Positions 1 through 64,000 of a stretch of DNA of 64,000 bases are shown here, piece after piece; positions within the stretch are counted from its first letter, which is position 1, and each line of letters begins with the position of its first letter. The notes below the pieces were generated by a model. It was not told the DNA's origin and ran no database searches. It saw only the letters and a program-made list of their open reading frames with translations. The DNA is from Actinomycetota bacterium (GTDB lineage: Bacteria > Actinomycetota > Actinomycetes > Nanopelagicales > Nanopelagicaceae): the NCBI GenBank assembly GCA_005800815.1, contig SYEK01000028.1:1-64000 (forward strand), in the 5' to 3' direction. The position numbers were made by a program, and so were the translations under genes.

Positions 1-638
1 ATCTCCATCTGCTCAAACTCGCGTGTGCGAAAGATGAAGTTGCCAGGTGTGATCTCATTACGGAAAGATTTTCCAATCTGGCCGATTCCAAAGGGAGGTT
101 TTTTACGTGATGTGGTCATCACCTGATCAAAGTTGATGAAGATTCCCTGAGCAGTCTCCGGTCGCAAGTATGCAAGACCTGATTCATCCTCTACTGGACC
201 GAGATAGGTCTTGAGCATTCCGCTGAACTGTTTTGGCTCGCTGAACTGGCCCTTGTTGCCACACGATGGACAGTTTAATTCAGACAAGGAGGTCGCGGCT
301 TTCTTATGTTTTGCCTCATAAGCCTCCATCAAGTGATCGGCGCGATAGCGTTTGTGACACGCGGTGCACTCGGTCAATGGATCACTAAAAGTTGAAACGT
401 GGCCCGATGCCTCCCAGACCTCTTTGGATAAGATGACACATGAGTCAAGACCGACAACATCCTCGCGACCCATGACCATGGAGTTCCACCATTGACGCTT
501 GACGTTGTTCTTGAGCTCGACTCCCAGTGGACCGTAATCCCACGAGGCTCGAAGTCCGCCATAGATTTCAGAGGAGGGATAGACAAAACCTCGGCGCTTT
601 GCAAGAGATACGATATTTTCTAAACGATCCGTTGCCAT
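1..638 (-). CDS. glyS: Glycyl-tRNA synthetase, N-terminal part (C-terminus outside window)
   Basis: Reverse-strand translation from ATG at 638 gives [51 protein letters not shown]..., the class II glycyl-tRNA ligase N-terminus; open to the window edge. It is not in the supplied ORF list. Confidence 0.93.
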
Positions 639-663
639 CACTACCTCATCCGGCGAATTCAAG

Positions 664-694
664 AGCCGGGGAAAATGGGCTTGCCCATCCGGCT
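664..694. terminator. Stem-loop between the ABM-domain gene and glyS
   Basis: AGCCGG (664-669) / CCGGCT (689-694) plus ATGGGC (675-680) / GCCCAT (683-688), with GGAAA bulged; no strong T-run. Confidence 0.35.
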
Positions 695-740
695 GGCTGT
701 CGGCGAAAAGCAACTTGCGTTGCTTTCATTGCCTCAAAGT

Positions 741-1010
741 TTACTCATAGGCCCCTGGTTCATCGATTGCACGGGCCAGAATTGGCATCACCTCTAACTT
801 GGCAGGCGTGCTGCTCAAGGCCCTGCGATATGAACCAACGCTCTCCCAGTGGGTTACCAGCGACCAGAGGGTGGGATCATCTAGGTTCTGGCCAAACTCT
901 CCACGCACATATCCTGGGCAGCCTGAGAGCACCTTGTGGGCGCTGGCCAAATCGGCCCTGAACTGCCCGGCCTGGGCCAGAGGGCAGGAAAAGCGGGCGA
1001 TCGCATGCAT
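741..1010 (-). CDS. Small antibiotic-biosynthesis-monooxygenase (ABM)-like domain protein
   Basis: 89 aa ORF, MHAIARFSCPLAQAGQFRADLASAHKVLSGCPGYVRGEFGQNLDDPTLWSLVTHWESVGSYRRAL...; single-domain ABM-like pattern. Confidence 0.65.
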   Translation of the reverse strand: MHAIARFSCPLAQAGQFRADLASAHKVLSGCPGYVRGEFGQNLDDPTLWSLVTHWESVGSYRRALSSTPAKLEVMPILARAIDEPGAYE

Positions 1011-1033
1011 GCCACAATTCTATGGGTTGAAAT

Positions 1034-1048
1034 TGATAATAATTATTA
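1034..1048. promoter_or_regulatory. Candidate Fur-family (Zur/Fur) operator, 7-1-7 inverted repeat
   Basis: TGATAAT-a-ATTATTA, 6 of 7 arm positions complementary, AT-rich, directly upstream of the ABM gene and next to the zur remnant. Confidence 0.45.
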
Positions 1049-1084
1049 TTTTTTGCTCTGCCACCTTTGGCTAGCAGAAAGATC

Positions 1085-1314
1085 TACAGACCAAGATTTG
1101 AGAGGACTCGCCGATTCGCCCATGGGAGATAGAGGCAAAGTGCTCAAGGCATACTCGCCATAGGCGTTCATACTCGAGTCCATCTGATCCTTGATCCATC
1201 TCTCGATCTCTTGCTCGCACTTGGCGTATTTGAGCCAAGATGATGGCCCAGGAGTTTGGCTATCAAGATATGGCGCACACGGCAGAGATCTAGGGATTTT
1301 GCCCCAATTGCTAG
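1085..1314 (+). pseudogene. Decayed zur/Fur-family regulator remnant
   Basis: Frame 0: TDQDLRGLADS...HLSISCSHLAYLSQ with stops at 1161-1163 (TAG) and 1185-1187 (TGA). Frame 1 from 1234: AKMMAQEFGYQDMAHTAEI*GFCPNC*, matching the Zur C-terminal pattern ...HTxEIFGxCPxC with the F codon replaced by TAG (1291-1293). It lies between glyS and uppS, where Streptomyces carries znu-zur. Confidence 0.65.
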
Positions 1315-1317
1315 GTG

Positions 1318-2070
1318 CTAAGCCTTGCCAAATCTACGATCTCTGGCTGAATACTCCTCGATCGCTCTCCATAGAGTTTTGCGTGTGACATCTGGCCATA
1401 GCACATCCATAAATACGAACTCGGCATAGACGCTCTGCCACGGCAGGAAGTTACTGGTGCGCTGCTCCCCCGATGAGCGCAAGAACAAATCGACATCACT
1501 CATCTTCGGAGAGTCTAAATACTGAGCAAAGAGCTTTTCGGTAATGGCATCGACCTTGATCTTTCCACGTTTGACATCTATGGCGAGATCGGTGGCAGCA
1601 TCAACAATCTCTGAACGCCCACCATAATTGACACACATATTGAGGCTGAGAACCTTATTTTTTTTAGTCAACTCTTCGGCCTCTTCTAGCTCTTTGATCA
1701 CGCTACTCCAGAGGCGCTTTGGCCGACCCACCCAGCGCACCCTCACACCCATCTCATTCATCTGATCGCGACGACGCCTGATGACATCACGGTTAAAACC
1801 CATCAAGAACTTCACCTCTTCCGGTGAGCGTCGCCAATTCTCTGTTGAGAATGCATAGGCACTGACCTCTTTTACTCCGAACTCAATCGCACCCTCAATC
1901 ACATCAAAGAGTGCGGCCTCACCGGCCTCATGTCCTGCCGTGCGCGCTAATCCGCGCTTTTTTGCCCAACGACCATTGCCATCCATCACGATCGCAACAT
2001 GATGAGGAATTTTTATTGTCATACCCGCTCCACCATCGGTAAAGAACGAAGTCCACGTTCGAGGTGCCAT
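1318..2070 (-). CDS. uppS: Isoprenyl transferase (undecaprenyl diphosphate synthase family)
   Basis: [18 protein letters not shown]...[15 protein letters not shown]...[11 protein letters not shown]...[24 protein letters not shown]; start may be the internal MTIK. Confidence 0.95.
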
Positions 2071-2750
2071 TGTAGATAAGCTGCAATCAGACCACTAGCC
2101 TCTCGTCGCGACTTTACCTCACTTGCACTGGCAACATCCCAATCACTGCTCAGCAGCGCACCCATCAGTTGGAGTGTTTCAGGAGCAGGGGTTGCACATG
2201 CCGAAGGTCTGCAGTCGGCACAGACCGAGCCCCCGCCAACCAGTGAGAAATAACGATGTGGACCGGGTGACTCACAGCTCGAGCAGATCGTCATGGATGG
2301 GGCGTAGCCTGCTACTGCCAATGATCGCAACAAAAAGGCATCGAGGATCAATAATGGCTCATAGCGATTTTGAGCCAGCGCCCTCATCCCACCGACGACC
2401 AATGCGAACTCTTGCAAGGAGGGCTCCTTCTCTTGACTAGTAAATCGCTCGGCCGCCTCCAATATCGCTGAGGCGACCGTCCAGCGCTGATAATCCTGTG
2501 TCAGTGCCTCGCCATAGTTCATGAGCGCCTCAACCTGAGTGATAGTGTCAAAGACCTTACCGGTGTAGAGCTGGATGTCTACATGACTGCCCGGTTCAAG
2601 ACGGGCACCAAACTTCGATTTCGTGCGGCGCACACCTTTGGCAACCCCACGGATTCGCCCATGATCTCGAGTGAGCATGGTGATGATGCGATCGGCCTCA
2701 CCCAATTTCTGAGTACGCAAGACGATAGCCTCATCTCGATACACGCTCAT
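2019..2750 (-). CDS. recO: DNA repair protein RecO
   Basis: [65 protein letters not shown]; Cys cluster [25 protein letters not shown]. Confidence 0.95.
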
Positions 2751-2772
2751 ATGGGTAAAGGTAGTGCGTGAA

Positions 2773-4551
<1,779 letters not shown>

Positions 4552-4596
4552 TTATTTGACCCCGCCACGGCAGCTAAGAAGGAGACTGCGCATCAT
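4552..4596 (-). CDS. leuL: leuA leader peptide (LeuL-like), MMRSLLLSCRGGVK
   Basis: 14-codon ORF with three consecutive Leu codons (CTC CTT CTT), resembling the actinobacterial leuA leader (…RS-LLL…CRG…), followed by a perfect hairpin before leuA. Not in the supplied ORF list. Confidence 0.75.
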   Translation of the reverse strand: MMRSLLLSCRGGVK

Positions 4597-4617
4597 GGGC
4601 TAAGGGTAGCCCCAAGC

Positions 4618-5922
4618 CTAGAGAACTGGCAAATACCTATCGAGTTCGTAAGCACTCACCTGTCGGCTGTATTCAAGCCATTCAGCGCGCTTATTGAGAA
4701 GAACATATTCAAATACATGCTCTCCTAAAGTCTCACGCACCAGATCGCTCCGCTCCATCTGTGCAATCGCCTCATTAAGATCAGTTGGCAGAGAGATTGG
4801 ATCACTGGAGTCACTCAAAACATAACTCTCTTGGACTCCCTGTAATCCCGCGCCCAGCATCAGGGCATATGCCAGATATGGATTGCATGCAGTATCGGGG
4901 GATCTAAACTCGATTCGCGTTGAGTTCTCCTTACCCGGCTTGTACATCGGAAGTCGCACCAATGCACCGCGGTTACTTGGCCCCCAGTTGATCACCGCTG
5001 GAGCCTCTCCCCCTCCATGAAGGCGCTTATACGAGTTCACCCATTGATTGGTAATCGCAGTTATCTCAGGAGCATGTCTGATGATGCCCGCGATAAAGGA
5101 TCTACCAACGTGAGACAGGTTGTACTGGGCACTCCCATCATAGAAAGCATTCTCCTCACCCTTAAATAAGGAGACGTGGGTATGCATGCCACTGCCTGGG
5201 TGGTTGGTAAAAGGCTTTGGCATGAAGGAGGCATAAAAGCCTTGATCCATGGCGACTTCCTTGATGACGTGTCGAAAGGTCATAATGTTATCGGCCGTTG
5301 TCAGCGCATCGGCATCACGCAGGTCTATCTCCTGCTGACCGGGGCCTGCTTCATGATGAGAGAACTCGACGCTGATACCCATCGCCTCTAGCAAAGTTAT
5401 CGCTTGACGACGAAAGTCGTGTCCCACGACCGAAGGGGTATGATCAAAGTATCCACCTTGATCTACGGGTATTGGAGCGATACCTGCCTCTGGCATCGAC
5501 TTGAATAGGAAGAACTCAATTTCAGGGTGCGTGTAACAGGTGTAACCCATCGCCGCTGCTTTATCTAATGTACGGCGCAAAACATTGCGCGGATCGGCAG
5601 GAGAGGGATTTCCATCTGGCATCGTGATATCACAGAACATCCGCGCCGCCCCTGGGGCCTCTGTGCGCCATGGCAGGATCGAAAAGGTTGATGGATCCGG
5701 CTTGGCCAACATATCTGACTCACTCACACGTGCGAAGCCTTCGATTGCCGAGCCATCAAAGCCAATGCCCTCATCAAATGCATTTTCTAGCTCAGCAGGT
5801 GCTATCGCAACTGACTTTAAAAAGCCCAAGACATCGGTGAACCATAGACGGATGAAACGAATATTGCGCTCTTCTATCGTGCGAAGAACAAACTCCTGCT
5901 GCTTGCTCATCTCTGGGGACAT
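4618..5922 (-). CDS. glnA: Glutamine synthetase, type I
   Basis: IRLWFTDVLGFLKSVAIAPAELENAFDEGIGFDGSAIEGFARVSESDM...; HTHVSLF; NRGALVRLP; EFRSPDTACNPYLAYA. Confidence 0.95.
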   Translation of the reverse strand: MSPEMSKQQEFVLRTIEERNIRFIRLWFTDVLGFLKSVAIAPAELENAFDEGIGFDGSAIEGFARVSESDMLAKPDPSTFSILPWRTEAPGAARMFCDITMPDGNPSPADPRNVLRRTLDKAAAMGYTCYTHPEIEFFLFKSMPEAGIAPIPVDQGGYFDHTPSVVGHDFRRQAITLLEAMGISVEFSHHEAGPGQQEIDLRDADALTTADNIMTFRHVIKEVAMDQGFYASFMPKPFTNHPGSGMHTHVSLFKGEENAFYDGSAQYNLSHVGRSFIAGIIRHAPEITAITNQWVNSYKRLHGGGEAPAVINWGPSNRGALVRLPMYKPGKENSTRIEFRSPDTACNPYLAYALMLGAGLQGVQESYVLSDSSDPISLPTDLNEAIAQMERSDLVRETLGEHVFEYVLLNKRAEWLEYSRQVSAYELDRYLPVL

Positions 5923-5976
5923 GTTCCTTATCCTTGCAAAGCAAGGTTACGAGCATGTTACAGAGCATTAAAACGG

Positions 5977-6489
5977 TTAAATAACGAAGAAATCAGCCTT
6001 ATCCAGCACAGTCTTTGGTGCCAAGTTCGTTGTGATGACTGCATTTGCGCCGATTCGTGAGCCCTGGCCCACAGTGACATTTCCAAGGACCCTGGCGCCT
6101 GCACCGATGATTACATTATTAGCGATAGTTGGATGACGCTTCCCCTGCTCGATGCCACGAGCCCCAAGGGTCACATCGTGGTAGAACATCACATCATCAC
6201 CGATGATCGCCGTTGCTCCGATAACGACTCCCCTGCCGTGATCGATGAAGAAACGCCGACCAATCCTGGCCGCTGGGTGAATCTCGATTCCAGTAGTTGA
6301 TCGAAGCAGATTTGAGTGCATACGAGCGATCAACTTCAGGCCATGGCTCCAGAGAAAGTGGGATATCCGATGGCCCCAGATTGCATGCACACCTGGATAG
6401 GTAAGGGCAACCTCAACTCGATTGCGCGCCGCCGGATCATGGCTGATTGCATTGTCGAGATCCTCGAAGATCCGAGAGAGAAAGCTCAT
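5977..6489 (-). CDS. cysE: Serine O-acetyltransferase
   Basis: Hexapeptide-repeat protein [46 protein letters not shown]; adjacent to cysK. Confidence 0.93.
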
Positions 6490-6492
6490 CGA

Positions 6493-7419
6493 TTAATCCG
6501 CCAAATCCTCATAGAGAATGGTCGATAGATACCGCTCTCCTGCAGATGCACAGATAACTGCGATGTTCTTACCTGCGAACTCAGGACGGGCTGCAACCTG
6601 GGTCGCAGCCCACAAAGTCGAACCAGATGAGATACCGGCAAGAATTCCCTCTTCGGCTGCAGCTCGACGTGCATATTTAATGGCATCGGCAGCCGAGGCA
6701 TCCAAGATCTCATCATAAACGCTGCGATCGAGCACGTTAGGAATAAAATTTGCGCCGATTCCCTGGATGGGATGAGGCCCGGGCTCTCCACCATTGAGAA
6801 TCGGTGATGCTGCAGGCTCGACCCCAAATACCTTCAACTCTGGGTTCTTCTCTTTCAGGAAACGACCTGCACCGGTAATGGTTCCACCTGTGCCAATACC
6901 GCAGATGAAGGCATCCACCTCTCCATCGAGATCTCGCCAGATCTCGGGCCCCGTTGTCGCATAGTGAATTGCAGGGCCGGCCCCATTCTCAAATTGGCGG
7001 ACTAAGACCGCACCTGAAGTGCCTAGCTTCTCAGCGGCTGCAACGGCCCCCTTCATCCCCTCACCCGCTGGAGTTAGCACAAGCTCTGCGCCAAATGCGC
7101 GAATTAGCTTGCGACGCTCCTTTGAGACGGATTCAGGCATCGTAAAAATCGATGTGTATCCACGTGCTGCAGCGACCATAGCAACTGCAATTCCAGTATT
7201 TCCCGATGTCGCCTCAACGATGGTGCCACCAGGCTTGAGCTCCCCGCTGGCCTCTGCGGCATCAATCATCGCAATTGCTAGACGATCTTTCACCGAAGAG
7301 GTCGGGTTGTAGAACTCGAGTTTTGCATAGATGTTGCCCGCTGAGCCATCGTTGATCTTATTGATACGCACAAGAGGTGTGTTTCCAAAGGCCTGGGTGA
7401 TTGTGCTAAAAGTTTTCAT
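6493..7419 (-). CDS. cysK: Cysteine synthase A
   Basis: ITQAFGNTPLVRINKINDG...KLEFYNPTSSVKDRLAIAMI...EATSGNTGIAVAMVAAARGY; start trimmed to 7419 (MKTFST) behind SD GGGAGAA. Confidence 0.94.
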   Translation of the reverse strand: MKTFSTITQAFGNTPLVRINKINDGSAGNIYAKLEFYNPTSSVKDRLAIAMIDAAEASGELKPGGTIVEATSGNTGIAVAMVAAARGYTSIFTMPESVSKERRKLIRAFGAELVLTPAGEGMKGAVAAAEKLGTSGAVLVRQFENGAGPAIHYATTGPEIWRDLDGEVDAFICGIGTGGTITGAGRFLKEKNPELKVFGVEPAASPILNGGEPGPHPIQGIGANFIPNVLDRSVYDEILDASAADAIKYARRAAAEEGILAGISSGSTLWAATQVAARPEFAGKNIAVICASAGERYLSTILYEDLAD

Positions 7420-7616
7420 CATTCTCCCTAGAAATAAAGTGACATGGTTCAAAGAATTTCAAGCAGATAAGGTGAGAGAATCCTCAGGAAGTACAGGAGG
7501 CGAATATGCAGAAATCGACTATCCGGTTACGCGTAAAGAGCCAGAGGATTATCAAGATCATAGACATAAGTTTATCTCTGATGCAGATTAATGCGAGTTG
7601 CAAGTAATTCGCGGAT

Positions 7617-9278
7617 TTAGGACTGACTCCAACCCGATGTCATCGGTAATCGGCGATCTTTTCCAAAGGCGCGAGATGAGACCTTGGTACCAGGTGGATA
7701 TTGGCGGCGCTTGTACTCGGCCCTATCCACCAGCGCGATGACACGAGTGATCAGCTCTGGCTCAAAACCATCTTTGACCAAGAGTTCATAGCCATGATCT
7801 TCATCGACATAGAGGCGCAACACTTTATCGAGCAGCAGGTAATCGGGAAGGGAGTCTGTGTCCCTCTGATCGGGGCGCAGCTCTGCGCTGGGCTCTTTGG
7901 TGATGGAGCGCTGCGGAATCGGTGGGGTCAGACCCGATAGCCGGGCCTGCTCGTTTCGCCATCGGGCCAATGCCCAAACATCGCTCTTGTAAATATCTTT
8001 GATAGGTGCAAAGCCGCCCACGGCATCGCCATACAGAGTCGAATATCCAACTGCGAGCTCACTCTTATTTCCCGTCGCAAGGACGATATGGCCCTCGGCA
8101 TTAGAGATCCCCATCAAGCTGGTGCCCCGCACCCTCGCCTGTAGATTCTCCTCAGCCAAGCCAGAGAGATGTAGAGTGTTCATAAATCCATCGACCATCG
8201 CTGCGATAGGCAGCTTGCGAAAATGAATGCCTGTTGCATCGGCAAGGGCCTGGGCATCCTCAAGTGAATGCGATGAGGAGTATTTGCTCGGCATGGCAAC
8301 GCCATACACGTTTTTTGCGCCAACGGCATCGATAGCGATGGCAGCGACCAGGGCCGAATCAATTCCACCCGATAATCCCAACACAACGGATGTGAATCTA
8401 TTCTTTGAGATGTAATCACGCAGGCCAACCACCAGAGCCTTCCAGATCTGCCCCTCATCACTTAAGCGAGCTGCGATCACCGAAGTGATGCTCTCCAAGG
8501 ATGCACCTACATCGCTAGAGATGAGCAGATCGGGCCGTGAGGAGTTTGTGACGCACTCGACGTCGACAAACATCACAAGATCATCAAACTGCGGGGCTCG
8601 AGCGATGAGAGTGCCCTCCTTATCAACAACGATTGAATCGCCATCAAAGACAAGATCATCCTGGCCCCCTGTCATGTTGACATAGGCCAAAGGGGCACCG
8701 ACTTGGCGGGCGCGTTTTTGCACAAGGGCCAATCGCAGATCATCTTTATTTCGTTCGTACGGTGAGCCGTTGGGGACCACAACCAAGCCAGGTGTGCGAT
8801 CGGCCAATTCGGCCAATGAGTGCCAGATGTCCTCACAGATTGCGATAGCCACATCGACGCCATGAATGCGCACCACAAGGGAGGAGTCACCGGCGGTGAA
8901 GTTCCTGAACTCATCAAAGACGCCATAGTTGGGCAGGTGGCGTTTGACGTAGCGGGCCTTGATCTCACCATCATGGATGATTGCAACGGCGTTCTGGGGC
9001 TTACCTTCATCTGAGGTCTCCAGATAACCCACCACTGCAACGATCTGCGCGCTCACGCAGGATGCGATCTTTGCGATCATGGCCTTACTTGCCGATTGGA
9101 AGGATGGCCGCAGCGCCAGATCCTCAACTGGATAGCCCGTCACCATCATCTCGGGAAAGAGCACTAGATGCGCGCGAGCGCTCTGGGCCGAGGCGATCGA
9201 TGCTGCGATCAGCTCGCTATTTCCCTCAAGATCTCCCACAGTGGGGTTGATCTGAGCCAGGGCCAGGCGCAGCTTCAT
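7617..9278 (-). CDS. nadE: Glutamine-hydrolysing NAD+ synthase
   Basis: N-terminal nitrilase domain MKLRLALAQINPTVGDLEGN... and synthase P-loop LGLSGGIDSALVAAIA. Confidence 0.95.
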   Translation of the reverse strand: MKLRLALAQINPTVGDLEGNSELIAASIASAQSARAHLVLFPEMMVTGYPVEDLALRPSFQSASKAMIAKIASCVSAQIVAVVGYLETSDEGKPQNAVAIIHDGEIKARYVKRHLPNYGVFDEFRNFTAGDSSLVVRIHGVDVAIAICEDIWHSLAELADRTPGLVVVPNGSPYERNKDDLRLALVQKRARQVGAPLAYVNMTGGQDDLVFDGDSIVVDKEGTLIARAPQFDDLVMFVDVECVTNSSRPDLLISSDVGASLESITSVIAARLSDEGQIWKALVVGLRDYISKNRFTSVVLGLSGGIDSALVAAIAIDAVGAKNVYGVAMPSKYSSSHSLEDAQALADATGIHFRKLPIAAMVDGFMNTLHLSGLAEENLQARVRGTSLMGISNAEGHIVLATGNKSELAVGYSTLYGDAVGGFAPIKDIYKSDVWALARWRNEQARLSGLTPPIPQRSITKEPSAELRPDQRDTDSLPDYLLLDKVLRLYVDEDHGYELLVKDGFEPELITRVIALVDRAEYKRRQYPPGTKVSSRAFGKDRRLPMTSGWSQS

Positions 9279-9356
9279 TTTTCAAGAGTAACAGGGGTAC
9301 CCTTGTGGATGTACCCGGGGACCAGCCATATGGCGGCACCGAGGAGAGGACATCAC

Positions 9357-10169
9357 ATGGAGGCCTTATACGGCGGCCAGCAGCATCGTCGCACCACGAT
9401 CTTGGATTTGGCGGCTGCGAAAAAGCGCGCTGAGAAATGGGTGATGCTCACCTCCTATGAGCAGATGACGGCCGAAATCTTTGATGAGGCCGGTATCCCG
9501 GTTCTACTCGTCGGCGATAGTGCAGGAAATAACTTTCTTGGCCATGAAAACACAATTCCAGTGTGCGTTGATGAGTTGATTCCGATGGTGCGCGCTGTAG
9601 TCAGGGCATCATCACAGGCGCTGGTTATCGCCGATCTGCCCTTTGGATCCTATGAGGCGAGTCCTGAACTCGCCCTTGCCACCAGTATTCGTTTCTTTAA
9701 AGAGGCCGGGGCCATGGGTGTCAAGCTAGAGGGTGCCCATATAAAAACCATCGAAAAACTCGTTGCCTCTGGGATTCCTGTGATGGGCCATGTGGGCCTT
9801 ACTCCACAATCACTTCATCAGTTGGGTGGTTATCGAGTCCAGGGCCGCAAAGATGGCGATGTGATTCTCGATGCCGCGCGCGCCATCGAAAGGGCCGGCG
9901 CCTTTGCAATAGTTCTTGAACTTATCTCGGCCGAGTTAGCGCAAAAGATCACTGCGGCATTATCTATCCCCACCGTTGGAATCGGGGCCGGTGTTAACTG
10001 TGATGCCCAGGTCTTGGTCTGGACCGATCTGATGGGGCTTACCAAAAATCCTCCCAAGTTGGCCAAGGCCTATCGCAATCTACGCGCTGAGATGCTGGAT
10101 GCGGCCACTGAGTTTGCAGCCGATGTGAGAAATGGGGAGTTTCCCGGAGCCGGCCAGAGCTACAAGTAA
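9357..10169 (+). CDS. panB: 3-methyl-2-oxobutanoate hydroxymethyltransferase
   Basis: VMLTSYEQMTAEIFDEAGIPVLLVGDSAGNNFLGHENTIPV...MGHVGLTPQSLHQLGGYRVQGR...GIGAGVNCDAQVLVWTDLMG; start trimmed to 9357. Confidence 0.94.
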   Translation: MEALYGGQQHRRTTILDLAAAKKRAEKWVMLTSYEQMTAEIFDEAGIPVLLVGDSAGNNFLGHENTIPVCVDELIPMVRAVVRASSQALVIADLPFGSYEASPELALATSIRFFKEAGAMGVKLEGAHIKTIEKLVASGIPVMGHVGLTPQSLHQLGGYRVQGRKDGDVILDAARAIERAGAFAIVLELISAELAQKITAALSIPTVGIGAGVNCDAQVLVWTDLMGLTKNPPKLAKAYRNLRAEMLDAATEFAADVRNGEFPGAGQSYK

Positions 10170-10179
10170 ACTCGCGGCC

Positions 10180-11448
10180 ATGGCAGGTATTGCGATAGAT
10201 CTTGCGCCCCTGAAAAAATCAAGGGATTTTCGCAATTTATGGGCCTCAGGGCTCATTACCTACTTTGGCTCGATGATCACCTACGTGGCCATACCTTTTC
10301 AGATCAAAGAGATGACCAACTCATATGTGGCTGTGGCCCTGAGCGCAGTAGTTGAGATCGTGCCCCTGATTGTCTTTGGCCTCTACGGTGGGGTCTTAGC
10401 CGATTATGTGGACCGCAAAAAGATGGTCTGGGCGACTGAGGCCGGAGCCCTGATCTTGACCTTAGTACTCCTGATCAACTCTCTTTTGCCCAAGCCAAAT
10501 CTGATCCTGATCTACATCATCGCTGGATTATTTGCCGCAGTCAATGGGCTCCAACGCCCTAGCGCCGATGCAGCCCTTCCACGACTAGTCGAGCATGAGG
10601 ATCTGGCGGCGGCAAGTGCCTTGATGAGTCTTCGCTGGCAGCTAGGTGTCATCGTTGGTCCAACTATCGGTGGAATCCTCATTACCTCATTTTCTATCTC
10701 GGTGGGATATGCCGCCGATGTTCTTACCTTTCTCCTCTCTCTCATTTTCTTAACGCGAGTGCGTTCGATACCTGCATCAAAAGAGGCCCAAAAGCCATCT
10801 CTGGCAGCCTTAATGGAGGGTATTCGCTATGCCTTCAAGCGCCAGGATCTATGTGGAAGTTATCTCGTAGATCTTGCGGCGATGTTCTTTGCAATGCCAA
10901 CTGCATTGATTCCATTTTGGGCAGATGAGCTGGGGGCGCAATGGGCACTTGGCCTGCTCTATGCCGCAGGTACCGTTGGCTCGGTCATCATCACATTGAC
11001 ATCGGGTTGGACCAAAAACTACTCACACCATGGTCGGGCCATCATCTGGGCGGCGATGGGATGGGGCACGGCGATCGCCTTGGCCGGGGTATGGAACTCA
11101 CTTCTCATTGTTCTTATTTTCCTGACCCTGGCCGGGGCCTCTGACATGGTCAGTGCGATCTTTCGATCAACGATGTGGAATGCGACAATCCCCGATAGCT
11201 ATCGTGGTCGACTGGCCGGTATCGAACTGCTCTCATACTCAATCGGCCCCTTGGCAGGACAGATGCGTGCAGCCTCCATGGCCGCAGTGACCAGCCTCTC
11301 CTTTTCGGTGACCTCAGGAGGCATTATCTGCGTGATTGCAGTGGTGCTTTTGGCGAGTTTCATGCCTAAATTTCGGCGATTTGACCTCAAAACCAATGAA
11401 TTTGCTCTTGCAAAAATACGTGAGAATCAAACTCGCCCGATTGAGTAA
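10180..11448 (+). CDS. MFS transporter (EntS-like)
   Basis: 12-TM-like hydrophobic pattern; FRNLWASGLITYFGSMITYVAIPFQIKEMTNS, GGVLADYVDRKKMVW; start trimmed to ATG 10180. Confidence 0.85.
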   Translation: MAGIAIDLAPLKKSRDFRNLWASGLITYFGSMITYVAIPFQIKEMTNSYVAVALSAVVEIVPLIVFGLYGGVLADYVDRKKMVWATEAGALILTLVLLINSLLPKPNLILIYIIAGLFAAVNGLQRPSADAALPRLVEHEDLAAASALMSLRWQLGVIVGPTIGGILITSFSISVGYAADVLTFLLSLIFLTRVRSIPASKEAQKPSLAALMEGIRYAFKRQDLCGSYLVDLAAMFFAMPTALIPFWADELGAQWALGLLYAAGTVGSVIITLTSGWTKNYSHHGRAIIWAAMGWGTAIALAGVWNSLLIVLIFLTLAGASDMVSAIFRSTMWNATIPDSYRGRLAGIELLSYSIGPLAGQMRAASMAAVTSLSFSVTSGGIICVIAVVLLASFMPKFRRFDLKTNEFALAKIRENQTRPIE

Positions 11449-11616
11449 GTTTTTTCTCATCAAATCTTCATGAATACATAAAAAATCCCCAAAAAGAAAT
11501 TGCGACACGCACCCATTTATTTCGCTCACAGGGTGGCAATTTGCCCTAAATAGTGTCACGCTTGTCTATGAAAAGGTTTGGGTGACGGATCCGAACCATT
11601 CCGATAGGAGAAGTAC

Positions 11617-11877
11617 GTGGCCGCAGCAAAGAAAGCAGCACCAAAGAAGCGCCGTAAGAAGGCAGCAGCACCAGCTGCTCCAAAGAAGCGCCGTAAGAAG
11701 GCAGCAGCTAAGAAGGCAGCTCCAAAGCGCCGTAAGAAGGCAGCAGCCAAGAAGGCAGCTCCAAAGCGTCGCCGTAAGAAGGCAGCAGCCAAGAAGGCAG
11801 CTCCAAAGCGTCGCCGTAAGAAGGCAGCAGCAGCTGCTCCAAAGAAGCGCCGTCGTAAGAAGGCAGCTAAGAAGTAA
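11617..11877 (+). CDS. Lys/Ala/Arg/Pro repeat protein (histone H1-like, resembling the C-terminal tail of actinobacterial HupS/HupB)
   Basis: GTG start, SD TAGGAG; MAAAKKAAPKKRRKKAAAPAAPKKRRKKAAAKKAAPKRRKK...; about 14 aa (42 bp) internal repeat; strong terminator follows. Confidence 0.85.
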   Translation: MAAAKKAAPKKRRKKAAAPAAPKKRRKKAAAKKAAPKRRKKAAAKKAAPKRRRKKAAAKKAAPKRRRKKAAAAAPKKRRRKKAAKK

Positions 11878-11893
11878 CTATCACTTAAAAAAA

Positions 11894-11921
11894 CCCGCCA
11901 CTCTATGTGGCGGGTTTTTTT
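11894..11921 (+). terminator. Rho-independent terminator
   Basis: CCCGCCAC-TCTAT-GTGGCGGG followed by TTTTTTT and preceded by A7. Confidence 0.95.
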
Positions 11922-12039
11922 ATGCCCGCTCTCTCCTTGAATCCTCCTGTGAATATAGATGCTCAAACTCCGAGTGGGTTTAGCCGGGTGAGTGCGGTAG
12001 CGTTTTGCCTCAGTTAATCGGTGAAAAAGGAGAGATCCC

Positions 12040-13989
12040 GTGAAATTGCAAAACTCTGGCCTGGATATGAGCCACAGGGATATATCTGTGCGGGTTCAAG
12101 ATGATCTCTATCGCCACTTCAATGGTGCCTGGCTCAGTACCGCCGAGATTCCAGCAGATCGCGCAAGTGATGGAGCATTTGTAAAACTTAGAGTTGAATC
12201 TGAGGCACGGGTTCGAGAGATCATCGAGAGTGCTACAGGAACGCAGGAGGCGACTAAACTCAGCAATCTTTATCACTCCTTCATGGACACTGAGTCGGTC
12301 AATGCCAAAGGTGTATCGCCCATCAGCGCAGCCCTTGCCCAAGTTGATCTCATCTCAACTATCAGCGATTTCACCCGAACCCTATCCAGGCTTGAGGCAC
12401 ATGGGGTACCTGGAATATTCGCCAGCTATATCTATGCCGATGAGAAGGATGCCTCCACCAATATCATGTATCTGGGCCAGGGCGGAATCTCCCTTCCCGA
12501 TGAGGCCTATTACCGCGAAGACAAGTATGAAGAAATTCGCACCGCCTTCCTTGAGCATGTGAGCAGGATGTTCGAGCTAGCAGGCCTGCAAGCACCGGGA
12601 CAAAACGCTGCACGGGTCATGGCCCTTGAGACCAGTATCGCCAGCCACCATTGGGATCAGGTCACTAACCGGGATGCAACGCTGACCTATAACAAGATGG
12701 TGCGCGCACAGGTCGTGGGATTGATGCCGGCATTTGACTGGAATCTTTATATGGAGGCCGGTGAGATTGCATCCCTCGTCTTGGACTCTGTGATCATCCA
12801 ACAGCCATCATTTTTTGAGGGGCTGGGAGTTCTTTTAGCTAGTTTTGATCTCGATGCTTGGCGGGCTTGGCTCAAGTGGCACATCATCAGTGCAGGTGCG
12901 CCCTACATGAGCGATGCCTTCGTAGGTGAGAACTTTAACTTTTACGGCAAGACACTCAGCGGCACCCCAGAGCTGCGAGAGCGCTGGAAGCGCGCTGTAT
13001 CCATGATCGAAGGCTCACTGGGTGAGGCCGTTGGAAAGATCTATGTCCAGAGTTATTTCCCTGCACAGGCAAAGTCTCGTATGGAAGACCTTGTTGCCAA
13101 TCTGATAGAGGCCTATCGGGTAAGTATCAATGAGCTTGATTGGATGAGTCCGCAAACCAAGCTAAAGGCGTTAGAAAAATTGGACAAGTTCCGCCCTAAG
13201 ATCGGCTATCCCGATAAGTGGCGCGATTACAGCGCACTGCAAACGAGCCCTGATGATCTCTATGGAAATGTGGGACGCGTCGTAAAGTTCGCACGCGATC
13301 GTGAACTGGCAAAGATAGGAAAGCCTGTCGATCGCGATGAGTGGTTTATGGCGCCCCAGACAGTTAATGCCTACTACAACCCGGTCATGAATGAGATCGT
13401 CTTTCCAGCTGCAATCCTGCAGCCACCATTTTTTGGACTCGATCACGATGATGCCGTCAATTACGGTGGAATCGGGGCGGTCATTGGCCACGAAATCGGT
13501 CATGGCTTTGATGATCAAGGCTCGAAATATGATGGAGATGGCGCCCTCAACAACTGGTGGAGCGATGAGGACCGTGCCGCCTTCGAAGAGCGCACCAAGG
13601 CTCTCATCGCACAATATGACCTGCTCAGGCCGCAGGAGGCCCCTGATGTCACGGTCAATGGTGCTCTGACGATCGGTGAGAATATCGGTGACCTGGGTGG
13701 ATTGACGATTGCATTCAAGGCCTACCAGATCGCCTTGGATGGAAAGCCATCACCGATCATTGATGGCCTTACTGGTGAACAGCGTTTGATGCTCTCCTGG
13801 GCTCAGATCTGGCGCACAAAGCTGCGCCCCCAAGAGATGCGCCGTCGAATCGCAACAGATCCACACTCCCCTGCAGAGTTTCGCTGTAATCAGATCGTTA
13901 AGAACTTCACGCCATTCTATGAGGCCTTCGATGTGAGCGAAAAAGATGCTCTCTGGTTAGATGAGCATCAACGCGTTGCGATTTGGTAG
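12040..13989 (+). CDS. M13-family metallopeptidase (neprilysin/PepO-like)
   Basis: VIGHEIGHGFDDQGSKYDGDG (HExxH), NAYYNPVMNEIVFPAAILQPPFF, ENIGDLGG. Confidence 0.95.
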   Translation: MKLQNSGLDMSHRDISVRVQDDLYRHFNGAWLSTAEIPADRASDGAFVKLRVESEARVREIIESATGTQEATKLSNLYHSFMDTESVNAKGVSPISAALAQVDLISTISDFTRTLSRLEAHGVPGIFASYIYADEKDASTNIMYLGQGGISLPDEAYYREDKYEEIRTAFLEHVSRMFELAGLQAPGQNAARVMALETSIASHHWDQVTNRDATLTYNKMVRAQVVGLMPAFDWNLYMEAGEIASLVLDSVIIQQPSFFEGLGVLLASFDLDAWRAWLKWHIISAGAPYMSDAFVGENFNFYGKTLSGTPELRERWKRAVSMIEGSLGEAVGKIYVQSYFPAQAKSRMEDLVANLIEAYRVSINELDWMSPQTKLKALEKLDKFRPKIGYPDKWRDYSALQTSPDDLYGNVGRVVKFARDRELAKIGKPVDRDEWFMAPQTVNAYYNPVMNEIVFPAAILQPPFFGLDHDDAVNYGGIGAVIGHEIGHGFDDQGSKYDGDGALNNWWSDEDRAAFEERTKALIAQYDLLRPQEAPDVTVNGALTIGENIGDLGGLTIAFKAYQIALDGKPSPIIDGLTGEQRLMLSWAQIWRTKLRPQEMRRRIATDPHSPAEFRCNQIVKNFTPFYEAFDVSEKDALWLDEHQRVAIW

Positions 13990-13992
13990 CTC

Positions 13993-15228
13993 GTGGACTT
14001 CTCCTTTGATATCACACATGCACAATCGCACTCACGTGCCCGTGTAGGGACCATCCATACACCACATGGTCTGATTCACACACCTGCCTTCATCCCAGTA
14101 GGCACCAGGGCCAGTGTCAAAGCGGTGCTCCCAGAGGCTATGGCAGATCTTGGTGCGCAGGCCTTGTTGGCAAATGCCTACCACCTCTATCTTCAACCCG
14201 GTCCTGAGATCTTGGATCAGGCTGGCGGACTTGGAGCATTCATGAACTGGCCCGGGCCAACTCTTACCGACTCCGGTGGCTTCCAAGTTCTATCTCTGGG
14301 TGTTGGATTCAAAAAAGTATTGGCGATGGATGTCGATACTTTCCGAGATGATGATGTCATCGCACAGAATAAAGAGCGCCTGGCCCACGTAGATGATGAG
14401 GGCGTCACCTTCAAATCTCACTTGGATGGCTCGATGCATAGATTTACCCCAGAGGTCTCCATGCAGGTCCAACACAAGATCGGTGCCGATATCATCTTTG
14501 CCTTTGATGAGTGCACGACGTTGCACAACACGCGTGCCTATCAAGTTCTGGCGATGGAGCGCACCTATGCCTGGGCGATTAGGTGCCTCGATGAGCACAA
14601 GCGATTGACCGATGAGCGTATCGACAAGCCTTATCAAGGCCTCTTCGCTGTCATCCAGGGCGCCCAGTATGAGGAGCTGCGCAAACGAGCGGCCACCGAG
14701 TTAGGGGGCCTTGAATCAGATGGTCAGCGCTTTGATGGCTTTGGGATCGGTGGGGCATTGGATAAATCCCAGTTAGGCACAATCATCACCTGGGTCAATG
14801 AGATCTTGCCCGAGGGCAAGCCACGTCACTTACTGGGTATCGGTGCCCCTGAGGATCTCTTTGTAGGTGTTGAGAACGGGATCGATACATTTGACTGTGT
14901 CCTTGCCAGCAGAATCGCTCGCACCAGTGCTGTCTATACGATGGAAGGGCGTTTTAACCTCTCTAACAGCGGTTATAAGCGCGATTTCACGCCAATAGAT
15001 GATGAATGTGACTGTTACACCTGTACTCACTACACACGGGCCTATCTACACCATGTCTTTCGCGCTAGAGAGCTCGTTGCTGCAACACTTGCGACGATCC
15101 ATAATGAGCGCTTTATTGTGCGCTTGGTCGATCAGATGCGACAGGCTCTTATCGATGGCACCTTTATGGATATGAAGGCCGAGTTTTTGGGCCGATACCT
15201 TCATCGAAGTGGACAGTCGAGCAACTAA
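13993..15228 (+). CDS. tgt: Queuine tRNA-ribosyltransferase
   Basis: GTG start; TLTDSGGFQVLSL, FDECTT, HLLGIGAPEDLFVGVENGIDTFDCVLASRIARTSAVYT, CDCYTCTHYTRAYLHH zinc site. Confidence 0.95.
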   Translation: MDFSFDITHAQSHSRARVGTIHTPHGLIHTPAFIPVGTRASVKAVLPEAMADLGAQALLANAYHLYLQPGPEILDQAGGLGAFMNWPGPTLTDSGGFQVLSLGVGFKKVLAMDVDTFRDDDVIAQNKERLAHVDDEGVTFKSHLDGSMHRFTPEVSMQVQHKIGADIIFAFDECTTLHNTRAYQVLAMERTYAWAIRCLDEHKRLTDERIDKPYQGLFAVIQGAQYEELRKRAATELGGLESDGQRFDGFGIGGALDKSQLGTIITWVNEILPEGKPRHLLGIGAPEDLFVGVENGIDTFDCVLASRIARTSAVYTMEGRFNLSNSGYKRDFTPIDDECDCYTCTHYTRAYLHHVFRARELVAATLATIHNERFIVRLVDQMRQALIDGTFMDMKAEFLGRYLHRSGQSSN

Positions 15229-15232
15229 CTCC

Positions 15233-16906
15233 CTACTTCTTAAGGGCTAAACGCGCCTCACGACGGATACGTTGCTCTGCAGGATCAGGTACCGGAACCG
15301 CTGAGATCAAGCGCCGGGTGTAGTCATTTTTTGGACTCTTCAAAATCTGATCACGCTCGCCCGACTCAACGAGCAGGCCGTCTTGCATCACTGCAATGCG
15401 GTGCGCCAAGATATCCACAACGGCTAAGTCGTGAGAGATAAAGAGGCAGGCAAAGTTTAACTTGCCTTGCAGCTCTTGGAGAAGATCCAGGAAGCGGGCC
15501 TGTACTGAGACATCTAGAGCAGATGTCGGCTCATCGGCGATCAAGAGATCCGGAGTGAGCGCCAGGGCACGAGCGATACCCACGCGCTGTCGCTGACCAC
15601 CGGAGAGCTCATGCGGATAACGGTTTCGATAACTACGTGGAAGCTCTACTTGATCAAGTAACTCCTCGACCATCCTGGCTAACTCTGGACCCTTCGCCAA
15701 CTTAGCTAGGAAGATCGGCTCACCAATTGATTCACCGATTGGAAGTCGGGGGTTAAGAGATGAGGCTGGATCTTGAAAGACAATACCTGTATGGCGACGA
15801 ATCCCAAAGAGCTCCTTTTGAGATGCCTGACTGATGTCCTTACCCACAATCTCAAGTGAGCCCTCCTTGATAGGAATAAGTCCGATCGATGCACGGCCCA
15901 CGGTCGTCTTGCCAGAGCCCGACTCGCCAACAAGGCCCACGATCTCACCCGGGAAGATCTCAAGAGAAAAGTTCTTTACGGCCACAAATGCTGGAACCCG
16001 CCCGCGCTTGGGATACTCGATAGTGACATTCTCGAGCTTTAACACAGGCGCAGGTTTTGAACTCTCCTTATAGGCAAGTACGCGCTTCTTTGAAGCACCC
16101 AACTTGGGAACGGCCGCTAGGAGCTCCCGAGTGTAGGGGTGGCGCGGCCTATTGAAGATTTGGTCGGCCGTACCACTCTCAACGGTTAGCCCATCTTTCA
16201 TGACGATGATCTCATCGGCCATATCTGCAACTACGCCCATATCATGGGTGATAAGCAGAATTGCTGAGTTGAGTTTGTCCTTAAGTCCACGCATCAGATC
16301 AAGGATCTCGGCCTGGACTGTCACATCCAGCGCCGTCGTTGGCTCATCGGCGACAAGCAACCCTGGATCACATGCCAGTGCCTGCGCGATCATCGCCCGC
16401 TGGCGCTGACCTCCCGATAGTTGATGTGGATATTTCTCGATTGATATCTGTGGATCTGGGATATCGACCATAGTAATAAGTTCAAGGGCGCGAGCATGTG
16501 CCTCTTTAGGGCCCATATCAAAGTGGTTACGCAAGGTCTCCACTATCTGATAACCAATCGTGAAAAGGGGATTTAGTGCCGTCATCGGCTCTTGGAATAT
16601 ATAGGCAACCTCTTTTCCGCGAAACTTGCGCAGCAATAATGGCTTTGCATTGAGCATCTCTTGATCTTTGACCATGACAGAGCCTGACATCCGAGCATTT
16701 GCCGCCAAAAGTGACATGAGCCCCAGTGCCACTGTTGATTTTCCAGCACCCGATTCACCTACTATGGCAGTGACTTTGCCTGGCGCTAGCTCCATATTCA
16801 TATCGATAACTGCTGGGTACCACACGCCATCTACCCAAAAGTCGATATTAAAGTCAGAGATTTTTAAGAGACTGCCGGAGGCGGATTTGTTGGTCTGCAT
16901 CATCAA
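15233..16906 (-). CDS. Oligopeptide-type ABC transporter, fused double ATP-binding protein
   Basis: Two Walker A ([16 protein letters not shown]) and two LSGGQRQR signatures in one 557 aa ORF. Confidence 0.94.
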
Positions 16907-17970
16907 GGACCTGCCTTGACATCGACTTTTGCTCTCAAGCGGTCTTTCTTAGTGATTCTTCTCCTTTGGCGGGGATCGAATGCATCACGCAGACCATCAC
17001 CAATGAAGTTCACGCACAGAGCAATGGTGATAATGAAGAATCCTGGCCACCAAAATAGAAAGGGACGAGTAGTAAAGGCCGATTCATACTGACTAATTAA
17101 GAGCCCGAGTGAGACATCGGGTGCAACGACACCAAAGCCTAAATATGAGAGCGCAGTTTCAGTCAAAATCGCACCAGCCATGATGAGAGTAATGATGACA
17201 ATGATCTGACCTATAGCGTTTGGCAGTATGTGCTTGAAGGTGATGCGCACATTAGATGCACCTGCAACCCTTGCGGCATCAACAAACTCCATCTCACGCA
17301 ATGATAGGAACTGTGCTCTCACGAGCCGGGCAAGGCCTGTCCAGCCCAATAGACCCAAGAACAAGGCGAGAAAAAGTGGTCCGACACGGCCCGCGGCCTT
17401 ACCAATGACGGCTGCGATGATGATCCCTGGGACGGTTTGAATGAAATCAACCAATCTCATCAGGACTGCATCCACCCGTTTTCCATAAAACCCTGCGATT
17501 GAGCCCACGACCACACCGATAAAGCCTGAGACAGCACCAATCACAAACATGATCATCAAAGAGCGGCGAGCACCATTCATCACAAGGGCAAAATAATCCC
17601 GACCAATATCATCTTGGCCAAAAGGATGCTTGCCTAACCCGAAAGCACCCGATGGGTTGAGCGATAAGGTGGGGCAGCCTGTCGTGCCGCCCGGGCAATC
17701 CTCATAACGCAGCTCAGGAATATCCTCCACGGTCCATTTCCACCAACCTGGAATCCTTACCGCTCCAATTTTGGTGTCAAGTGCGCTGATAACAAAGACA
17801 ATCAGAGTGGTGAGCACAAACAGGGCGATTACCGCCCCACGATGGCGGAAGAATCTACGCCGAACAATCTGACCCTGACTTAATCCCTCTACCTCTTTGT
17901 TTGCGATAGCACTCTCGCCCCCCGAGAGAATCTCCCCAGAAGTGTCTTTGTCACGTCCAAATAATTTCAT
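16903..17970 (-). CDS. Oligopeptide ABC transporter permease (DppC/OppC-like)
   Basis: HPFGQDDIGRDYFALVMNGARRSL; EFVDAARVAGASNVRITFKHILPNAIGQI. Confidence 0.92.
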   Translation of the reverse strand: MKLFGRDKDTSGEILSGGESAIANKEVEGLSQGQIVRRRFFRHRGAVIALFVLTTLIVFVISALDTKIGAVRIPGWWKWTVEDIPELRYEDCPGGTTGCPTLSLNPSGAFGLGKHPFGQDDIGRDYFALVMNGARRSLMIMFVIGAVSGFIGVVVGSIAGFYGKRVDAVLMRLVDFIQTVPGIIIAAVIGKAAGRVGPLFLALFLGLLGWTGLARLVRAQFLSLREMEFVDAARVAGASNVRITFKHILPNAIGQIIVIITLIMAGAILTETALSYLGFGVVAPDVSLGLLISQYESAFTTRPFLFWWPGFFIITIALCVNFIGDGLRDAFDPRQRRRITKKDRLRAKVDVKAGP

Positions 17971-17972
17971 AG

Positions 17973-19529
17973 CTACTTACCTAACCGAATCCGCGGATCT
18001 AGCACTGAATATAAAAGGTCGGCTATCAAATTTCCCATGACTACAAGTATGGACAAGAGAAGATTCACACCCATGAGAAGGTTGAGGTCATAACTGTTGA
18101 TGGCCTTGATTCCCAAAGTTCCCATACCCTGCCACCCAAAGACACGCTCAGTGATAACGGCTCCACTGATAAGGCCCAGAACCTCACCCACAAATAAACT
18201 CGAGAGAGGCAGCATCATATTACGAAATGCATGACGCGTTACGACCGTACGTTCATTCAAGCCTTTAGCTCGGGCTGTACGGATGTAATCTTGATTCAGG
18301 ACCTCTAATAAAGAGCCGCGTGTATATCGAATCCATCCTGCAAGTGAGATCAGAATCAGGGCTAAAGTGGGCAAGACAAGGTGGGAAATGATGTCCAAGT
18401 TGTTGAGCCAAAAATCATCAGTTACCAGCTGATCTTTTCGTTGGCCATAGGTGGGCACGGGGCGACCATTAACGGCATCAGTTGCCATGTAGCCTGACCA
18501 ACTCTGCATGACTCGATCGGTGAGGATGAGAAAACCAGATAAAATTCCGGTAATAATCGCGGTTCTGGCGATTGGTCCCCGATCAATCCTGCTAAAAATC
18601 CTGGAGAGAGTGATACCCGTGAGAACGATCAAAACGATCAATAGAAAAATAGTGAGGTAGGAGCCAAAATTATTGAAGACCCATTGAGCTGGATAGTAGG
18701 AAAGGAATGCAAGAGCGGCCATACTCAGAGCTGCATTACGGGCGGGCTTGTTCTCAACTCCAGTCGATATCGAGGTCACACCGATGGCAAGGCCACCTGA
18801 GAGGAGTCCGACTAAAATAGGACCAAGACCTGGATTGAGATACCAGTCAGTGAGATCTATGGCCCACAGAAGCAGAAAATTTGTGGCGAATGCCCCAGCA
18901 AAAATACTCCAAAACCTTTTACGCTCTCCCCCAAAGAGTGCGCCCCAGAACACCCCGGTGAATGTCGATGCCAGCACCATCCATAAAGTGGGAATATCGG
19001 GGTCACCAAGGAAATTGTTGAATTGAATGGCCATGAACTCTTTGAGCAGGACTGCTATCCAAAATATCGGTAGCGAATACAAAAGGAAGGCCAAGAAGGT
19101 CATTCCATAATCGAAACGACTGTACTGGCGAAGCGCGGAGATAATCCCAAAGGCCATGCCAAGTATTAAGGCCGTAAAGGTAGCAACTAGAACAAGTCGC
19201 AGGGTCACCGGAATCGCATATGCAAGCTCCTCTTGAACAGAGGATGCCTCGCGGGTCATTCCCAGGTTGAGATTTCCTACAAAGAGGCCCAAAACTCCTT
19301 TGAGCCATAAAAAATACCTTAACGGAGGGGGTACATCTAAGTTCAGGTCCCGTGTCAGGGCGATTATCTGTTGACGAGCACCATCGTCGCTACTCAATCG
19401 AAGCTCGGCTAGCGGATCACTTGCATACGCTGCTAGATTGAAAACAAGAAAACTAGAGCCAAATAAAATTACAATCGACACACCAATGCGGCGCATGATG
19501 TAACTGAGCATTATTAAACTCCCATTCAC
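17973..19529 (-). CDS. Oligopeptide ABC transporter permease (DppB/OppB-like) with long internal insertion
   Basis: RRIGVSIVILFGSSFLVFNL N-terminus and DYIRTARAKGLNERTVVTRHAFRNMMLPL EAA-loop; 518 aa instead of about 310. Confidence 0.92.
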   Translation of the reverse strand: MNGSLIMLSYIMRRIGVSIVILFGSSFLVFNLAAYASDPLAELRLSSDDGARQQIIALTRDLNLDVPPPLRYFLWLKGVLGLFVGNLNLGMTREASSVQEELAYAIPVTLRLVLVATFTALILGMAFGIISALRQYSRFDYGMTFLAFLLYSLPIFWIAVLLKEFMAIQFNNFLGDPDIPTLWMVLASTFTGVFWGALFGGERKRFWSIFAGAFATNFLLLWAIDLTDWYLNPGLGPILVGLLSGGLAIGVTSISTGVENKPARNAALSMAALAFLSYYPAQWVFNNFGSYLTIFLLIVLIVLTGITLSRIFSRIDRGPIARTAIITGILSGFLILTDRVMQSWSGYMATDAVNGRPVPTYGQRKDQLVTDDFWLNNLDIISHLVLPTLALILISLAGWIRYTRGSLLEVLNQDYIRTARAKGLNERTVVTRHAFRNMMLPLSSLFVGEVLGLISGAVITERVFGWQGMGTLGIKAINSYDLNLLMGVNLLLSILVVMGNLIADLLYSVLDPRIRLGK

Positions 19530-19570
19530 ATGAGGATAAATCTGGCAAGCAGCTCGAATTCACACAATAG

Positions 19571-19609
19571 TGCAAGTGGCACCTAAATGTTGCCTAGGTG
19601 CCACTTGCA
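19571..19609. terminator. Strong intercistronic hairpin (15-bp perfect stem)
   Basis: TGCAAGTGGCACCTA-aatgttgcc-TAGGTGCCACTTGCA. Confidence 0.8.
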
Positions 19610-19638
19610 TCTCACTAGTACCGCCCATATGGGCGGAT

Positions 19639-19664
19639 CTAATAGTCCAAAATCAGACTATTAG
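19639..19664. repeat. Inverted repeat overlapping the SBP stop codon
   Basis: CTAATAGTC-caaaatca-GACTATTAG, perfect 9-bp arms. Confidence 0.75.
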
Positions 19665-21499
19665 TATGACCACTCCCACCAGTTCCAGACAACATCATCT
19701 GAAAGTGGTGATGGCTTGATGCCCTTGAGCAGCTTGTTGACGGCAGTCACTGCTGGGTGCAGGAATACTCCAGATGTCAGACCCTCTGCGTGAATGATGC
19801 GCTCAGCCTGGATGATTGTGGAGATATAAGTCTTGTTATCCATAGGCAGCTGCAACTTCTCGAGAATCTTATCAAGAGTAGGCAAGTTGATACCGTTACG
19901 GTTATTGCCTCCACCCAACTTGAAGTTTCCATTTGATCCAGCTTGAGTAACGGCCGATGGGCAGTAAGCAAAGAACTGCACATCGTATTTGCTCAACTGA
20001 ATCTTTGGTGACCATGAAGCCTGAACATCTCCCACTAGATCAAAGCCAACCTTGAGCGCATTTGCTTTGGCAAGTGCGAACTCTGCGGCACGGCGTGGGT
20101 TATTTCCAGGAACAAGCACGTTCACCTTCACGGGATTGTCTGGACCTGCATTTGGATAGTGCTTCTTGAGCAGACGAGCCGCTTTTGCGTTCAACTCACT
20201 CTGTGGACCGTTGTAGTAGAACGAGCCGTTGTTGGCAATAAGACGCTCGTAGCCGTCAAAGCCAGGAGCGATAAATGTTGAGCCCAGGATCGTTGCACTT
20301 GGGTTGATTGGGCGGATTAACTTCTCGTTGATCTCTTCGCGAGGGACCGAGAGAAGGAATGCTCTCCGTAGATCGGCACCCTTTCCACCATGTCCCTTGA
20401 AGATTCCAGTGTATTCATCCTGTCCCGGTGCATTTCCTACACGAGTATCCCAATGCTCATAGCAAGCGTTGATGCCTCCGATGAGGTTGACGTTTGTGAG
20501 CTTCTTCAAGGCTGCCACAGCATCGGCTGTTGGCTGGCCTGAATAGATATCGAGCTCACCGTTGGCAAGTGCTTGCGCAGCTGCCGTTCCATCGGCGATG
20601 AACTTGAAGATAACAGTGTCGATAGTTCCGCTCAGGGCAGGCCCTGAGTTGTACTTCGGGTTCACTTTGAGCGTTACAGATGACTTCGTTACCGCGCTTT
20701 CCACGAGGAAACCACCATTACCCACAAATAGGAGTGGATTGGTCGAGGCATTGACCTCAGTGATGTTGTAGGCCTCTGAGTACACCTTGCCCATTGCCTT
20801 GAGTACAGCCGTGTTCTTTGTCTTGTAGGCATCAAAGAACTTGTCCCGTGCCTTCTCATTTACGGCAACTGACTGAAGACTCTTTACCCCATCGGCAATA
20901 AGAACCATGGTGTGAACTGGTGATGGTCCAGGACCATAGAGATCCCAGTTAGCGATCTTCTGCTTGAACTGCAAGGTCAATGTCATCTTGTCAGCAGATA
21001 AGACTGGCTCTCCAACAATGTTATCGGAGTAAGTTCCGCCATATCCATTTGAATTAAAGGCGGGAACGTTGTCACTATCTGGATCACCAAGACCTGCAGC
21101 AATCGAGTACTTGTTGCTTGAGAGCACGTGTGTTAGCAGAAGATCAACACCGTTGATAGGTGTTCCATCAGACCATACAAGACCCTTATTGACCTTATAC
21201 TCGATACGGAAGTCATCGGCCTTGTTTTTTACTATCTTAAACTCACCGAATTTTGTATTTCGAACAACATTTTTCTTATCGTTGATGTAAAGGAAACCGA
21301 TACCGCTGAGATTTCCAACTTTGCCATTAATCGTTAGGTTGGTATCAGGAGTGCCTGAGTTAAACGATGTCAATGAGTTGGTATCGTGAAGTACGATTGT
21401 TGAGCGTGTCGCTGCCTGAGCTGGAGTCAATAGTGAGACTGCCAGGGCACTTGAGGCAACTACTGCAAGTGCAAGTTTTGCACCGCGTGTTATCTTCAT
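19661..21499 (-). CDS. ABC transporter substrate-binding protein, family 5 (peptide/nickel type)
   Basis: Signal peptide MKITRGAKLALAVVASSALAVSLLTPAQA; ...VWSDGTPINGVDLLLTH...; start trimmed to 21499 with SD GGAG. Confidence 0.92.
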   Translation of the reverse strand: MKITRGAKLALAVVASSALAVSLLTPAQAATRSTIVLHDTNSLTSFNSGTPDTNLTINGKVGNLSGIGFLYINDKKNVVRNTKFGEFKIVKNKADDFRIEYKVNKGLVWSDGTPINGVDLLLTHVLSSNKYSIAAGLGDPDSDNVPAFNSNGYGGTYSDNIVGEPVLSADKMTLTLQFKQKIANWDLYGPGPSPVHTMVLIADGVKSLQSVAVNEKARDKFFDAYKTKNTAVLKAMGKVYSEAYNITEVNASTNPLLFVGNGGFLVESAVTKSSVTLKVNPKYNSGPALSGTIDTVIFKFIADGTAAAQALANGELDIYSGQPTADAVAALKKLTNVNLIGGINACYEHWDTRVGNAPGQDEYTGIFKGHGGKGADLRRAFLLSVPREEINEKLIRPINPSATILGSTFIAPGFDGYERLIANNGSFYYNGPQSELNAKAARLLKKHYPNAGPDNPVKVNVLVPGNNPRRAAEFALAKANALKVGFDLVGDVQASWSPKIQLSKYDVQFFAYCPSAVTQAGSNGNFKLGGGNNRNGINLPTLDKILEKLQLPMDNKTYISTIIQAERIIHAEGLTSGVFLHPAVTAVNKLLKGIKPSPLSDDVVWNWWEWSY

Positions 21500-21713
21500 T
21501 TTTTCTCCTTGGAGGGTAGTTAAGACACCTTGTGTGGAGAGTCGACCTACCCCACATGGGCGCCATTGGTGATAGGAGTCTGCCGTAGTGCCCCCTGGAT
21601 GAGCAACAGGTAAAAACGGGCTCTGAGCGTGGATTTGTGACGGTTTGGTAACGATGGCCCACAAAATGCCAGGTGGACAGGTAGGGGGACTGTTATGGCC
21701 TTGAGCCGATGTT

Positions 21714-22403
21714 TTAGGCGTACTCACCCTTGACTAGGAAGTACACCCGGCGGGCCACCGAGACTGCATGGTCGGCATATCGCTCGTAATAGCGACCCAA
21801 AAGCGTCAAATCTATCGCCGACTCGGTGCCATGGCTCCAGGCCTTGTCCAAGAGGGCGGCGATGAGTTGCCTATGCAGATCATCCATCGTGTCATCATCT
21901 CGCTCTATCTCAAGGGCCATCTCGACATTTCGCGTGGCCACAACTACAGCCATCTTTTGTGTAATCGCTACCGCCACCGAGCCCATCGCGGTAATCGTGG
22001 CGATTAATTCAGCAGGCACAGCCATCTGGGGATGTCGCATGCGGGCGATCTTTGCAACGTGGTGGGCTAAATCCCCCATACGCTCGATATCTGAGCCCAT
22101 TCGCAGTGCACTTACCAGTGCCCTCAAATCAGTGGCGACCGGTTGTTGTCTGGCAATGATGTCGATGATTCGAGCATCGATATCATGCTGAGATTCATCG
22201 ACCTTGTGATCATTTGTGATCACCTCTTCGGCTGACTTTAAATCAGCCTTTAATATTGCAGAGGTTGCCTGCGCCATTGAGCCCGAGACCAGTTCGCTCA
22301 AAGTGACGAGGGATTGTGAGATCCCGTCGAGTTCATCTTGATATGCAGAGCGAATGAGCGGCATTGTGTGAGCGTATAACAGAGAAGGTGAATAACGCAC
22401 CAT
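21714..22403 (-). CDS. phoU: Phosphate signalling complex protein PhoU
   Basis: RSAYQDELDGISQSLVTLSELVSGSMAQATSAILKADLKSAEEVITNDHKVDE...RYYERYADHAVSVARRVYFLVKGE. Confidence 0.95.
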   Translation of the reverse strand: MVRYSPSLLYAHTMPLIRSAYQDELDGISQSLVTLSELVSGSMAQATSAILKADLKSAEEVITNDHKVDESQHDIDARIIDIIARQQPVATDLRALVSALRMGSDIERMGDLAHHVAKIARMRHPQMAVPAELIATITAMGSVAVAITQKMAVVVATRNVEMALEIERDDDTMDDLHRQLIAALLDKAWSHGTESAIDLTLLGRYYERYADHAVSVARRVYFLVKGEYA

Positions 22404-22454
22404 ACTGAGGTAAACAAAAGGTAAAACTCGATTCTGCCGCGATAGGCTATCAAG

Positions 22455-23516
22455 GTGGGGTTTTTAAGGCGGGATACTGAGGTTTCAGAGCCGGGCCTGT
22501 TGCCTCAAATACTTCTAGAGACGCTGGCAAGTCTCGATGGTGAGTCCGTGATTTTAGGCCCCGGAGAGGTTCCGATCTTTAGTACATCGGGTATCGAAAG
22601 CCTAGGGATATTGCGTGAGAATCGGATTCAAAGTCCAGAGCTTCTTGCGACGGTCCGTTTTGTACGTAGAACCGGGAGTCAACAGATTGGTCAGATCGAG
22701 ATTCCCCGTGGCCCCATAGGTGAGGGTAAACATCAATTTACATTCAGAGTGCTACCTCTTGTCAAAGATGACCTAGTTTTAGTTCTTGTCAGTGATGAGA
22801 GTGAGGCACAACGCGCTCATGATGCTCGGCGTGACTTTGTTGCAAACATCTCTCATGAGTTAAAGACTCCGATCGGGGCCCTGTCATTATTGAGTGAGGC
22901 GGTTTTGGGGGCAAAAGATGATCCCGAATCGGTTACAAAGTTCGCCACACGGATGCAATCTGAGGCTAAGCGCTTGACCGACTTGGTTCAGGAGATTATC
23001 CACCTCTCCCGTGTTCAAGACTCCGACCCACTACAGCTGCCCGAAGAGGTCAGTATTAGCTATGTGATCGGTGAAGCTATCGAACAATGCCAGATCTCTT
23101 CTGAGAGTAGAGGTATCTCAGTAAAATATTTAGAGCCGAATCATGTCGTGGTGCTTGGTGATCGTGATCAATTGATTATGGCCATTCATAACCTGATTGA
23201 AAACGCTATCAATTACTCACCTGAGAATACAAAGGTATCCATCTCAACAGAGATTGAGAATCAGGTCGTGAGCATCTTGGTCGCCGATCAAGGAATTGGA
23301 ATCCCTAAGAATGAGCAAGGCAGAATCTTTGAGCGCTTCTACCGTGTGGATCCGGCGCGCTCACGCCAAACTGGTGGAACTGGACTTGGCCTCTCCATCG
23401 TTAAGCACGTTGCCGCCAAACATGGTGGCGAGGTCACCCTGTGGAGCGTGGAAAGTGTTGGAAGTACTTTTTCCATACGCCTACCTATCCATTCACTCAC
23501 AGTGGGCCGAGAATAA
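22455..23516 (+). CDS. SenX3-like sensor histidine kinase without N-terminal TM segments
   Basis: DFVANISHELKTPIGALSLLSEAV H-box, NLIENAINYSPE, GIGIPKNEQGRIFERFYRVDPARSRQTGGTGLGLSIVKHV; adjacent to phoU and an OmpR-type regulator. Confidence 0.92.
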   Translation: MGFLRRDTEVSEPGLLPQILLETLASLDGESVILGPGEVPIFSTSGIESLGILRENRIQSPELLATVRFVRRTGSQQIGQIEIPRGPIGEGKHQFTFRVLPLVKDDLVLVLVSDESEAQRAHDARRDFVANISHELKTPIGALSLLSEAVLGAKDDPESVTKFATRMQSEAKRLTDLVQEIIHLSRVQDSDPLQLPEEVSISYVIGEAIEQCQISSESRGISVKYLEPNHVVVLGDRDQLIMAIHNLIENAINYSPENTKVSISTEIENQVVSILVADQGIGIPKNEQGRIFERFYRVDPARSRQTGGTGLGLSIVKHVAAKHGGEVTLWSVESVGSTFSIRLPIHSLTVGRE

Positions 23517-24203
23517 ATGGCGACAATTCTAATCGTCGAAGATGAGAGCTCCTTTTCAGAGGCTCTGGCCTTTCTATTAGGAAAAGAGGGCTTTGAAGTC
23601 ATTATTGCCGAAGATGGACGAGCCGCTTTGAGTATCTTTGCCAAAGAGGGCGCTGACTTGATCCTGCTTGATCTGATGATTCCTGAGATTTCAGGAGTGG
23701 ATGTCTGTCGCACCATTCGAACTACCTCACAGGTTCCCATCATCATGGTGACCGCTAAAGATGCTGAAATCGACAAAGTGGTTGGCCTAGAACTCGGTGC
23801 CGATGACTACGTCACAAAACCTTACTCATCACGTGAATTGATTGCGCGCATCAAGGCCGTACTCCGTCGAAGAGTGCCAGATTCAGAGTTGAATATGGAT
23901 CTTGAGGTAATCAAGGTTGGCCCAATAAAATTAGATACTGCACGCCATCAGGCATCAGTAAATGGGACTCCGATCGCTCTTCCACTCAAAGAGTTCGAGC
24001 TCCTCGAGTTGCTTATGCGTAACCCCGGACGGGTCTTGACCCGCTCTCAACTCATTGATCGTATCTGGGGCGGGGATTACTTTGGTGACACCAAAACTCT
24101 TGATGTTCACATCAAGCGCCTGCGCTCAAAGCTCGAGTCGGATTCAGCCAATCCAGTCTTGATTCAGACGGTGAGAGGTTTAGGTTACAAACTAGAGGGG
24201 TAG
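23517..24203 (+). CDS. regX3: RegX3-like response regulator (OmpR/PhoB family)
   Basis: ATILIVEDESSFSEALAFLLGKEGFEV...DLILLDLMIPEISGVDVC...KTLDVHIKRLRSKLE...IQTVRGLGYKLEG. Confidence 0.92.
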   Translation: MATILIVEDESSFSEALAFLLGKEGFEVIIAEDGRAALSIFAKEGADLILLDLMIPEISGVDVCRTIRTTSQVPIIMVTAKDAEIDKVVGLELGADDYVTKPYSSRELIARIKAVLRRRVPDSELNMDLEVIKVGPIKLDTARHQASVNGTPIALPLKEFELLELLMRNPGRVLTRSQLIDRIWGGDYFGDTKTLDVHIKRLRSKLESDSANPVLIQTVRGLGYKLEG

Positions 24204-24223
24204 TTGCCCCTTGGCCCTAGATC

Positions 24224-25573
24224 TCAGTTGATTGACAGAGATGCAAAGCCCTCTTCAAGGACATCCATCGCATCAAGAAGAAGCTCATCTGTAATAACTA
24301 GCGGCGGTAAGAAGCGAATCACATTGGAGTAAGTCCCAGCGGTCAAGATCAGAACACCTTTACTCTGGCAGTACTTCACGACTGCATTCATAGCGGCAGT
24401 GTTTGGGACCTTGCTTCCTGCCTCCACGAGTTCGATCGCCTGCATCGCACCGCGCCCACGCACCTCTCCGATGATGGGATACTTCTTTTGGAGCGCTCGT
24501 AGGGATTGCCCCAAAACTGTGCCGATGTGAGCGGCTCGGGAGACAAGGGATTCGGCCTCGATCGTCTCGATTGCGCCCAGGGCTGCGGCGCAGGCGATTG
24601 GATTACCCCCGAAAGTTCCACCCAAGCCTGAGACATGCACCGAGTCCATGATCTCGGCCCGGCCCGTGACTCCGGCAAGAGGTAATCCCCCAGCGATTCC
24701 CTTGGCCGTAATCATCATATCTGGCACGAGATTCTCATCTTCAACGGCGAACATACGACCCGTGCGGGCAAAACCAGTTTGAACCTCATCTGCGATGAAC
24801 ACGATGCCGTTATCGGCTGCATATGTTGCAAGTGCTGGCATAAAACCCTGGGGGGGAACGATAAATCCGCCCTCACCCTGAATGGGTTCGATCAAAATCG
24901 CAGCGACGTTATGTGCACCGATCTCTTTTTCGATCTTAGAGGTGACCATCTCAAGTGCATCATCTGTGATTGTGGCCTGATCACCGAGCCAGTGAAAAGA
25001 GTATGGCATCGGTACACGATAAATCTCTGGGGCAAAGGGACCAAAGCCCTCTTTGTAGGGCATGTTTTTGGCCGTCAAGGCCATCGTCAAATTTGTACGA
25101 CCGTGATAGCTGTGCTCAAAGACGACGATAGCTGCACGCTTGGTGTAATGACGTGCGATCTTTACTGCGTTTTCAACGGCCTCGGCCCCTGAATTGACAA
25201 GGATTGACTTTTTCTTATGAGTGCCAGGAGTGAGCGCATTGAGTTTTTCACAGACCTCGATGTAGCCCATATATGGAGCGACAGTGAAACAGGTGTGAGT
25301 AAATGCCTGAACCTGCTCAATGACACGATCGACAACACGGCCTGCGGCATTACCAACATTGACGACACCGATACCAGAGCCCAAGTCGATGATCTGGTTT
25401 CCATCGATATCGAGCAGGATGGCATCGCTTGCGCGCTCGATGACAACAGGAATAGCCATTCCCAAAGCCTGGGATGTCGCCTCAGTGCGGCGCTTGATCG
25501 CCTCGATAGATTTTGGTCCAGGGATTGCGCTCACTAGTCGACGCTCTTGGGTAAGACCAGTCACGGTAGTCAT
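24224..25573 (-). CDS. gabT: 4-aminobutyrate aminotransferase (class III)
   Basis: VNVGNAAGRVVDRVIEQVQAFTHTCFTVAPYMGYIEVCEKLNALTPG...; FIADEVQTGFARTGRMFAVE; ITAKGIAGGLPLAGVTGR. Confidence 0.93.
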   Translation of the reverse strand: MTTVTGLTQERRLVSAIPGPKSIEAIKRRTEATSQALGMAIPVVIERASDAILLDIDGNQIIDLGSGIGVVNVGNAAGRVVDRVIEQVQAFTHTCFTVAPYMGYIEVCEKLNALTPGTHKKKSILVNSGAEAVENAVKIARHYTKRAAIVVFEHSYHGRTNLTMALTAKNMPYKEGFGPFAPEIYRVPMPYSFHWLGDQATITDDALEMVTSKIEKEIGAHNVAAILIEPIQGEGGFIVPPQGFMPALATYAADNGIVFIADEVQTGFARTGRMFAVEDENLVPDMMITAKGIAGGLPLAGVTGRAEIMDSVHVSGLGGTFGGNPIACAAALGAIETIEAESLVSRAAHIGTVLGQSLRALQKKYPIIGEVRGRGAMQAIELVEAGSKVPNTAAMNAVVKYCQSKGVLILTAGTYSNVIRFLPPLVITDELLLDAMDVLEEGFASLSIN

Positions 25574-25629
25574 GAGTAAAGTCTAAGGCTTTATTTCCCA
25601 ACCACAGGCCGAAAAGTTAGGCTAGGAGC

Positions 25630-27063
25630 ATGAGTTCATTGAGAGCTTCGGCACCGTTATTAGATGCCTATCTCACATATTTTCAGAGCCTGCGCCAACC
25701 ATTCACTATTCCCGGACACAAGCAGAGAGCATCGCGATTAGATCTTGGGCTGGGCCAAGTCGTCGATAGCGATATCCCCCTCTACGGTGGCCTGGATGAG
25801 ATTAAGTTAACTAACCAAGTCCTTCAGAGGGCTGAGGGCCTTGCCGCCACTCTCTGGGGGGCGGAGTATGCGCGCTTTTCAACGGGTGGATCGACCCATG
25901 CCAACCAGGCCATCATTTTGGCACTGGGAAAACCTGGCGATAAGGTCGCACTGACTCGCAATGCGCACCGCTCTGTATTGAGCGCACTCGTCTTGGCTGG
26001 ATTGGAGCCGATATGGCTATCACCTCAGATCGATACGGCAACGGGTGTCCCTATAGGAATCTCACTCTCAGAGTTTGAAAAGATCATCGAGCAAGGCCCA
26101 ATCGCACTGCTGTTGACCGAGCCTGGATATCTAGGAACACTCTCGGATCTACCAGCTCTGGTAGGAAGTGCGCATTCACATGCAATTCCCGTCATTGTCG
26201 ATGCAGCGTGGGGTGGCCACTTTGGTTTCTCACCACTCGTGCCAGATCACGCTCTAGCAATGGGGGCAGATGCCTTAATTACGAGCACTCATAAGGCCTT
26301 GCCAGGTTACAGCGCATCTGCCGTGTTGATTGCCCAAGGAAAGTATCTGGATCTCGATCGAATAGAGCAGGCCTTTGAGACTACTCATACGACATCACCT
26401 GCAGGTGCTCCTCTGGCATCTATCGATGCTTGTCGTGCTCTTTTGCAGCTTCGAGGAAGAGAGTTGATTCAAGAGTTGCTCACTACCATTGAAGAGTTCA
26501 AGCAAGAGATCCAAGCCCACTTTGATATCCCAATCTTCCTGAATTCAAGTGATTTCCCACCAGGCCGATTTGATCCCACAAAGATCGTCCTTCGCACCAA
26601 TCAAATTGGAGCCTCTGGCGTTGAGATTGAAAAGGCTTTGCAGACACAGATGATCCGCGTTGAGATGGCAGATAATGACACCATCGTCTTCTTGGCAACC
26701 TTGGTTGACTCAAGGGAGGATTTTGATCACCTGGCTCACACCCTCATTCCAATACTTACCAGCCAAAAGGGGCCTGCCAGAGCCAGCGCCGCCTCCGTGA
26801 GCTGGTCCACCATCCCAACGGTTGCAATCTCAATGCGCCAGGCCTTCTTTGCCCAGACAGAGATGCTCGCTTCCGATGAGGCGATAGGCCGAATCTCTGC
26901 CGACTTGATTGCTCCCTATCCCCCAGGAGTTGCCGTTGTTGCACCTGGTGAAGTCTTGACTGGGGCCATTGTCGAGGGTCTTTCTGCAGCAAAGGCGGCC
27001 GGTGTGCGGATCGCATATTCAACTGACCCAACCCTTATGAGGTATCGAGTCATTAAAAGTTAA
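25630..27063 (+). CDS. Orn/Lys/Arg decarboxylase-family PLP enzyme
   Basis: FTIPGHKQRASRLD...STGGSTHANQAIILAL...VDAAWGGHFGFSP...TSTHKALPGYSASAVL (PLP-Lys motif). Confidence 0.9.
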   Translation: MSSLRASAPLLDAYLTYFQSLRQPFTIPGHKQRASRLDLGLGQVVDSDIPLYGGLDEIKLTNQVLQRAEGLAATLWGAEYARFSTGGSTHANQAIILALGKPGDKVALTRNAHRSVLSALVLAGLEPIWLSPQIDTATGVPIGISLSEFEKIIEQGPIALLLTEPGYLGTLSDLPALVGSAHSHAIPVIVDAAWGGHFGFSPLVPDHALAMGADALITSTHKALPGYSASAVLIAQGKYLDLDRIEQAFETTHTTSPAGAPLASIDACRALLQLRGRELIQELLTTIEEFKQEIQAHFDIPIFLNSSDFPPGRFDPTKIVLRTNQIGASGVEIEKALQTQMIRVEMADNDTIVFLATLVDSREDFDHLAHTLIPILTSQKGPARASAASVSWSTIPTVAISMRQAFFAQTEMLASDEAIGRISADLIAPYPPGVAVVAPGEVLTGAIVEGLSAAKAAGVRIAYSTDPTLMRYRVIKS

Positions 27064-27131
27064 GGGGGAGTTCCATCATGTGCACCCGAGGGCATTCGCA
27101 GAGCGAGCAAACAGCGATATAAGGTGGAGTT

Positions 27132-28616
27132 GTGAACGTGAGCACTAACTGGCATCAACGCGCCCTTGAACTCAAGCCAGCGTCACAGATTTTTATCGAT
27201 GGTAATTATATTGATGCGGCATCTGGCAAGACCTTCGAGGATATTGCACCCCATGATGATCGTCTTATCGCTCATGTCGCATCGGGTGATGTTGAAGACA
27301 TAGATCGCGCAGTCAAATCCAGTAAAAAAGTATTTGAAAATGGCACATGGCGAGAGATGAATCCTCGCGATAAGAAAGCGATCATGCTGCGATGGTCTGC
27401 ACTCATGCTTGAAAATAGGGAGGAGTTAGCCTTACTTGAGGCAGTTGATACGGGAAAACCTATCGGAGATACGTTATCTGTGGATGTGCCGAACGCTGCG
27501 CGAGTGATCTCGTGGTATGGCGAAACAATCGATAAAACCTATGAGGAGATAGCCCCTGCACCGCGCAACGCCCTTGCGATGATCACACGTGAACCCCTGG
27601 GGGTGATCGGCGCTGTGGTGCCCTGGAACTATCCTTTGATGATCACTTCTTGGAAGATAGGCCCAGCACTTGCCATGGGCAACAGTATTGTCGTCAAGCC
27701 CGCCGAAAACTCAACTCTTAGCACCCTGCGTATTGCCGAGTTGGCCATGGAGGCAGGTTTGCCTGCAGGTGTCTTTAACGTTGTGCCCGGCCTTGGGATC
27801 GAGGCAGGTCAAGCACTTGCCCGGCACATGGATGTTGCAAAGATTGCATTCACTGGAAGTCCGGCAGTTGGGCGCAACATGCTCAGATACGCCGCCGAAT
27901 CAAATATGAAACAGGTAGCCCTTGAACTCGGTGGCAAGAGTGCACAAGTTATTCTCAATGACTGCGTTGATCTAGAGGCCGCCGCATCTGCAATTGGATG
28001 GGCGATTTATTACAACGCTGGACAGACATGCAGCGCTGGTTCTCGAATCATCGTTGAAGAGGGCATCAAAGATGAGTTGTTCGCCCACCTTCGCAGATTT
28101 CTTGAGAGCTTCGTAGTTGGAAGCCAGTTCAACCCTTTGACCCAGATGGCTGGCTTGGTCTCAAAGCCCCAACGAGATCGAGTCAATGGCTATCTCGATT
28201 TGATCGGCCAGGACGGTGAAAAAATAGTCTTTGGTGGAGAAAAGAGTGAGGGTGCAGACCTACTGATCGCTCCTACTCTGATCGATAATGTAAAACCAGT
28301 ATCTCGCCTTGCTCAAGAGGAGATCTTTGGTCCTGTCTTAGTTTCAATCGATGCACAAGATGCCGATGAGGCGATATCTATCGCCAATGGAACTGAGTAC
28401 AGCCTGGCTGCCTCGATCTGGACCAGTAATATCGCAAAAGCACACACTCTTGCGCGCAGACTGCGTGCAGGCACTGTGTGGGTCAACACCTTCGATATGG
28501 TAGATGTGATCACACCGATAGGCGGCTTTGGATTATCGGGCAGTGGTCGCGACAAATCTCTCCACGCTTTAGATACCTATAGCGCCTTAAAGACCACTTG
28601 GATTGATCTCAACTAA
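27132..28616 (+). CDS. NAD(P)-dependent aldehyde dehydrogenase (PuuC / aminobutyraldehyde DH-like)
   Basis: VVPWNYPLMITSWKIGPALAMGNSIVVKPAENS; LELGGKSAQVIL; NAGQTCSAGSR catalytic Cys. Confidence 0.92.
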   Translation: MNVSTNWHQRALELKPASQIFIDGNYIDAASGKTFEDIAPHDDRLIAHVASGDVEDIDRAVKSSKKVFENGTWREMNPRDKKAIMLRWSALMLENREELALLEAVDTGKPIGDTLSVDVPNAARVISWYGETIDKTYEEIAPAPRNALAMITREPLGVIGAVVPWNYPLMITSWKIGPALAMGNSIVVKPAENSTLSTLRIAELAMEAGLPAGVFNVVPGLGIEAGQALARHMDVAKIAFTGSPAVGRNMLRYAAESNMKQVALELGGKSAQVILNDCVDLEAAASAIGWAIYYNAGQTCSAGSRIIVEEGIKDELFAHLRRFLESFVVGSQFNPLTQMAGLVSKPQRDRVNGYLDLIGQDGEKIVFGGEKSEGADLLIAPTLIDNVKPVSRLAQEEIFGPVLVSIDAQDADEAISIANGTEYSLAASIWTSNIAKAHTLARRLRAGTVWVNTFDMVDVITPIGGFGLSGSGRDKSLHALDTYSALKTTWIDLN

Positions 28617-28643
28617 ACCTACTTCAATCAAGGAGAAAACGAA

Positions 28644-29744
28644 GTGAAAATAAAGGCAGCGGTCCTAGATGGTATCGGCTCAACCTTTGAGATAAGGGAG
28701 TTAGATCTAGATAATCCTCAATCTGGAGAGCTCTTGATCAAAGTGGCCGCTAGCGGACTGTGCGCCAGTGATCTCAATGCCATAGATGGAAAGCGCAAAT
28801 TAGTTCCCTTCCCTGCAGTGATCGGACATGAGGCTGCGGGCGTAATAGTTGAAGTTGGGCCAGACACTGCCGGTTTTGCAGTCGGTGATCACGTCATCAT
28901 GTCGATCGTCCCTAGCTGTGGCAGTTGTGATTACTGCGCATCTGCACGCCCGAATTACTGTTCAACTGCAGGAAATGCCATGTCAGTCGGTGGGTTATTT
29001 GATGGCACCAGTCGACTCAGCCATAACGGTGAAAAGGTCAATCACTTCCTGACCGTTGCCTCCTTTGCCGAATACGTCGTGGTGCCAGCATCTGGGGCAG
29101 TGGTGATACCAAAAGAGATGCCACTCGATCGCGCAGCTCTCATCAGTTGTGCGGTCTTGACTGGCTATGGCGCAGTCATGAATACCGCGCAGGTGCGATC
29201 TGGCTCTCGTGTTGCAGTCTTTGGCTGCGGTGGAGTGGGTCTAAATATCGTGCAAGGTGCCCGTATGGCAGGGGCAAGGACAATCATCGCTATTGATGTT
29301 ACCGATGAGAAGCTAGAGCTTGCACGCAAGGTGGGGGCCACGCACACAATCAACGCCTCAACATCTGATCCCATCGCCGAGGTCAAGAAGATCTGCGGCG
29401 GGGTGGACTATGCCTTTGAGGCGCTAGGGCGTGAGTCGACAATCCAGCAGGCCTGGGGCACGGTCGATGTCGATGGCGGACTCATCCTGGTTGGCATTCT
29501 TAAAAACGGTGCCACACTGACCCTAGAGGCCGGTCCCTTCATCAATGAACAGTGGATCAAGGGCTGCTACTTTGGCTCTGCCAACTTAAAGGCAGATGTC
29601 CAGAAATTAGTGAAAAATTATCTAAATGGACACCTCTTTCTAGACGAACTTATCTCAGAGCGTATAGGTTTGGACGGTCTCAACTCGGCCTTTGATCGTT
29701 TAAGGGCCGGAGAGGGAGCTCGCAACGTCCTGGTCTTTGACTAA
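28644..29744 (+). CDS. Zinc-dependent alcohol dehydrogenase (MDR family)
   Basis: GHEAAGVIVEVGPDTAGFAVGDHVIMSIVPSCGSCDYCASARPNYC; GCGGVGLNIVQGARMAGA. Confidence 0.93.
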   Translation: MKIKAAVLDGIGSTFEIRELDLDNPQSGELLIKVAASGLCASDLNAIDGKRKLVPFPAVIGHEAAGVIVEVGPDTAGFAVGDHVIMSIVPSCGSCDYCASARPNYCSTAGNAMSVGGLFDGTSRLSHNGEKVNHFLTVASFAEYVVVPASGAVVIPKEMPLDRAALISCAVLTGYGAVMNTAQVRSGSRVAVFGCGGVGLNIVQGARMAGARTIIAIDVTDEKLELARKVGATHTINASTSDPIAEVKKICGGVDYAFEALGRESTIQQAWGTVDVDGGLILVGILKNGATLTLEAGPFINEQWIKGCYFGSANLKADVQKLVKNYLNGHLFLDELISERIGLDGLNSAFDRLRAGEGARNVLVFD

Positions 29745-29857
29745 GAACGAGCGCGAGGTAAGTACAAAATTCCATATTACTTGCCGTCAACACGTGTACT
29801 GCAAGTGATAAGGATGTATGAGATAAGCACATACCACTTACAACTAGGAGGAACGTA

Positions 29858-30991
29858 GTGAAGTATTCGAAGACAAAACGGGGAACTCTTGCAGCAACAC
29901 TTGTTGTTGCCCTTGCAATCCCTGTAATAGAGAGTTCGCCAGCGAGTGCCGCTGGAAGAGATTTCTCAAAGATAACAAATGCCTCACAGGCCGGCGGTCT
30001 GGCAGGTCTTGAAGCTGCATGTAAGAAAGAGGGACAACTCAATACTATTGCTCTGCCACATTACTGGGCAGACTACAAGGGTATGCTCGATGGCTTTAGG
30101 GCTAAGTATGGCGTTAAAATCGATGAGCAAGATCCAGAGGCCTCATCACAGCAAGAGATCGATGCAGCAGTTACCAATAAGGGAACTAAGCGTTCACCGG
30201 ATGTATTTGACGTCGGACTTGCAGTGGCGGTTAAGTACCTGAACACAGGAACTTACGCCCCTTACAAGGTACGCGGATGGAGTAACTTGCAGTTTGCCGC
30301 CACAGTTGATCCAACTGGACAAATTACCCCTAATTATTCGGGAACGATGACAATTGGTTATAGCGGAGAGCTAGGTACGATCACAAAGATAGAGGATCTT
30401 CTTGAGCCAAGGTTCAAGGGCAAGGTGGCTCTTAACGGAGATCCGCTGGGCTCATCAACTGGTATGAATGGCATCTACATGATCAATAAAGTACTGGGTG
30501 GAACCTTTGACGATGTTAGCAAGGGAGTTGCCTTCTTTGCCAAGTTGAAGTCTGTTGGTAACTTCATTAACGTTAACCCAACAGCGGCAACGATTGCATC
30601 GGGTCAAACTCCAGTTGTAATCGACAATGGTTACGTTCAGGCTGGCGTAATCAAGCAAATGGCCGCAGCTGGAAAAGTCTGGAAGATGTTCACACCTGCA
30701 TCAGTCGGATCTACATACAACAGCGCAGTATCGGCATGGGCTCCAAACCCAGCATGTGCCCGTCTATGGATGGAGTACACGCTAAGTGAAACTGGTGCAA
30801 ATATCTGGGCGGGTGGAGGAGCAACTCCAACTCTCTGGGTACACCTAGTCAAAACCAAGCGTGCATCTGCAGCCGGTATCGCATCAATCGGTAAAAGCAA
30901 AGTGACAGCTGCGGCTGCAACTTCTGCCCAAACCATTGCGGCTCGCGCTTATCTAAAGACTGCCTGGCCAGCGGCTGTGGGAGTCAACTAG
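29858..30991 (+). CDS. ABC transporter substrate-binding protein (extracellular family 1, polyamine/Fe type)
   Basis: Signal peptide-like N-terminus; EGQLNTIALPHYWADYKGMLDGFRAKYGVKIDEQDPEASSQQEIDA... Confidence 0.88.
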   Translation: MKYSKTKRGTLAATLVVALAIPVIESSPASAAGRDFSKITNASQAGGLAGLEAACKKEGQLNTIALPHYWADYKGMLDGFRAKYGVKIDEQDPEASSQQEIDAAVTNKGTKRSPDVFDVGLAVAVKYLNTGTYAPYKVRGWSNLQFAATVDPTGQITPNYSGTMTIGYSGELGTITKIEDLLEPRFKGKVALNGDPLGSSTGMNGIYMINKVLGGTFDDVSKGVAFFAKLKSVGNFINVNPTAATIASGQTPVVIDNGYVQAGVIKQMAAAGKVWKMFTPASVGSTYNSAVSAWAPNPACARLWMEYTLSETGANIWAGGGATPTLWVHLVKTKRASAAGIASIGKSKVTAAAATSAQTIAARAYLKTAWPAAVGVN

Positions 30992-31005
30992 GAGAGATTA
31001 AGTAA

Positions 31006-31923
31006 TTGACTCAACTTGAGTATAGGGAGCCCGGTCCTGCTATCAGCAGGACCGGCTCTTTCTATTGGCGTGGCAAATTGGCTTATCTTGGCGTTTTACC
31101 TTTTCTTGCTTTCTCTGGTCTATTCCTCCTCTACCCAACATGGAATGTAATCTCTGGAGCATTTGAAGATAACTATGGCGTGCGAAGCACGGCGATGCTT
31201 AGAGAGATTTTTTACTCGCCCATCGCCCGTACCGCCTTTGGCAACTCACTTGAGCTCTCTTTCAAAACTGCTTTAGTCGGGGCGGTCTTTGGAGCTCTCT
31301 TTGCTTGGACCCTTGCTACTGGAAAACCCGGTGGTAATTTCTATAAAATCTCTGTGGCTCTGAGCAGTGCCCTGGCACAGTTTGGTGGCGTGATGCTTGT
31401 CTTTGCCTTCTTGGCTACTTTTGGTTTCAATGGTCTAATTTTAACCTTAGCTACTAAATACTTACCCAACTCTTTTCTGGCTGATGCTGGCTGGCTCTAT
31501 AGTATGAATGGCTTAGCGGTGCTTTACACATTTTTCCAAATTCCTCTCATGGTCTTGGTCTTTCTTCCAACTCTTGAGAACTTAAAGCCTCAATGGCGTG
31601 AGGCCTCCGACGCCCTGGGCGGCAAGGCCTATGAGTACTGGCTGCGTGTTGGAATTCCAATCTTGATACCTTCCTTTACAGGAGCTGCTCTTTTGCTTTT
31701 TGTTAACTCCTTTTCAGCATATGCCACGGCGAATATTTTGATTAACTTAGGCGATTACTTAACTCCACTACAGATTGCAATTGCGCTCACGAGTGAGACT
31801 GGCGGGTCAAATCCTGCAGAGGCAAAAACCTTATCCTTTTACATGGTTGTGGTTGTAGTGATCTCAATGTCTGCCTATGCACTACTGCGCAAAAAAGTGA
31901 GCAAGTGGGAGCAGAAGCGATGA
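31006..31923 (+). CDS. ABC transporter permease (PotB-like)
   Basis: TTG start as listed, possibly TTG 31078; WREASDALGGKAYEYWLRVGIPILIPSFTGAALLLFVNSF EAA loop. Confidence 0.88.
   Translation: MTQLEYREPGPAISRTGSFYWRGKLAYLGVLPFLAFSGLFLLYPTWNVISGAFEDNYGVRSTAMLREIFYSPIARTAFGNSLELSFKTALVGAVFGALFAWTLATGKPGGNFYKISVALSSALAQFGGVMLVFAFLATFGFNGLILTLATKYLPNSFLADAGWLYSMNGLAVLYTFFQIPLMVLVFLPTLENLKPQWREASDALGGKAYEYWLRVGIPILIPSFTGAALLLFVNSFSAYATANILINLGDYLTPLQIAIALTSETGGSNPAEAKTLSFYMVVVVVISMSAYALLRKKVSKWEQKR
31031..31055 (+). terminator. GC-rich hairpin after the SBP gene, within the annotated permease 5' end
   Basis: CCGGTCCTGCT-atc-AGCAGGACCGG, perfect 11-bp stem, followed by CTCTTTCTATT. Confidence 0.7.
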
Positions 31924-32714
31924 AGCAGTCATTTGGCTTGCGCTTATGGCGCTGGAGTATTATTTCTGTGGTGGCCTTGTATCTCTTGGTCCCGCTCTAT
32001 GCTATGTATGATTTCTCCACAAAACCATATGGCTTTGGCGATCAGGGTCGGACGTTTCGAGCCTGGCAGATGATCCCAACTCAACAAGATCTCTTTCCAG
32101 CGATTACTCGTTCATTAATTACGGCAGCGATTGTGATGGCAATCATTCTCTTTCTTGTAGTTCCCACCGCAATCTGGGTTCACCTAAAACTGCCAGTGCT
32201 GCGACGTCCATTTGAACTTCTTTGCCTCCTGCCCCTAGCTATTCCTGCAATTGTGATCGTGGTCGGTATCGCACCTTTATATCGGTGGATCTCAATAAAT
32301 CTCTATGAGTCCCCCATAACCCTTGCCGGTGTGTATTCGATGCTGATTCTTCCCTACACCTACCGCTCATTATCAGCCGCCCTGGACGCAGTTGACATTC
32401 ATACTCTGGCAGAGGCGGCTACAACTCTAGGTAGCGGCATTGCGAGAATAATCTTCAAAATAGTTATGCCGACAATCAAGACTGGAATTATTAATGGCTC
32501 TTTCATTGCAATCGCTCTAGTGCTGGGTGAGTACACAATCTCGAACATTCTCAACTTTAAGACTTTCCAAGTGGTAATCGCTCAGATCGGCCGATCTGAT
32601 GGGAATGTTGCCGTTGCGGTGTCTCTAGCCTCACTGCTCTTTGTTATCCTCCTGCTCTTAATCATTCCTACTAAGAAGCGCCAAGGCAGTGTTCTTGACG
32701 TCGATACCATCTAA
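31905..32714 (+). CDS. ABC transporter permease (PotC-like)
   Basis: LAEAATTLGSGIARIIFKIVMPTIKTGIINGSFIAIALVLGEYTISNIL. Confidence 0.9.
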   Translation: MGAEAMKQSFGLRLWRWSIISVVALYLLVPLYAMYDFSTKPYGFGDQGRTFRAWQMIPTQQDLFPAITRSLITAAIVMAIILFLVVPTAIWVHLKLPVLRRPFELLCLLPLAIPAIVIVVGIAPLYRWISINLYESPITLAGVYSMLILPYTYRSLSAALDAVDIHTLAEAATTLGSGIARIIFKIVMPTIKTGIINGSFIAIALVLGEYTISNILNFKTFQVVIAQIGRSDGNVAVAVSLASLLFVILLLLIIPTKKRQGSVLDVDTI

Positions 32715-32734
32715 TAGAAAGACGGGTCCCTACC

Positions 32735-33784
32735 TTGAGCTCATCGAAGTATGTCCAATTAGTTGATATTGCTAAGTACTTTGGCAAAGTCAAAGCTCTC
32801 GATGGCTTAAGTCTTGACATCGCAGAGGGTGAGTTAGTTGCTTTGCTGGGTCCATCTGGATGTGGCAAGACCACCGCGCTTCGAGCCCTTGCCGGCCTAC
32901 AAGTCTTGGACCGTGGCTCCATGATTGTCGATGGCAAGGATGTAACTTTTCAAAAGGCGAGTAGTCGTGGGATGGGAATGGTCTTTCAGGCTTACTCACT
33001 CTTTCCACATATGAATGCCAGAGAAAATGTTGAGTATGGATTGACGCTTCATGTGCATAGAACATCAAAAGATAAGCGCAAGGCTCGCTCTGCTGAGCTA
33101 CTGGATCTGGTCGGTTTATCATCACATGCAAATCATTATCCCTATCAACTCTCTGGTGGTCAGCAGCAACGAATCGCCCTTGCCCGCGCTCTTGCCATAT
33201 CTCCAAAGGTATTGCTGCTGGATGAGCCACTTTCTGCACTCGATGCAAAGGTGAGGACACAATTACGTGAGGAGATTCGACGCATTCAAGTCGAACTTGG
33301 CACTACTACTTTATTTGTCACTCATGATCAGGAAGAAGCTCTTGGTATCGCCGACCGCATCGGTGTGCTGCGCAACGGCAAGTTAGAGCAGATCGCCGCC
33401 CCAGCCGAACTCTACGATCGACCACAAACAGCCTTTGTGGCTGAGTTTGTGGGCCTAACAAATCCCATTGCCGGAAAAGTCTCAGGTGGGTCGATTGAGA
33501 TTCTTGGAGGAGTTGTCAAGACTTTACCTGGATCGATTACATCGGGTGCCGGTATTGCATTAGTACGTCCTGAGAGCATTGATGTCGTTGCCAGTAAATC
33601 AGGTAATGCAACCGTGTTCTCTGCCAGTTTCCTGGGCGCAACCTGCCGACTCACCATCACTATGCGTGATGGAGCGCGTATAACAGCACAATTACCTAGC
33701 CCTGATGCCACTGGTCTTGGTGCTGGAGCAGGCGTTAACGTCTCGCTCTTGGATATTCCAGTATTCGTGAAGGCTGCAGGATGA
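32735..33784 (+). CDS. ABC transporter ATP-binding protein (PotA/FbpC-like)
   Basis: TTG start; LLGPSGCGKTTALRALAG, LSGGQQQRIALARALA, LLDEPLSALDAKVR; C-terminal TOBE-like domain. Confidence 0.94.
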   Translation: MSSSKYVQLVDIAKYFGKVKALDGLSLDIAEGELVALLGPSGCGKTTALRALAGLQVLDRGSMIVDGKDVTFQKASSRGMGMVFQAYSLFPHMNARENVEYGLTLHVHRTSKDKRKARSAELLDLVGLSSHANHYPYQLSGGQQQRIALARALAISPKVLLLDEPLSALDAKVRTQLREEIRRIQVELGTTTLFVTHDQEEALGIADRIGVLRNGKLEQIAAPAELYDRPQTAFVAEFVGLTNPIAGKVSGGSIEILGGVVKTLPGSITSGAGIALVRPESIDVVASKSGNATVFSASFLGATCRLTITMRDGARITAQLPSPDATGLGAGAGVNVSLLDIPVFVKAAG

Positions 33785-34890
33785 TCCTTGGAAAAATCAC
33801 ACAGCTAGAGACCTTTACCGATGAATTTGTCTGCTTTGTCAAGGCAACAACATCTGATGGACATATCGGCTGGGGCCAGACATCGACGTATCACGCCGAT
33901 ATCACTGCTCAAGTCTTTCATAGGCAGGTCGCGCCATGGGTATTAGGCAAAGATGCATCCGATATCGGCGCACTCATCACTCTTGTTGAGTCACGCGAAC
34001 ACAAATTTCCTGGAAGCTATCGCTGCCGGGCTAACGCCGGGCTAGATACAGCGTTATGGGATCTACGTGGGCGGGTGGAGGGTAAGCCTGTCGTTGAACT
34101 ACTCGGTGGAGTGCCTAAGAAGCTGCGCACATATGCATCCTCAATGAAGCGAGAGATCACACCCGAGCAAGAGGCACAGCGCTTTGTAAGACTTCGTGAT
34201 GAGTTTGGCTTTGATGCATTCAAGTGGCGCGTTGGCGCCGAGTGTGGAGATGATATTGATGAGTGGCCAGGTCGCACCGAAGAGGTTGTACCCGTTGTCG
34301 CCCGCGCACTGGGCGATGGGATCGCAAAGTTAGTCGATGGAAATAGTGGCTTCTCACCTGAAAAAGCCATCGCACTCGGAGCACTCCTTGAGGATGAGGG
34401 TATCTCCCACTTTGAAGAGCCCTGCAAATATTGGGAGTTGGAGGAGACCAAACAGGTCAGCGATGCTCTCTCAATCGATGTTACAGGTGGTGAGCAGGAT
34501 TGGGATTTGAGCACATGGGCGCGTATGATCGATATGCGCGCCGTCGATATCGCCCAGCCCGACATTATGTATCTGGGTGGAATCTGGAGAACTTTAAAGG
34601 TTGTCGAAATGGCCAAAAAAGCGGGGATGAGCATCACACCCCACAGCGCCAATCTCTCATTAGTGACCATCTGCACGATGCACTTACTCGGTGCTATCGA
34701 TAATCCAGGCAAGTATCTTGAGTTTTCCATCGAGGGCTTTGATTACTATCCATGGCAAAAGGATTTATTCCTTGGAGATCCCTTTGCAATCGAGGATGGA
34801 GAGATTGAAATACCCTCAGGGCCTGGATGGGGCGTTGAAATCAATCCGCACTGGCTGGCAAAGGCTACTCGCCAAGTTTCTTGCCTGTAA
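33781..34890 (+). CDS. Mandelate racemase/muconate lactonizing enzyme family protein (enolase superfamily)
   Basis: FDAFKWRVGAE (KxR), VDGNSGFSPEKA, FEEPCKY, TGGEQDWD, ITPHSANLSL. Confidence 0.92.
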   Translation: MILGKITQLETFTDEFVCFVKATTSDGHIGWGQTSTYHADITAQVFHRQVAPWVLGKDASDIGALITLVESREHKFPGSYRCRANAGLDTALWDLRGRVEGKPVVELLGGVPKKLRTYASSMKREITPEQEAQRFVRLRDEFGFDAFKWRVGAECGDDIDEWPGRTEEVVPVVARALGDGIAKLVDGNSGFSPEKAIALGALLEDEGISHFEEPCKYWELEETKQVSDALSIDVTGGEQDWDLSTWARMIDMRAVDIAQPDIMYLGGIWRTLKVVEMAKKAGMSITPHSANLSLVTICTMHLLGAIDNPGKYLEFSIEGFDYYPWQKDLFLGDPFAIEDGEIEIPSGPGWGVEINPHWLAKATRQVSCL

Positions 34891-34919
34891 CAATCTCACA
34901 CTCTGGCCCGAGTGAGGTC

Positions 34920-35006
34920 TATGCAGGATTTTCCTACACCTGACCTGAGGTACTGCCCATGCCAACCTACCTCCTGTTGGGTCAGGGTATGTGGAAGGGG
35001 CGCATA
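34920..35006. other. Nested inverted-repeat region, candidate structured RNA
   Basis: TATGC/GCATA, TTCC/GGAA, ACA/TGT, CCTGACC/GGTCAGG and GAGGTA/TACCTC all nest concentrically in a non-coding gap. Confidence 0.4.
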
Positions 35007-35047
35007 CGCTGCGTTGTCTTTACCCATAAGAGAGTGAGAGTAGGAGA

Positions 35048-35077
35048 AAAGGCGTGAGCAGGTAATCTCACGCCTTT
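35048..35077 (-). terminator. Stem-loop terminator downstream of the HU gene
   Basis: AAAGGCGTGAG-caggtaat-CTCACGCCTTT; T-run on the minus-strand side. Confidence 0.8.
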
Positions 35078-35096
35078 ACTCACTTAAAAATTGAAC

Positions 35097-35372
35097 TTAC
35101 TTGGAAACAGCCTTCTTGAGCTTGGTTCCAGCACTTACCTTGACGCCAGTGCGGGCTGGAATCTGCAAAACGGCCCCTGTCTGAGGGTTGCGCCCTGAGC
35201 GTGCAGCACGTGCCACCGCCTCTATCGAGATAAAGCCAGGAAGAACGAGTTTCTCCTTGCTCTGCAGCATTTTAATCGCAAGCTCCTCAAGTGCCTCTAA
35301 TACGGCCGAAACAGCGCTCTCGCTCTGCTTTGAGTTGGCCGCTAATTTTGCGGTGATCTCTTTTTTATTCAT
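35097..35372 (-). CDS. HU-family nucleoid DNA-binding protein
   Basis: MNKKEITAKLAANSKQSESAVSAVLEALEELAIKMLQSKEKLVLPGFISIEAVARAARSGRNPQTGAVLQIPARTGVKVSAGTKLKKAVSK. Confidence 0.95.
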   Translation of the reverse strand: MNKKEITAKLAANSKQSESAVSAVLEALEELAIKMLQSKEKLVLPGFISIEAVARAARSGRNPQTGAVLQIPARTGVKVSAGTKLKKAVSK

Positions 35373-35599
35373 GATGATCTCTCCAGTACATAGTTGACGT
35401 TAACACCTTCAATTTTGCCAGCAAAGATGGGTGAATCACCTCCAACCACGCTCTTTAGGGGGCAAATTCCCACCATGAAGAGGGTATTTCTAGAGATTCT
35501 GGCTCAAATACCGATCTCAGGAGTGATTTTGGGGCACAGAGGTTCGAATCGGGCCAGCTTCGACTAACAATATTTTTATGTGGCAGATACAGTTTCATC

Positions 35600-37102
35600 G
35601 TGAAGAGAGATGTCGATGCTGATTTTTTAGCGCTTCCTTTGGCGGCAGTAACTGAGGTCGCCATAGGTTCGGCACAGGCCGCTGGCGCATCCCATGTCGA
35701 TGTGCGAATCGAGCGCACTCGCACAGGATTGCTCTCACTGCGCGATGCCAAAGCTGAGACACAAAGTGATGAGACTCTGGCAGGTCTGGGTGTTCGAGTA
35801 ATCGTCAATGGTGCCTGGGGCTTTGCATCGGCCCCTGAAATCTCTGTAATAGCAGCCAAGCAGTTGGCGCTGAGCGCGGTTGCAATGGCCAAGATATCTA
35901 AGCCTCTCTCAACTGAGCTTGTCTCACTTGTCACCGAGCCCATCTATGCCAATCAAAAATGGGTATCTGAGTATGAGATAGATCCGTTTCAAATCTCGGA
36001 TTCAGAGAAGAGGGATCGCCTGGCTCATTTGAGCAATGAGTTATTAAAATCTGCAACGGTGAATCACACCTCAGCACTCACCATGTATGTCAAAGAGCAG
36101 AAGCACTATGCAGACTCTTATGGCACGAGTACTACTCAGCAACGAGTACGTGTTCAGACTCAGATTGAAGCGATTTCAATCGGTGCTGATGGTTTCGAAT
36201 CCATGCGCACCTTAGCCCAGCCTGCAGGCTTTGGTTGGGAGTGGATGGGTAGTGAGCATTGGAACTGGGATGAGGAGATAGCTCAGCTACCAACTTTGTT
36301 GGCAGAGAAAACCGCTGCACCATCGGTTGAACCTGGTCGCTACGACCTACTCGTTCATCCCTCAAACTTATGGCTCACGATCCATGAGTCGATCGGGCAT
36401 GCCACAGAGCTCGACCGTGCTATCGGCTATGAGGCCAACTATGCAGGCACATCCTTTGCAACTCCCGATAAATTGAATACTTTGAAGTATGGATCTGCTC
36501 TCATGAACGTCACGGGAGATCGAAATACAGCTCATGGCTTGAGTACTGTGGGATTTGATGATGAGGGTGTTGCCGCCCAGCAGTGGGACATCATCAAAGA
36601 TGGTGTCTTGGTTGGCTATCAGCTCGATCGGCGGATAGCTGCGCGTGTCAATCGTGATCGAAGCAATGGTTGCGCCTACGCAGACTCCCCCGCACATGTT
36701 CCCATTCAGCGCATGCCAAATGTCTCCCTGGCCGCAAATCCGGCAGGACCAACCTATGAGGAGATGGTCGCATCTATGGAGGATGGCATCATCATCAAGG
36801 GTGATAAGTCGTGGTCGATTGATATGCAGCGCTATAACTTCCAATTTACCGGCCAACAGTTTCATCGCGTGAAGAATGGGAAAATCCTCGGTCAATTGAA
36901 AGATGTCGCATACCAAGCGACAACCACTGATTTTTGGGGGTCGATGAAGGTCGTCGGTGGGCCATCAACCTATGTCTTGGGTGGTGCATTCAACTGTGGC
37001 AAGGCCCAACCTGGACAGGTTGCAGCGGTCAGCCATGGATGTCCGGCGGCGATATTCGATCAGGTCAATATTCTTAACACCGTTACTGAGGCCGGCAAAT
37101 GA
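35600..37102 (+). CDS. tldD: TldD-family metallopeptidase
   Basis: GTG start; VHPSNLWLTIHESIGHATELDRAIGYEANYAGTSF (HExxxH), DGVLVGYQLDRRIAARVNRDRSNGCAYADS. Confidence 0.94.
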   Translation: MKRDVDADFLALPLAAVTEVAIGSAQAAGASHVDVRIERTRTGLLSLRDAKAETQSDETLAGLGVRVIVNGAWGFASAPEISVIAAKQLALSAVAMAKISKPLSTELVSLVTEPIYANQKWVSEYEIDPFQISDSEKRDRLAHLSNELLKSATVNHTSALTMYVKEQKHYADSYGTSTTQQRVRVQTQIEAISIGADGFESMRTLAQPAGFGWEWMGSEHWNWDEEIAQLPTLLAEKTAAPSVEPGRYDLLVHPSNLWLTIHESIGHATELDRAIGYEANYAGTSFATPDKLNTLKYGSALMNVTGDRNTAHGLSTVGFDDEGVAAQQWDIIKDGVLVGYQLDRRIAARVNRDRSNGCAYADSPAHVPIQRMPNVSLAANPAGPTYEEMVASMEDGIIIKGDKSWSIDMQRYNFQFTGQQFHRVKNGKILGQLKDVAYQATTTDFWGSMKVVGGPSTYVLGGAFNCGKAQPGQVAAVSHGCPAAIFDQVNILNTVTEAGK

Positions 37103-38481
37103 TTCGTGCCCAAGAGCTCATTGAAAAGATCACATCAGATGCAACCTGTGATGACTGCATCGTCGTCGTCAAGGATAAGACTCAGGCCAACCTGCGCTGG
37201 GCCGGCAGCACCTTGACGACCAATGGTGTCATTCAGGAGCGAAGCCTCACTGTAATCGCCTTTGTGAAGACAGGTGAAGGTATGGCAACCGGTGGGGTCA
37301 CCCGCACCGATGTGAATCTGACGGATGTGCCTGCCTTATTGGCAGAGGCTATAGCTTCGGCAAAGGCTGGAGAAAGAGCCGAGGACTTTGCCCCCCTGGC
37401 AACCGACATCTCCATCGGTAATTGGGCAGCCCCGCACACTGCAACTGGGCCAGAGGTTTTTTCCACATTTGCACCTGCCCTTGGTGAGATGTTCTCGCGC
37501 TCTGTCTCTGATGCGATAGAGCTCTTTGGCTACGCCGAACACACCAGTGAGACGACGTGGATCGGCTCAAAGGGTGGTCTGCGTCTTCGAAAAGATAGCC
37601 CTGTTGGTCGCGTTGAGATGACTGGAAAGTCACACAATCGCACTCGTTCAACATGGAGTGGCGTTGAGACCCGAGACTTCAAAGATGTATCTGTGGCATC
37701 AATCGATTCACATATTCGCCAGCGTCTGACCTGGCAAGCACGTCAGGTAGATCTTCCCGCCGGGCGCTATGACACTCTTCTTCCCTCTGGGTCCGTTGCC
37801 GATCTCTTCACCTACATGATGTGGGTATCTGCAGCTCGGGATGCGCATGAGGGTCAATCTGTATTCTCTAAAAAAGGTGGCGGAACCCGCGTAGGAGAAA
37901 AACTCTCGAATGTGGGTCTCCAGTTCTTTAGCGACCCAAGTTATGAGGCCTTGCCTGCAGCCAACTTTGTCGCCACGGCAGTGAGCTCACCATACTCATC
38001 GGTCTTTGATAACGGACAGCCGATCAAGCGCGTGGATTGGTTCAAAGATGGTGTCCTTAAATCCCTGATCCAGACTCGCGCGAGTGCACAGATGACAAAG
38101 CTTGATTTCACACCTATAGCTGAGAATTTGATTATGAGGGTTGATGGAGGCCAAGGCACACTCGAGGATCTTGTGAAGAAGATCGAGAACGGACTGCTCT
38201 TGACTACTTTTTGGTATATCCGTATGGTCGATCCAAACTCGCTGCTTCTTACAGGTTTGACAAGAGATGGTGTCTATCATGTCAAAAGTGGCGAGGTTGT
38301 AGGTGCCACCAATAACTTCCGTTGGAATGACTCTCCCGTTTCAGCGCTGAATCGAATTATGCATGCCGGTGCCAGCGAGTGGACTCAGCCCCGTGAGTGG
38401 GCCGGCGATATGGCTAATATGGTGACTCCACCGCTGATCATCAAAGATTTCAATATGTCCACTCTCAGCCCTGGGAGCTAA
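37099..38481 (+). CDS. tldE: TldE/PmbA-family partner protein
   Basis: PAGRYDTLLPSGSVADLFTYMMW...SKKGGGTRVGEKLSNVGLQFFSDP; ATG overlaps the tldD stop. Confidence 0.92.
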   Translation: MIRAQELIEKITSDATCDDCIVVVKDKTQANLRWAGSTLTTNGVIQERSLTVIAFVKTGEGMATGGVTRTDVNLTDVPALLAEAIASAKAGERAEDFAPLATDISIGNWAAPHTATGPEVFSTFAPALGEMFSRSVSDAIELFGYAEHTSETTWIGSKGGLRLRKDSPVGRVEMTGKSHNRTRSTWSGVETRDFKDVSVASIDSHIRQRLTWQARQVDLPAGRYDTLLPSGSVADLFTYMMWVSAARDAHEGQSVFSKKGGGTRVGEKLSNVGLQFFSDPSYEALPAANFVATAVSSPYSSVFDNGQPIKRVDWFKDGVLKSLIQTRASAQMTKLDFTPIAENLIMRVDGGQGTLEDLVKKIENGLLLTTFWYIRMVDPNSLLLTGLTRDGVYHVKSGEVVGATNNFRWNDSPVSALNRIMHAGASEWTQPREWAGDMANMVTPPLIIKDFNMSTLSPGS

Positions 38482-38484
38482 GTT

Positions 38485-39321
38485 TTAGGCTTTGATAACT
38501 CCATTTGAGAGCAAAACTAAGAGGACACTGCCTAGTATCACGCGATAGATGATGAAGGGCATAAAACTTCTAGTGGTGACGAATTTGAGTAGCCAAGCAA
38601 TAACCCCGTATCCGACAACAAAGGCGACACTGGTTGCGATAAAAATCTGGTCTAAGGAGAAGGTTTGCCTACTAGTCTGATCATTAAGGGCAGCCTCGAG
38701 TTGAAATAGTCCACTGCCAAAGACGGCCGGTAGGGCTAATAGAAATGAGTAGCGCAGCGCAGCCTCTCGTGTGTAACCAAGATATCTGCCTATTGCGATA
38801 GTGGCACCTGAGCGTGATACGCCAGGAATGAGCGCCAGAGATTGAGCAAGGCCATAGAAAAGACCATGCGCAGTACTGAGCTCTTTTAGCTCACGCTCCC
38901 TCTTGCCGAAGTGATCTGCCAAGCCCAGAAGGATGCCAAAGAGGATCAGCATCAACGCAATTAGCCATAAGGAGCGAAAATCTTGAGTGATCACATCCTG
39001 TCCAAAATATCCAAGAACGACAATCGGTAATGATCCCACGATAATCAACCAACCCATACGTGCCTGTTGTCTTTCATCACCGAGCAAATCTCTACGCAAA
39101 ATCACTTGGGCAAACCAGGCCAGGATAATTCTTTTAATGTCGGCTCTGAAATAAATCAGCACCGCCAACTCAGTGCCAATCTGTGTTATCGCAGTGAAGC
39201 GTGCGCCCGGATCTTGGGCATTTTCAAAGAACTCCCCCACAATTCTCTGGTGAGCACTCGAGGAGATGGGTACGAACTCAGTCAGACCCTGCACGATGCC
39301 TAAAAAAATCGCCTCAATCAC
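38485..39321 (-). CDS. uppP: Undecaprenyl-diphosphatase
   Basis: VIEAIFLGIVQGLTEFVPISSSAHQRIV..., GVSRSGATIAIGRYLGYTREAALRYSFLLALPAVFGS; GTG start at 39321 preferred over the longer ORF. Confidence 0.94.
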   Translation of the reverse strand: MIEAIFLGIVQGLTEFVPISSSAHQRIVGEFFENAQDPGARFTAITQIGTELAVLIYFRADIKRIILAWFAQVILRRDLLGDERQQARMGWLIIVGSLPIVVLGYFGQDVITQDFRSLWLIALMLILFGILLGLADHFGKRERELKELSTAHGLFYGLAQSLALIPGVSRSGATIAIGRYLGYTREAALRYSFLLALPAVFGSGLFQLEAALNDQTSRQTFSLDQIFIATSVAFVVGYGVIAWLLKFVTTRSFMPFIIYRVILGSVLLVLLSNGVIKA

Positions 39322-39367
39322 GCAGACACCCTTCCCTAGTGGAGTTGTGGAGTCATAAGAATAAGGG

Positions 39368-39823
39368 CTAAGACGCCTCTTTGAGTTGAGATGTATGGGC
39401 ATGCAGATGATTACTTGCCTTAGCTACCAGCGATGAGATGCTTATCTCTCCGGCCTGTGGGTGGATGGAAACTCTCTCCCATTGCTCCTTTGATAATCCA
39501 GAGAGAGCCACTTGCACCTGTTTTCCAATCGACTCAATGAGGGCCAGGGAGTTCACCCAATCACGACCTTCGTAGTTAAGGGCAGATGGATATATATCCT
39601 CATCAAATTGAATGATCTGGGGCTTATCAATTGTGAGGGCATTGAAGTACCGGTTCATAAAATGCATCTCGGCATCTGCTATGTGATGCAGAATAAACGC
39701 CGGTGACCACTCACTCTCCCTCGTGGCGACTCCAGCGGTCTTGGTATCTATCCGCTTCGCCTGGGCTATGAAGATCTCCAAGTTTTTGGCATACTCTGCT
39801 AACTTTTCTTGGCTCATAGCCAA
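39368..39823 (-). CDS. DinB-family putative metal-binding protein
   Basis: EWSPAFILHHIADAEMHFMNRYFNAL... and C-terminal HLHAHTSQLKE, DinB-like His pattern. Confidence 0.8.
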   Translation of the reverse strand: MAMSQEKLAEYAKNLEIFIAQAKRIDTKTAGVATRESEWSPAFILHHIADAEMHFMNRYFNALTIDKPQIIQFDEDIYPSALNYEGRDWVNSLALIESIGKQVQVALSGLSKEQWERVSIHPQAGEISISSLVAKASNHLHAHTSQLKEAS

Positions 39824-39960
39824 ATCTTATACTGGCCAACGGTCTTTCGACCTTTTTCCCACAAGCTCACCACCAAAAACTAGAAATTAAGTTTTCTTGT
39901 CAAGTTCTCTAGACTTGTGGTTATTCGACAAGCTCACAGGATGGGGCGTCCAAGTAGCGA

Positions 39961-40323
39961 AGTAATTCAGGATTAAAAGGTAATGGGGATGTTGTTACTG
40001 GAGCCGCGAGTGGAATTGGCAAGGCAGTTGTCCAAGGATTTGCAGAAGCTGGGGCTCAAGTTCTCCTCGTTGATGCGCCCGGATCTTCCACTGACGAAAT
40101 AATTTTTGGCTTGCCAGAAACGGGGCATAAGTCCCTTCAACTTGACTTATCGCAACTGGCAAATCACAAAGGTATCTTCGATTTTGCCCAAGGGTATGAA
40201 ACAGCGCTTGCTCAAGGTCAAGGAGCTTGCCTAGAAGGTGAACAAATGATTGACGAAGCCTCTCGCCGCCGAGCAGCCAAAATACTCGCCCAAGCAGAGT
40301 CTTTTTTTTTTTTAAAAAACTAG
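39961..40323 (+). pseudogene. Chimeric remnant: SDR N-terminus joined in frame to HpcH/HpaI (CitE-like) aldolase C-terminus
   Basis: SNSGLKGNGDVVTGAASGIGKAVVQGFAEAGAQVLLVDAPG... then GIFDFAQGYETALAQGQGACLEGEQMIDEASRRRAAKILAQAES. No in-frame ATG/GTG start in the SDR part, stop codon just upstream, T12 tract at the 3' end. Confidence 0.75.
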
Positions 40324-40329
40324 ATCAAA

Positions 40330-41457
40330 TTATTGACGTTCGCTGCGTCGAATATTGATTCTATATTTTGCGGCATAATCTCGATCCAACTCCCAACCCA
40401 GCCCGGGCGTATCCGAAAGTGTAATGTAGCCATTTTTGAGGGGTGGACGGTTGGCTATCATATTATGCCAAATCGGATCACGGGTTTTGTGAAAAACCTC
40501 TAAATACGTACCATGAGGAATTGAGGCGAGTAAGTGTGATGCTGCTTGTGGCTCTTCGTGGTGGGCCATTTGCACATCGTATAGATGCGCGGTCGCCGCG
40601 GCTCGCCGCCACTCTGTAGGCCCTCCCGACCATGATGAGTCAAAGTTACAAAAATCAATAGCTCCAATCTCCATAAGATCACGACATGCTGCAGCGGAAA
40701 ATTCTGTCTGTCCAGCACAGACTCGTACTCCTCCCAAAAATCGAACATCACGCATTGATCGCTTATCATTCTGCCAATTACATGGTTCCTCAAACCAAAG
40801 TAAATTGTCATCACGGACAATCTGTGAAAACTCAATTGCCTGCGGAAGTGAGTATCCTTGGTTGGCATCAACAGCGATACGGAAGTTGTCTCCACCGTAC
40901 TTTTGCGCCTCACGAAATCGGACTACATCCTCTTTTGGTGGGAGACCTCCTACTTTAAATTTCATTCCGGCAAAGCCTTGCTCTACTAAAGATTCAACCT
41001 CCTCTTGAATCGAAATATTACTGTTGTAATAGCCACCAATGGTGATTACAGGAATCCAGTTTCTATAGCCACCCCAGAGTTTGTAAAGGGGAATTGAGAG
41101 AGATTTAGCAAAGAGGTCCCAGAGTGTAAGATCCACTGAGGCAGTAGCCACTAAACCAAGGCGACGGTCCCGCAATATATTCCAGGTTGCCGGCCGTGCG
41201 AGATTCCAACAATGCTCAATTGCTCCGCCGTCTTCACCAAATAGATTTGGTGCAATCTCCTCGTGAATAATCTGATCAATCTCAGCCAGTCCAGCATCTT
41301 CATCCCCAGCATAAGCCTCTCCCACTAATCCACTATCAGTAAAAATGCGTGTGAGGATGGTGGAACGATGAGTCATCCTGTAGTGACTTCCCTGATAGAC
41401 CCTGTCGAGTGGAACCCTGATCTGCTCGGTCTCAATGGCTGTTATGGTCAAATCCAT
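40330..41457 (-). CDS. Mandelate racemase/muconate lactonizing enzyme family protein
   Basis: GMKFKVGG (KxK), VDANQGYSLPQA, WFEEPCNW, CAGQTEFS, MAHHEEPQ. Confidence 0.93.
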   Translation of the reverse strand: MDLTITAIETEQIRVPLDRVYQGSHYRMTHRSTILTRIFTDSGLVGEAYAGDEDAGLAEIDQIIHEEIAPNLFGEDGGAIEHCWNLARPATWNILRDRRLGLVATASVDLTLWDLFAKSLSIPLYKLWGGYRNWIPVITIGGYYNSNISIQEEVESLVEQGFAGMKFKVGGLPPKEDVVRFREAQKYGGDNFRIAVDANQGYSLPQAIEFSQIVRDDNLLWFEEPCNWQNDKRSMRDVRFLGGVRVCAGQTEFSAAACRDLMEIGAIDFCNFDSSWSGGPTEWRRAAATAHLYDVQMAHHEEPQAASHLLASIPHGTYLEVFHKTRDPIWHNMIANRPPLKNGYITLSDTPGLGWELDRDYAAKYRINIRRSERQ

Positions 41458-41482
41458 CTAATTTTCTCCCTGGAAAAATATA

Positions 41483-41494
41483 GGAATCGATTCC
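41483..41494. promoter_or_regulatory. LacI-type operator candidate
   Basis: Perfect palindrome GGAATCGATTCC with central CG, in the divergent gap next to a LacI regulator. Confidence 0.65.
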
Positions 41495-41553
41495 AATCTA
41501 GAGTAGCATCGTGTACAGTCCCAGAGCAAACCTCTTAGTAGGAATCTTAACCA

Positions 41554-41568
41554 CTGGAAATTTTCCAG
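41554..41568. promoter_or_regulatory. Inverted repeat CTGGAAA-t-TTTCCAG upstream of the LacI gene
   Basis: Perfect 7-1-7 palindrome 26 nt before the ATG of the regulator. Confidence 0.55.
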
Positions 41569-41593
41569 CAATCTTGCAGGAAAGGAGCAGACA

Positions 41594-42634
41594 ATGGTTG
41601 GAGATCACTCAGGAACTCCTCGGAAACTAGGTCACAGAGTGACCATCCGCGATGTGGCCGAGGGTGCCGATGCCGCTCTCTCTAGCGTCTCTCGCGTTCT
41701 CTCGGGTCATCCCCACGTCTCCGAGAAGATGAGAATAAAGGTGCAAAAAGTTGCTGAGGAGCTCGGGTATGAACCAAATCTTAATGCACAAACTTTAAGA
41801 AGTGGTGTTTCCCGAACAATTGGTTTTGTGGTTCGTGACATTAATAACCCTTTATTTACTCTCATTGCGCAAGCATGCGAGCGGGAACTTCGGCGTAATG
41901 GCTACTCGATGATATTGATAAATTCTGATGGCAGTGTTGAAATTGAGAATCAAAACTTCTCATTACTTCGAAAAAGAAGAGTTGATGGAATTATTGCATC
42001 ATTAGTGGCAGAGGATTCACCTTATCTTAGAAAGAATTTAGATTCTGCTCATTGCCCTATTGTTCTTCTCGATAGACAAGTATCTGACAGAAATATTAGT
42101 GCCGTCATCGCAAATCATTCTAGTGGAGTTTATGAAGCAGTAATGAGTTTAGTTAAATTAGGTCATTCCAAGATTGCTCTTATTACGGGTTCAAATAACA
42201 TTTATCCAACAAGAAATCGACTAGAAGGTTTTACTAAAGCTCATCAAGATGCAAATCTAGAGATTTGTTCTAATTTACTTGCAGTTGGTGGCTTTGATGC
42301 AGATTATGCCTTTTCTCACTCTCTAAACCTCCTGCATCAGAAATCGGCACCAACCGCATTTCTTGCTGGCGGAGTTGGTGCTTTTATGGGTATAAGTCGA
42401 GCATTTAAAAAAAATAAAATTATCATGGGCAAAGATGTCGCTTTTGTTGCGCTTGATACACTCTCTTTCTTAGAACTTTTCTTTGCAAACATCTCTACAG
42501 TCTATCGAGATCCCGTAGAGATGGGGCGTGAAGCCGCTATTTTACTCCTAGAAGGCCTTGAAGGTGCTCAACCACAAGTCAGCGTTATTGAAACTCAATT
42601 TGTTGAGCGTGATAGTTCCAAAGGTAGTATTTAG
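41594..42634 (+). CDS. LacI-family transcriptional regulator
   Basis: VTIRDVAEGADAALSSVSRVLSGHPHVSEKMRIKVQKVAEELGYEPNLNAQTLRSG helix-turn-helix plus periplasmic-binding-like domain. Confidence 0.94.
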   Translation: MVGDHSGTPRKLGHRVTIRDVAEGADAALSSVSRVLSGHPHVSEKMRIKVQKVAEELGYEPNLNAQTLRSGVSRTIGFVVRDINNPLFTLIAQACERELRRNGYSMILINSDGSVEIENQNFSLLRKRRVDGIIASLVAEDSPYLRKNLDSAHCPIVLLDRQVSDRNISAVIANHSSGVYEAVMSLVKLGHSKIALITGSNNIYPTRNRLEGFTKAHQDANLEICSNLLAVGGFDADYAFSHSLNLLHQKSAPTAFLAGGVGAFMGISRAFKKNKIIMGKDVAFVALDTLSFLELFFANISTVYRDPVEMGREAAILLLEGLEGAQPQVSVIETQFVERDSSKGSI

Positions 42635-42730
42635 ATGAGAGGAGATTACTATTTAAAAAGACGCTAATTTAATAGTAGTAACTTTTAAGTCTGTCAAAAA
42701 GTCAATGCCTTGACTACAAAAAATCTTGTA

Positions 42731-42747
42731 TTATCTATTGTAGATAA
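42731..42747. promoter_or_regulatory. Operator-like inverted repeat upstream of the ridA-SDR-enolase genes
   Basis: TTATCTA-ttg-TAGATAA, perfect 7-3-7, 19 nt before the start codon. Confidence 0.45.
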
Positions 42748-42765
42748 AAATTGGAGGATTAAATA

Positions 42766-43155
42766 ATGCTTAAAATTGAGCGTGTAAACGGTAACAGGCC
42801 TTGGGCGCCCATTGTTGGTTATTCGCGCGCAGTAAAAATGGGAAATCTCATTGAAGTTGCCGGAACAAGTTCAACCACGCGAGATGGCAAAGTAATGTTT
42901 CCAAATGACGCATATGGTCAGACTCAATATATTCTAGAGGAAATTAGAAAAGCCGTAAAAGAGCTTGGAGCCTCGTTCGAGAATGTCATAAGAACTCGAG
43001 TTTACCTAACTAATATAGATGATTGGGCTGAGGTTGGAAAGGCACATGGAGAATGCTTTGCTAACATTTTACCGGCCTCATCTTTTGTTGAAATTTCACG
43101 TTTAATGCTTCCCGAACTTTGCGTAGAAGTTGAGATGACCCTTTATGTTGAATAA
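42766..43155 (+). CDS. RidA (YjgF/YER057c) family protein
   Basis: VAGTSSTTRDGKVMFPNDAYGQTQYILEEIRKAVKELGASFENVIRTRVYLTNIDDWAEVGKAHGE. Confidence 0.93.
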   Translation: MLKIERVNGNRPWAPIVGYSRAVKMGNLIEVAGTSSTTRDGKVMFPNDAYGQTQYILEEIRKAVKELGASFENVIRTRVYLTNIDDWAEVGKAHGECFANILPASSFVEISRLMLPELCVEVEMTLYVE

Positions 43156-43175
43156 ATTCCTAGAGGAGGAGAGAG

Positions 43176-43958
43176 ATGAACCGATTGCTAATTGAGCATG
43201 AAACTATAGTCATCACAGGTGGTACCAGTGGGCTTGGTTTTGCCTCAGCACGACGTCTTCTCACCGATTGGCCAATGCTCAATATCGCTCTTTTAGATTT
43301 GAAAGAGGGGAGTACCCAGGAATTAATTACTGAATTTAATCACAATCGAATAATGTTTTTTCAAACGGATGTATCTGATTACCAATCTGTTCAAACTTCT
43401 TTTGAGCAAGTCCTTAAATGGAAAGAGAGTTTTTCAGGACTGATTGCTGCAGCTGGATTTGCAACGAACATTTCTAGCATTGAAACGACTCCAGAAGATT
43501 GGCGTGCAATGATTAGTTGCCACCTTGATGGAACTTTTTTCTGCAATCAATCTGCTGGTAGGTACTGGATCAAAAATAAACTTCCAGGAGCAATAGTCAA
43601 TTTTTCCTCTGTCTCACATATTTTTGGTTGGCCTCGTCGCGTTGCTTATGCGGCAGCAAAAGCTGGTATTGATTCAATAACAAGAACACTTGCAGTGGAG
43701 TGGGCGGAGTTCGGGATCCGGGTAAATGCCGTTGTTCCTGGATATGTCAATACTCCTATGTTAGAAACCGGGATTCAATCGGGCCGTGTGGATCCATCTA
43801 TCAGGACTATGCATGCGATGGAGAGATTTGGAGAGCCTGATGAGGTTGCAGCTGGAGTTAAATTCCTACTCTCTAACGATGCCAGTTATATAACCGGTGA
43901 AATGTTGACTATTGACGGTGGGTTTATCCCGAGAAGGATTCCGTGGAATCGTGATTGA
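43176..43958 (+). CDS. Short-chain dehydrogenase/reductase (SDR)
   Basis: VITGGTSGLGFASARRLL; NFSSVSHIFGWPRRVAYAAAKAGIDSITRTLAVEWAEFGIRVNAVVPGYVNTPM. Confidence 0.94.
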   Translation: MNRLLIEHETIVITGGTSGLGFASARRLLTDWPMLNIALLDLKEGSTQELITEFNHNRIMFFQTDVSDYQSVQTSFEQVLKWKESFSGLIAAAGFATNISSIETTPEDWRAMISCHLDGTFFCNQSAGRYWIKNKLPGAIVNFSSVSHIFGWPRRVAYAAAKAGIDSITRTLAVEWAEFGIRVNAVVPGYVNTPMLETGIQSGRVDPSIRTMHAMERFGEPDEVAAGVKFLLSNDASYITGEMLTIDGGFIPRRIPWNRD

Positions 43959-45084
43959 TTCGCTAAGTCATGATAAAAAATTCATCCCAAAAATCAAGGA
44001 GATCTCTGCTCGGCGGGTAACTCTGCGACTTCCTTCACCAGTTGTACTCGGACAATATGTGATCAGTTCTAGAGGTTTTGCAGTGGTGACCGTAGAGCTT
44101 GCAGATGGTACGAAAGGACATGCTTTCTCACTTGATCGTGGGACACCTGTTGCCCTGAGTATCAACACTCTGATTGCACAGCCATACAAAGAAATATTTG
44201 ATGGGGATCCCATAGCAACTTTTGATGCTCTCTTGAGGAGAATGAGTGCGCCACTCTCCTCTGGTGCCTCATTGCGCGGACTCTCACTTGTTGATTTAGC
44301 TGTCCATGATGCTGTTGCCCGCCATAAAGACATCACAGTAGTAGAAAATTTTGGGAAAATTAAACAAGCCCATCCCATCTGGGCTGTCATTGGTTATCCA
44401 CCCTCACGTGGACCTGAAGAGATCGCCTGGGAAGTTGAAGCGGCCGTTGCTGCCGGTGCTATCGGGGTCAAACTCCCTGTCGGTGCCAATCCCGCCAAAA
44501 CTCGAGAGCGAATTGAAGCCGCTTTGGCAACCGGCCTTTGCCCAGTGGCTACAGATCTTGCCTGGTCATGTAGGAGCGCAAAAGATGCATTTGAAATCGT
44601 CCGTGGCTTAGATCTTGCTTGGGTTGAAGATCCCTTTATCCCCGGAAGTATTACAGAGTTAGTGCAGTTACGACGAATGCTTGATGTTCCCCTTGCCAGT
44701 GGCGATGATGAAACTCATCTCTATCACCCACAAGTCTTCATCGAAACTGGAGCTCTAGATATTTTACGAATAGATGCCACCTGTCAAGGAGGATTATCAA
44801 GGATGATATTGCTTAATGAATACATGGAGAAAAGTGGGCTTGCAATCTCATGGCATGTCTACGATGCAATCCATAATCAGATTGCTTCTATCATCGATTC
44901 ACCCACCTTCTCTATTGAATATTCAGCGCCTGGAGCTAGCGTTGATCCATTGGCCGAGCTAATTCTTGATCAACGCTCATCTGGTATTACCCATGATGGA
45001 AAAGGTTTTAAGTTAGCAATCCCTGATCTTCCTGAAATCTCTGATGCTTTAGATGGTCCTCCACGTTGGGTAAGTTATCAGTAA
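43951..45084 (+). CDS. Enolase-superfamily protein (mandelate racemase-like), atypical KxP motif
   Basis: GVKLPVGANP, WVEDPFIPGS, ASGDDETH, ILRIDATCQGGLS, ISWHVYDAIHN; GTG start 43951 overlapping the SDR stop. Confidence 0.85.
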   Translation: MIDSLSHDKKFIPKIKEISARRVTLRLPSPVVLGQYVISSRGFAVVTVELADGTKGHAFSLDRGTPVALSINTLIAQPYKEIFDGDPIATFDALLRRMSAPLSSGASLRGLSLVDLAVHDAVARHKDITVVENFGKIKQAHPIWAVIGYPPSRGPEEIAWEVEAAVAAGAIGVKLPVGANPAKTRERIEAALATGLCPVATDLAWSCRSAKDAFEIVRGLDLAWVEDPFIPGSITELVQLRRMLDVPLASGDDETHLYHPQVFIETGALDILRIDATCQGGLSRMILLNEYMEKSGLAISWHVYDAIHNQIASIIDSPTFSIEYSAPGASVDPLAELILDQRSSGITHDGKGFKLAIPDLPEISDALDGPPRWVSYQ

Positions 45085-45172
45085 ACTAGAGTTTTGGCTG
45101 TATCAACACATCTCATTTTCAAACTATCGCGCCATCAAATCTCACCGACAATTCCATGGTAAATAGTTAAAT

Positions 45173-46012
45173 CTAACTCCTCGCTAACTTTGCTCGCGCT
45201 GCCTTACCTAATTCACCTGGAATCGAGGCTAAGAGCAACTTGGTGTAATCCTCCTGCGGATCATTAAATACCGACTCGGTATCACCTGATTCAACGAAGA
45301 CTCCATCCTTCATTACATAGACCCGCTTAGTAAGATAACGAATAACACCAAGATCATGAGAGACAAGAACAATAGAGAAATTATCATCTAGGAGGCCGTG
45401 AAATAATTTTAGTAACTGCGCTTGTGCGCTCTGATCAATCGCAGATGTTGGTTCATCAGCAAGAAGTAGTGAGGGCGAGGCTGAAAGGGCTCTCGCAACA
45501 CTCACTCGTTGACGTTGTCCACCTGAAAGTTGTCGAGGTTTCTTTAATGCATCTATCTTACTTATTCCCATTCGTTGAAGAAGTTTTAGAGCATTTTCCT
45601 CCGACTCATCCCTGCCGACTTTTTTATGAATTCGTACCGATTCAGCGACTGCCGAAAGACCAGTTAATTGTGGATTCAGGCTGCCATAGGGATCCTGAAA
45701 GACCATTTGGACCTGATTACGATTTCCATTTTGATATGACTTATTTCCCTTAAAGATACTCTCACCACGAAAAAGTATCTCACCCGCAGAGGGCTGTTGG
45801 AGGCCTGCCATCGCACGAGCCAAAGTTGACTTACCAGAGCCAGATTCGCCAACGATTCCAATCGGCTCGCCTTCATGAACCTTGATTGAGCAGTTCTTCA
45901 CGGCTTCGACAGCCGAGGCCCCCGTACCAAAGGTGACACTGACATTCTTTACATCCATCAACAGATTGCCTTTGCCCATTAGGCTCTCACAATCTTGTCG
46001 GCATGAAGGCAA
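45173..46012 (-). CDS. Oligopeptide ABC transporter ATP-binding protein (DppF-like)
   Basis: [35 protein letters not shown]. Confidence 0.93.
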   Translation of the reverse strand: MPSCRQDCESLMGKGNLLMDVKNVSVTFGTGASAVEAVKNCSIKVHEGEPIGIVGESGSGKSTLARAMAGLQQPSAGEILFRGESIFKGNKSYQNGNRNQVQMVFQDPYGSLNPQLTGLSAVAESVRIHKKVGRDESEENALKLLQRMGISKIDALKKPRQLSGGQRQRVSVARALSASPSLLLADEPTSAIDQSAQAQLLKLFHGLLDDNFSIVLVSHDLGVIRYLTKRVYVMKDGVFVESGDTESVFNDPQEDYTKLLLASIPGELGKAARAKLARS

Positions 46013-46968
46013 GCAGTTTGATGTTTATCTTTGTCACCAAAAAGTGGTGGTTGTTCACCAACGGAGCAATCAGTATCTTTGTAGTCACAGCGCTCTGCAA
46101 ATCGACACCCCTGCATCCATTGGCCTACAGAGGGTGGATTACCCTTGATCGTGATGAGTTCACCACCAGGCTTGGCAATATCGATACGCGATGAGTTGAG
46201 AGCAATTGTGTAGGGGTGACGAGGTCTAGACAGGTCCTCTGTCGTGCCAACCTCAACAGTTGCACCCGCATGCATCACCACAATTTTGTCACAAACCTCA
46301 TCAACCAGGGCTAAGTCGTGTGAGATTAATATAATCGCAGTCCCAAGATCACGACGGATTTCTTTCAATAATTCCATGATCTGTGATTGCACTGTGACAT
46401 CAAGGCCTGTTGTTGGCTCATCGGCAATTAAGAGTTTAGGTTTACTAGCCAATGCACAAGCAATCATGACGCGCTGTCTCATTCCACCAGAGAGTTGATA
46501 AGGATATTGCTTCATTACCGTATCAATTCTTCGAATTTTCACTAAATCTAACATCTCTTTTGACCTTGACTTAATTGATTCCGTACCTTCAATTTGCTCT
46601 AAAGCCTCAGCTAACTGTTTCGCGACGGTAAGGACAGGATTAGGTCCAGCAAGCGCGCTTTGCGGCACATAGCCAATCACCTTGCCGCGAAGAACCTTCC
46701 ATCTTGCCTCGTTAATCTGGCTGAGATCCTCACCTTCAAAAAGAACTTGACCACCAATAATTGAGACTCCGCGTCGTTGTAAAGTACCAATAATGGCGCG
46801 ACAGACCATTGTCTTGCCAGAACCAGATTCACCGACAATACCCACCATCTGGCCATAGTCCACCTGGAAATTTGCTTGATTCACTAGGACGAGAGTTTTG
46901 CGTCCTGGCTTGACGATGCCTATTTCGAGGTTCGTTAGTTCTAAGAGTTTTTTCTCTAGTGAACTCAT
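45979..46968 (-). CDS. Oligopeptide ABC transporter ATP-binding protein (DppD-like)
   Basis: [36 protein letters not shown]-terminal GCRFAERCDYKDTDC oligopeptide/dipeptide signature. Confidence 0.94.
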   Translation of the reverse strand: MSSLEKKLLELTNLEIGIVKPGRKTLVLVNQANFQVDYGQMVGIVGESGSGKTMVCRAIIGTLQRRGVSIIGGQVLFEGEDLSQINEARWKVLRGKVIGYVPQSALAGPNPVLTVAKQLAEALEQIEGTESIKSRSKEMLDLVKIRRIDTVMKQYPYQLSGGMRQRVMIACALASKPKLLIADEPTTGLDVTVQSQIMELLKEIRRDLGTAIILISHDLALVDEVCDKIVVMHAGATVEVGTTEDLSRPRHPYTIALNSSRIDIAKPGGELITIKGNPPSVGQWMQGCRFAERCDYKDTDCSVGEQPPLFGDKDKHQTACLHADKIVRA

Positions 46969-47792
46969 CGTTGACTTCCTTCACGATTTCTCCGATTCAA
47001 ACCCTCAGAGATAAGCGCCACTGAAATACCAGCCCAAGAGAGAGCTAATCCCGGAAATACCGATGCCCACCAGGCAAGAGTGATTATGTTTGAGGCATCC
47101 TTAATCATACCTCCCCACTCAGCTTGGGGAGGATTGACACCAAGACCTAAGAACGAGAGCGCAGCAACAGCGATGATTACAATAATAAAATCACTTAGCG
47201 CATAGGCTCGCGTCTCTGAGGAAACGTTTGGAATTATATGGCGAAATAGGATTCGTGTTGGACGGTACCCAAGAGTCCGAGCGGCTTCGACATAGCCCTG
47301 TTGATTTATAACTACAGCTCTTGTTCTTGCGATACGAGCATAGCGAGCCCAATTTACGAGAGAGAGCGCAACAATAATACTACCGAGGCCTGCACCGAGA
47401 AAGGCAACAAGTGCGATTACAAAGATTAAAAAAGGGAAGGCATTGATTCCATCAATAAGAGAGCCAACCACCCCTTTAATTCTTCGATTTTTTGAAATAC
47501 CCAGTAGGGTACCAATCACAGTTCCAACTGAGAGCGGAATCAAAACTCCGATAAATGCAGCACCTAAGTCGATAAATACTGCACTAAATACCCTGACAAA
47601 AACATCCCGACCAAGAAGATCAGTACCAAAAAAGTGTTCAAGACTCGGTGACATCATTTGATCTGCAGTCACCTCGTTTGCACCATATTTAGAAAGTAAT
47701 GGCACTAAAAGACCACCCACAAGCATTAAAGAAAGCATGCTCAAACCACAATAAATGTCAAATTTTCCCTCCTCTCTCTGCTTCTTAGTCAT
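46965..47792 (-). CDS. Oligopeptide ABC transporter permease (DppC-like)
   Basis: HFFGTDLLGRDVFVRVFSAVFIDL; GYVEAARTLGYRPTRILFRHIIPNVSS. Confidence 0.92.
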   Translation of the reverse strand: MTKKQREEGKFDIYCGLSMLSLMLVGGLLVPLLSKYGANEVTADQMMSPSLEHFFGTDLLGRDVFVRVFSAVFIDLGAAFIGVLIPLSVGTVIGTLLGISKNRRIKGVVGSLIDGINAFPFLIFVIALVAFLGAGLGSIIVALSLVNWARYARIARTRAVVINQQGYVEAARTLGYRPTRILFRHIIPNVSSETRAYALSDFIIVIIAVAALSFLGLGVNPPQAEWGGMIKDASNIITLAWWASVFPGLALSWAGISVALISEGLNRRNREGSQR

Positions 47793-48808
47793 GAGAGTGT
47801 CACCCTCCGATCCAAAAGATATCCAAGGAGATCACCAACAAAGCTGACAAAAACAACAATAAGCCCAAACACCAATATAATTCCTTGAACTACCGCATAG
47901 TCTCGAGTGCTCACTGCCTGAATTAATTCTCGTCCGATGCCAGGAAGTGAAAAGATTGTCTCCATCACCACTGTGCCACCAATCATGACGCCAACCATAT
48001 AACTCATTAGAACGACTGTAGGTGCAAGAGATGGGCGAAGTAAATACGACCAATAGAACTTAATCTTGCTGACCCCACGAATGACACCAGTCTCTACAAA
48101 CTCTTCATCCAAGGTATCCATCAATGAACTGTGAAGAACACGTGTAAGAATCGGGACAAGGGAAAAACAATTTACCAGCGCTGGTAGCCAAAGATACTTG
48201 AGATTTTTTGGGAATTCGCCCTCATAACCTGCCGCCGGAACCCAATTTAGAACAGTTCCAAAGTAAAGAAGGCCGAGTAATGCAAGAAAGAAACCTGGAA
48301 TGGCCAGAGAAATAGAGGTGGACACACCGAATACGCGTTTGCTGGATGAGCGAGAGCTAAGCGCTACAGAGAGAGCTATTGGAATGGAAATAAAAATTGC
48401 CGCACCCATCGAGAGAATAATTATCATTGCTGTTACAGGCAGGTGAGTCGAAATAACCTCATTGACCTGACGTTGCGAGAAGAATGAGACGCCTATGTTG
48501 CCACTGAGTGCGCCAGTAAAATAATCATAAAATTGAACAAGGAAAGGTTTGTCCAGACCAAACTTTTCTCTGAGAACTTTGACTGCTTCTTCAGTTGCAT
48601 CTGTACCAAGGGCTAATCTGATTGGATCGCCGGGACTAATTCGAAGAAGTGAAAAAGCGATGAACATGACCCAAAAGGAGACAATACAGGATCTGAGGAT
48701 CCTGCCTTGGAAGGTCCGACGCAGCTCTCCCCGATTTTTATTAGGAGCCTGTTGCTCGGAGGAGATCTCTTCCCCTAATGATTCATCCGATAGGTTGCGT
48801 GAGATCAA
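47789..48808 (-). CDS. Oligopeptide ABC transporter permease (DppB-like)
   Basis: FSLLRISPGDPIRLALG; EEFVETGVIRGVSKIKFYWSYLLRPSLAPTVVLM; IFSLPGIGRELIQAVSTRDYAVVQG. Confidence 0.92.
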   Translation of the reverse strand: MISRNLSDESLGEEISSEQQAPNKNRGELRRTFQGRILRSCIVSFWVMFIAFSLLRISPGDPIRLALGTDATEEAVKVLREKFGLDKPFLVQFYDYFTGALSGNIGVSFFSQRQVNEVISTHLPVTAMIIILSMGAAIFISIPIALSVALSSRSSSKRVFGVSTSISLAIPGFFLALLGLLYFGTVLNWVPAAGYEGEFPKNLKYLWLPALVNCFSLVPILTRVLHSSLMDTLDEEFVETGVIRGVSKIKFYWSYLLRPSLAPTVVLMSYMVGVMIGGTVVMETIFSLPGIGRELIQAVSTRDYAVVQGIILVFGLIVVFVSFVGDLLGYLLDRRVTLS

Positions 48809-48909
48809 AGTTCACGGCTCCTTAATCTATTTTAGATATACTTCTTCCTTTGATCAATTGAATACCTTAATTTAAAAGGTTTAGGTAAAAGTGAAGACCT
48901 ATTGATTCA

Positions 48910-48933
48910 GGAGGGGCCATTGCTGGCCCCTCC
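48910..48933. terminator. Intercistronic hairpin between SBP and permease genes
   Basis: GGAGGGGCCA-ttgc-TGGCCCCTCC, perfect 10-bp stem, no T-run. Confidence 0.75.
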
Positions 48934-48962
48934 CTCCTCTTGTTACTTTCCCTCGTTTTTAC

Positions 48963-50558
48963 CTATTTCTTGGTGACCCTCTTTGCACCGAGAGCTGGTT
49001 TTTGCTTGACGTAGTACAAGTCAGTTGCCGTTGAGTTCTCAAAAAGACCTTTTGGCAGCCGTGATGAGCCGTATCCTGAGCGCTGACCGACTGGAATATG
49101 TGCTGACTCATCCCAAATCAACTGCTCAATTTTCTTGAGAACAACCTGTTGATTGACCTTCCCTTGAGCGGCATCAAATGCGGTAACAAGGTCGTCATCA
49201 GCTTTCGAGCCTGACCAAACGGTCCAAGCACCGACCTTGCCCATATATGTAGCCAAGCCACCGGAGAGCCATGTTGAACCGTAACCAGAGAGCTGAACGT
49301 CAAAAGTTCCAGCAACCTGGGCTGCAAGCCCAACTGCATCTGGCTCAGCGGCAACGGTAGCGTTGACGCCAATCTTTGACCATTGTGAGGCTATAACCGC
49401 CGCAGCATCAGCCCAACCAGGTCGGTTGAATACGCTAAGCCGGATGTTAAAGCCAGTCGGCCACTTGGTTGTAGCAAGAAGTTCTTTTGCCTTGGCCAAA
49501 TCTTGTGTCGTACCACCAGGTTTAACACAGAGATAAACCGAACTTGTTGGGTAAGTCAAAGCACATGATGGGACTACCTCACCATTAAATGCAAGATCGC
49601 TGAATTGTTGGCGATCAAGAGCATATGAAAGCGCTTGACGAACCTTGCTATCGGCCCATGGCTTATCTGCAGTATTTCGCAGGTTAAAGTCAAGAGTAAA
49701 GTTTCCCTGAAGCTGGAATGGCTGTCCACGGAAGAGCTTCTTATCTTTGAGTGTATTTCGAGCAATTGATGCAGGAAGGTCAAAGGCATAATCGACAGTT
49801 CCCTGCTTGACCGCCAGAACGCGAGTTACAGGATCTGGTACGGCAAGAAAGCGCACTTCCTTTACAGAGATTTGAGCCCAGTAATTTGGATTGGCCTCTA
49901 TCACAAACTCGTCAGAGCCTACCACCCACTTCTTAATTTTAAATGGGCCAGCACTGAGGGGATTTGTCCAATAACTTGGGTTTCCCGCAGCCTTACTCCG
50001 TGGATTTATGGTGTAATAAATCCCAGCCAATGCACGTGGGAAGTCACTGAACGGCTTTGACAAAGTGATCACTATGGTTTGAGCATCTTTTGCTACAACC
50101 TTTGTTACGGCCTGAAATCCTGGAGGAGCCGGAGTGAGGTTGTACTCCCAGCTAAACACGGCATCATCTGCAGTTACCGGTGTGACTCCATCAGAGTATT
50201 TAAGATTTGGCAATAAAGTTAAGGTGTAAGTCAATCCATCAGCAGAGACTGTGTATTTATCGACGAGATCTGGCTGAGCTACACCCTTTGCATCGTAACG
50301 AAAGAGCATGCCCTGAACTAGAAGTCTAGTAACATAATTTTGATTTGTGGTTCTGCCCGGATTTGCAGGATCAAGGGTCAATACCTTGTTGACGAGGGCG
50401 ACCGTAATCAAATCACAATCTGCCTTACTGGTAGTTGTCGTTACCTTGCAGTTAGCCCCATCAGCTGCTTGCGCCGGCGCAACTCCCACAAGAACTCCAA
50501 CCGCCATTGATAAAGTGGTGAACAACCCGATCAAAGCATTTTTTGCATTTGATTTCAT
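48963..50558 (-). CDS. ABC transporter substrate-binding protein, family 5
   Basis: Signal peptide MKSNAKNALIGLFTTLSMAVGVLVGVAPAQA; LTLLPNLKYSDGVTPVTADDAVFSWEYN. Confidence 0.93.
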   Translation of the reverse strand: MKSNAKNALIGLFTTLSMAVGVLVGVAPAQAADGANCKVTTTTSKADCDLITVALVNKVLTLDPANPGRTTNQNYVTRLLVQGMLFRYDAKGVAQPDLVDKYTVSADGLTYTLTLLPNLKYSDGVTPVTADDAVFSWEYNLTPAPPGFQAVTKVVAKDAQTIVITLSKPFSDFPRALAGIYYTINPRSKAAGNPSYWTNPLSAGPFKIKKWVVGSDEFVIEANPNYWAQISVKEVRFLAVPDPVTRVLAVKQGTVDYAFDLPASIARNTLKDKKLFRGQPFQLQGNFTLDFNLRNTADKPWADSKVRQALSYALDRQQFSDLAFNGEVVPSCALTYPTSSVYLCVKPGGTTQDLAKAKELLATTKWPTGFNIRLSVFNRPGWADAAAVIASQWSKIGVNATVAAEPDAVGLAAQVAGTFDVQLSGYGSTWLSGGLATYMGKVGAWTVWSGSKADDDLVTAFDAAQGKVNQQVVLKKIEQLIWDESAHIPVGQRSGYGSSRLPKGLFENSTATDLYYVKQKPALGAKRVTKK

Positions 50559-50855
50559 TTTAGACCTTTCTCCAAAATAGTGCGACAGTTACTGATTATG
50601 GCAACCTTTCCCGAAGGTATTAACTCCATCCCGATTATCTGCTGTGGGATGAATTTTACAAAGGCATTCCAAAACTGTATCTGGGGAATGTGTCGTGGTC
50701 AAGGATGCTCAGATGCCAGATTCTCGTCTTTGGAGGCCCACCCAAGAAACTGGAAATGCCTGGAAATTGCGAAATTCCAATAGCTAAAAGACACTCGTAC
50801 TGGCCCTATTTTCCATGCTGATCTCGGGGCATAGCTCTAAAGTTCCTCAACACCT

Positions 50856-52847
50856 CTAGAAAAGGTGACGGGGCTTTCGACTTTGATAGGTGCGGCGAAA
50901 AAACTCCGCGCCATCAAGCACTACGCTCACCTCGGTTTGGTGCCAAATTTCGAAAGGGTCGCTAGCCGTGGTGCAATCTGCCTCAATTGAAATCCTGTGT
51001 GGTCCATTAGTCTCCTCATAAACAGACTGCGCGGATATCTCTGCAAATCCTGGTTGATCAATGTTGATACGAAGTGATCCTTCGTTTCCAAAGACGGTCT
51101 GACTCTCAAAGCGATAACCAACCTCATTATTCACGAGATCTTCAATGAGTTGATATGACACTGGTGGTGATACTGGAGCCTGATCATCAATAAGTAATTC
51201 GATAGAAGCCAAATCTGACCCAGTCTCGCTACCTAAAGAATTTGGCGAAAAGTAAGGAACAGTCAGTGATGGGCAAAACTCCGCTGTGTTATGTAGGGTG
51301 AGTAAGAAAGGATGTGCTGCTGGCCATGACATCTGAAAATCAGCAGCGGCTAACTTCAAACCGATTCGATGTCCTGGATCGAGTTGATAAGCCAAGGCAT
51401 GAAGCTCAAGGTTTACTTCATAAATTTGATTCGCCTTTAATACAGTTGGATTTTTTTCTGGATAGTCGGCATATGAGATATTTATAAATCCACGTGAGAT
51501 TAGCAATTCACTTCCATTAGGTGCTTGATCGATCAGAGTTGCAGAAATCTGACCAATATCGCTTTCACTTGAAAGAAAAAGCTGGGCTTTTGGATTTCCG
51601 ATTATTAAGGTTTTTTTTTCATTTACACCCGCAAAGAAAGTAATTGATCGTTGAGATTCTAATCTTTGATCACCTGGTTTTAAAACGTTGTAACGAAAGG
51701 GACCTCCTCCAGTTTTACCGGAATATTGACCAGCTTTAGGTGAGTAAGGAATCTCTATTTGTGTATCACTTCCTAATGGACTATTTATTAACCTTAAAGT
51801 AGTGCAATCAAAGAAAAATTTAATCTCTTTCGTCTTCCTAATTGGCCATTGGTCTGCAGTTATAAAGTAACCCGGCGAATGGTCAATAAAATTACCTGGC
51901 GGACGATATTTCTCGACATAAATCGTAAGAGGTGGAGTTTTTTCAATTCCGGTATCAATTCCTTTAAGCCATTTGTCCCACCATAGAAGAGCCTCTTTTT
52001 GCCAATTGATTCGTGGCCCTGGAAGGGCATTGTTTGGCCATTGATGTCCCCATGGTCCGATCAAAGCACGTTTAACTCCTTGCAATTGAGAAAATATTCT
52101 GAGCATCGGGTTGGAATACCAATCTGACCAACCTTCGACTACAAAGACAGGGCAGGAAATTTTACTAAGATTCGACCTTGCAGCACGATCTCTCCAGAAC
52201 TTGGAATCTTCAATCTCGTTAAGAAAGGAGATCCCCCAAGGTGTATTGCCTTCTAGCCGCTCACACCAGATTCCTATCCACTTATCACCCCAAAGTAGAT
52301 AACTAGGTGGCGCAAAATTGCGAGCACTCATAAATGGTGAGTAAGACTCATAGATATAATTGCGTGGGACACCACCACGGTTGGTCCACTCGGCAAAAGG
52401 GTCATCACTACCTGAACGAGCGATAATTGCTTTCAAAGCTGGTGGTGCCTCGGCTGCCATCTGAATCGATATAACTGCCCCATAAGAAAGACCCCACATC
52501 CCCACATTTCCATCGGACCAGCTCTGCGATGCCGCCCAGTTAATCATAAAGAGTCCATCCCTGCGTTCACCATCGCTATAAATAGAATCACATAAACCAC
52601 TAGAGTCACCAGTGCCACGAACATCGAAAATCAGCGTGACATACCCATATGTGGCAAAATCAAGTAGGTCTACTCCCCCAAGTCCAGTGCTTACTCGATA
52701 TGGCGTGTATGTCATCAAGACTGGAAGCTTTTGATTTGTTACTGGCCTCCTAATTAGTACTGCCAGTGATACATCATCATCGGTAGTGACAAATAATCTC
52801 TCCTCTATAATTTCCTTGAAGTTTTCAACTCTATTTTCCATTGACAT
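50856..52847 (-). CDS. CocE/NonD-family (X-Pro dipeptidyl-peptidase S15-like) hydrolase
   Basis: VTLIFDVRGTGDSSGLCDSIYSDGERRDGLFMINWAASQSWSDGNVGMWGLSYGAVISIQMAAEAPPALKAII; GWSDWYSNP; LIGPWGHQWPN. Confidence 0.93.
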   Translation of the reverse strand: MSMENRVENFKEIIEERLFVTTDDDVSLAVLIRRPVTNQKLPVLMTYTPYRVSTGLGGVDLLDFATYGYVTLIFDVRGTGDSSGLCDSIYSDGERRDGLFMINWAASQSWSDGNVGMWGLSYGAVISIQMAAEAPPALKAIIARSGSDDPFAEWTNRGGVPRNYIYESYSPFMSARNFAPPSYLLWGDKWIGIWCERLEGNTPWGISFLNEIEDSKFWRDRAARSNLSKISCPVFVVEGWSDWYSNPMLRIFSQLQGVKRALIGPWGHQWPNNALPGPRINWQKEALLWWDKWLKGIDTGIEKTPPLTIYVEKYRPPGNFIDHSPGYFITADQWPIRKTKEIKFFFDCTTLRLINSPLGSDTQIEIPYSPKAGQYSGKTGGGPFRYNVLKPGDQRLESQRSITFFAGVNEKKTLIIGNPKAQLFLSSESDIGQISATLIDQAPNGSELLISRGFINISYADYPEKNPTVLKANQIYEVNLELHALAYQLDPGHRIGLKLAAADFQMSWPAAHPFLLTLHNTAEFCPSLTVPYFSPNSLGSETGSDLASIELLIDDQAPVSPPVSYQLIEDLVNNEVGYRFESQTVFGNEGSLRINIDQPGFAEISAQSVYEETNGPHRISIEADCTTASDPFEIWHQTEVSVVLDGAEFFRRTYQSRKPRHLF

Positions 52848-52909
52848 ACGATACTTTTCCTTAATAAGATGGTCCTGTTAAAATATCTATGTAAATTCTA
52901 TTTGTCAAT

Positions 52910-54121
52910 TTGGGAATCCTAATGGCTTTTACTGCTTTTAAGCATAAGAATTATCGCTATTTTTTTATTGGCATAATTTTTTCTAATATTGGTACTTGGA
53001 CAAATCGAATTGCACAGGATTGGTTGACACTTGATCTCACTGGAAGTGCAAAAAGTCTCGGACTAATCGTTGCAGCCCAGTTTTTTCCAGGAATTATATT
53101 TGCCGCCTACGCTGGTGTCATTGCTGATCGTTATAATCAAAAGCCAATCTTGCTCTGGTGTAATTTTGCTGGAATTTTGATTGCAACAACAACTGGAATT
53201 CTTATTTTTAACAATTTTTTAACATTTGAAATCCTTTTTTTTTCCTCACTTTTACTTGGAATTGTCTCAGCAATTGATGGCCCAGTTCGCCAAAGTTATT
53301 ACGTCATCTTGGTCGGTGACCAAGATTTGCCTAATGCACTTGGATGGAATCAAGTCAACTTAAACTGCGGTAGGTTGATCGGCCCTCTTTTAGCAGGACT
53401 TCTCATTGAGTTTTTCGGATTGAGTCCAGCTTTTTTTCTTAACGCTTTTACATTTTTTCTGTTACTAGTGGGACTTATAGCAATACGTGTCGAAAACTAT
53501 TTCATGCTTGGGTCACTAGACCAAAGAAATAGGAAAGTAACGTTTTTTGATTCAATTCGATTTCTTAAAAGTAATCCCAAGGCCTTAATTCCTATCGGAC
53601 TTGTCTCTATTTCTGCGATGGTTGGCCAGGATATGCAGATAACCTCTGCGCTGATGGCATGGAAGGTCTTTGAGGTAAATGCTACTTTATTTGGTCTCTT
53701 GGGTTCAATCTTTGCATCAGGAGCAGTTCTAGGTTCACTGTTAATCACGCGTTCTAAGGTAGTTTTTGATCTTAAGTTTCTTTCCCGCCAAAGTTTTTAT
53801 TTGACAGGTGTTTGGTTCCTTATCGCTATTGCACCAAATTATATGACTTACGCCATGACACTTTTCATTGCCGGATACATCGTAGTATGGATTAATTTCT
53901 CGACAAATATTGCAATTCGACTCTATGTGGACCCAAAATATTACGGTCGGGTTTGGGGAATTTACATTGCGTTCTACCTTAGCGCTCTTGCAATAAGTGG
54001 GCCGATGTTAGGTTGGATAAGCGAAACATTCTCAACTAGAGGTGCAATTCTCTTTGGTGCTATTGCGATGCTATTTAGTTCCCTTACTGTTCGAAATCGA
54101 ATAAAAACCGTAGTCACATAA
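52910..54121 (+). CDS. MFS transporter (EntS-like)
   Basis: HKNYRYFFIGIIFSNIGTWTNRIAQDWLTLDLTGSAKSLGLIVAAQFFPGIIFAAYAGVIADRYNQKPIL. Confidence 0.88.
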   Translation: MGILMAFTAFKHKNYRYFFIGIIFSNIGTWTNRIAQDWLTLDLTGSAKSLGLIVAAQFFPGIIFAAYAGVIADRYNQKPILLWCNFAGILIATTTGILIFNNFLTFEILFFSSLLLGIVSAIDGPVRQSYYVILVGDQDLPNALGWNQVNLNCGRLIGPLLAGLLIEFFGLSPAFFLNAFTFFLLLVGLIAIRVENYFMLGSLDQRNRKVTFFDSIRFLKSNPKALIPIGLVSISAMVGQDMQITSALMAWKVFEVNATLFGLLGSIFASGAVLGSLLITRSKVVFDLKFLSRQSFYLTGVWFLIAIAPNYMTYAMTLFIAGYIVVWINFSTNIAIRLYVDPKYYGRVWGIYIAFYLSALAISGPMLGWISETFSTRGAILFGAIAMLFSSLTVRNRIKTVVT

Positions 54122-54187
54122 ATTTACCAGTTTTTCTCTATGAAATTCTCTTGTCTTTATTGTTCATTTTTGTTTTTTTTGAGTTTG

Positions 54188-54216
54188 TTGACTTGGATTC
54201 CCCGATTGAGTAATAT
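54188..54216 (+). promoter_or_regulatory. Sigma70-type promoter candidate for the ceramidase-like gene
   Basis: TTGACT - 17 nt - TAATAT. Confidence 0.65.
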
Positions 54217-54252
54217 CTTGTTCAGGAGAGTAGTCTAAAAGGGGGTTCGTTT

Positions 54253-55728
54253 ATGACAGGTTCACCATCCCGGCCTCAATGGCTAAGTAGTGACTCCTTG
54301 GATGAAAATTTACTGGGAAGTTTGAGTGAAAACCTTATAGACCAGCCTCATGAAGCCCGAGGTCTGATAGGTATTGCTCGACGAGATATCACCCCACCTT
54401 TTGGGATCTATGGTCCTGTTTGGGGATTTTCCACCCATGATGGAAGTTCGAGGGGCACTCATAAACCGATATTTGCTACAGCCTTAGTATTTTCCCCACA
54501 GGCGGCAAGTAAACCAATGGTCATAGTTGGTGTGGATCTTGGCACCACAGGAGATCTCACGGGCCTTGAAGATGAGTGGATAAGAAGAGATGTCTCTGCA
54601 CAGTTAGATATTCCTCTCTCTCACCTCATGTTGGCATCATCACATACTCATGGAGCACCTTGGGCATATCGAAGTCGTGTGGATTTCCCCGGAGGTGATT
54701 TGATTGAGGGGTATCTAAATCTGTTGAAAAGGGGGATTTTAGAGGCCTCACGAGAGGCGATAGAAACAGCTGAGAATTGCATCATCACTTTTAAATCAGG
54801 ACGGTGTGATTTAGCAAAAAACCGTAACCTTGCAGATCCAGCAAACCCAAGCCGATATCTCACGGGCTTTAATCCAGCTAATCAATCCATTGCAGATGAC
54901 ACTGTTATGGTTGGTCGAATCACTCGAGCAAGTGATAACTCAATTAAAGGAACCGTAATTAACTATGCCTGCCACCCCACTACTCTTGGCGGAGAAAATC
55001 GTTTAGTCTCACCTGACTTTATTGGGGGTATGCGCGATGTAATGGAGGCGCATACAGATGGTGCAATTTGTCTCTTCCTTCAGGGTGCATCCGGAGATCT
55101 AGCTCCAGCCTTTCAGTACGTTGAAGATACTTCGATTGCAGACCGCCATGGCCATCAACTTGGCTTTGCTGGGCTCTCCACCCTCACTGGAATGTATCCT
55201 GCAGGTCAACGATTGGAGTACGTCAGGCCAATTGAATCAGGAGCGCCACTGGCCTATTGGGAGCCACGCTCATATCAGATTCCTGATAATCATTCGATTA
55301 ATTATGAAATTGTAGGTCTGCCCTCTAAAGATTGGCCAAGCGTTGGCGAATTAGATCGTCAATTAGAGGTAGAAAGTGATTTTCGAATTCGTGAACGTTT
55401 GATTCGAAAGAAGACAATTGCAAACTTTACTCAAGGCAAAAATGAGATTCCAACCCAAGTGTTTGCTTGGGCATTTGGAAATTTGATTTTTGTTGCAATC
55501 TCATGTGAAATGGATGTTGCCTGGCAAAAAGAAGTGAGGGCGGCTTTCCCAGGGTATAGCGTGATCGCTATAACCGCTGTTAATTACTCTGCAATCGGAT
55601 ATATAGTTCGGGAAGAGTTGTGCGATCTCAATCTTTATCAAGCATGGCAACCACCTTATGGGAAAGGTTCTTTTGACTCACTTTTGAAGCACTGTATTAG
55701 ATTGATGACAAAGTCTCTTGCAAAATAA
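54253..55728 (+). CDS. Neutral/alkaline ceramidase fold-family hydrolase (non-canonical)
   Basis: GIARRDITPPFGIYGPVWGF, ASSHTHGAPWAYR, INYACHPTTLGG, LQGASGDLAPAF. Confidence 0.82.
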   Translation: MTGSPSRPQWLSSDSLDENLLGSLSENLIDQPHEARGLIGIARRDITPPFGIYGPVWGFSTHDGSSRGTHKPIFATALVFSPQAASKPMVIVGVDLGTTGDLTGLEDEWIRRDVSAQLDIPLSHLMLASSHTHGAPWAYRSRVDFPGGDLIEGYLNLLKRGILEASREAIETAENCIITFKSGRCDLAKNRNLADPANPSRYLTGFNPANQSIADDTVMVGRITRASDNSIKGTVINYACHPTTLGGENRLVSPDFIGGMRDVMEAHTDGAICLFLQGASGDLAPAFQYVEDTSIADRHGHQLGFAGLSTLTGMYPAGQRLEYVRPIESGAPLAYWEPRSYQIPDNHSINYEIVGLPSKDWPSVGELDRQLEVESDFRIRERLIRKKTIANFTQGKNEIPTQVFAWAFGNLIFVAISCEMDVAWQKEVRAAFPGYSVIAITAVNYSAIGYIVREELCDLNLYQAWQPPYGKGSFDSLLKHCIRLMTKSLAK

Positions 55729-55784
55729 TTACTGAGGCTCTTTTGAAGTATAGGACTTGCTCTCAGTATTCAGTATGTCATCTA

Positions 55785-56702
55785 TCAGATACCAGATAAA
55801 AATCTCTGTGGATTTTTCCTAGTTAGGGTATCAATCTGATTCTCATTCACTCCAGCGTCACGAAGAAGTGGTAAGAATTTGGTGATTAAAAATTTATATC
55901 CCTCTCCGCCATGAATTTGCAAACGAGAACGACTTGCAATATCGGTCGAAATCAAAATCTGCCCAAGCCATCCCTCGCTGATTAAGGTCGCGATAGTCTT
56001 TGCTCGGCGTTCATCACGCTGCTTGTCTAATTGACCAATCGCATCATATCCAATCCATACTCCCCGGCGGAGCAACTTTCTTGAATACTCAACATCTCGA
56101 TTGGTATCACAATGACCGATTAAAGTTTTGTCAAGATCGGCTCCGGCACTCTCAAGAATATCCAACTGTGTTATTCCTACTTCAGTAAAAAGAGCATGAG
56201 TGGCAATCGGCGTCTTAGTCTCGCGCTGTACCAATGCGGCAGCCTCTAAGACTTTCCGCTCATTTACTTTGACACCACGGTGATGTGTGCCGAGCTCTCC
56301 CATAATTCCTGCCTTAATATCAGTGCCAGGAAAACCTTTGGTGATATGACTGGTAAATCGATCTGCGATTTGAGAAACACTCCATTGATCTAGCCACTCT
56401 GGATAGTACTGCTGATGATAAAAGCCAGTACCAGCCACGATATGGACTCCCGTAGCTTGGGAAATAGTAGCTAGTCCTTGAGGGTCAGGATGAAGGCCAT
56501 AAATGGTCTGATCTACAATCGTATTACCTCCAGCAGCACGATAAAATTCCAGTTCTTCACACATCGTTGATAATTCTAAAAGCACGCCATCAGAATTTCG
56601 CCGGACATCATAGGTATCAACTAAAAGATGTTCATGTGGCAAAATAAAACCGAGATCCTCTGCAATCACTGGTCCGAGGACTGTCTCTACGCTTCTCATC
56701 AC
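55785..56702 (-). CDS. Phosphotriesterase-family metal-dependent hydrolase
   Basis: VLGPVIAEDLGFILPHEHLLVDTYDVRRN (HxH), AGIMGELGTHHRG, LIGHCDTNRD. Confidence 0.9.
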   Translation of the reverse strand: MMRSVETVLGPVIAEDLGFILPHEHLLVDTYDVRRNSDGVLLELSTMCEELEFYRAAGGNTIVDQTIYGLHPDPQGLATISQATGVHIVAGTGFYHQQYYPEWLDQWSVSQIADRFTSHITKGFPGTDIKAGIMGELGTHHRGVKVNERKVLEAAALVQRETKTPIATHALFTEVGITQLDILESAGADLDKTLIGHCDTNRDVEYSRKLLRRGVWIGYDAIGQLDKQRDERRAKTIATLISEGWLGQILISTDIASRSRLQIHGGEGYKFLITKFLPLLRDAGVNENQIDTLTRKNPQRFLSGI

Positions 56703-56822
56703 ATTCTCCTTAAATTATAGATCTCATTCACCATCAGTACATTAAACGCCTTTATATCTGTCGAGCCTACTACTAGAAATAGAATTGAGAATCTAAGTAT
56801 GGAATTAATGGGGCTTGAACTA

Positions 56823-56859
56823 CTTGACTCATAGATATATATTCTAGCTATGAGTCAAG
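56823..56859. promoter_or_regulatory. 12-bp perfect inverted repeat over the -10 region and start codon of the creatininase-family gene
   Basis: CTTGACTCATAG-atatatattctag-CTATGAGTCAAG; upstream TTGAAC (56815-56820)-N17-TATATT (56838-56843) fits a leaderless promoter with TSS at the ATG (56850). Confidence 0.65.
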
Positions 56860-57692
56860 CAAATCAAAGTACAAACGCTCATCAGTGGGGTACGCTTACC
56901 TGGCGTGAGATAGATAAACTCGACCCTGATAGAACAATTTTCTTACTGCCAACTGGTGCGATTGAACAACATGGTCCTCACTTGCCCATAGATACCGATA
57001 TATTCAACTCTAATTCACTTGTAAATGCCGTAGCAAAAAATTGGAAGACAACAGATCAGACAATTGACTCAAAGGTAATTGCCCTCCCACCCATCTGGTG
57101 GGGAACATCCCCTCACCATAAAGGTTTTTCAGGCACTATCTCATTACGTATTGAGACGTTTCACTCACTACTCTCCGACATTTTTTCATCAATTACCCAG
57201 CATGGTTTTTACCGCTTCCTTATTATCAACGGTCATGGTGGCAATGCAGGGATTTTGAATGCATCAACCGGGGAGCTTAGTGAATCACTCGGGGTCTCAA
57301 TTCCAACTTACTCGTACTGGCAATCGATCATAAGCACTTTGATAGAGCTTGGTGAATCAGAAATTGGCGGAATGGGGCATGCTTGTGAGATGGAGACATC
57401 ACTTGCTCTCTATCTCCGTCCAGAGTTGGTCAACTTAAATGAGTTAAGACAGGATCTCCCGAAATCGAGACTTGCGCTCTCCTGCATCGATTTTCGCCAA
57501 CCAGGTTTTCTCGGTATTCCCCTGGACTTTCGTCGCGACTCACGAGAAGGGGTCATGGGTGATCCCACTCTGGCTACAAAAGAAAAAGGCCAGCGAATAT
57601 TTAATGATGCACTTCTTGCGGCAAACGGCCTGGTCAAATCTCTCTTTGAGACAGAGTCTTCATCACTAAAAACTAGCCATTTTAGTCATTAG
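56850..57692 (+). CDS. Creatininase-family amidohydrolase
   Basis: LLPTGAIEQHGPHLPIDTDIFNSN, PPIWWGTSPHHKGFSGTISL, INGHGGNAGIL, GGMGHACEMETSLAL. Confidence 0.94.
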   Translation: MSQANQSTNAHQWGTLTWREIDKLDPDRTIFLLPTGAIEQHGPHLPIDTDIFNSNSLVNAVAKNWKTTDQTIDSKVIALPPIWWGTSPHHKGFSGTISLRIETFHSLLSDIFSSITQHGFYRFLIINGHGGNAGILNASTGELSESLGVSIPTYSYWQSIISTLIELGESEIGGMGHACEMETSLALYLRPELVNLNELRQDLPKSRLALSCIDFRQPGFLGIPLDFRRDSREGVMGDPTLATKEKGQRIFNDALLAANGLVKSLFETESSSLKTSHFSH

Positions 57693-57713
57693 AAGAGCTT
57701 AAGAACTAAATCA

Positions 57714-58388
57714 ATGTTAGTGCTCTCGGTCAAGTTATTACTAGCTCCCTTCTTCATAATCCTGACCTATTTGATTCAAGGAAAATTTGGTCCACGCTTT
57801 GGCGGTATCTTTATGTCAATTCCTTTTATTGTTTCACCGATCTTGGCAGTTATCTATCTCCAACATGGAAGTGAATTTCTCTATGAGGCAATCATTGGAA
57901 CATATTCAGGTCAAATTGGATTACTTTTTTTTATTTTAACTTATTCACATCTTGCTCAAAGATTTCCCTGGCAAATATGCATCTTTTCAGCGACATCAGC
58001 ATTCTTATTAGCAGTGACTATCTTTGGACAATTAATTAGCAATCTATGGCTAGGAATCATTCTCTGGTCATTTCTTTGGGCAATACTATTGAAAAACTTT
58101 CCTTTTTATGAGAAAAAATCACAACTTTCACCAGCACCAAATTGGGATCTTTGGATTCGTATCGCCTCAGCTCTCACTTTAATTATCACCATAACACAAT
58201 TTGCTCAAGTTTTAGGGCCTCAACTTTCTGGTGCTTTTGCAATGTACCCAATCATGACTTCAATTATGTCAACTTTCAATCATTATCGATATGGGACTGA
58301 TGCATCAGTCGCGCTCATGCACGGTCTAACGCAGTATCTCTTTGTTACAACTCTTTTCATTTTTCCTTTTATTACTCTTTTCCTCTAA
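57714..58388 (+). CDS. Polytopic membrane protein of unknown function
   Basis: Six or more hydrophobic stretches (KLLLAPFFIILTYLIQGKFGPRFGGIFMSIPFIVSPILAVIYL...); no family recognised with confidence. Confidence 0.8.
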   Translation: MLVLSVKLLLAPFFIILTYLIQGKFGPRFGGIFMSIPFIVSPILAVIYLQHGSEFLYEAIIGTYSGQIGLLFFILTYSHLAQRFPWQICIFSATSAFLLAVTIFGQLISNLWLGIILWSFLWAILLKNFPFYEKKSQLSPAPNWDLWIRIASALTLIITITQFAQVLGPQLSGAFAMYPIMTSIMSTFNHYRYGTDASVALMHGLTQYLFVTTLFIFPFITLFL

Positions 58389-58435
58389 AATTCCATTGGA
58401 AATTTCCTGGAAATCTGTGAGTAAACCAAAATGTA

Positions 58436-58463
58436 TTGACAAGATTTTGATACCTGCTATCTT
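58436..58463 (+). promoter_or_regulatory. Sigma70-type promoter candidate
   Basis: TTGACA - 16 nt - TATCTT upstream of the ORF starting at 58503. Confidence 0.6.
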
Positions 58464-58502
58464 TGTATTGAGTAGAGTTCAATAAATGAGAGTTGGTTCG
58501 AA

Positions 58503-59942
58503 GTGACGCCATTGAAAGTTGGATCAGCATCAGTAATTATCAGCCCACCCCTTGGGCTTAGAAAGGGTGGATTCAGACTCTTTGGTGAGCCAATCTCATC
58601 AATTGATGAGGATATTGAGCTGGGGGTTGCTGTATTTGAATCAAAGGGAGTGAAGGTTGCCCTTATCGCCTCTGATTTAGGATCAGCAACCACAAATGAA
58701 GCGAATGAATTTAGAGATGTCGTTGCGGAAATCCTCAAAATTGAGCGTTCACATGTTCTTTTCAATCTAAGCCACAACCATAGCTCCCCTGCATTATTGG
58801 GATTTATCGGATCTCCCGCTCTCGAGGAGAATTACACAGAAATTACTGCCTACTACCGCAATCTTGTTGACAAGATTGCTGATTGCACAAGATCTGCCCT
58901 TCAATCGATGAAAGATGCACGAATGGCAACTGCGTGGGGTTCAGCCGATCTCAATATTTATCGTAGAGAGTGGAATCAAGGCCAAGATATTCTTGGAGAA
59001 GTAGTTGGGCATCGAGTTGACGATAGCGTTGGGGTAATTCGCTTTGATGATCTTGATGGAAAAGCGATTTTGACATTGTTTCGATACTCGTGTCATCCCG
59101 TAGTCAATGGTGCAGCCTCACCGAGTCTCTCTGCTGACTTTCCAGGCCCAGCCCGCCGCCTTGTGCAGGAAAAAGTTGGCGGGCTCGCCTTCTTCTTGCA
59201 AGGTTGCGGCGGTAATCTCAACCCCCAAGTAGGAATTGGGTATGAACGTGATTGTAGCGAGTCAGTCTATCGAGTCGGTACCGCCCTTGGTGCCGAAGTT
59301 GTCCGTCTTGCTCTTGGAATCAATACTCATCGCTTTCAGAGTGAGCGGACAACGCTTAATGGCGTTCCCAATATTCTCTTTAAACCTTGGCACAAACGGA
59401 GCGATCATCCAGACGTCATACTTGCTGGTGCTCAAGAGGTTGTACCTTTTAAGTTTTCACAACTTCCCAGTGAGAGTTTTCTTCGTGTTGAGGAGGAGAA
59501 GTGGCGAAAAGAGATTGAAGAGAGAATTGCTCGTGGGGCACTAACCTGGGAGATTCGCATAGCGCGCGCCACTCATGCTTGGGCAGTTGCCACCTTAGAG
59601 CGCGTGAAAGATCAAAATCCCACTTGTGATTTCATCGCACATGCACTTCGAATCGGTGATGTTGCACTTGTTGGACTTGGCGTTGAGGCATTTTTTGAGA
59701 CCGGTGAGACGATACGCGCACAATCACCGTGCCCAAATACTTTTGTTCTCGGATATAGCAATGGCATGATTATGTATCTGCCACGAAAAGAGGATTTTCC
59801 GAAGGATGGATGGAAATGGCCGAACACTCATGCCCTCCCCGACCTCCTGCCACAGGTTTATTGCCAACCTGCTCTGTGGCATCCTGATTCAGAGTCAGAG
59901 GCAGTTGCCGCTGCTGTGAAAGCTCTGCATCGAGTTCATTAA
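58503..59942 (+). CDS. Neutral/alkaline ceramidase fold-family hydrolase (non-canonical)
   Basis: GTG start; VGSASVIISPPLGLRKGGFRLFGEPIS, FNLSHNHSSPALLGF, FRYSCHPVVNGA, LQGCGGNLNPQ. Confidence 0.82.
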   Translation: MTPLKVGSASVIISPPLGLRKGGFRLFGEPISSIDEDIELGVAVFESKGVKVALIASDLGSATTNEANEFRDVVAEILKIERSHVLFNLSHNHSSPALLGFIGSPALEENYTEITAYYRNLVDKIADCTRSALQSMKDARMATAWGSADLNIYRREWNQGQDILGEVVGHRVDDSVGVIRFDDLDGKAILTLFRYSCHPVVNGAASPSLSADFPGPARRLVQEKVGGLAFFLQGCGGNLNPQVGIGYERDCSESVYRVGTALGAEVVRLALGINTHRFQSERTTLNGVPNILFKPWHKRSDHPDVILAGAQEVVPFKFSQLPSESFLRVEEEKWRKEIEERIARGALTWEIRIARATHAWAVATLERVKDQNPTCDFIAHALRIGDVALVGLGVEAFFETGETIRAQSPCPNTFVLGYSNGMIMYLPRKEDFPKDGWKWPNTHALPDLLPQVYCQPALWHPDSESEAVAAAVKALHRVH

Positions 59943-60005
59943 TCACAATCAGCCCTAACTCAAAGAAGCTTGTCGTAGTGCGACACTGACCTGTAACCTC
60001 GACCC

Positions 60006-61046
60006 ATGAGCAGTACTGTCACTTGTTCTTTTGACATAAATAAACCTGGAAAAGATTCCGGGTACCTCATCATGGGTGATTCGACCAATAACAGTGGCTG
60101 GACCAGTTACAACGTCCCAATTATAAAGTTCTCAAATGGTGCGGGACCCACAGTTCTTGTGCTGGGTGGAAACCACGGCGATGAGTATGAAGGTCAGATT
60201 GCCGCTTCATCACTTGCGCATCAATTAGATTTAAATCAAGTCCAAGGACGCATCATCATCATCCCATGCTTATCTCAGGAGGCATCTCGCGCAGGGACTC
60301 GCTTATGGCCAGATGGTTCGAATTTTAATCGAGTGTTTCCAGGGAACGAGAATGGAAAACTAAGTGAAAAACTTGCCCACTATTTAAGCAGCTTCTTATT
60401 CCCGATCTGTGATGGGGTTCTAGACATGCACAGTGGTGGTAGAAGTATGCATTTCATTCCAAGTTCAAACATGACATGGGTCTCAGAACTAACTCAACGA
60501 ACTAAGATGATTAACAATATGTTGGCTTGGAATACAGACTTTCATATGGTTGGTCTAGAACAGGCTGGAACAAATCCTTACTCACTTCTCAATCGAAATG
60601 CTGAGCAACAAGGAAAGTCTGTTTCCACCGGAGAGTTTGGAGGCTCTGGATATACAACACCAGAGAGCATAAAAATCATCAAGGATGGACTTCTCAATTT
60701 CCTCAAAGCATTTGGGGTCCTCAGGGGCTTACCAGAAACTCGAGAAAGCCTTGGACTAAAACCTGCTGAAATTATATTTCTTGGTCCCGCAGGCTTCATT
60801 TCAGCAACTCACCACGGAATTTACGAAAACTGTGTTCGACTTGGCGCAGATATAGAAGTTGGCGATGTAGTTGGCAAGATTCATGACTTTGACCATCATA
60901 ATGTTGCACCCATTGAACTTCTAAGCAAGATTTCAGGGGTAGTAGCTGTCATAAGGGGCTTTCCTCCGATCACTATAGGCGATGTCGTCTGTGTGGTCGG
61001 AAAGAAATTGAATTCACTTGCTGAAATGGAAAAGGTGGCTGGTTAA
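60006..61046 (+). CDS. Succinylglutamate desuccinylase/aspartoacylase (M14, AspA/AstE-like) family protein, copy 1
   Basis: GGNHGDEYEGQIAASSLAHQL (HxxE), RLWPDGSNFNRVFPG, GVLDMHSGG. Confidence 0.92.
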   Translation: MSSTVTCSFDINKPGKDSGYLIMGDSTNNSGWTSYNVPIIKFSNGAGPTVLVLGGNHGDEYEGQIAASSLAHQLDLNQVQGRIIIIPCLSQEASRAGTRLWPDGSNFNRVFPGNENGKLSEKLAHYLSSFLFPICDGVLDMHSGGRSMHFIPSSNMTWVSELTQRTKMINNMLAWNTDFHMVGLEQAGTNPYSLLNRNAEQQGKSVSTGEFGGSGYTTPESIKIIKDGLLNFLKAFGVLRGLPETRESLGLKPAEIIFLGPAGFISATHHGIYENCVRLGADIEVGDVVGKIHDFDHHNVAPIELLSKISGVVAVIRGFPPITIGDVVCVVGKKLNSLAEMEKVAG

Positions 61047-61047
61047 A

Positions 61048-62091
61048 ATGAGTAGTACGGTCTCATCCTCAATTGACCTCAACGCAGAGGGAAAGGCGAC
61101 TGGCTATTTAATTATTGGGGATTCAACAAATAACAGCGGATGGGCCTCTTTCAGTGTACCCATTATTAAAATCAAAAACGGTGCGGGACCAACGGTATTA
61201 GTCCTTGCCGGTAATCATGGTGATGAATATGAGGGCCAATTTGCTGCAGCAACTTTGGCGCATGAGCTGAAAGATTCAGATGTGCGTGGTCGAATCATTA
61301 TTATTCCTTGCCTTTCCCAAGAAGCTTCCAAGGCTGGCACGCGTCTCTGGCCAACAGGGATTAACTTTAATCGTTCGTTTCCAGGAGAGGAAAATGGAGC
61401 GGTAAGCGATAAATTGGCACACTACCTGAGTACCGAACTCTTTCCAATGTCAGATGTGGTGATGGATATTCATAGTGGTGGACGTGGAATGTACTTTATT
61501 CCATGCTCTCATATGGTCTGGGCAAAGGACAAAATTCAACGAGTAAAGATGGCAGAAAGTATGATGGCATGGAATACGAGTCACCACTTAATTTTTCCAG
61601 AGCAACCGGGAACAGATCCTGCCTCCCTGCTTCCAGGTGAAGCAGAGCGTCAAGGCAAAACACTTTTCACGACCGAACTCGGTGGTTCGGGCATCGCCAC
61701 TTTCGAAACAACACAGCTGGCAAAAGATGGATTAAAAAATGCTCTGCGAACATGCGGTGTTATTGGTGGAGTACCAAAATCACGGGTGCAGATTGGGTTA
61801 TCTGCACCCATTTTTTTAGATATGCGTGGGCCAAATGCCTATCACTCAGCAACACATACTGGTCTTTATGAAAATATTGTTGGTTTAGGGAAGGCCGTTA
61901 AGAAGGATGAAGTTATAGGCCTTATCCATGAAATGGATCATCCCAATACAGATATAGTGGAGATAATTGCCAAGCAAGACGGGATTATTGGAGTTATGAG
62001 AGGTTTTCCAAGAGTCAAACCTGGAGATGTAGTGGCCGTAATCGGGAAGCCTTTTTCCTCGATAGATGAGATACAAGATATTTTTAGCTAA
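61048..62091 (+). CDS. Succinylglutamate desuccinylase/aspartoacylase (M14, AspA/AstE-like) family protein, copy 2
   Basis: AGNHGDEYEGQFAAATLAHEL, RLWPTGINFNRSFPG, VVMDIHSGG; start at 61048 just after the stop of copy 1. Confidence 0.92.
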   Translation: MSSTVSSSIDLNAEGKATGYLIIGDSTNNSGWASFSVPIIKIKNGAGPTVLVLAGNHGDEYEGQFAAATLAHELKDSDVRGRIIIIPCLSQEASKAGTRLWPTGINFNRSFPGEENGAVSDKLAHYLSTELFPMSDVVMDIHSGGRGMYFIPCSHMVWAKDKIQRVKMAESMMAWNTSHHLIFPEQPGTDPASLLPGEAERQGKTLFTTELGGSGIATFETTQLAKDGLKNALRTCGVIGGVPKSRVQIGLSAPIFLDMRGPNAYHSATHTGLYENIVGLGKAVKKDEVIGLIHEMDHPNTDIVEIIAKQDGIIGVMRGFPRVKPGDVVAVIGKPFSSIDEIQDIFS

Positions 62092-63476
62092 AAGCCAAGC
62101 CTGACTATGTATTCGTCAATAATCTCAAGTAAATCTTCGAATCCACCTGATGCTAATAGTGTCTGTGATGACTGATATGCATTTCTCTCATAAGCACTCT
62201 TTGTTGGGATGTAAATATACCCGGGACCATTAGTCATGTCTAAAAATAAAATCACAAAATTTGGGTGCCTGCGGCGCAACTCTTGCGCCATCTCAAAATA
62301 AGCCTCACCACAATGTGCAATCACCAATGCATCGCCTAATTGCCAAAACCAGATTGGATGATGTACTACTCCCCCCGGCTTGACGTAGTCAATTCTCATC
62401 TCAAATTGTTTTCTTATTCTAAATTTGAGGAATTCTTCACTCGCGGTCATGTGGCCCCATAGTTCACGCATTTGGGCCTCATCAAGCAATGGTTTATGTT
62501 TTAAAACAGCGCTCAACCGGCTTGCCCGAATCGTTGAATTTGGCACTACTGCCCGTGGTTCCCACCCTGCTAAATTAGAGCCGGATTTAATCACTTCGGT
62601 AAAAGCAAGTTCTGTTGAAGGTGGAAGCATTCGAGAGAGAGTGGCCAAGGTCGAATACCCCAACATCTCGCCGTTGCGATCAGCTATCGAGACGTCGCCA
62701 CTGTATTGCCTACGTGGTGCAACATTGCCACAAGCTCCTAACAAGAAGAGCATAGGTGCGCCAGTTTCATCCTCTACTATTTCGCGTGCTCTACCTATAT
62801 AGTCGGGACTAATGAGTGAACTCTCCCAACCGACGCTTGTCGGATGACAGCCATAGTTGATTAAAGTCGCTACATGATTCCCTGCTAGATTTGTAATGCG
62901 ACCCACAACAAGAGTGTCATCTGGAATGATTCCTGGGTTATAACCAACTACATCCGTACTACCAATGGGTAAGTCTCGGACAGTTCCAAGATCACATGTT
63001 CCATAGGCCCATGTGATATCAGCAATGGCAACTTGAGTACGCGCTTTCTTACAGATTTCAATTACAGAGCCGATCACTTTTTCAATGAAATCTGGGACTA
63101 GCTCTTTGCCTTCTCGTAGGGCTTCGTGAAGGCACATCGGTGGACTTTTATGTGTCTGACTTAAATTTACAAGTAAATCATCGAGATTGATTCCTAATTC
63201 CTTAACTACCCTCTCTCGAAAATTTAAAACATCACATTCATAGCAACCAATCCAACCTAGATCCAGAGTTACTATGAATAGATCGCTCTGGCCGCGAATA
63301 CAGAGAGCAACTGCCATCAATGGGCGATGTACTCCTGTGGAAATTGCACTCGTGCTCTTGCCCCAAGGATTTGATGAAATTCCGATCGGTGGAGTGATAT
63401 CAGCCTGGGATACGCCAATTTTCAAACGTGCAAGCGATGAACCTTCGTAATCGATAGTCGGACGAGTAGGGGTCAT
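62088..63476 (-). CDS. Neutral/alkaline ceramidase fold-family hydrolase (non-canonical)
   Basis: IGVSQADITPPIGISSNPWGKS, VNLSQTHKSPPMCLH, INYGCHPTSVGW, LLGACGNVAPRR. Confidence 0.82.
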   Translation of the reverse strand: MTPTRPTIDYEGSSLARLKIGVSQADITPPIGISSNPWGKSTSAISTGVHRPLMAVALCIRGQSDLFIVTLDLGWIGCYECDVLNFRERVVKELGINLDDLLVNLSQTHKSPPMCLHEALREGKELVPDFIEKVIGSVIEICKKARTQVAIADITWAYGTCDLGTVRDLPIGSTDVVGYNPGIIPDDTLVVGRITNLAGNHVATLINYGCHPTSVGWESSLISPDYIGRAREIVEDETGAPMLFLLGACGNVAPRRQYSGDVSIADRNGEMLGYSTLATLSRMLPPSTELAFTEVIKSGSNLAGWEPRAVVPNSTIRASRLSAVLKHKPLLDEAQMRELWGHMTASEEFLKFRIRKQFEMRIDYVKPGGVVHHPIWFWQLGDALVIAHCGEAYFEMAQELRRRHPNFVILFLDMTNGPGYIYIPTKSAYERNAYQSSQTLLASGGFEDLLEIIDEYIVRLGF

Positions 63477-64000
63477 AGATTCAAGTTTTTTGAAAACTTC
63501 AAGATTTCTTCCGAGACTTCATTGGTTATTTTCTCGAGTGCTCCAGGAGCAAGCAAGGTTTGCCATGCTTGATAGCGATGCCGTTCATATGCATCTGGTG
63601 TTGGTAAATACATATATCCTGGCCCGTTTGTACAATTAAGGACAAAAATTACTCGATCAGGGTGACGTCTGCGTAGCTCCATTTGAAAGTATGAATATGC
63701 CTCACCAGGTTGTCCAACGATTACCGCATCTCCCCACATCCAAATCCAAACTGGATGTATTGCTGCACCATCAATGACATAGCCTGTACGCAACTTCATA
63801 GCACGATTAATACGAGTTTCACGTGCGCCTTCTTCAACATCTTTCCAGCGTTGACGAAGCTCTTCAATCGTAGGGAGCTTTTGCAGGGGAACATCAACAT
63901 TTATACGTACATGGGAAACTTCGCTGGGTGGAATGAATACCTCATTATCCCAATCACCTAACAGTGCACCAGATTCAACTGATGCTAGATAGCGCATACG
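63473..64000 (-). CDS. C-terminal part of a fourth ceramidase fold-family paralog, truncated by window edge
   Basis: IHPVWIWMWGDAVIVGQPGEAYSYFQMELRRRHPDRVIFVLNCTNGPGYMYLPTPDAYERHRYQAWQTLLAPGALEKI aligns by eye with the 62088-63476 C-terminus; 4-nt overlap with that gene. Confidence 0.8.
   Translation of the reverse strand, partial: RMRYLASVESGALLGDWDNEVFIPPSEVSHVRINVDVPLQKLPTIEELRQRWKDVEEGARETRINRAMKLRTGYVIDGAAIHPVWIWMWGDAVIVGQPGEAYSYFQMELRRRHPDRVIFVLNCTNGPGYMYLPTPDAYERHRYQAWQTLLAPGALEKITNEVSEEILKFSKNLNL

Follow-up and report, generated by a model that had tools for sequence, protein, structure and literature searches.

Short neutral-ceramidase-like proteins clustered in an actinobacterial genome, one clade of which carries glutamine at a metal-site histidine position

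Neutral ceramidases and the ceramidase-like gene cluster

Neutral ceramidases have been termed Zn2+- or metal-dependent enzymes (PMC6303388; PMC5915598; PMC3146951). In the human enzyme (4WGK), the catalytic residues are His196, Arg257, Tyr579 and Tyr591, and the structure places Ser354 at the base of the pocket, where it merely positions Arg257 while zinc does the chemistry (PMC6952831). The premise that this serine is the nucleophile, from which a sequence-only reading of the present locus had started, is an older view of neutral ceramidase.

The window, that is, the whole stretch of 64,000 nucleotides that was analyzed, contains most of a single cluster of five ceramidase-like genes, here called A to E. 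An ORF check and alignment confirmed three complete genes with the motifs read from them earlier. Paralogue A (54253..55728, plus strand, 491 aa) has the hexapeptide GDLAPA together with SHTHGAP and CHPTT; the codon of A284, its hexapeptide "serine" position, lies at 55102..55104 (plus strand), and H131, H133, the CHP motif, E419 and Y450 are retained in the alignment. Paralogue B (58503..59942, plus strand, 479 aa) has GNLNPQ, SHNHSSP and CHPVV, with the corresponding N240 codon at 59220..59222 (plus strand). Paralogue C (62088..63476, minus strand, 462 aa) has GNVAPR, SQTHKSP and CHPTS, with the A253 codon at 62718..62720 and the codon of Q107, a glutamine in place of the first histidine of H-x-H, at 63156..63158 (both minus strand). 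The array continues past the window with D and E, which immediately precede C and share its strand. The C-terminal part of D lies at 63473..64000 (minus strand), overlapping the start of C; the gene is cut by the window edge, reaches to ~64882 in full and encodes 469 aa with GELSPR. Paralogue E (GDLSPR) extends to ~66356, outside the window, and E-D-C form one cassette.

A PTE-family hydrolase (minus strand), a creatininase-family hydrolase (plus) and a DUF3147-like gene (plus) occupy 55785..58388, and this block also adjoins B in loci L037, L039 and L041. Two tandem DoeB-like (AstE/AspA) deacylases (60006..62091, plus strand) are convergent with the E-D-C cassette, an arrangement repeated in sister loci L081, L082, L087 and L092. 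In sister genomes a further paralogue, F, stands beside B (L043:5316-6767, L039:13318-14769, L041:9672-11123 and L037:7751-9316), and its hexapeptide GNILPL or GNVLPL has leucine at the serine position. The window genome yielded no intact F copy. A degraded fragment elsewhere in that genome (G000:C34:22233-22418; L046 ~8230-8445) contains in-frame stops, aligns at 49% identity with 72 aa from the C-terminal region of B, and is a decayed further copy.

Family membership was examined at the level of sequence and of predicted structure. Paralogue A matched Pfam PF04734 (E 6.9e-13) and, by phmmer, 2zws (E 4e-6); D and E were also above the PF04734 cut-off, C was below it and B was missed by Pfam. 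A profile of all five proteins matched 4wgk (7.5e-16) and 2zws (1.9e-15). When the AF2 models of C and B (pLDDT 92.7 and 83.6, respectively) were searched with Foldseek, neutral ceramidases (2zws/4wgk) were the sole convincing PDB matches, with E ~1e-22 or better and, for B against 2zws, E 3e-25. On the basis of these profile and model matches the catalytic-domain fold is common with neutral ceramidase, as had been proposed, at ~14-16% identity to the solved enzymes. The PF17048 C-terminal domain was absent from the proteins and from the whole genome, although the search used did detect it in 8 of 297 genomes from the phylum, and inspection of the translations showed no hydrophobic N-terminus or signal peptide. 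The array proteins belong to a large, short (~440-490 aa) and probably cytosolic branch of the neutral-ceramidase superfamily, to which the Pfam family name attaches the label "ceramidase".

The hexapeptide serine and the predicted zinc site

The serine position is occupied by Ala, Asn and Ala in A, B and C, as had been noted, so that these three lack the GD[VM]SPN serine hexapeptide; D and E have Ser there, within the variant motifs given above. Of 112 close relatives, 74 have Ala here, 30 Ser and 8 Gly (72, 29 and 8, respectively, in a census of 109 relatives), and Asn is common at this position across the phylum at large. On a tree of the 112 rows, D orthologues included, it changed at least 15 times, and serine loss was rejected as a diagnostic feature of A, B and C. 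The D orthologues illustrate this: the copy in the window genome has Ser, while those of most sister species have Ala or Gly. The motifs of the array are not due to chance, since orthologues show them again; because Ser, Ala and Gly toggle inside orthologous groups, serine loss is uninformative on A, B and C specifically. Two-domain ceramidases retained GD[MV]SP in 6/6 readable cases, which argues that the position is constrained there and free in the short branch. At the sequence level, the optional serine sets the short bacterial family apart from the two-domain ceramidases.

The remaining active-site residues are far more stable. In the profile alignment with 4wgk and 2zws, human H196, R257, Y579 and Y591 map to conserved residues. 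Four of the five array proteins retain all of these, and B alone departs, with Trp in place of Tyr591. The superfamily residues H97, H99, R160, H204, E411, Y448 and Y460 (P. aeruginosa numbering) are all present in A, D and E, the exceptions being Gln for H97 in C and the same Trp, at Y460, in B. Across the census, His99, Arg160 and His204 (the CHP histidine) were each found in 109/109 relatives, and Glu411, Tyr448 and Tyr460 each in 107/107, two further rows being truncated. We take the zinc ligands of 2zws and 4wgk to be His97, His204, Glu411 and Tyr448. Zinc would be bound in the array enzymes as in these structures, and a zinc-activated water would serve as the nucleophile.

We consider it fairly probable that the array enzymes are short zinc hydrolases that direct activated water at a small polar substrate, the bond cut probably being an amide/N-acyl or a lactone bond. 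The metal-water mechanism suggested earlier is likely, although not for the reason then given, since neutral ceramidase is itself zinc-dependent with its serine in place (PMC6952831).

A clade with glutamine for histidine

The unusual feature of the array is the His-to-Gln swap of C, rather than serine loss. The three proteins had been described as keeping H-x-H, which is correct for A and B; C has lost the first His, its SQTHKSP motif being Q-x-H, and this change, which the sequence-only reading missed, is the real oddity of the locus. Q107 is equivalent to human His194 and P. aeruginosa His97. Gln occupies this position in 13/13 sequences of the C clade (12 in the census, truncated L088 included, plus the C of the window), all from freshwater actinobacteria, and in no other row, and the tree places the substitution as one change. 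It is one of six linked, clade-specific changes (numbered on the 462-aa ORF), the others being K110 (A to K, directly after the second His), G209 (A to G, before CHP), C249 (S to C, in the GASG loop), K356 (R to K) and D413 (N to D). Pseudogene decay of C was rejected in view of intact orthologues and dN/dS values of 0.03-0.09 for the four pairs in which dS was estimable, similar to those of D and E. Such low ratios indicate a maintained protein under strong purifying selection.

A possible reading, though not the one we prefer, is that C is a pseudoenzyme, catalytically dead since it lost a zinc-ligand His and retained because it assists D and E as a partner or regulates them. The otherwise invariant His (100/100 non-C rows), the six linked changes and the restriction of C to E-D-C cassettes, where E and D adjoin it, would all suit such a role. 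However, the second His, the Arg, the CHP His, the Glu and both Tyr residues are retained, dN/dS is as low as in the two putative partners, and natural enzymes with a Q-H-H site are active: the class B3 metallo-β-lactamases GOB and LRA-12, whose zinc site is naturally Gln-His-His, show high activity (PMC5531557). The Gln in C need not, for this last reason, mark a dead enzyme.

Our preferred reading is that C is a retained, functional paralogue with Gln for one metal-site His, which by analogy with the GOB-type enzymes probably still binds metal, with an altered metal or substrate preference. More tentatively, the clade may have a rebuilt metal site (Q107, K110, C249 and D413) with a different metal or reaction from D and E, the three proteins making up one functional cassette. 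The clade offers a natural experiment in how much alteration a metal site tolerates in a gene that selection maintains.

Immediately upstream of E, in the same orientation, are genes identified by inspection as a Fur-family (Zur-like) regulator and a znuBCA-like metal ABC importer whose binding protein is rich in His and Glu (L004:6595-9590; contig C26 66595-69590). None of the sister cassettes examined has such genes, and a zinc-uptake link was rejected as coincidence.

Gene neighbours, substrate and relation to known systems

The short family is widespread, with at least 578 relatives confirmed, the best 80 of which come from Actinomycetota, Bacteroidota, Chloroflexota and Armatimonadota. 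Of the genomes searched from the genus, only four besides that of the window (1.285 Mb, 99% complete) have the set, which makes it an accessory trait. Loci L081, L086 and L091 are titled Streptomyces griseus or Bifidobacterium breve, and their genes and gene order fit small freshwater actinobacteria; they are probably mis-titled MAGs.

The neighbours, for which each cluster was annotated from one representative, vary by phylum. Operons in Bacteroidota run from a class-III aminotransferase through a DgoD-type dehydratase (above the NCBIfam galactonate-dehydratase curated cut-off), an SDR and the ceramidase-like gene to an SSF symporter, often with a gluconolactonase-like (SMP-30) gene. In actinobacteria the recurrent neighbours are MR/MLE or IlvD/EDD dehydratases, SDRs and oligopeptide-type ABC importers, and in the freshwater group the pair of DoeB-like deacylases lies opposite the E-D-C cassette. 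Outside the freshwater group, MR/MLE dehydratases were found at most 8 kb away in 30 of 54 loci, which are related and not independent; the background in 15 host genomes is 206 genes in 85.7 Mb, that is, ~2.4 per Mb or ~0.04 per 17-kb stretch. In the literature searched, no paper tied ceramidase genes to galactonate dehydratase clusters or to Planktophila, a genus within the Nanopelagicaceae (Actinomycetota). The gene neighbours favor a small imported polar substrate, probably a sugar-acid or amino-acid-type compound. Elsewhere in the window, a 4-aminobutyrate transaminase (above the NCBIfam cut-off) and a PuuC-like aldehyde dehydrogenase (24224-28616) are, by their annotation, a GABA/putrescine-type catabolic pair, and a gene pair at 35600-38481 begins with a TldD metalloprotease-like gene, the second member having no NCBIfam match at the strict threshold.

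The same neighbours would accommodate a sugar lactonase, in which zinc-water chemistry acts on a lactone and not an amide. We regard this as doubtful yet worth weighing, given the sugar dehydrogenase-like SDRs, the galactonate/arabinonate-type dehydratases and the SMP-30/gluconolactonase-like genes nearby. However, several operons already have a gluconolactonase-like gene (8/54 loci), the window array lies amid amidase/deacylase genes, and amides are the bonds cut by the parent family.

It is quite improbable that the proteins are genuine ceramidases or lipid N-acyl amidases. Neutral ceramidases are their sole solved relatives and the catalytic residues are retained, but the low identity, the missing C-terminal domain, the lack of a signal peptide on inspection, the sugar-acid neighbours and a serine kept in the two-domain enzymes and not in the short branch all speak against it. 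The non-ceramide substrate proposed earlier is thus plausible for the array enzymes on their short length, domain content, apparent lack of a signal peptide and sugar-acid catabolic neighbours; serine loss in A, B and C, the ground originally given, is not what supports it. Covalent catalysis by another serine, four residues before the hexapeptide serine (GASG), is very improbable. The position is Ser in 97/100 non-C relatives, but B has Gly, every C sequence has Cys, and canonical enzymes show either Ala or Ser; in D and E this serine is present together with that of the hexapeptide, and structural work backs zinc catalysis.

In comparison with known systems, the array proteins share with neutral ceramidase (PaCD, 2zws/2zxc; human ASAH2, 4wgk; PF04734 plus PF17048) the catalytic-domain fold and the His-Arg-His-Glu-Tyr core. 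They differ in length (~470 versus ~650 aa), in having no C-terminal domain and no visible signal peptide, in the optional Ser, in sugar-acid/amide catabolic neighbours and, in C, in the Gln for the first His. The GOB/LRA-12 lactamases resemble C in the natural His-to-Gln change of a Q-x-H zinc motif in an active enzyme (PMC5531557), but they are di-zinc enzymes of an unrelated fold and family, and the likeness is an analogy only. The true siblings of A and C-E are the short ceramidase-like proteins of Actinomycetota, Bacteroidota and Chloroflexota, which have the same length, motifs and active-site core. To our knowledge no function has been assigned to these proteins. Judged from their sequences, they form a branch that retains the zinc-site residues, dispenses with the serine and probably acts on small polar metabolites, and in which Gln is confined to the freshwater-actinobacterial C clade.
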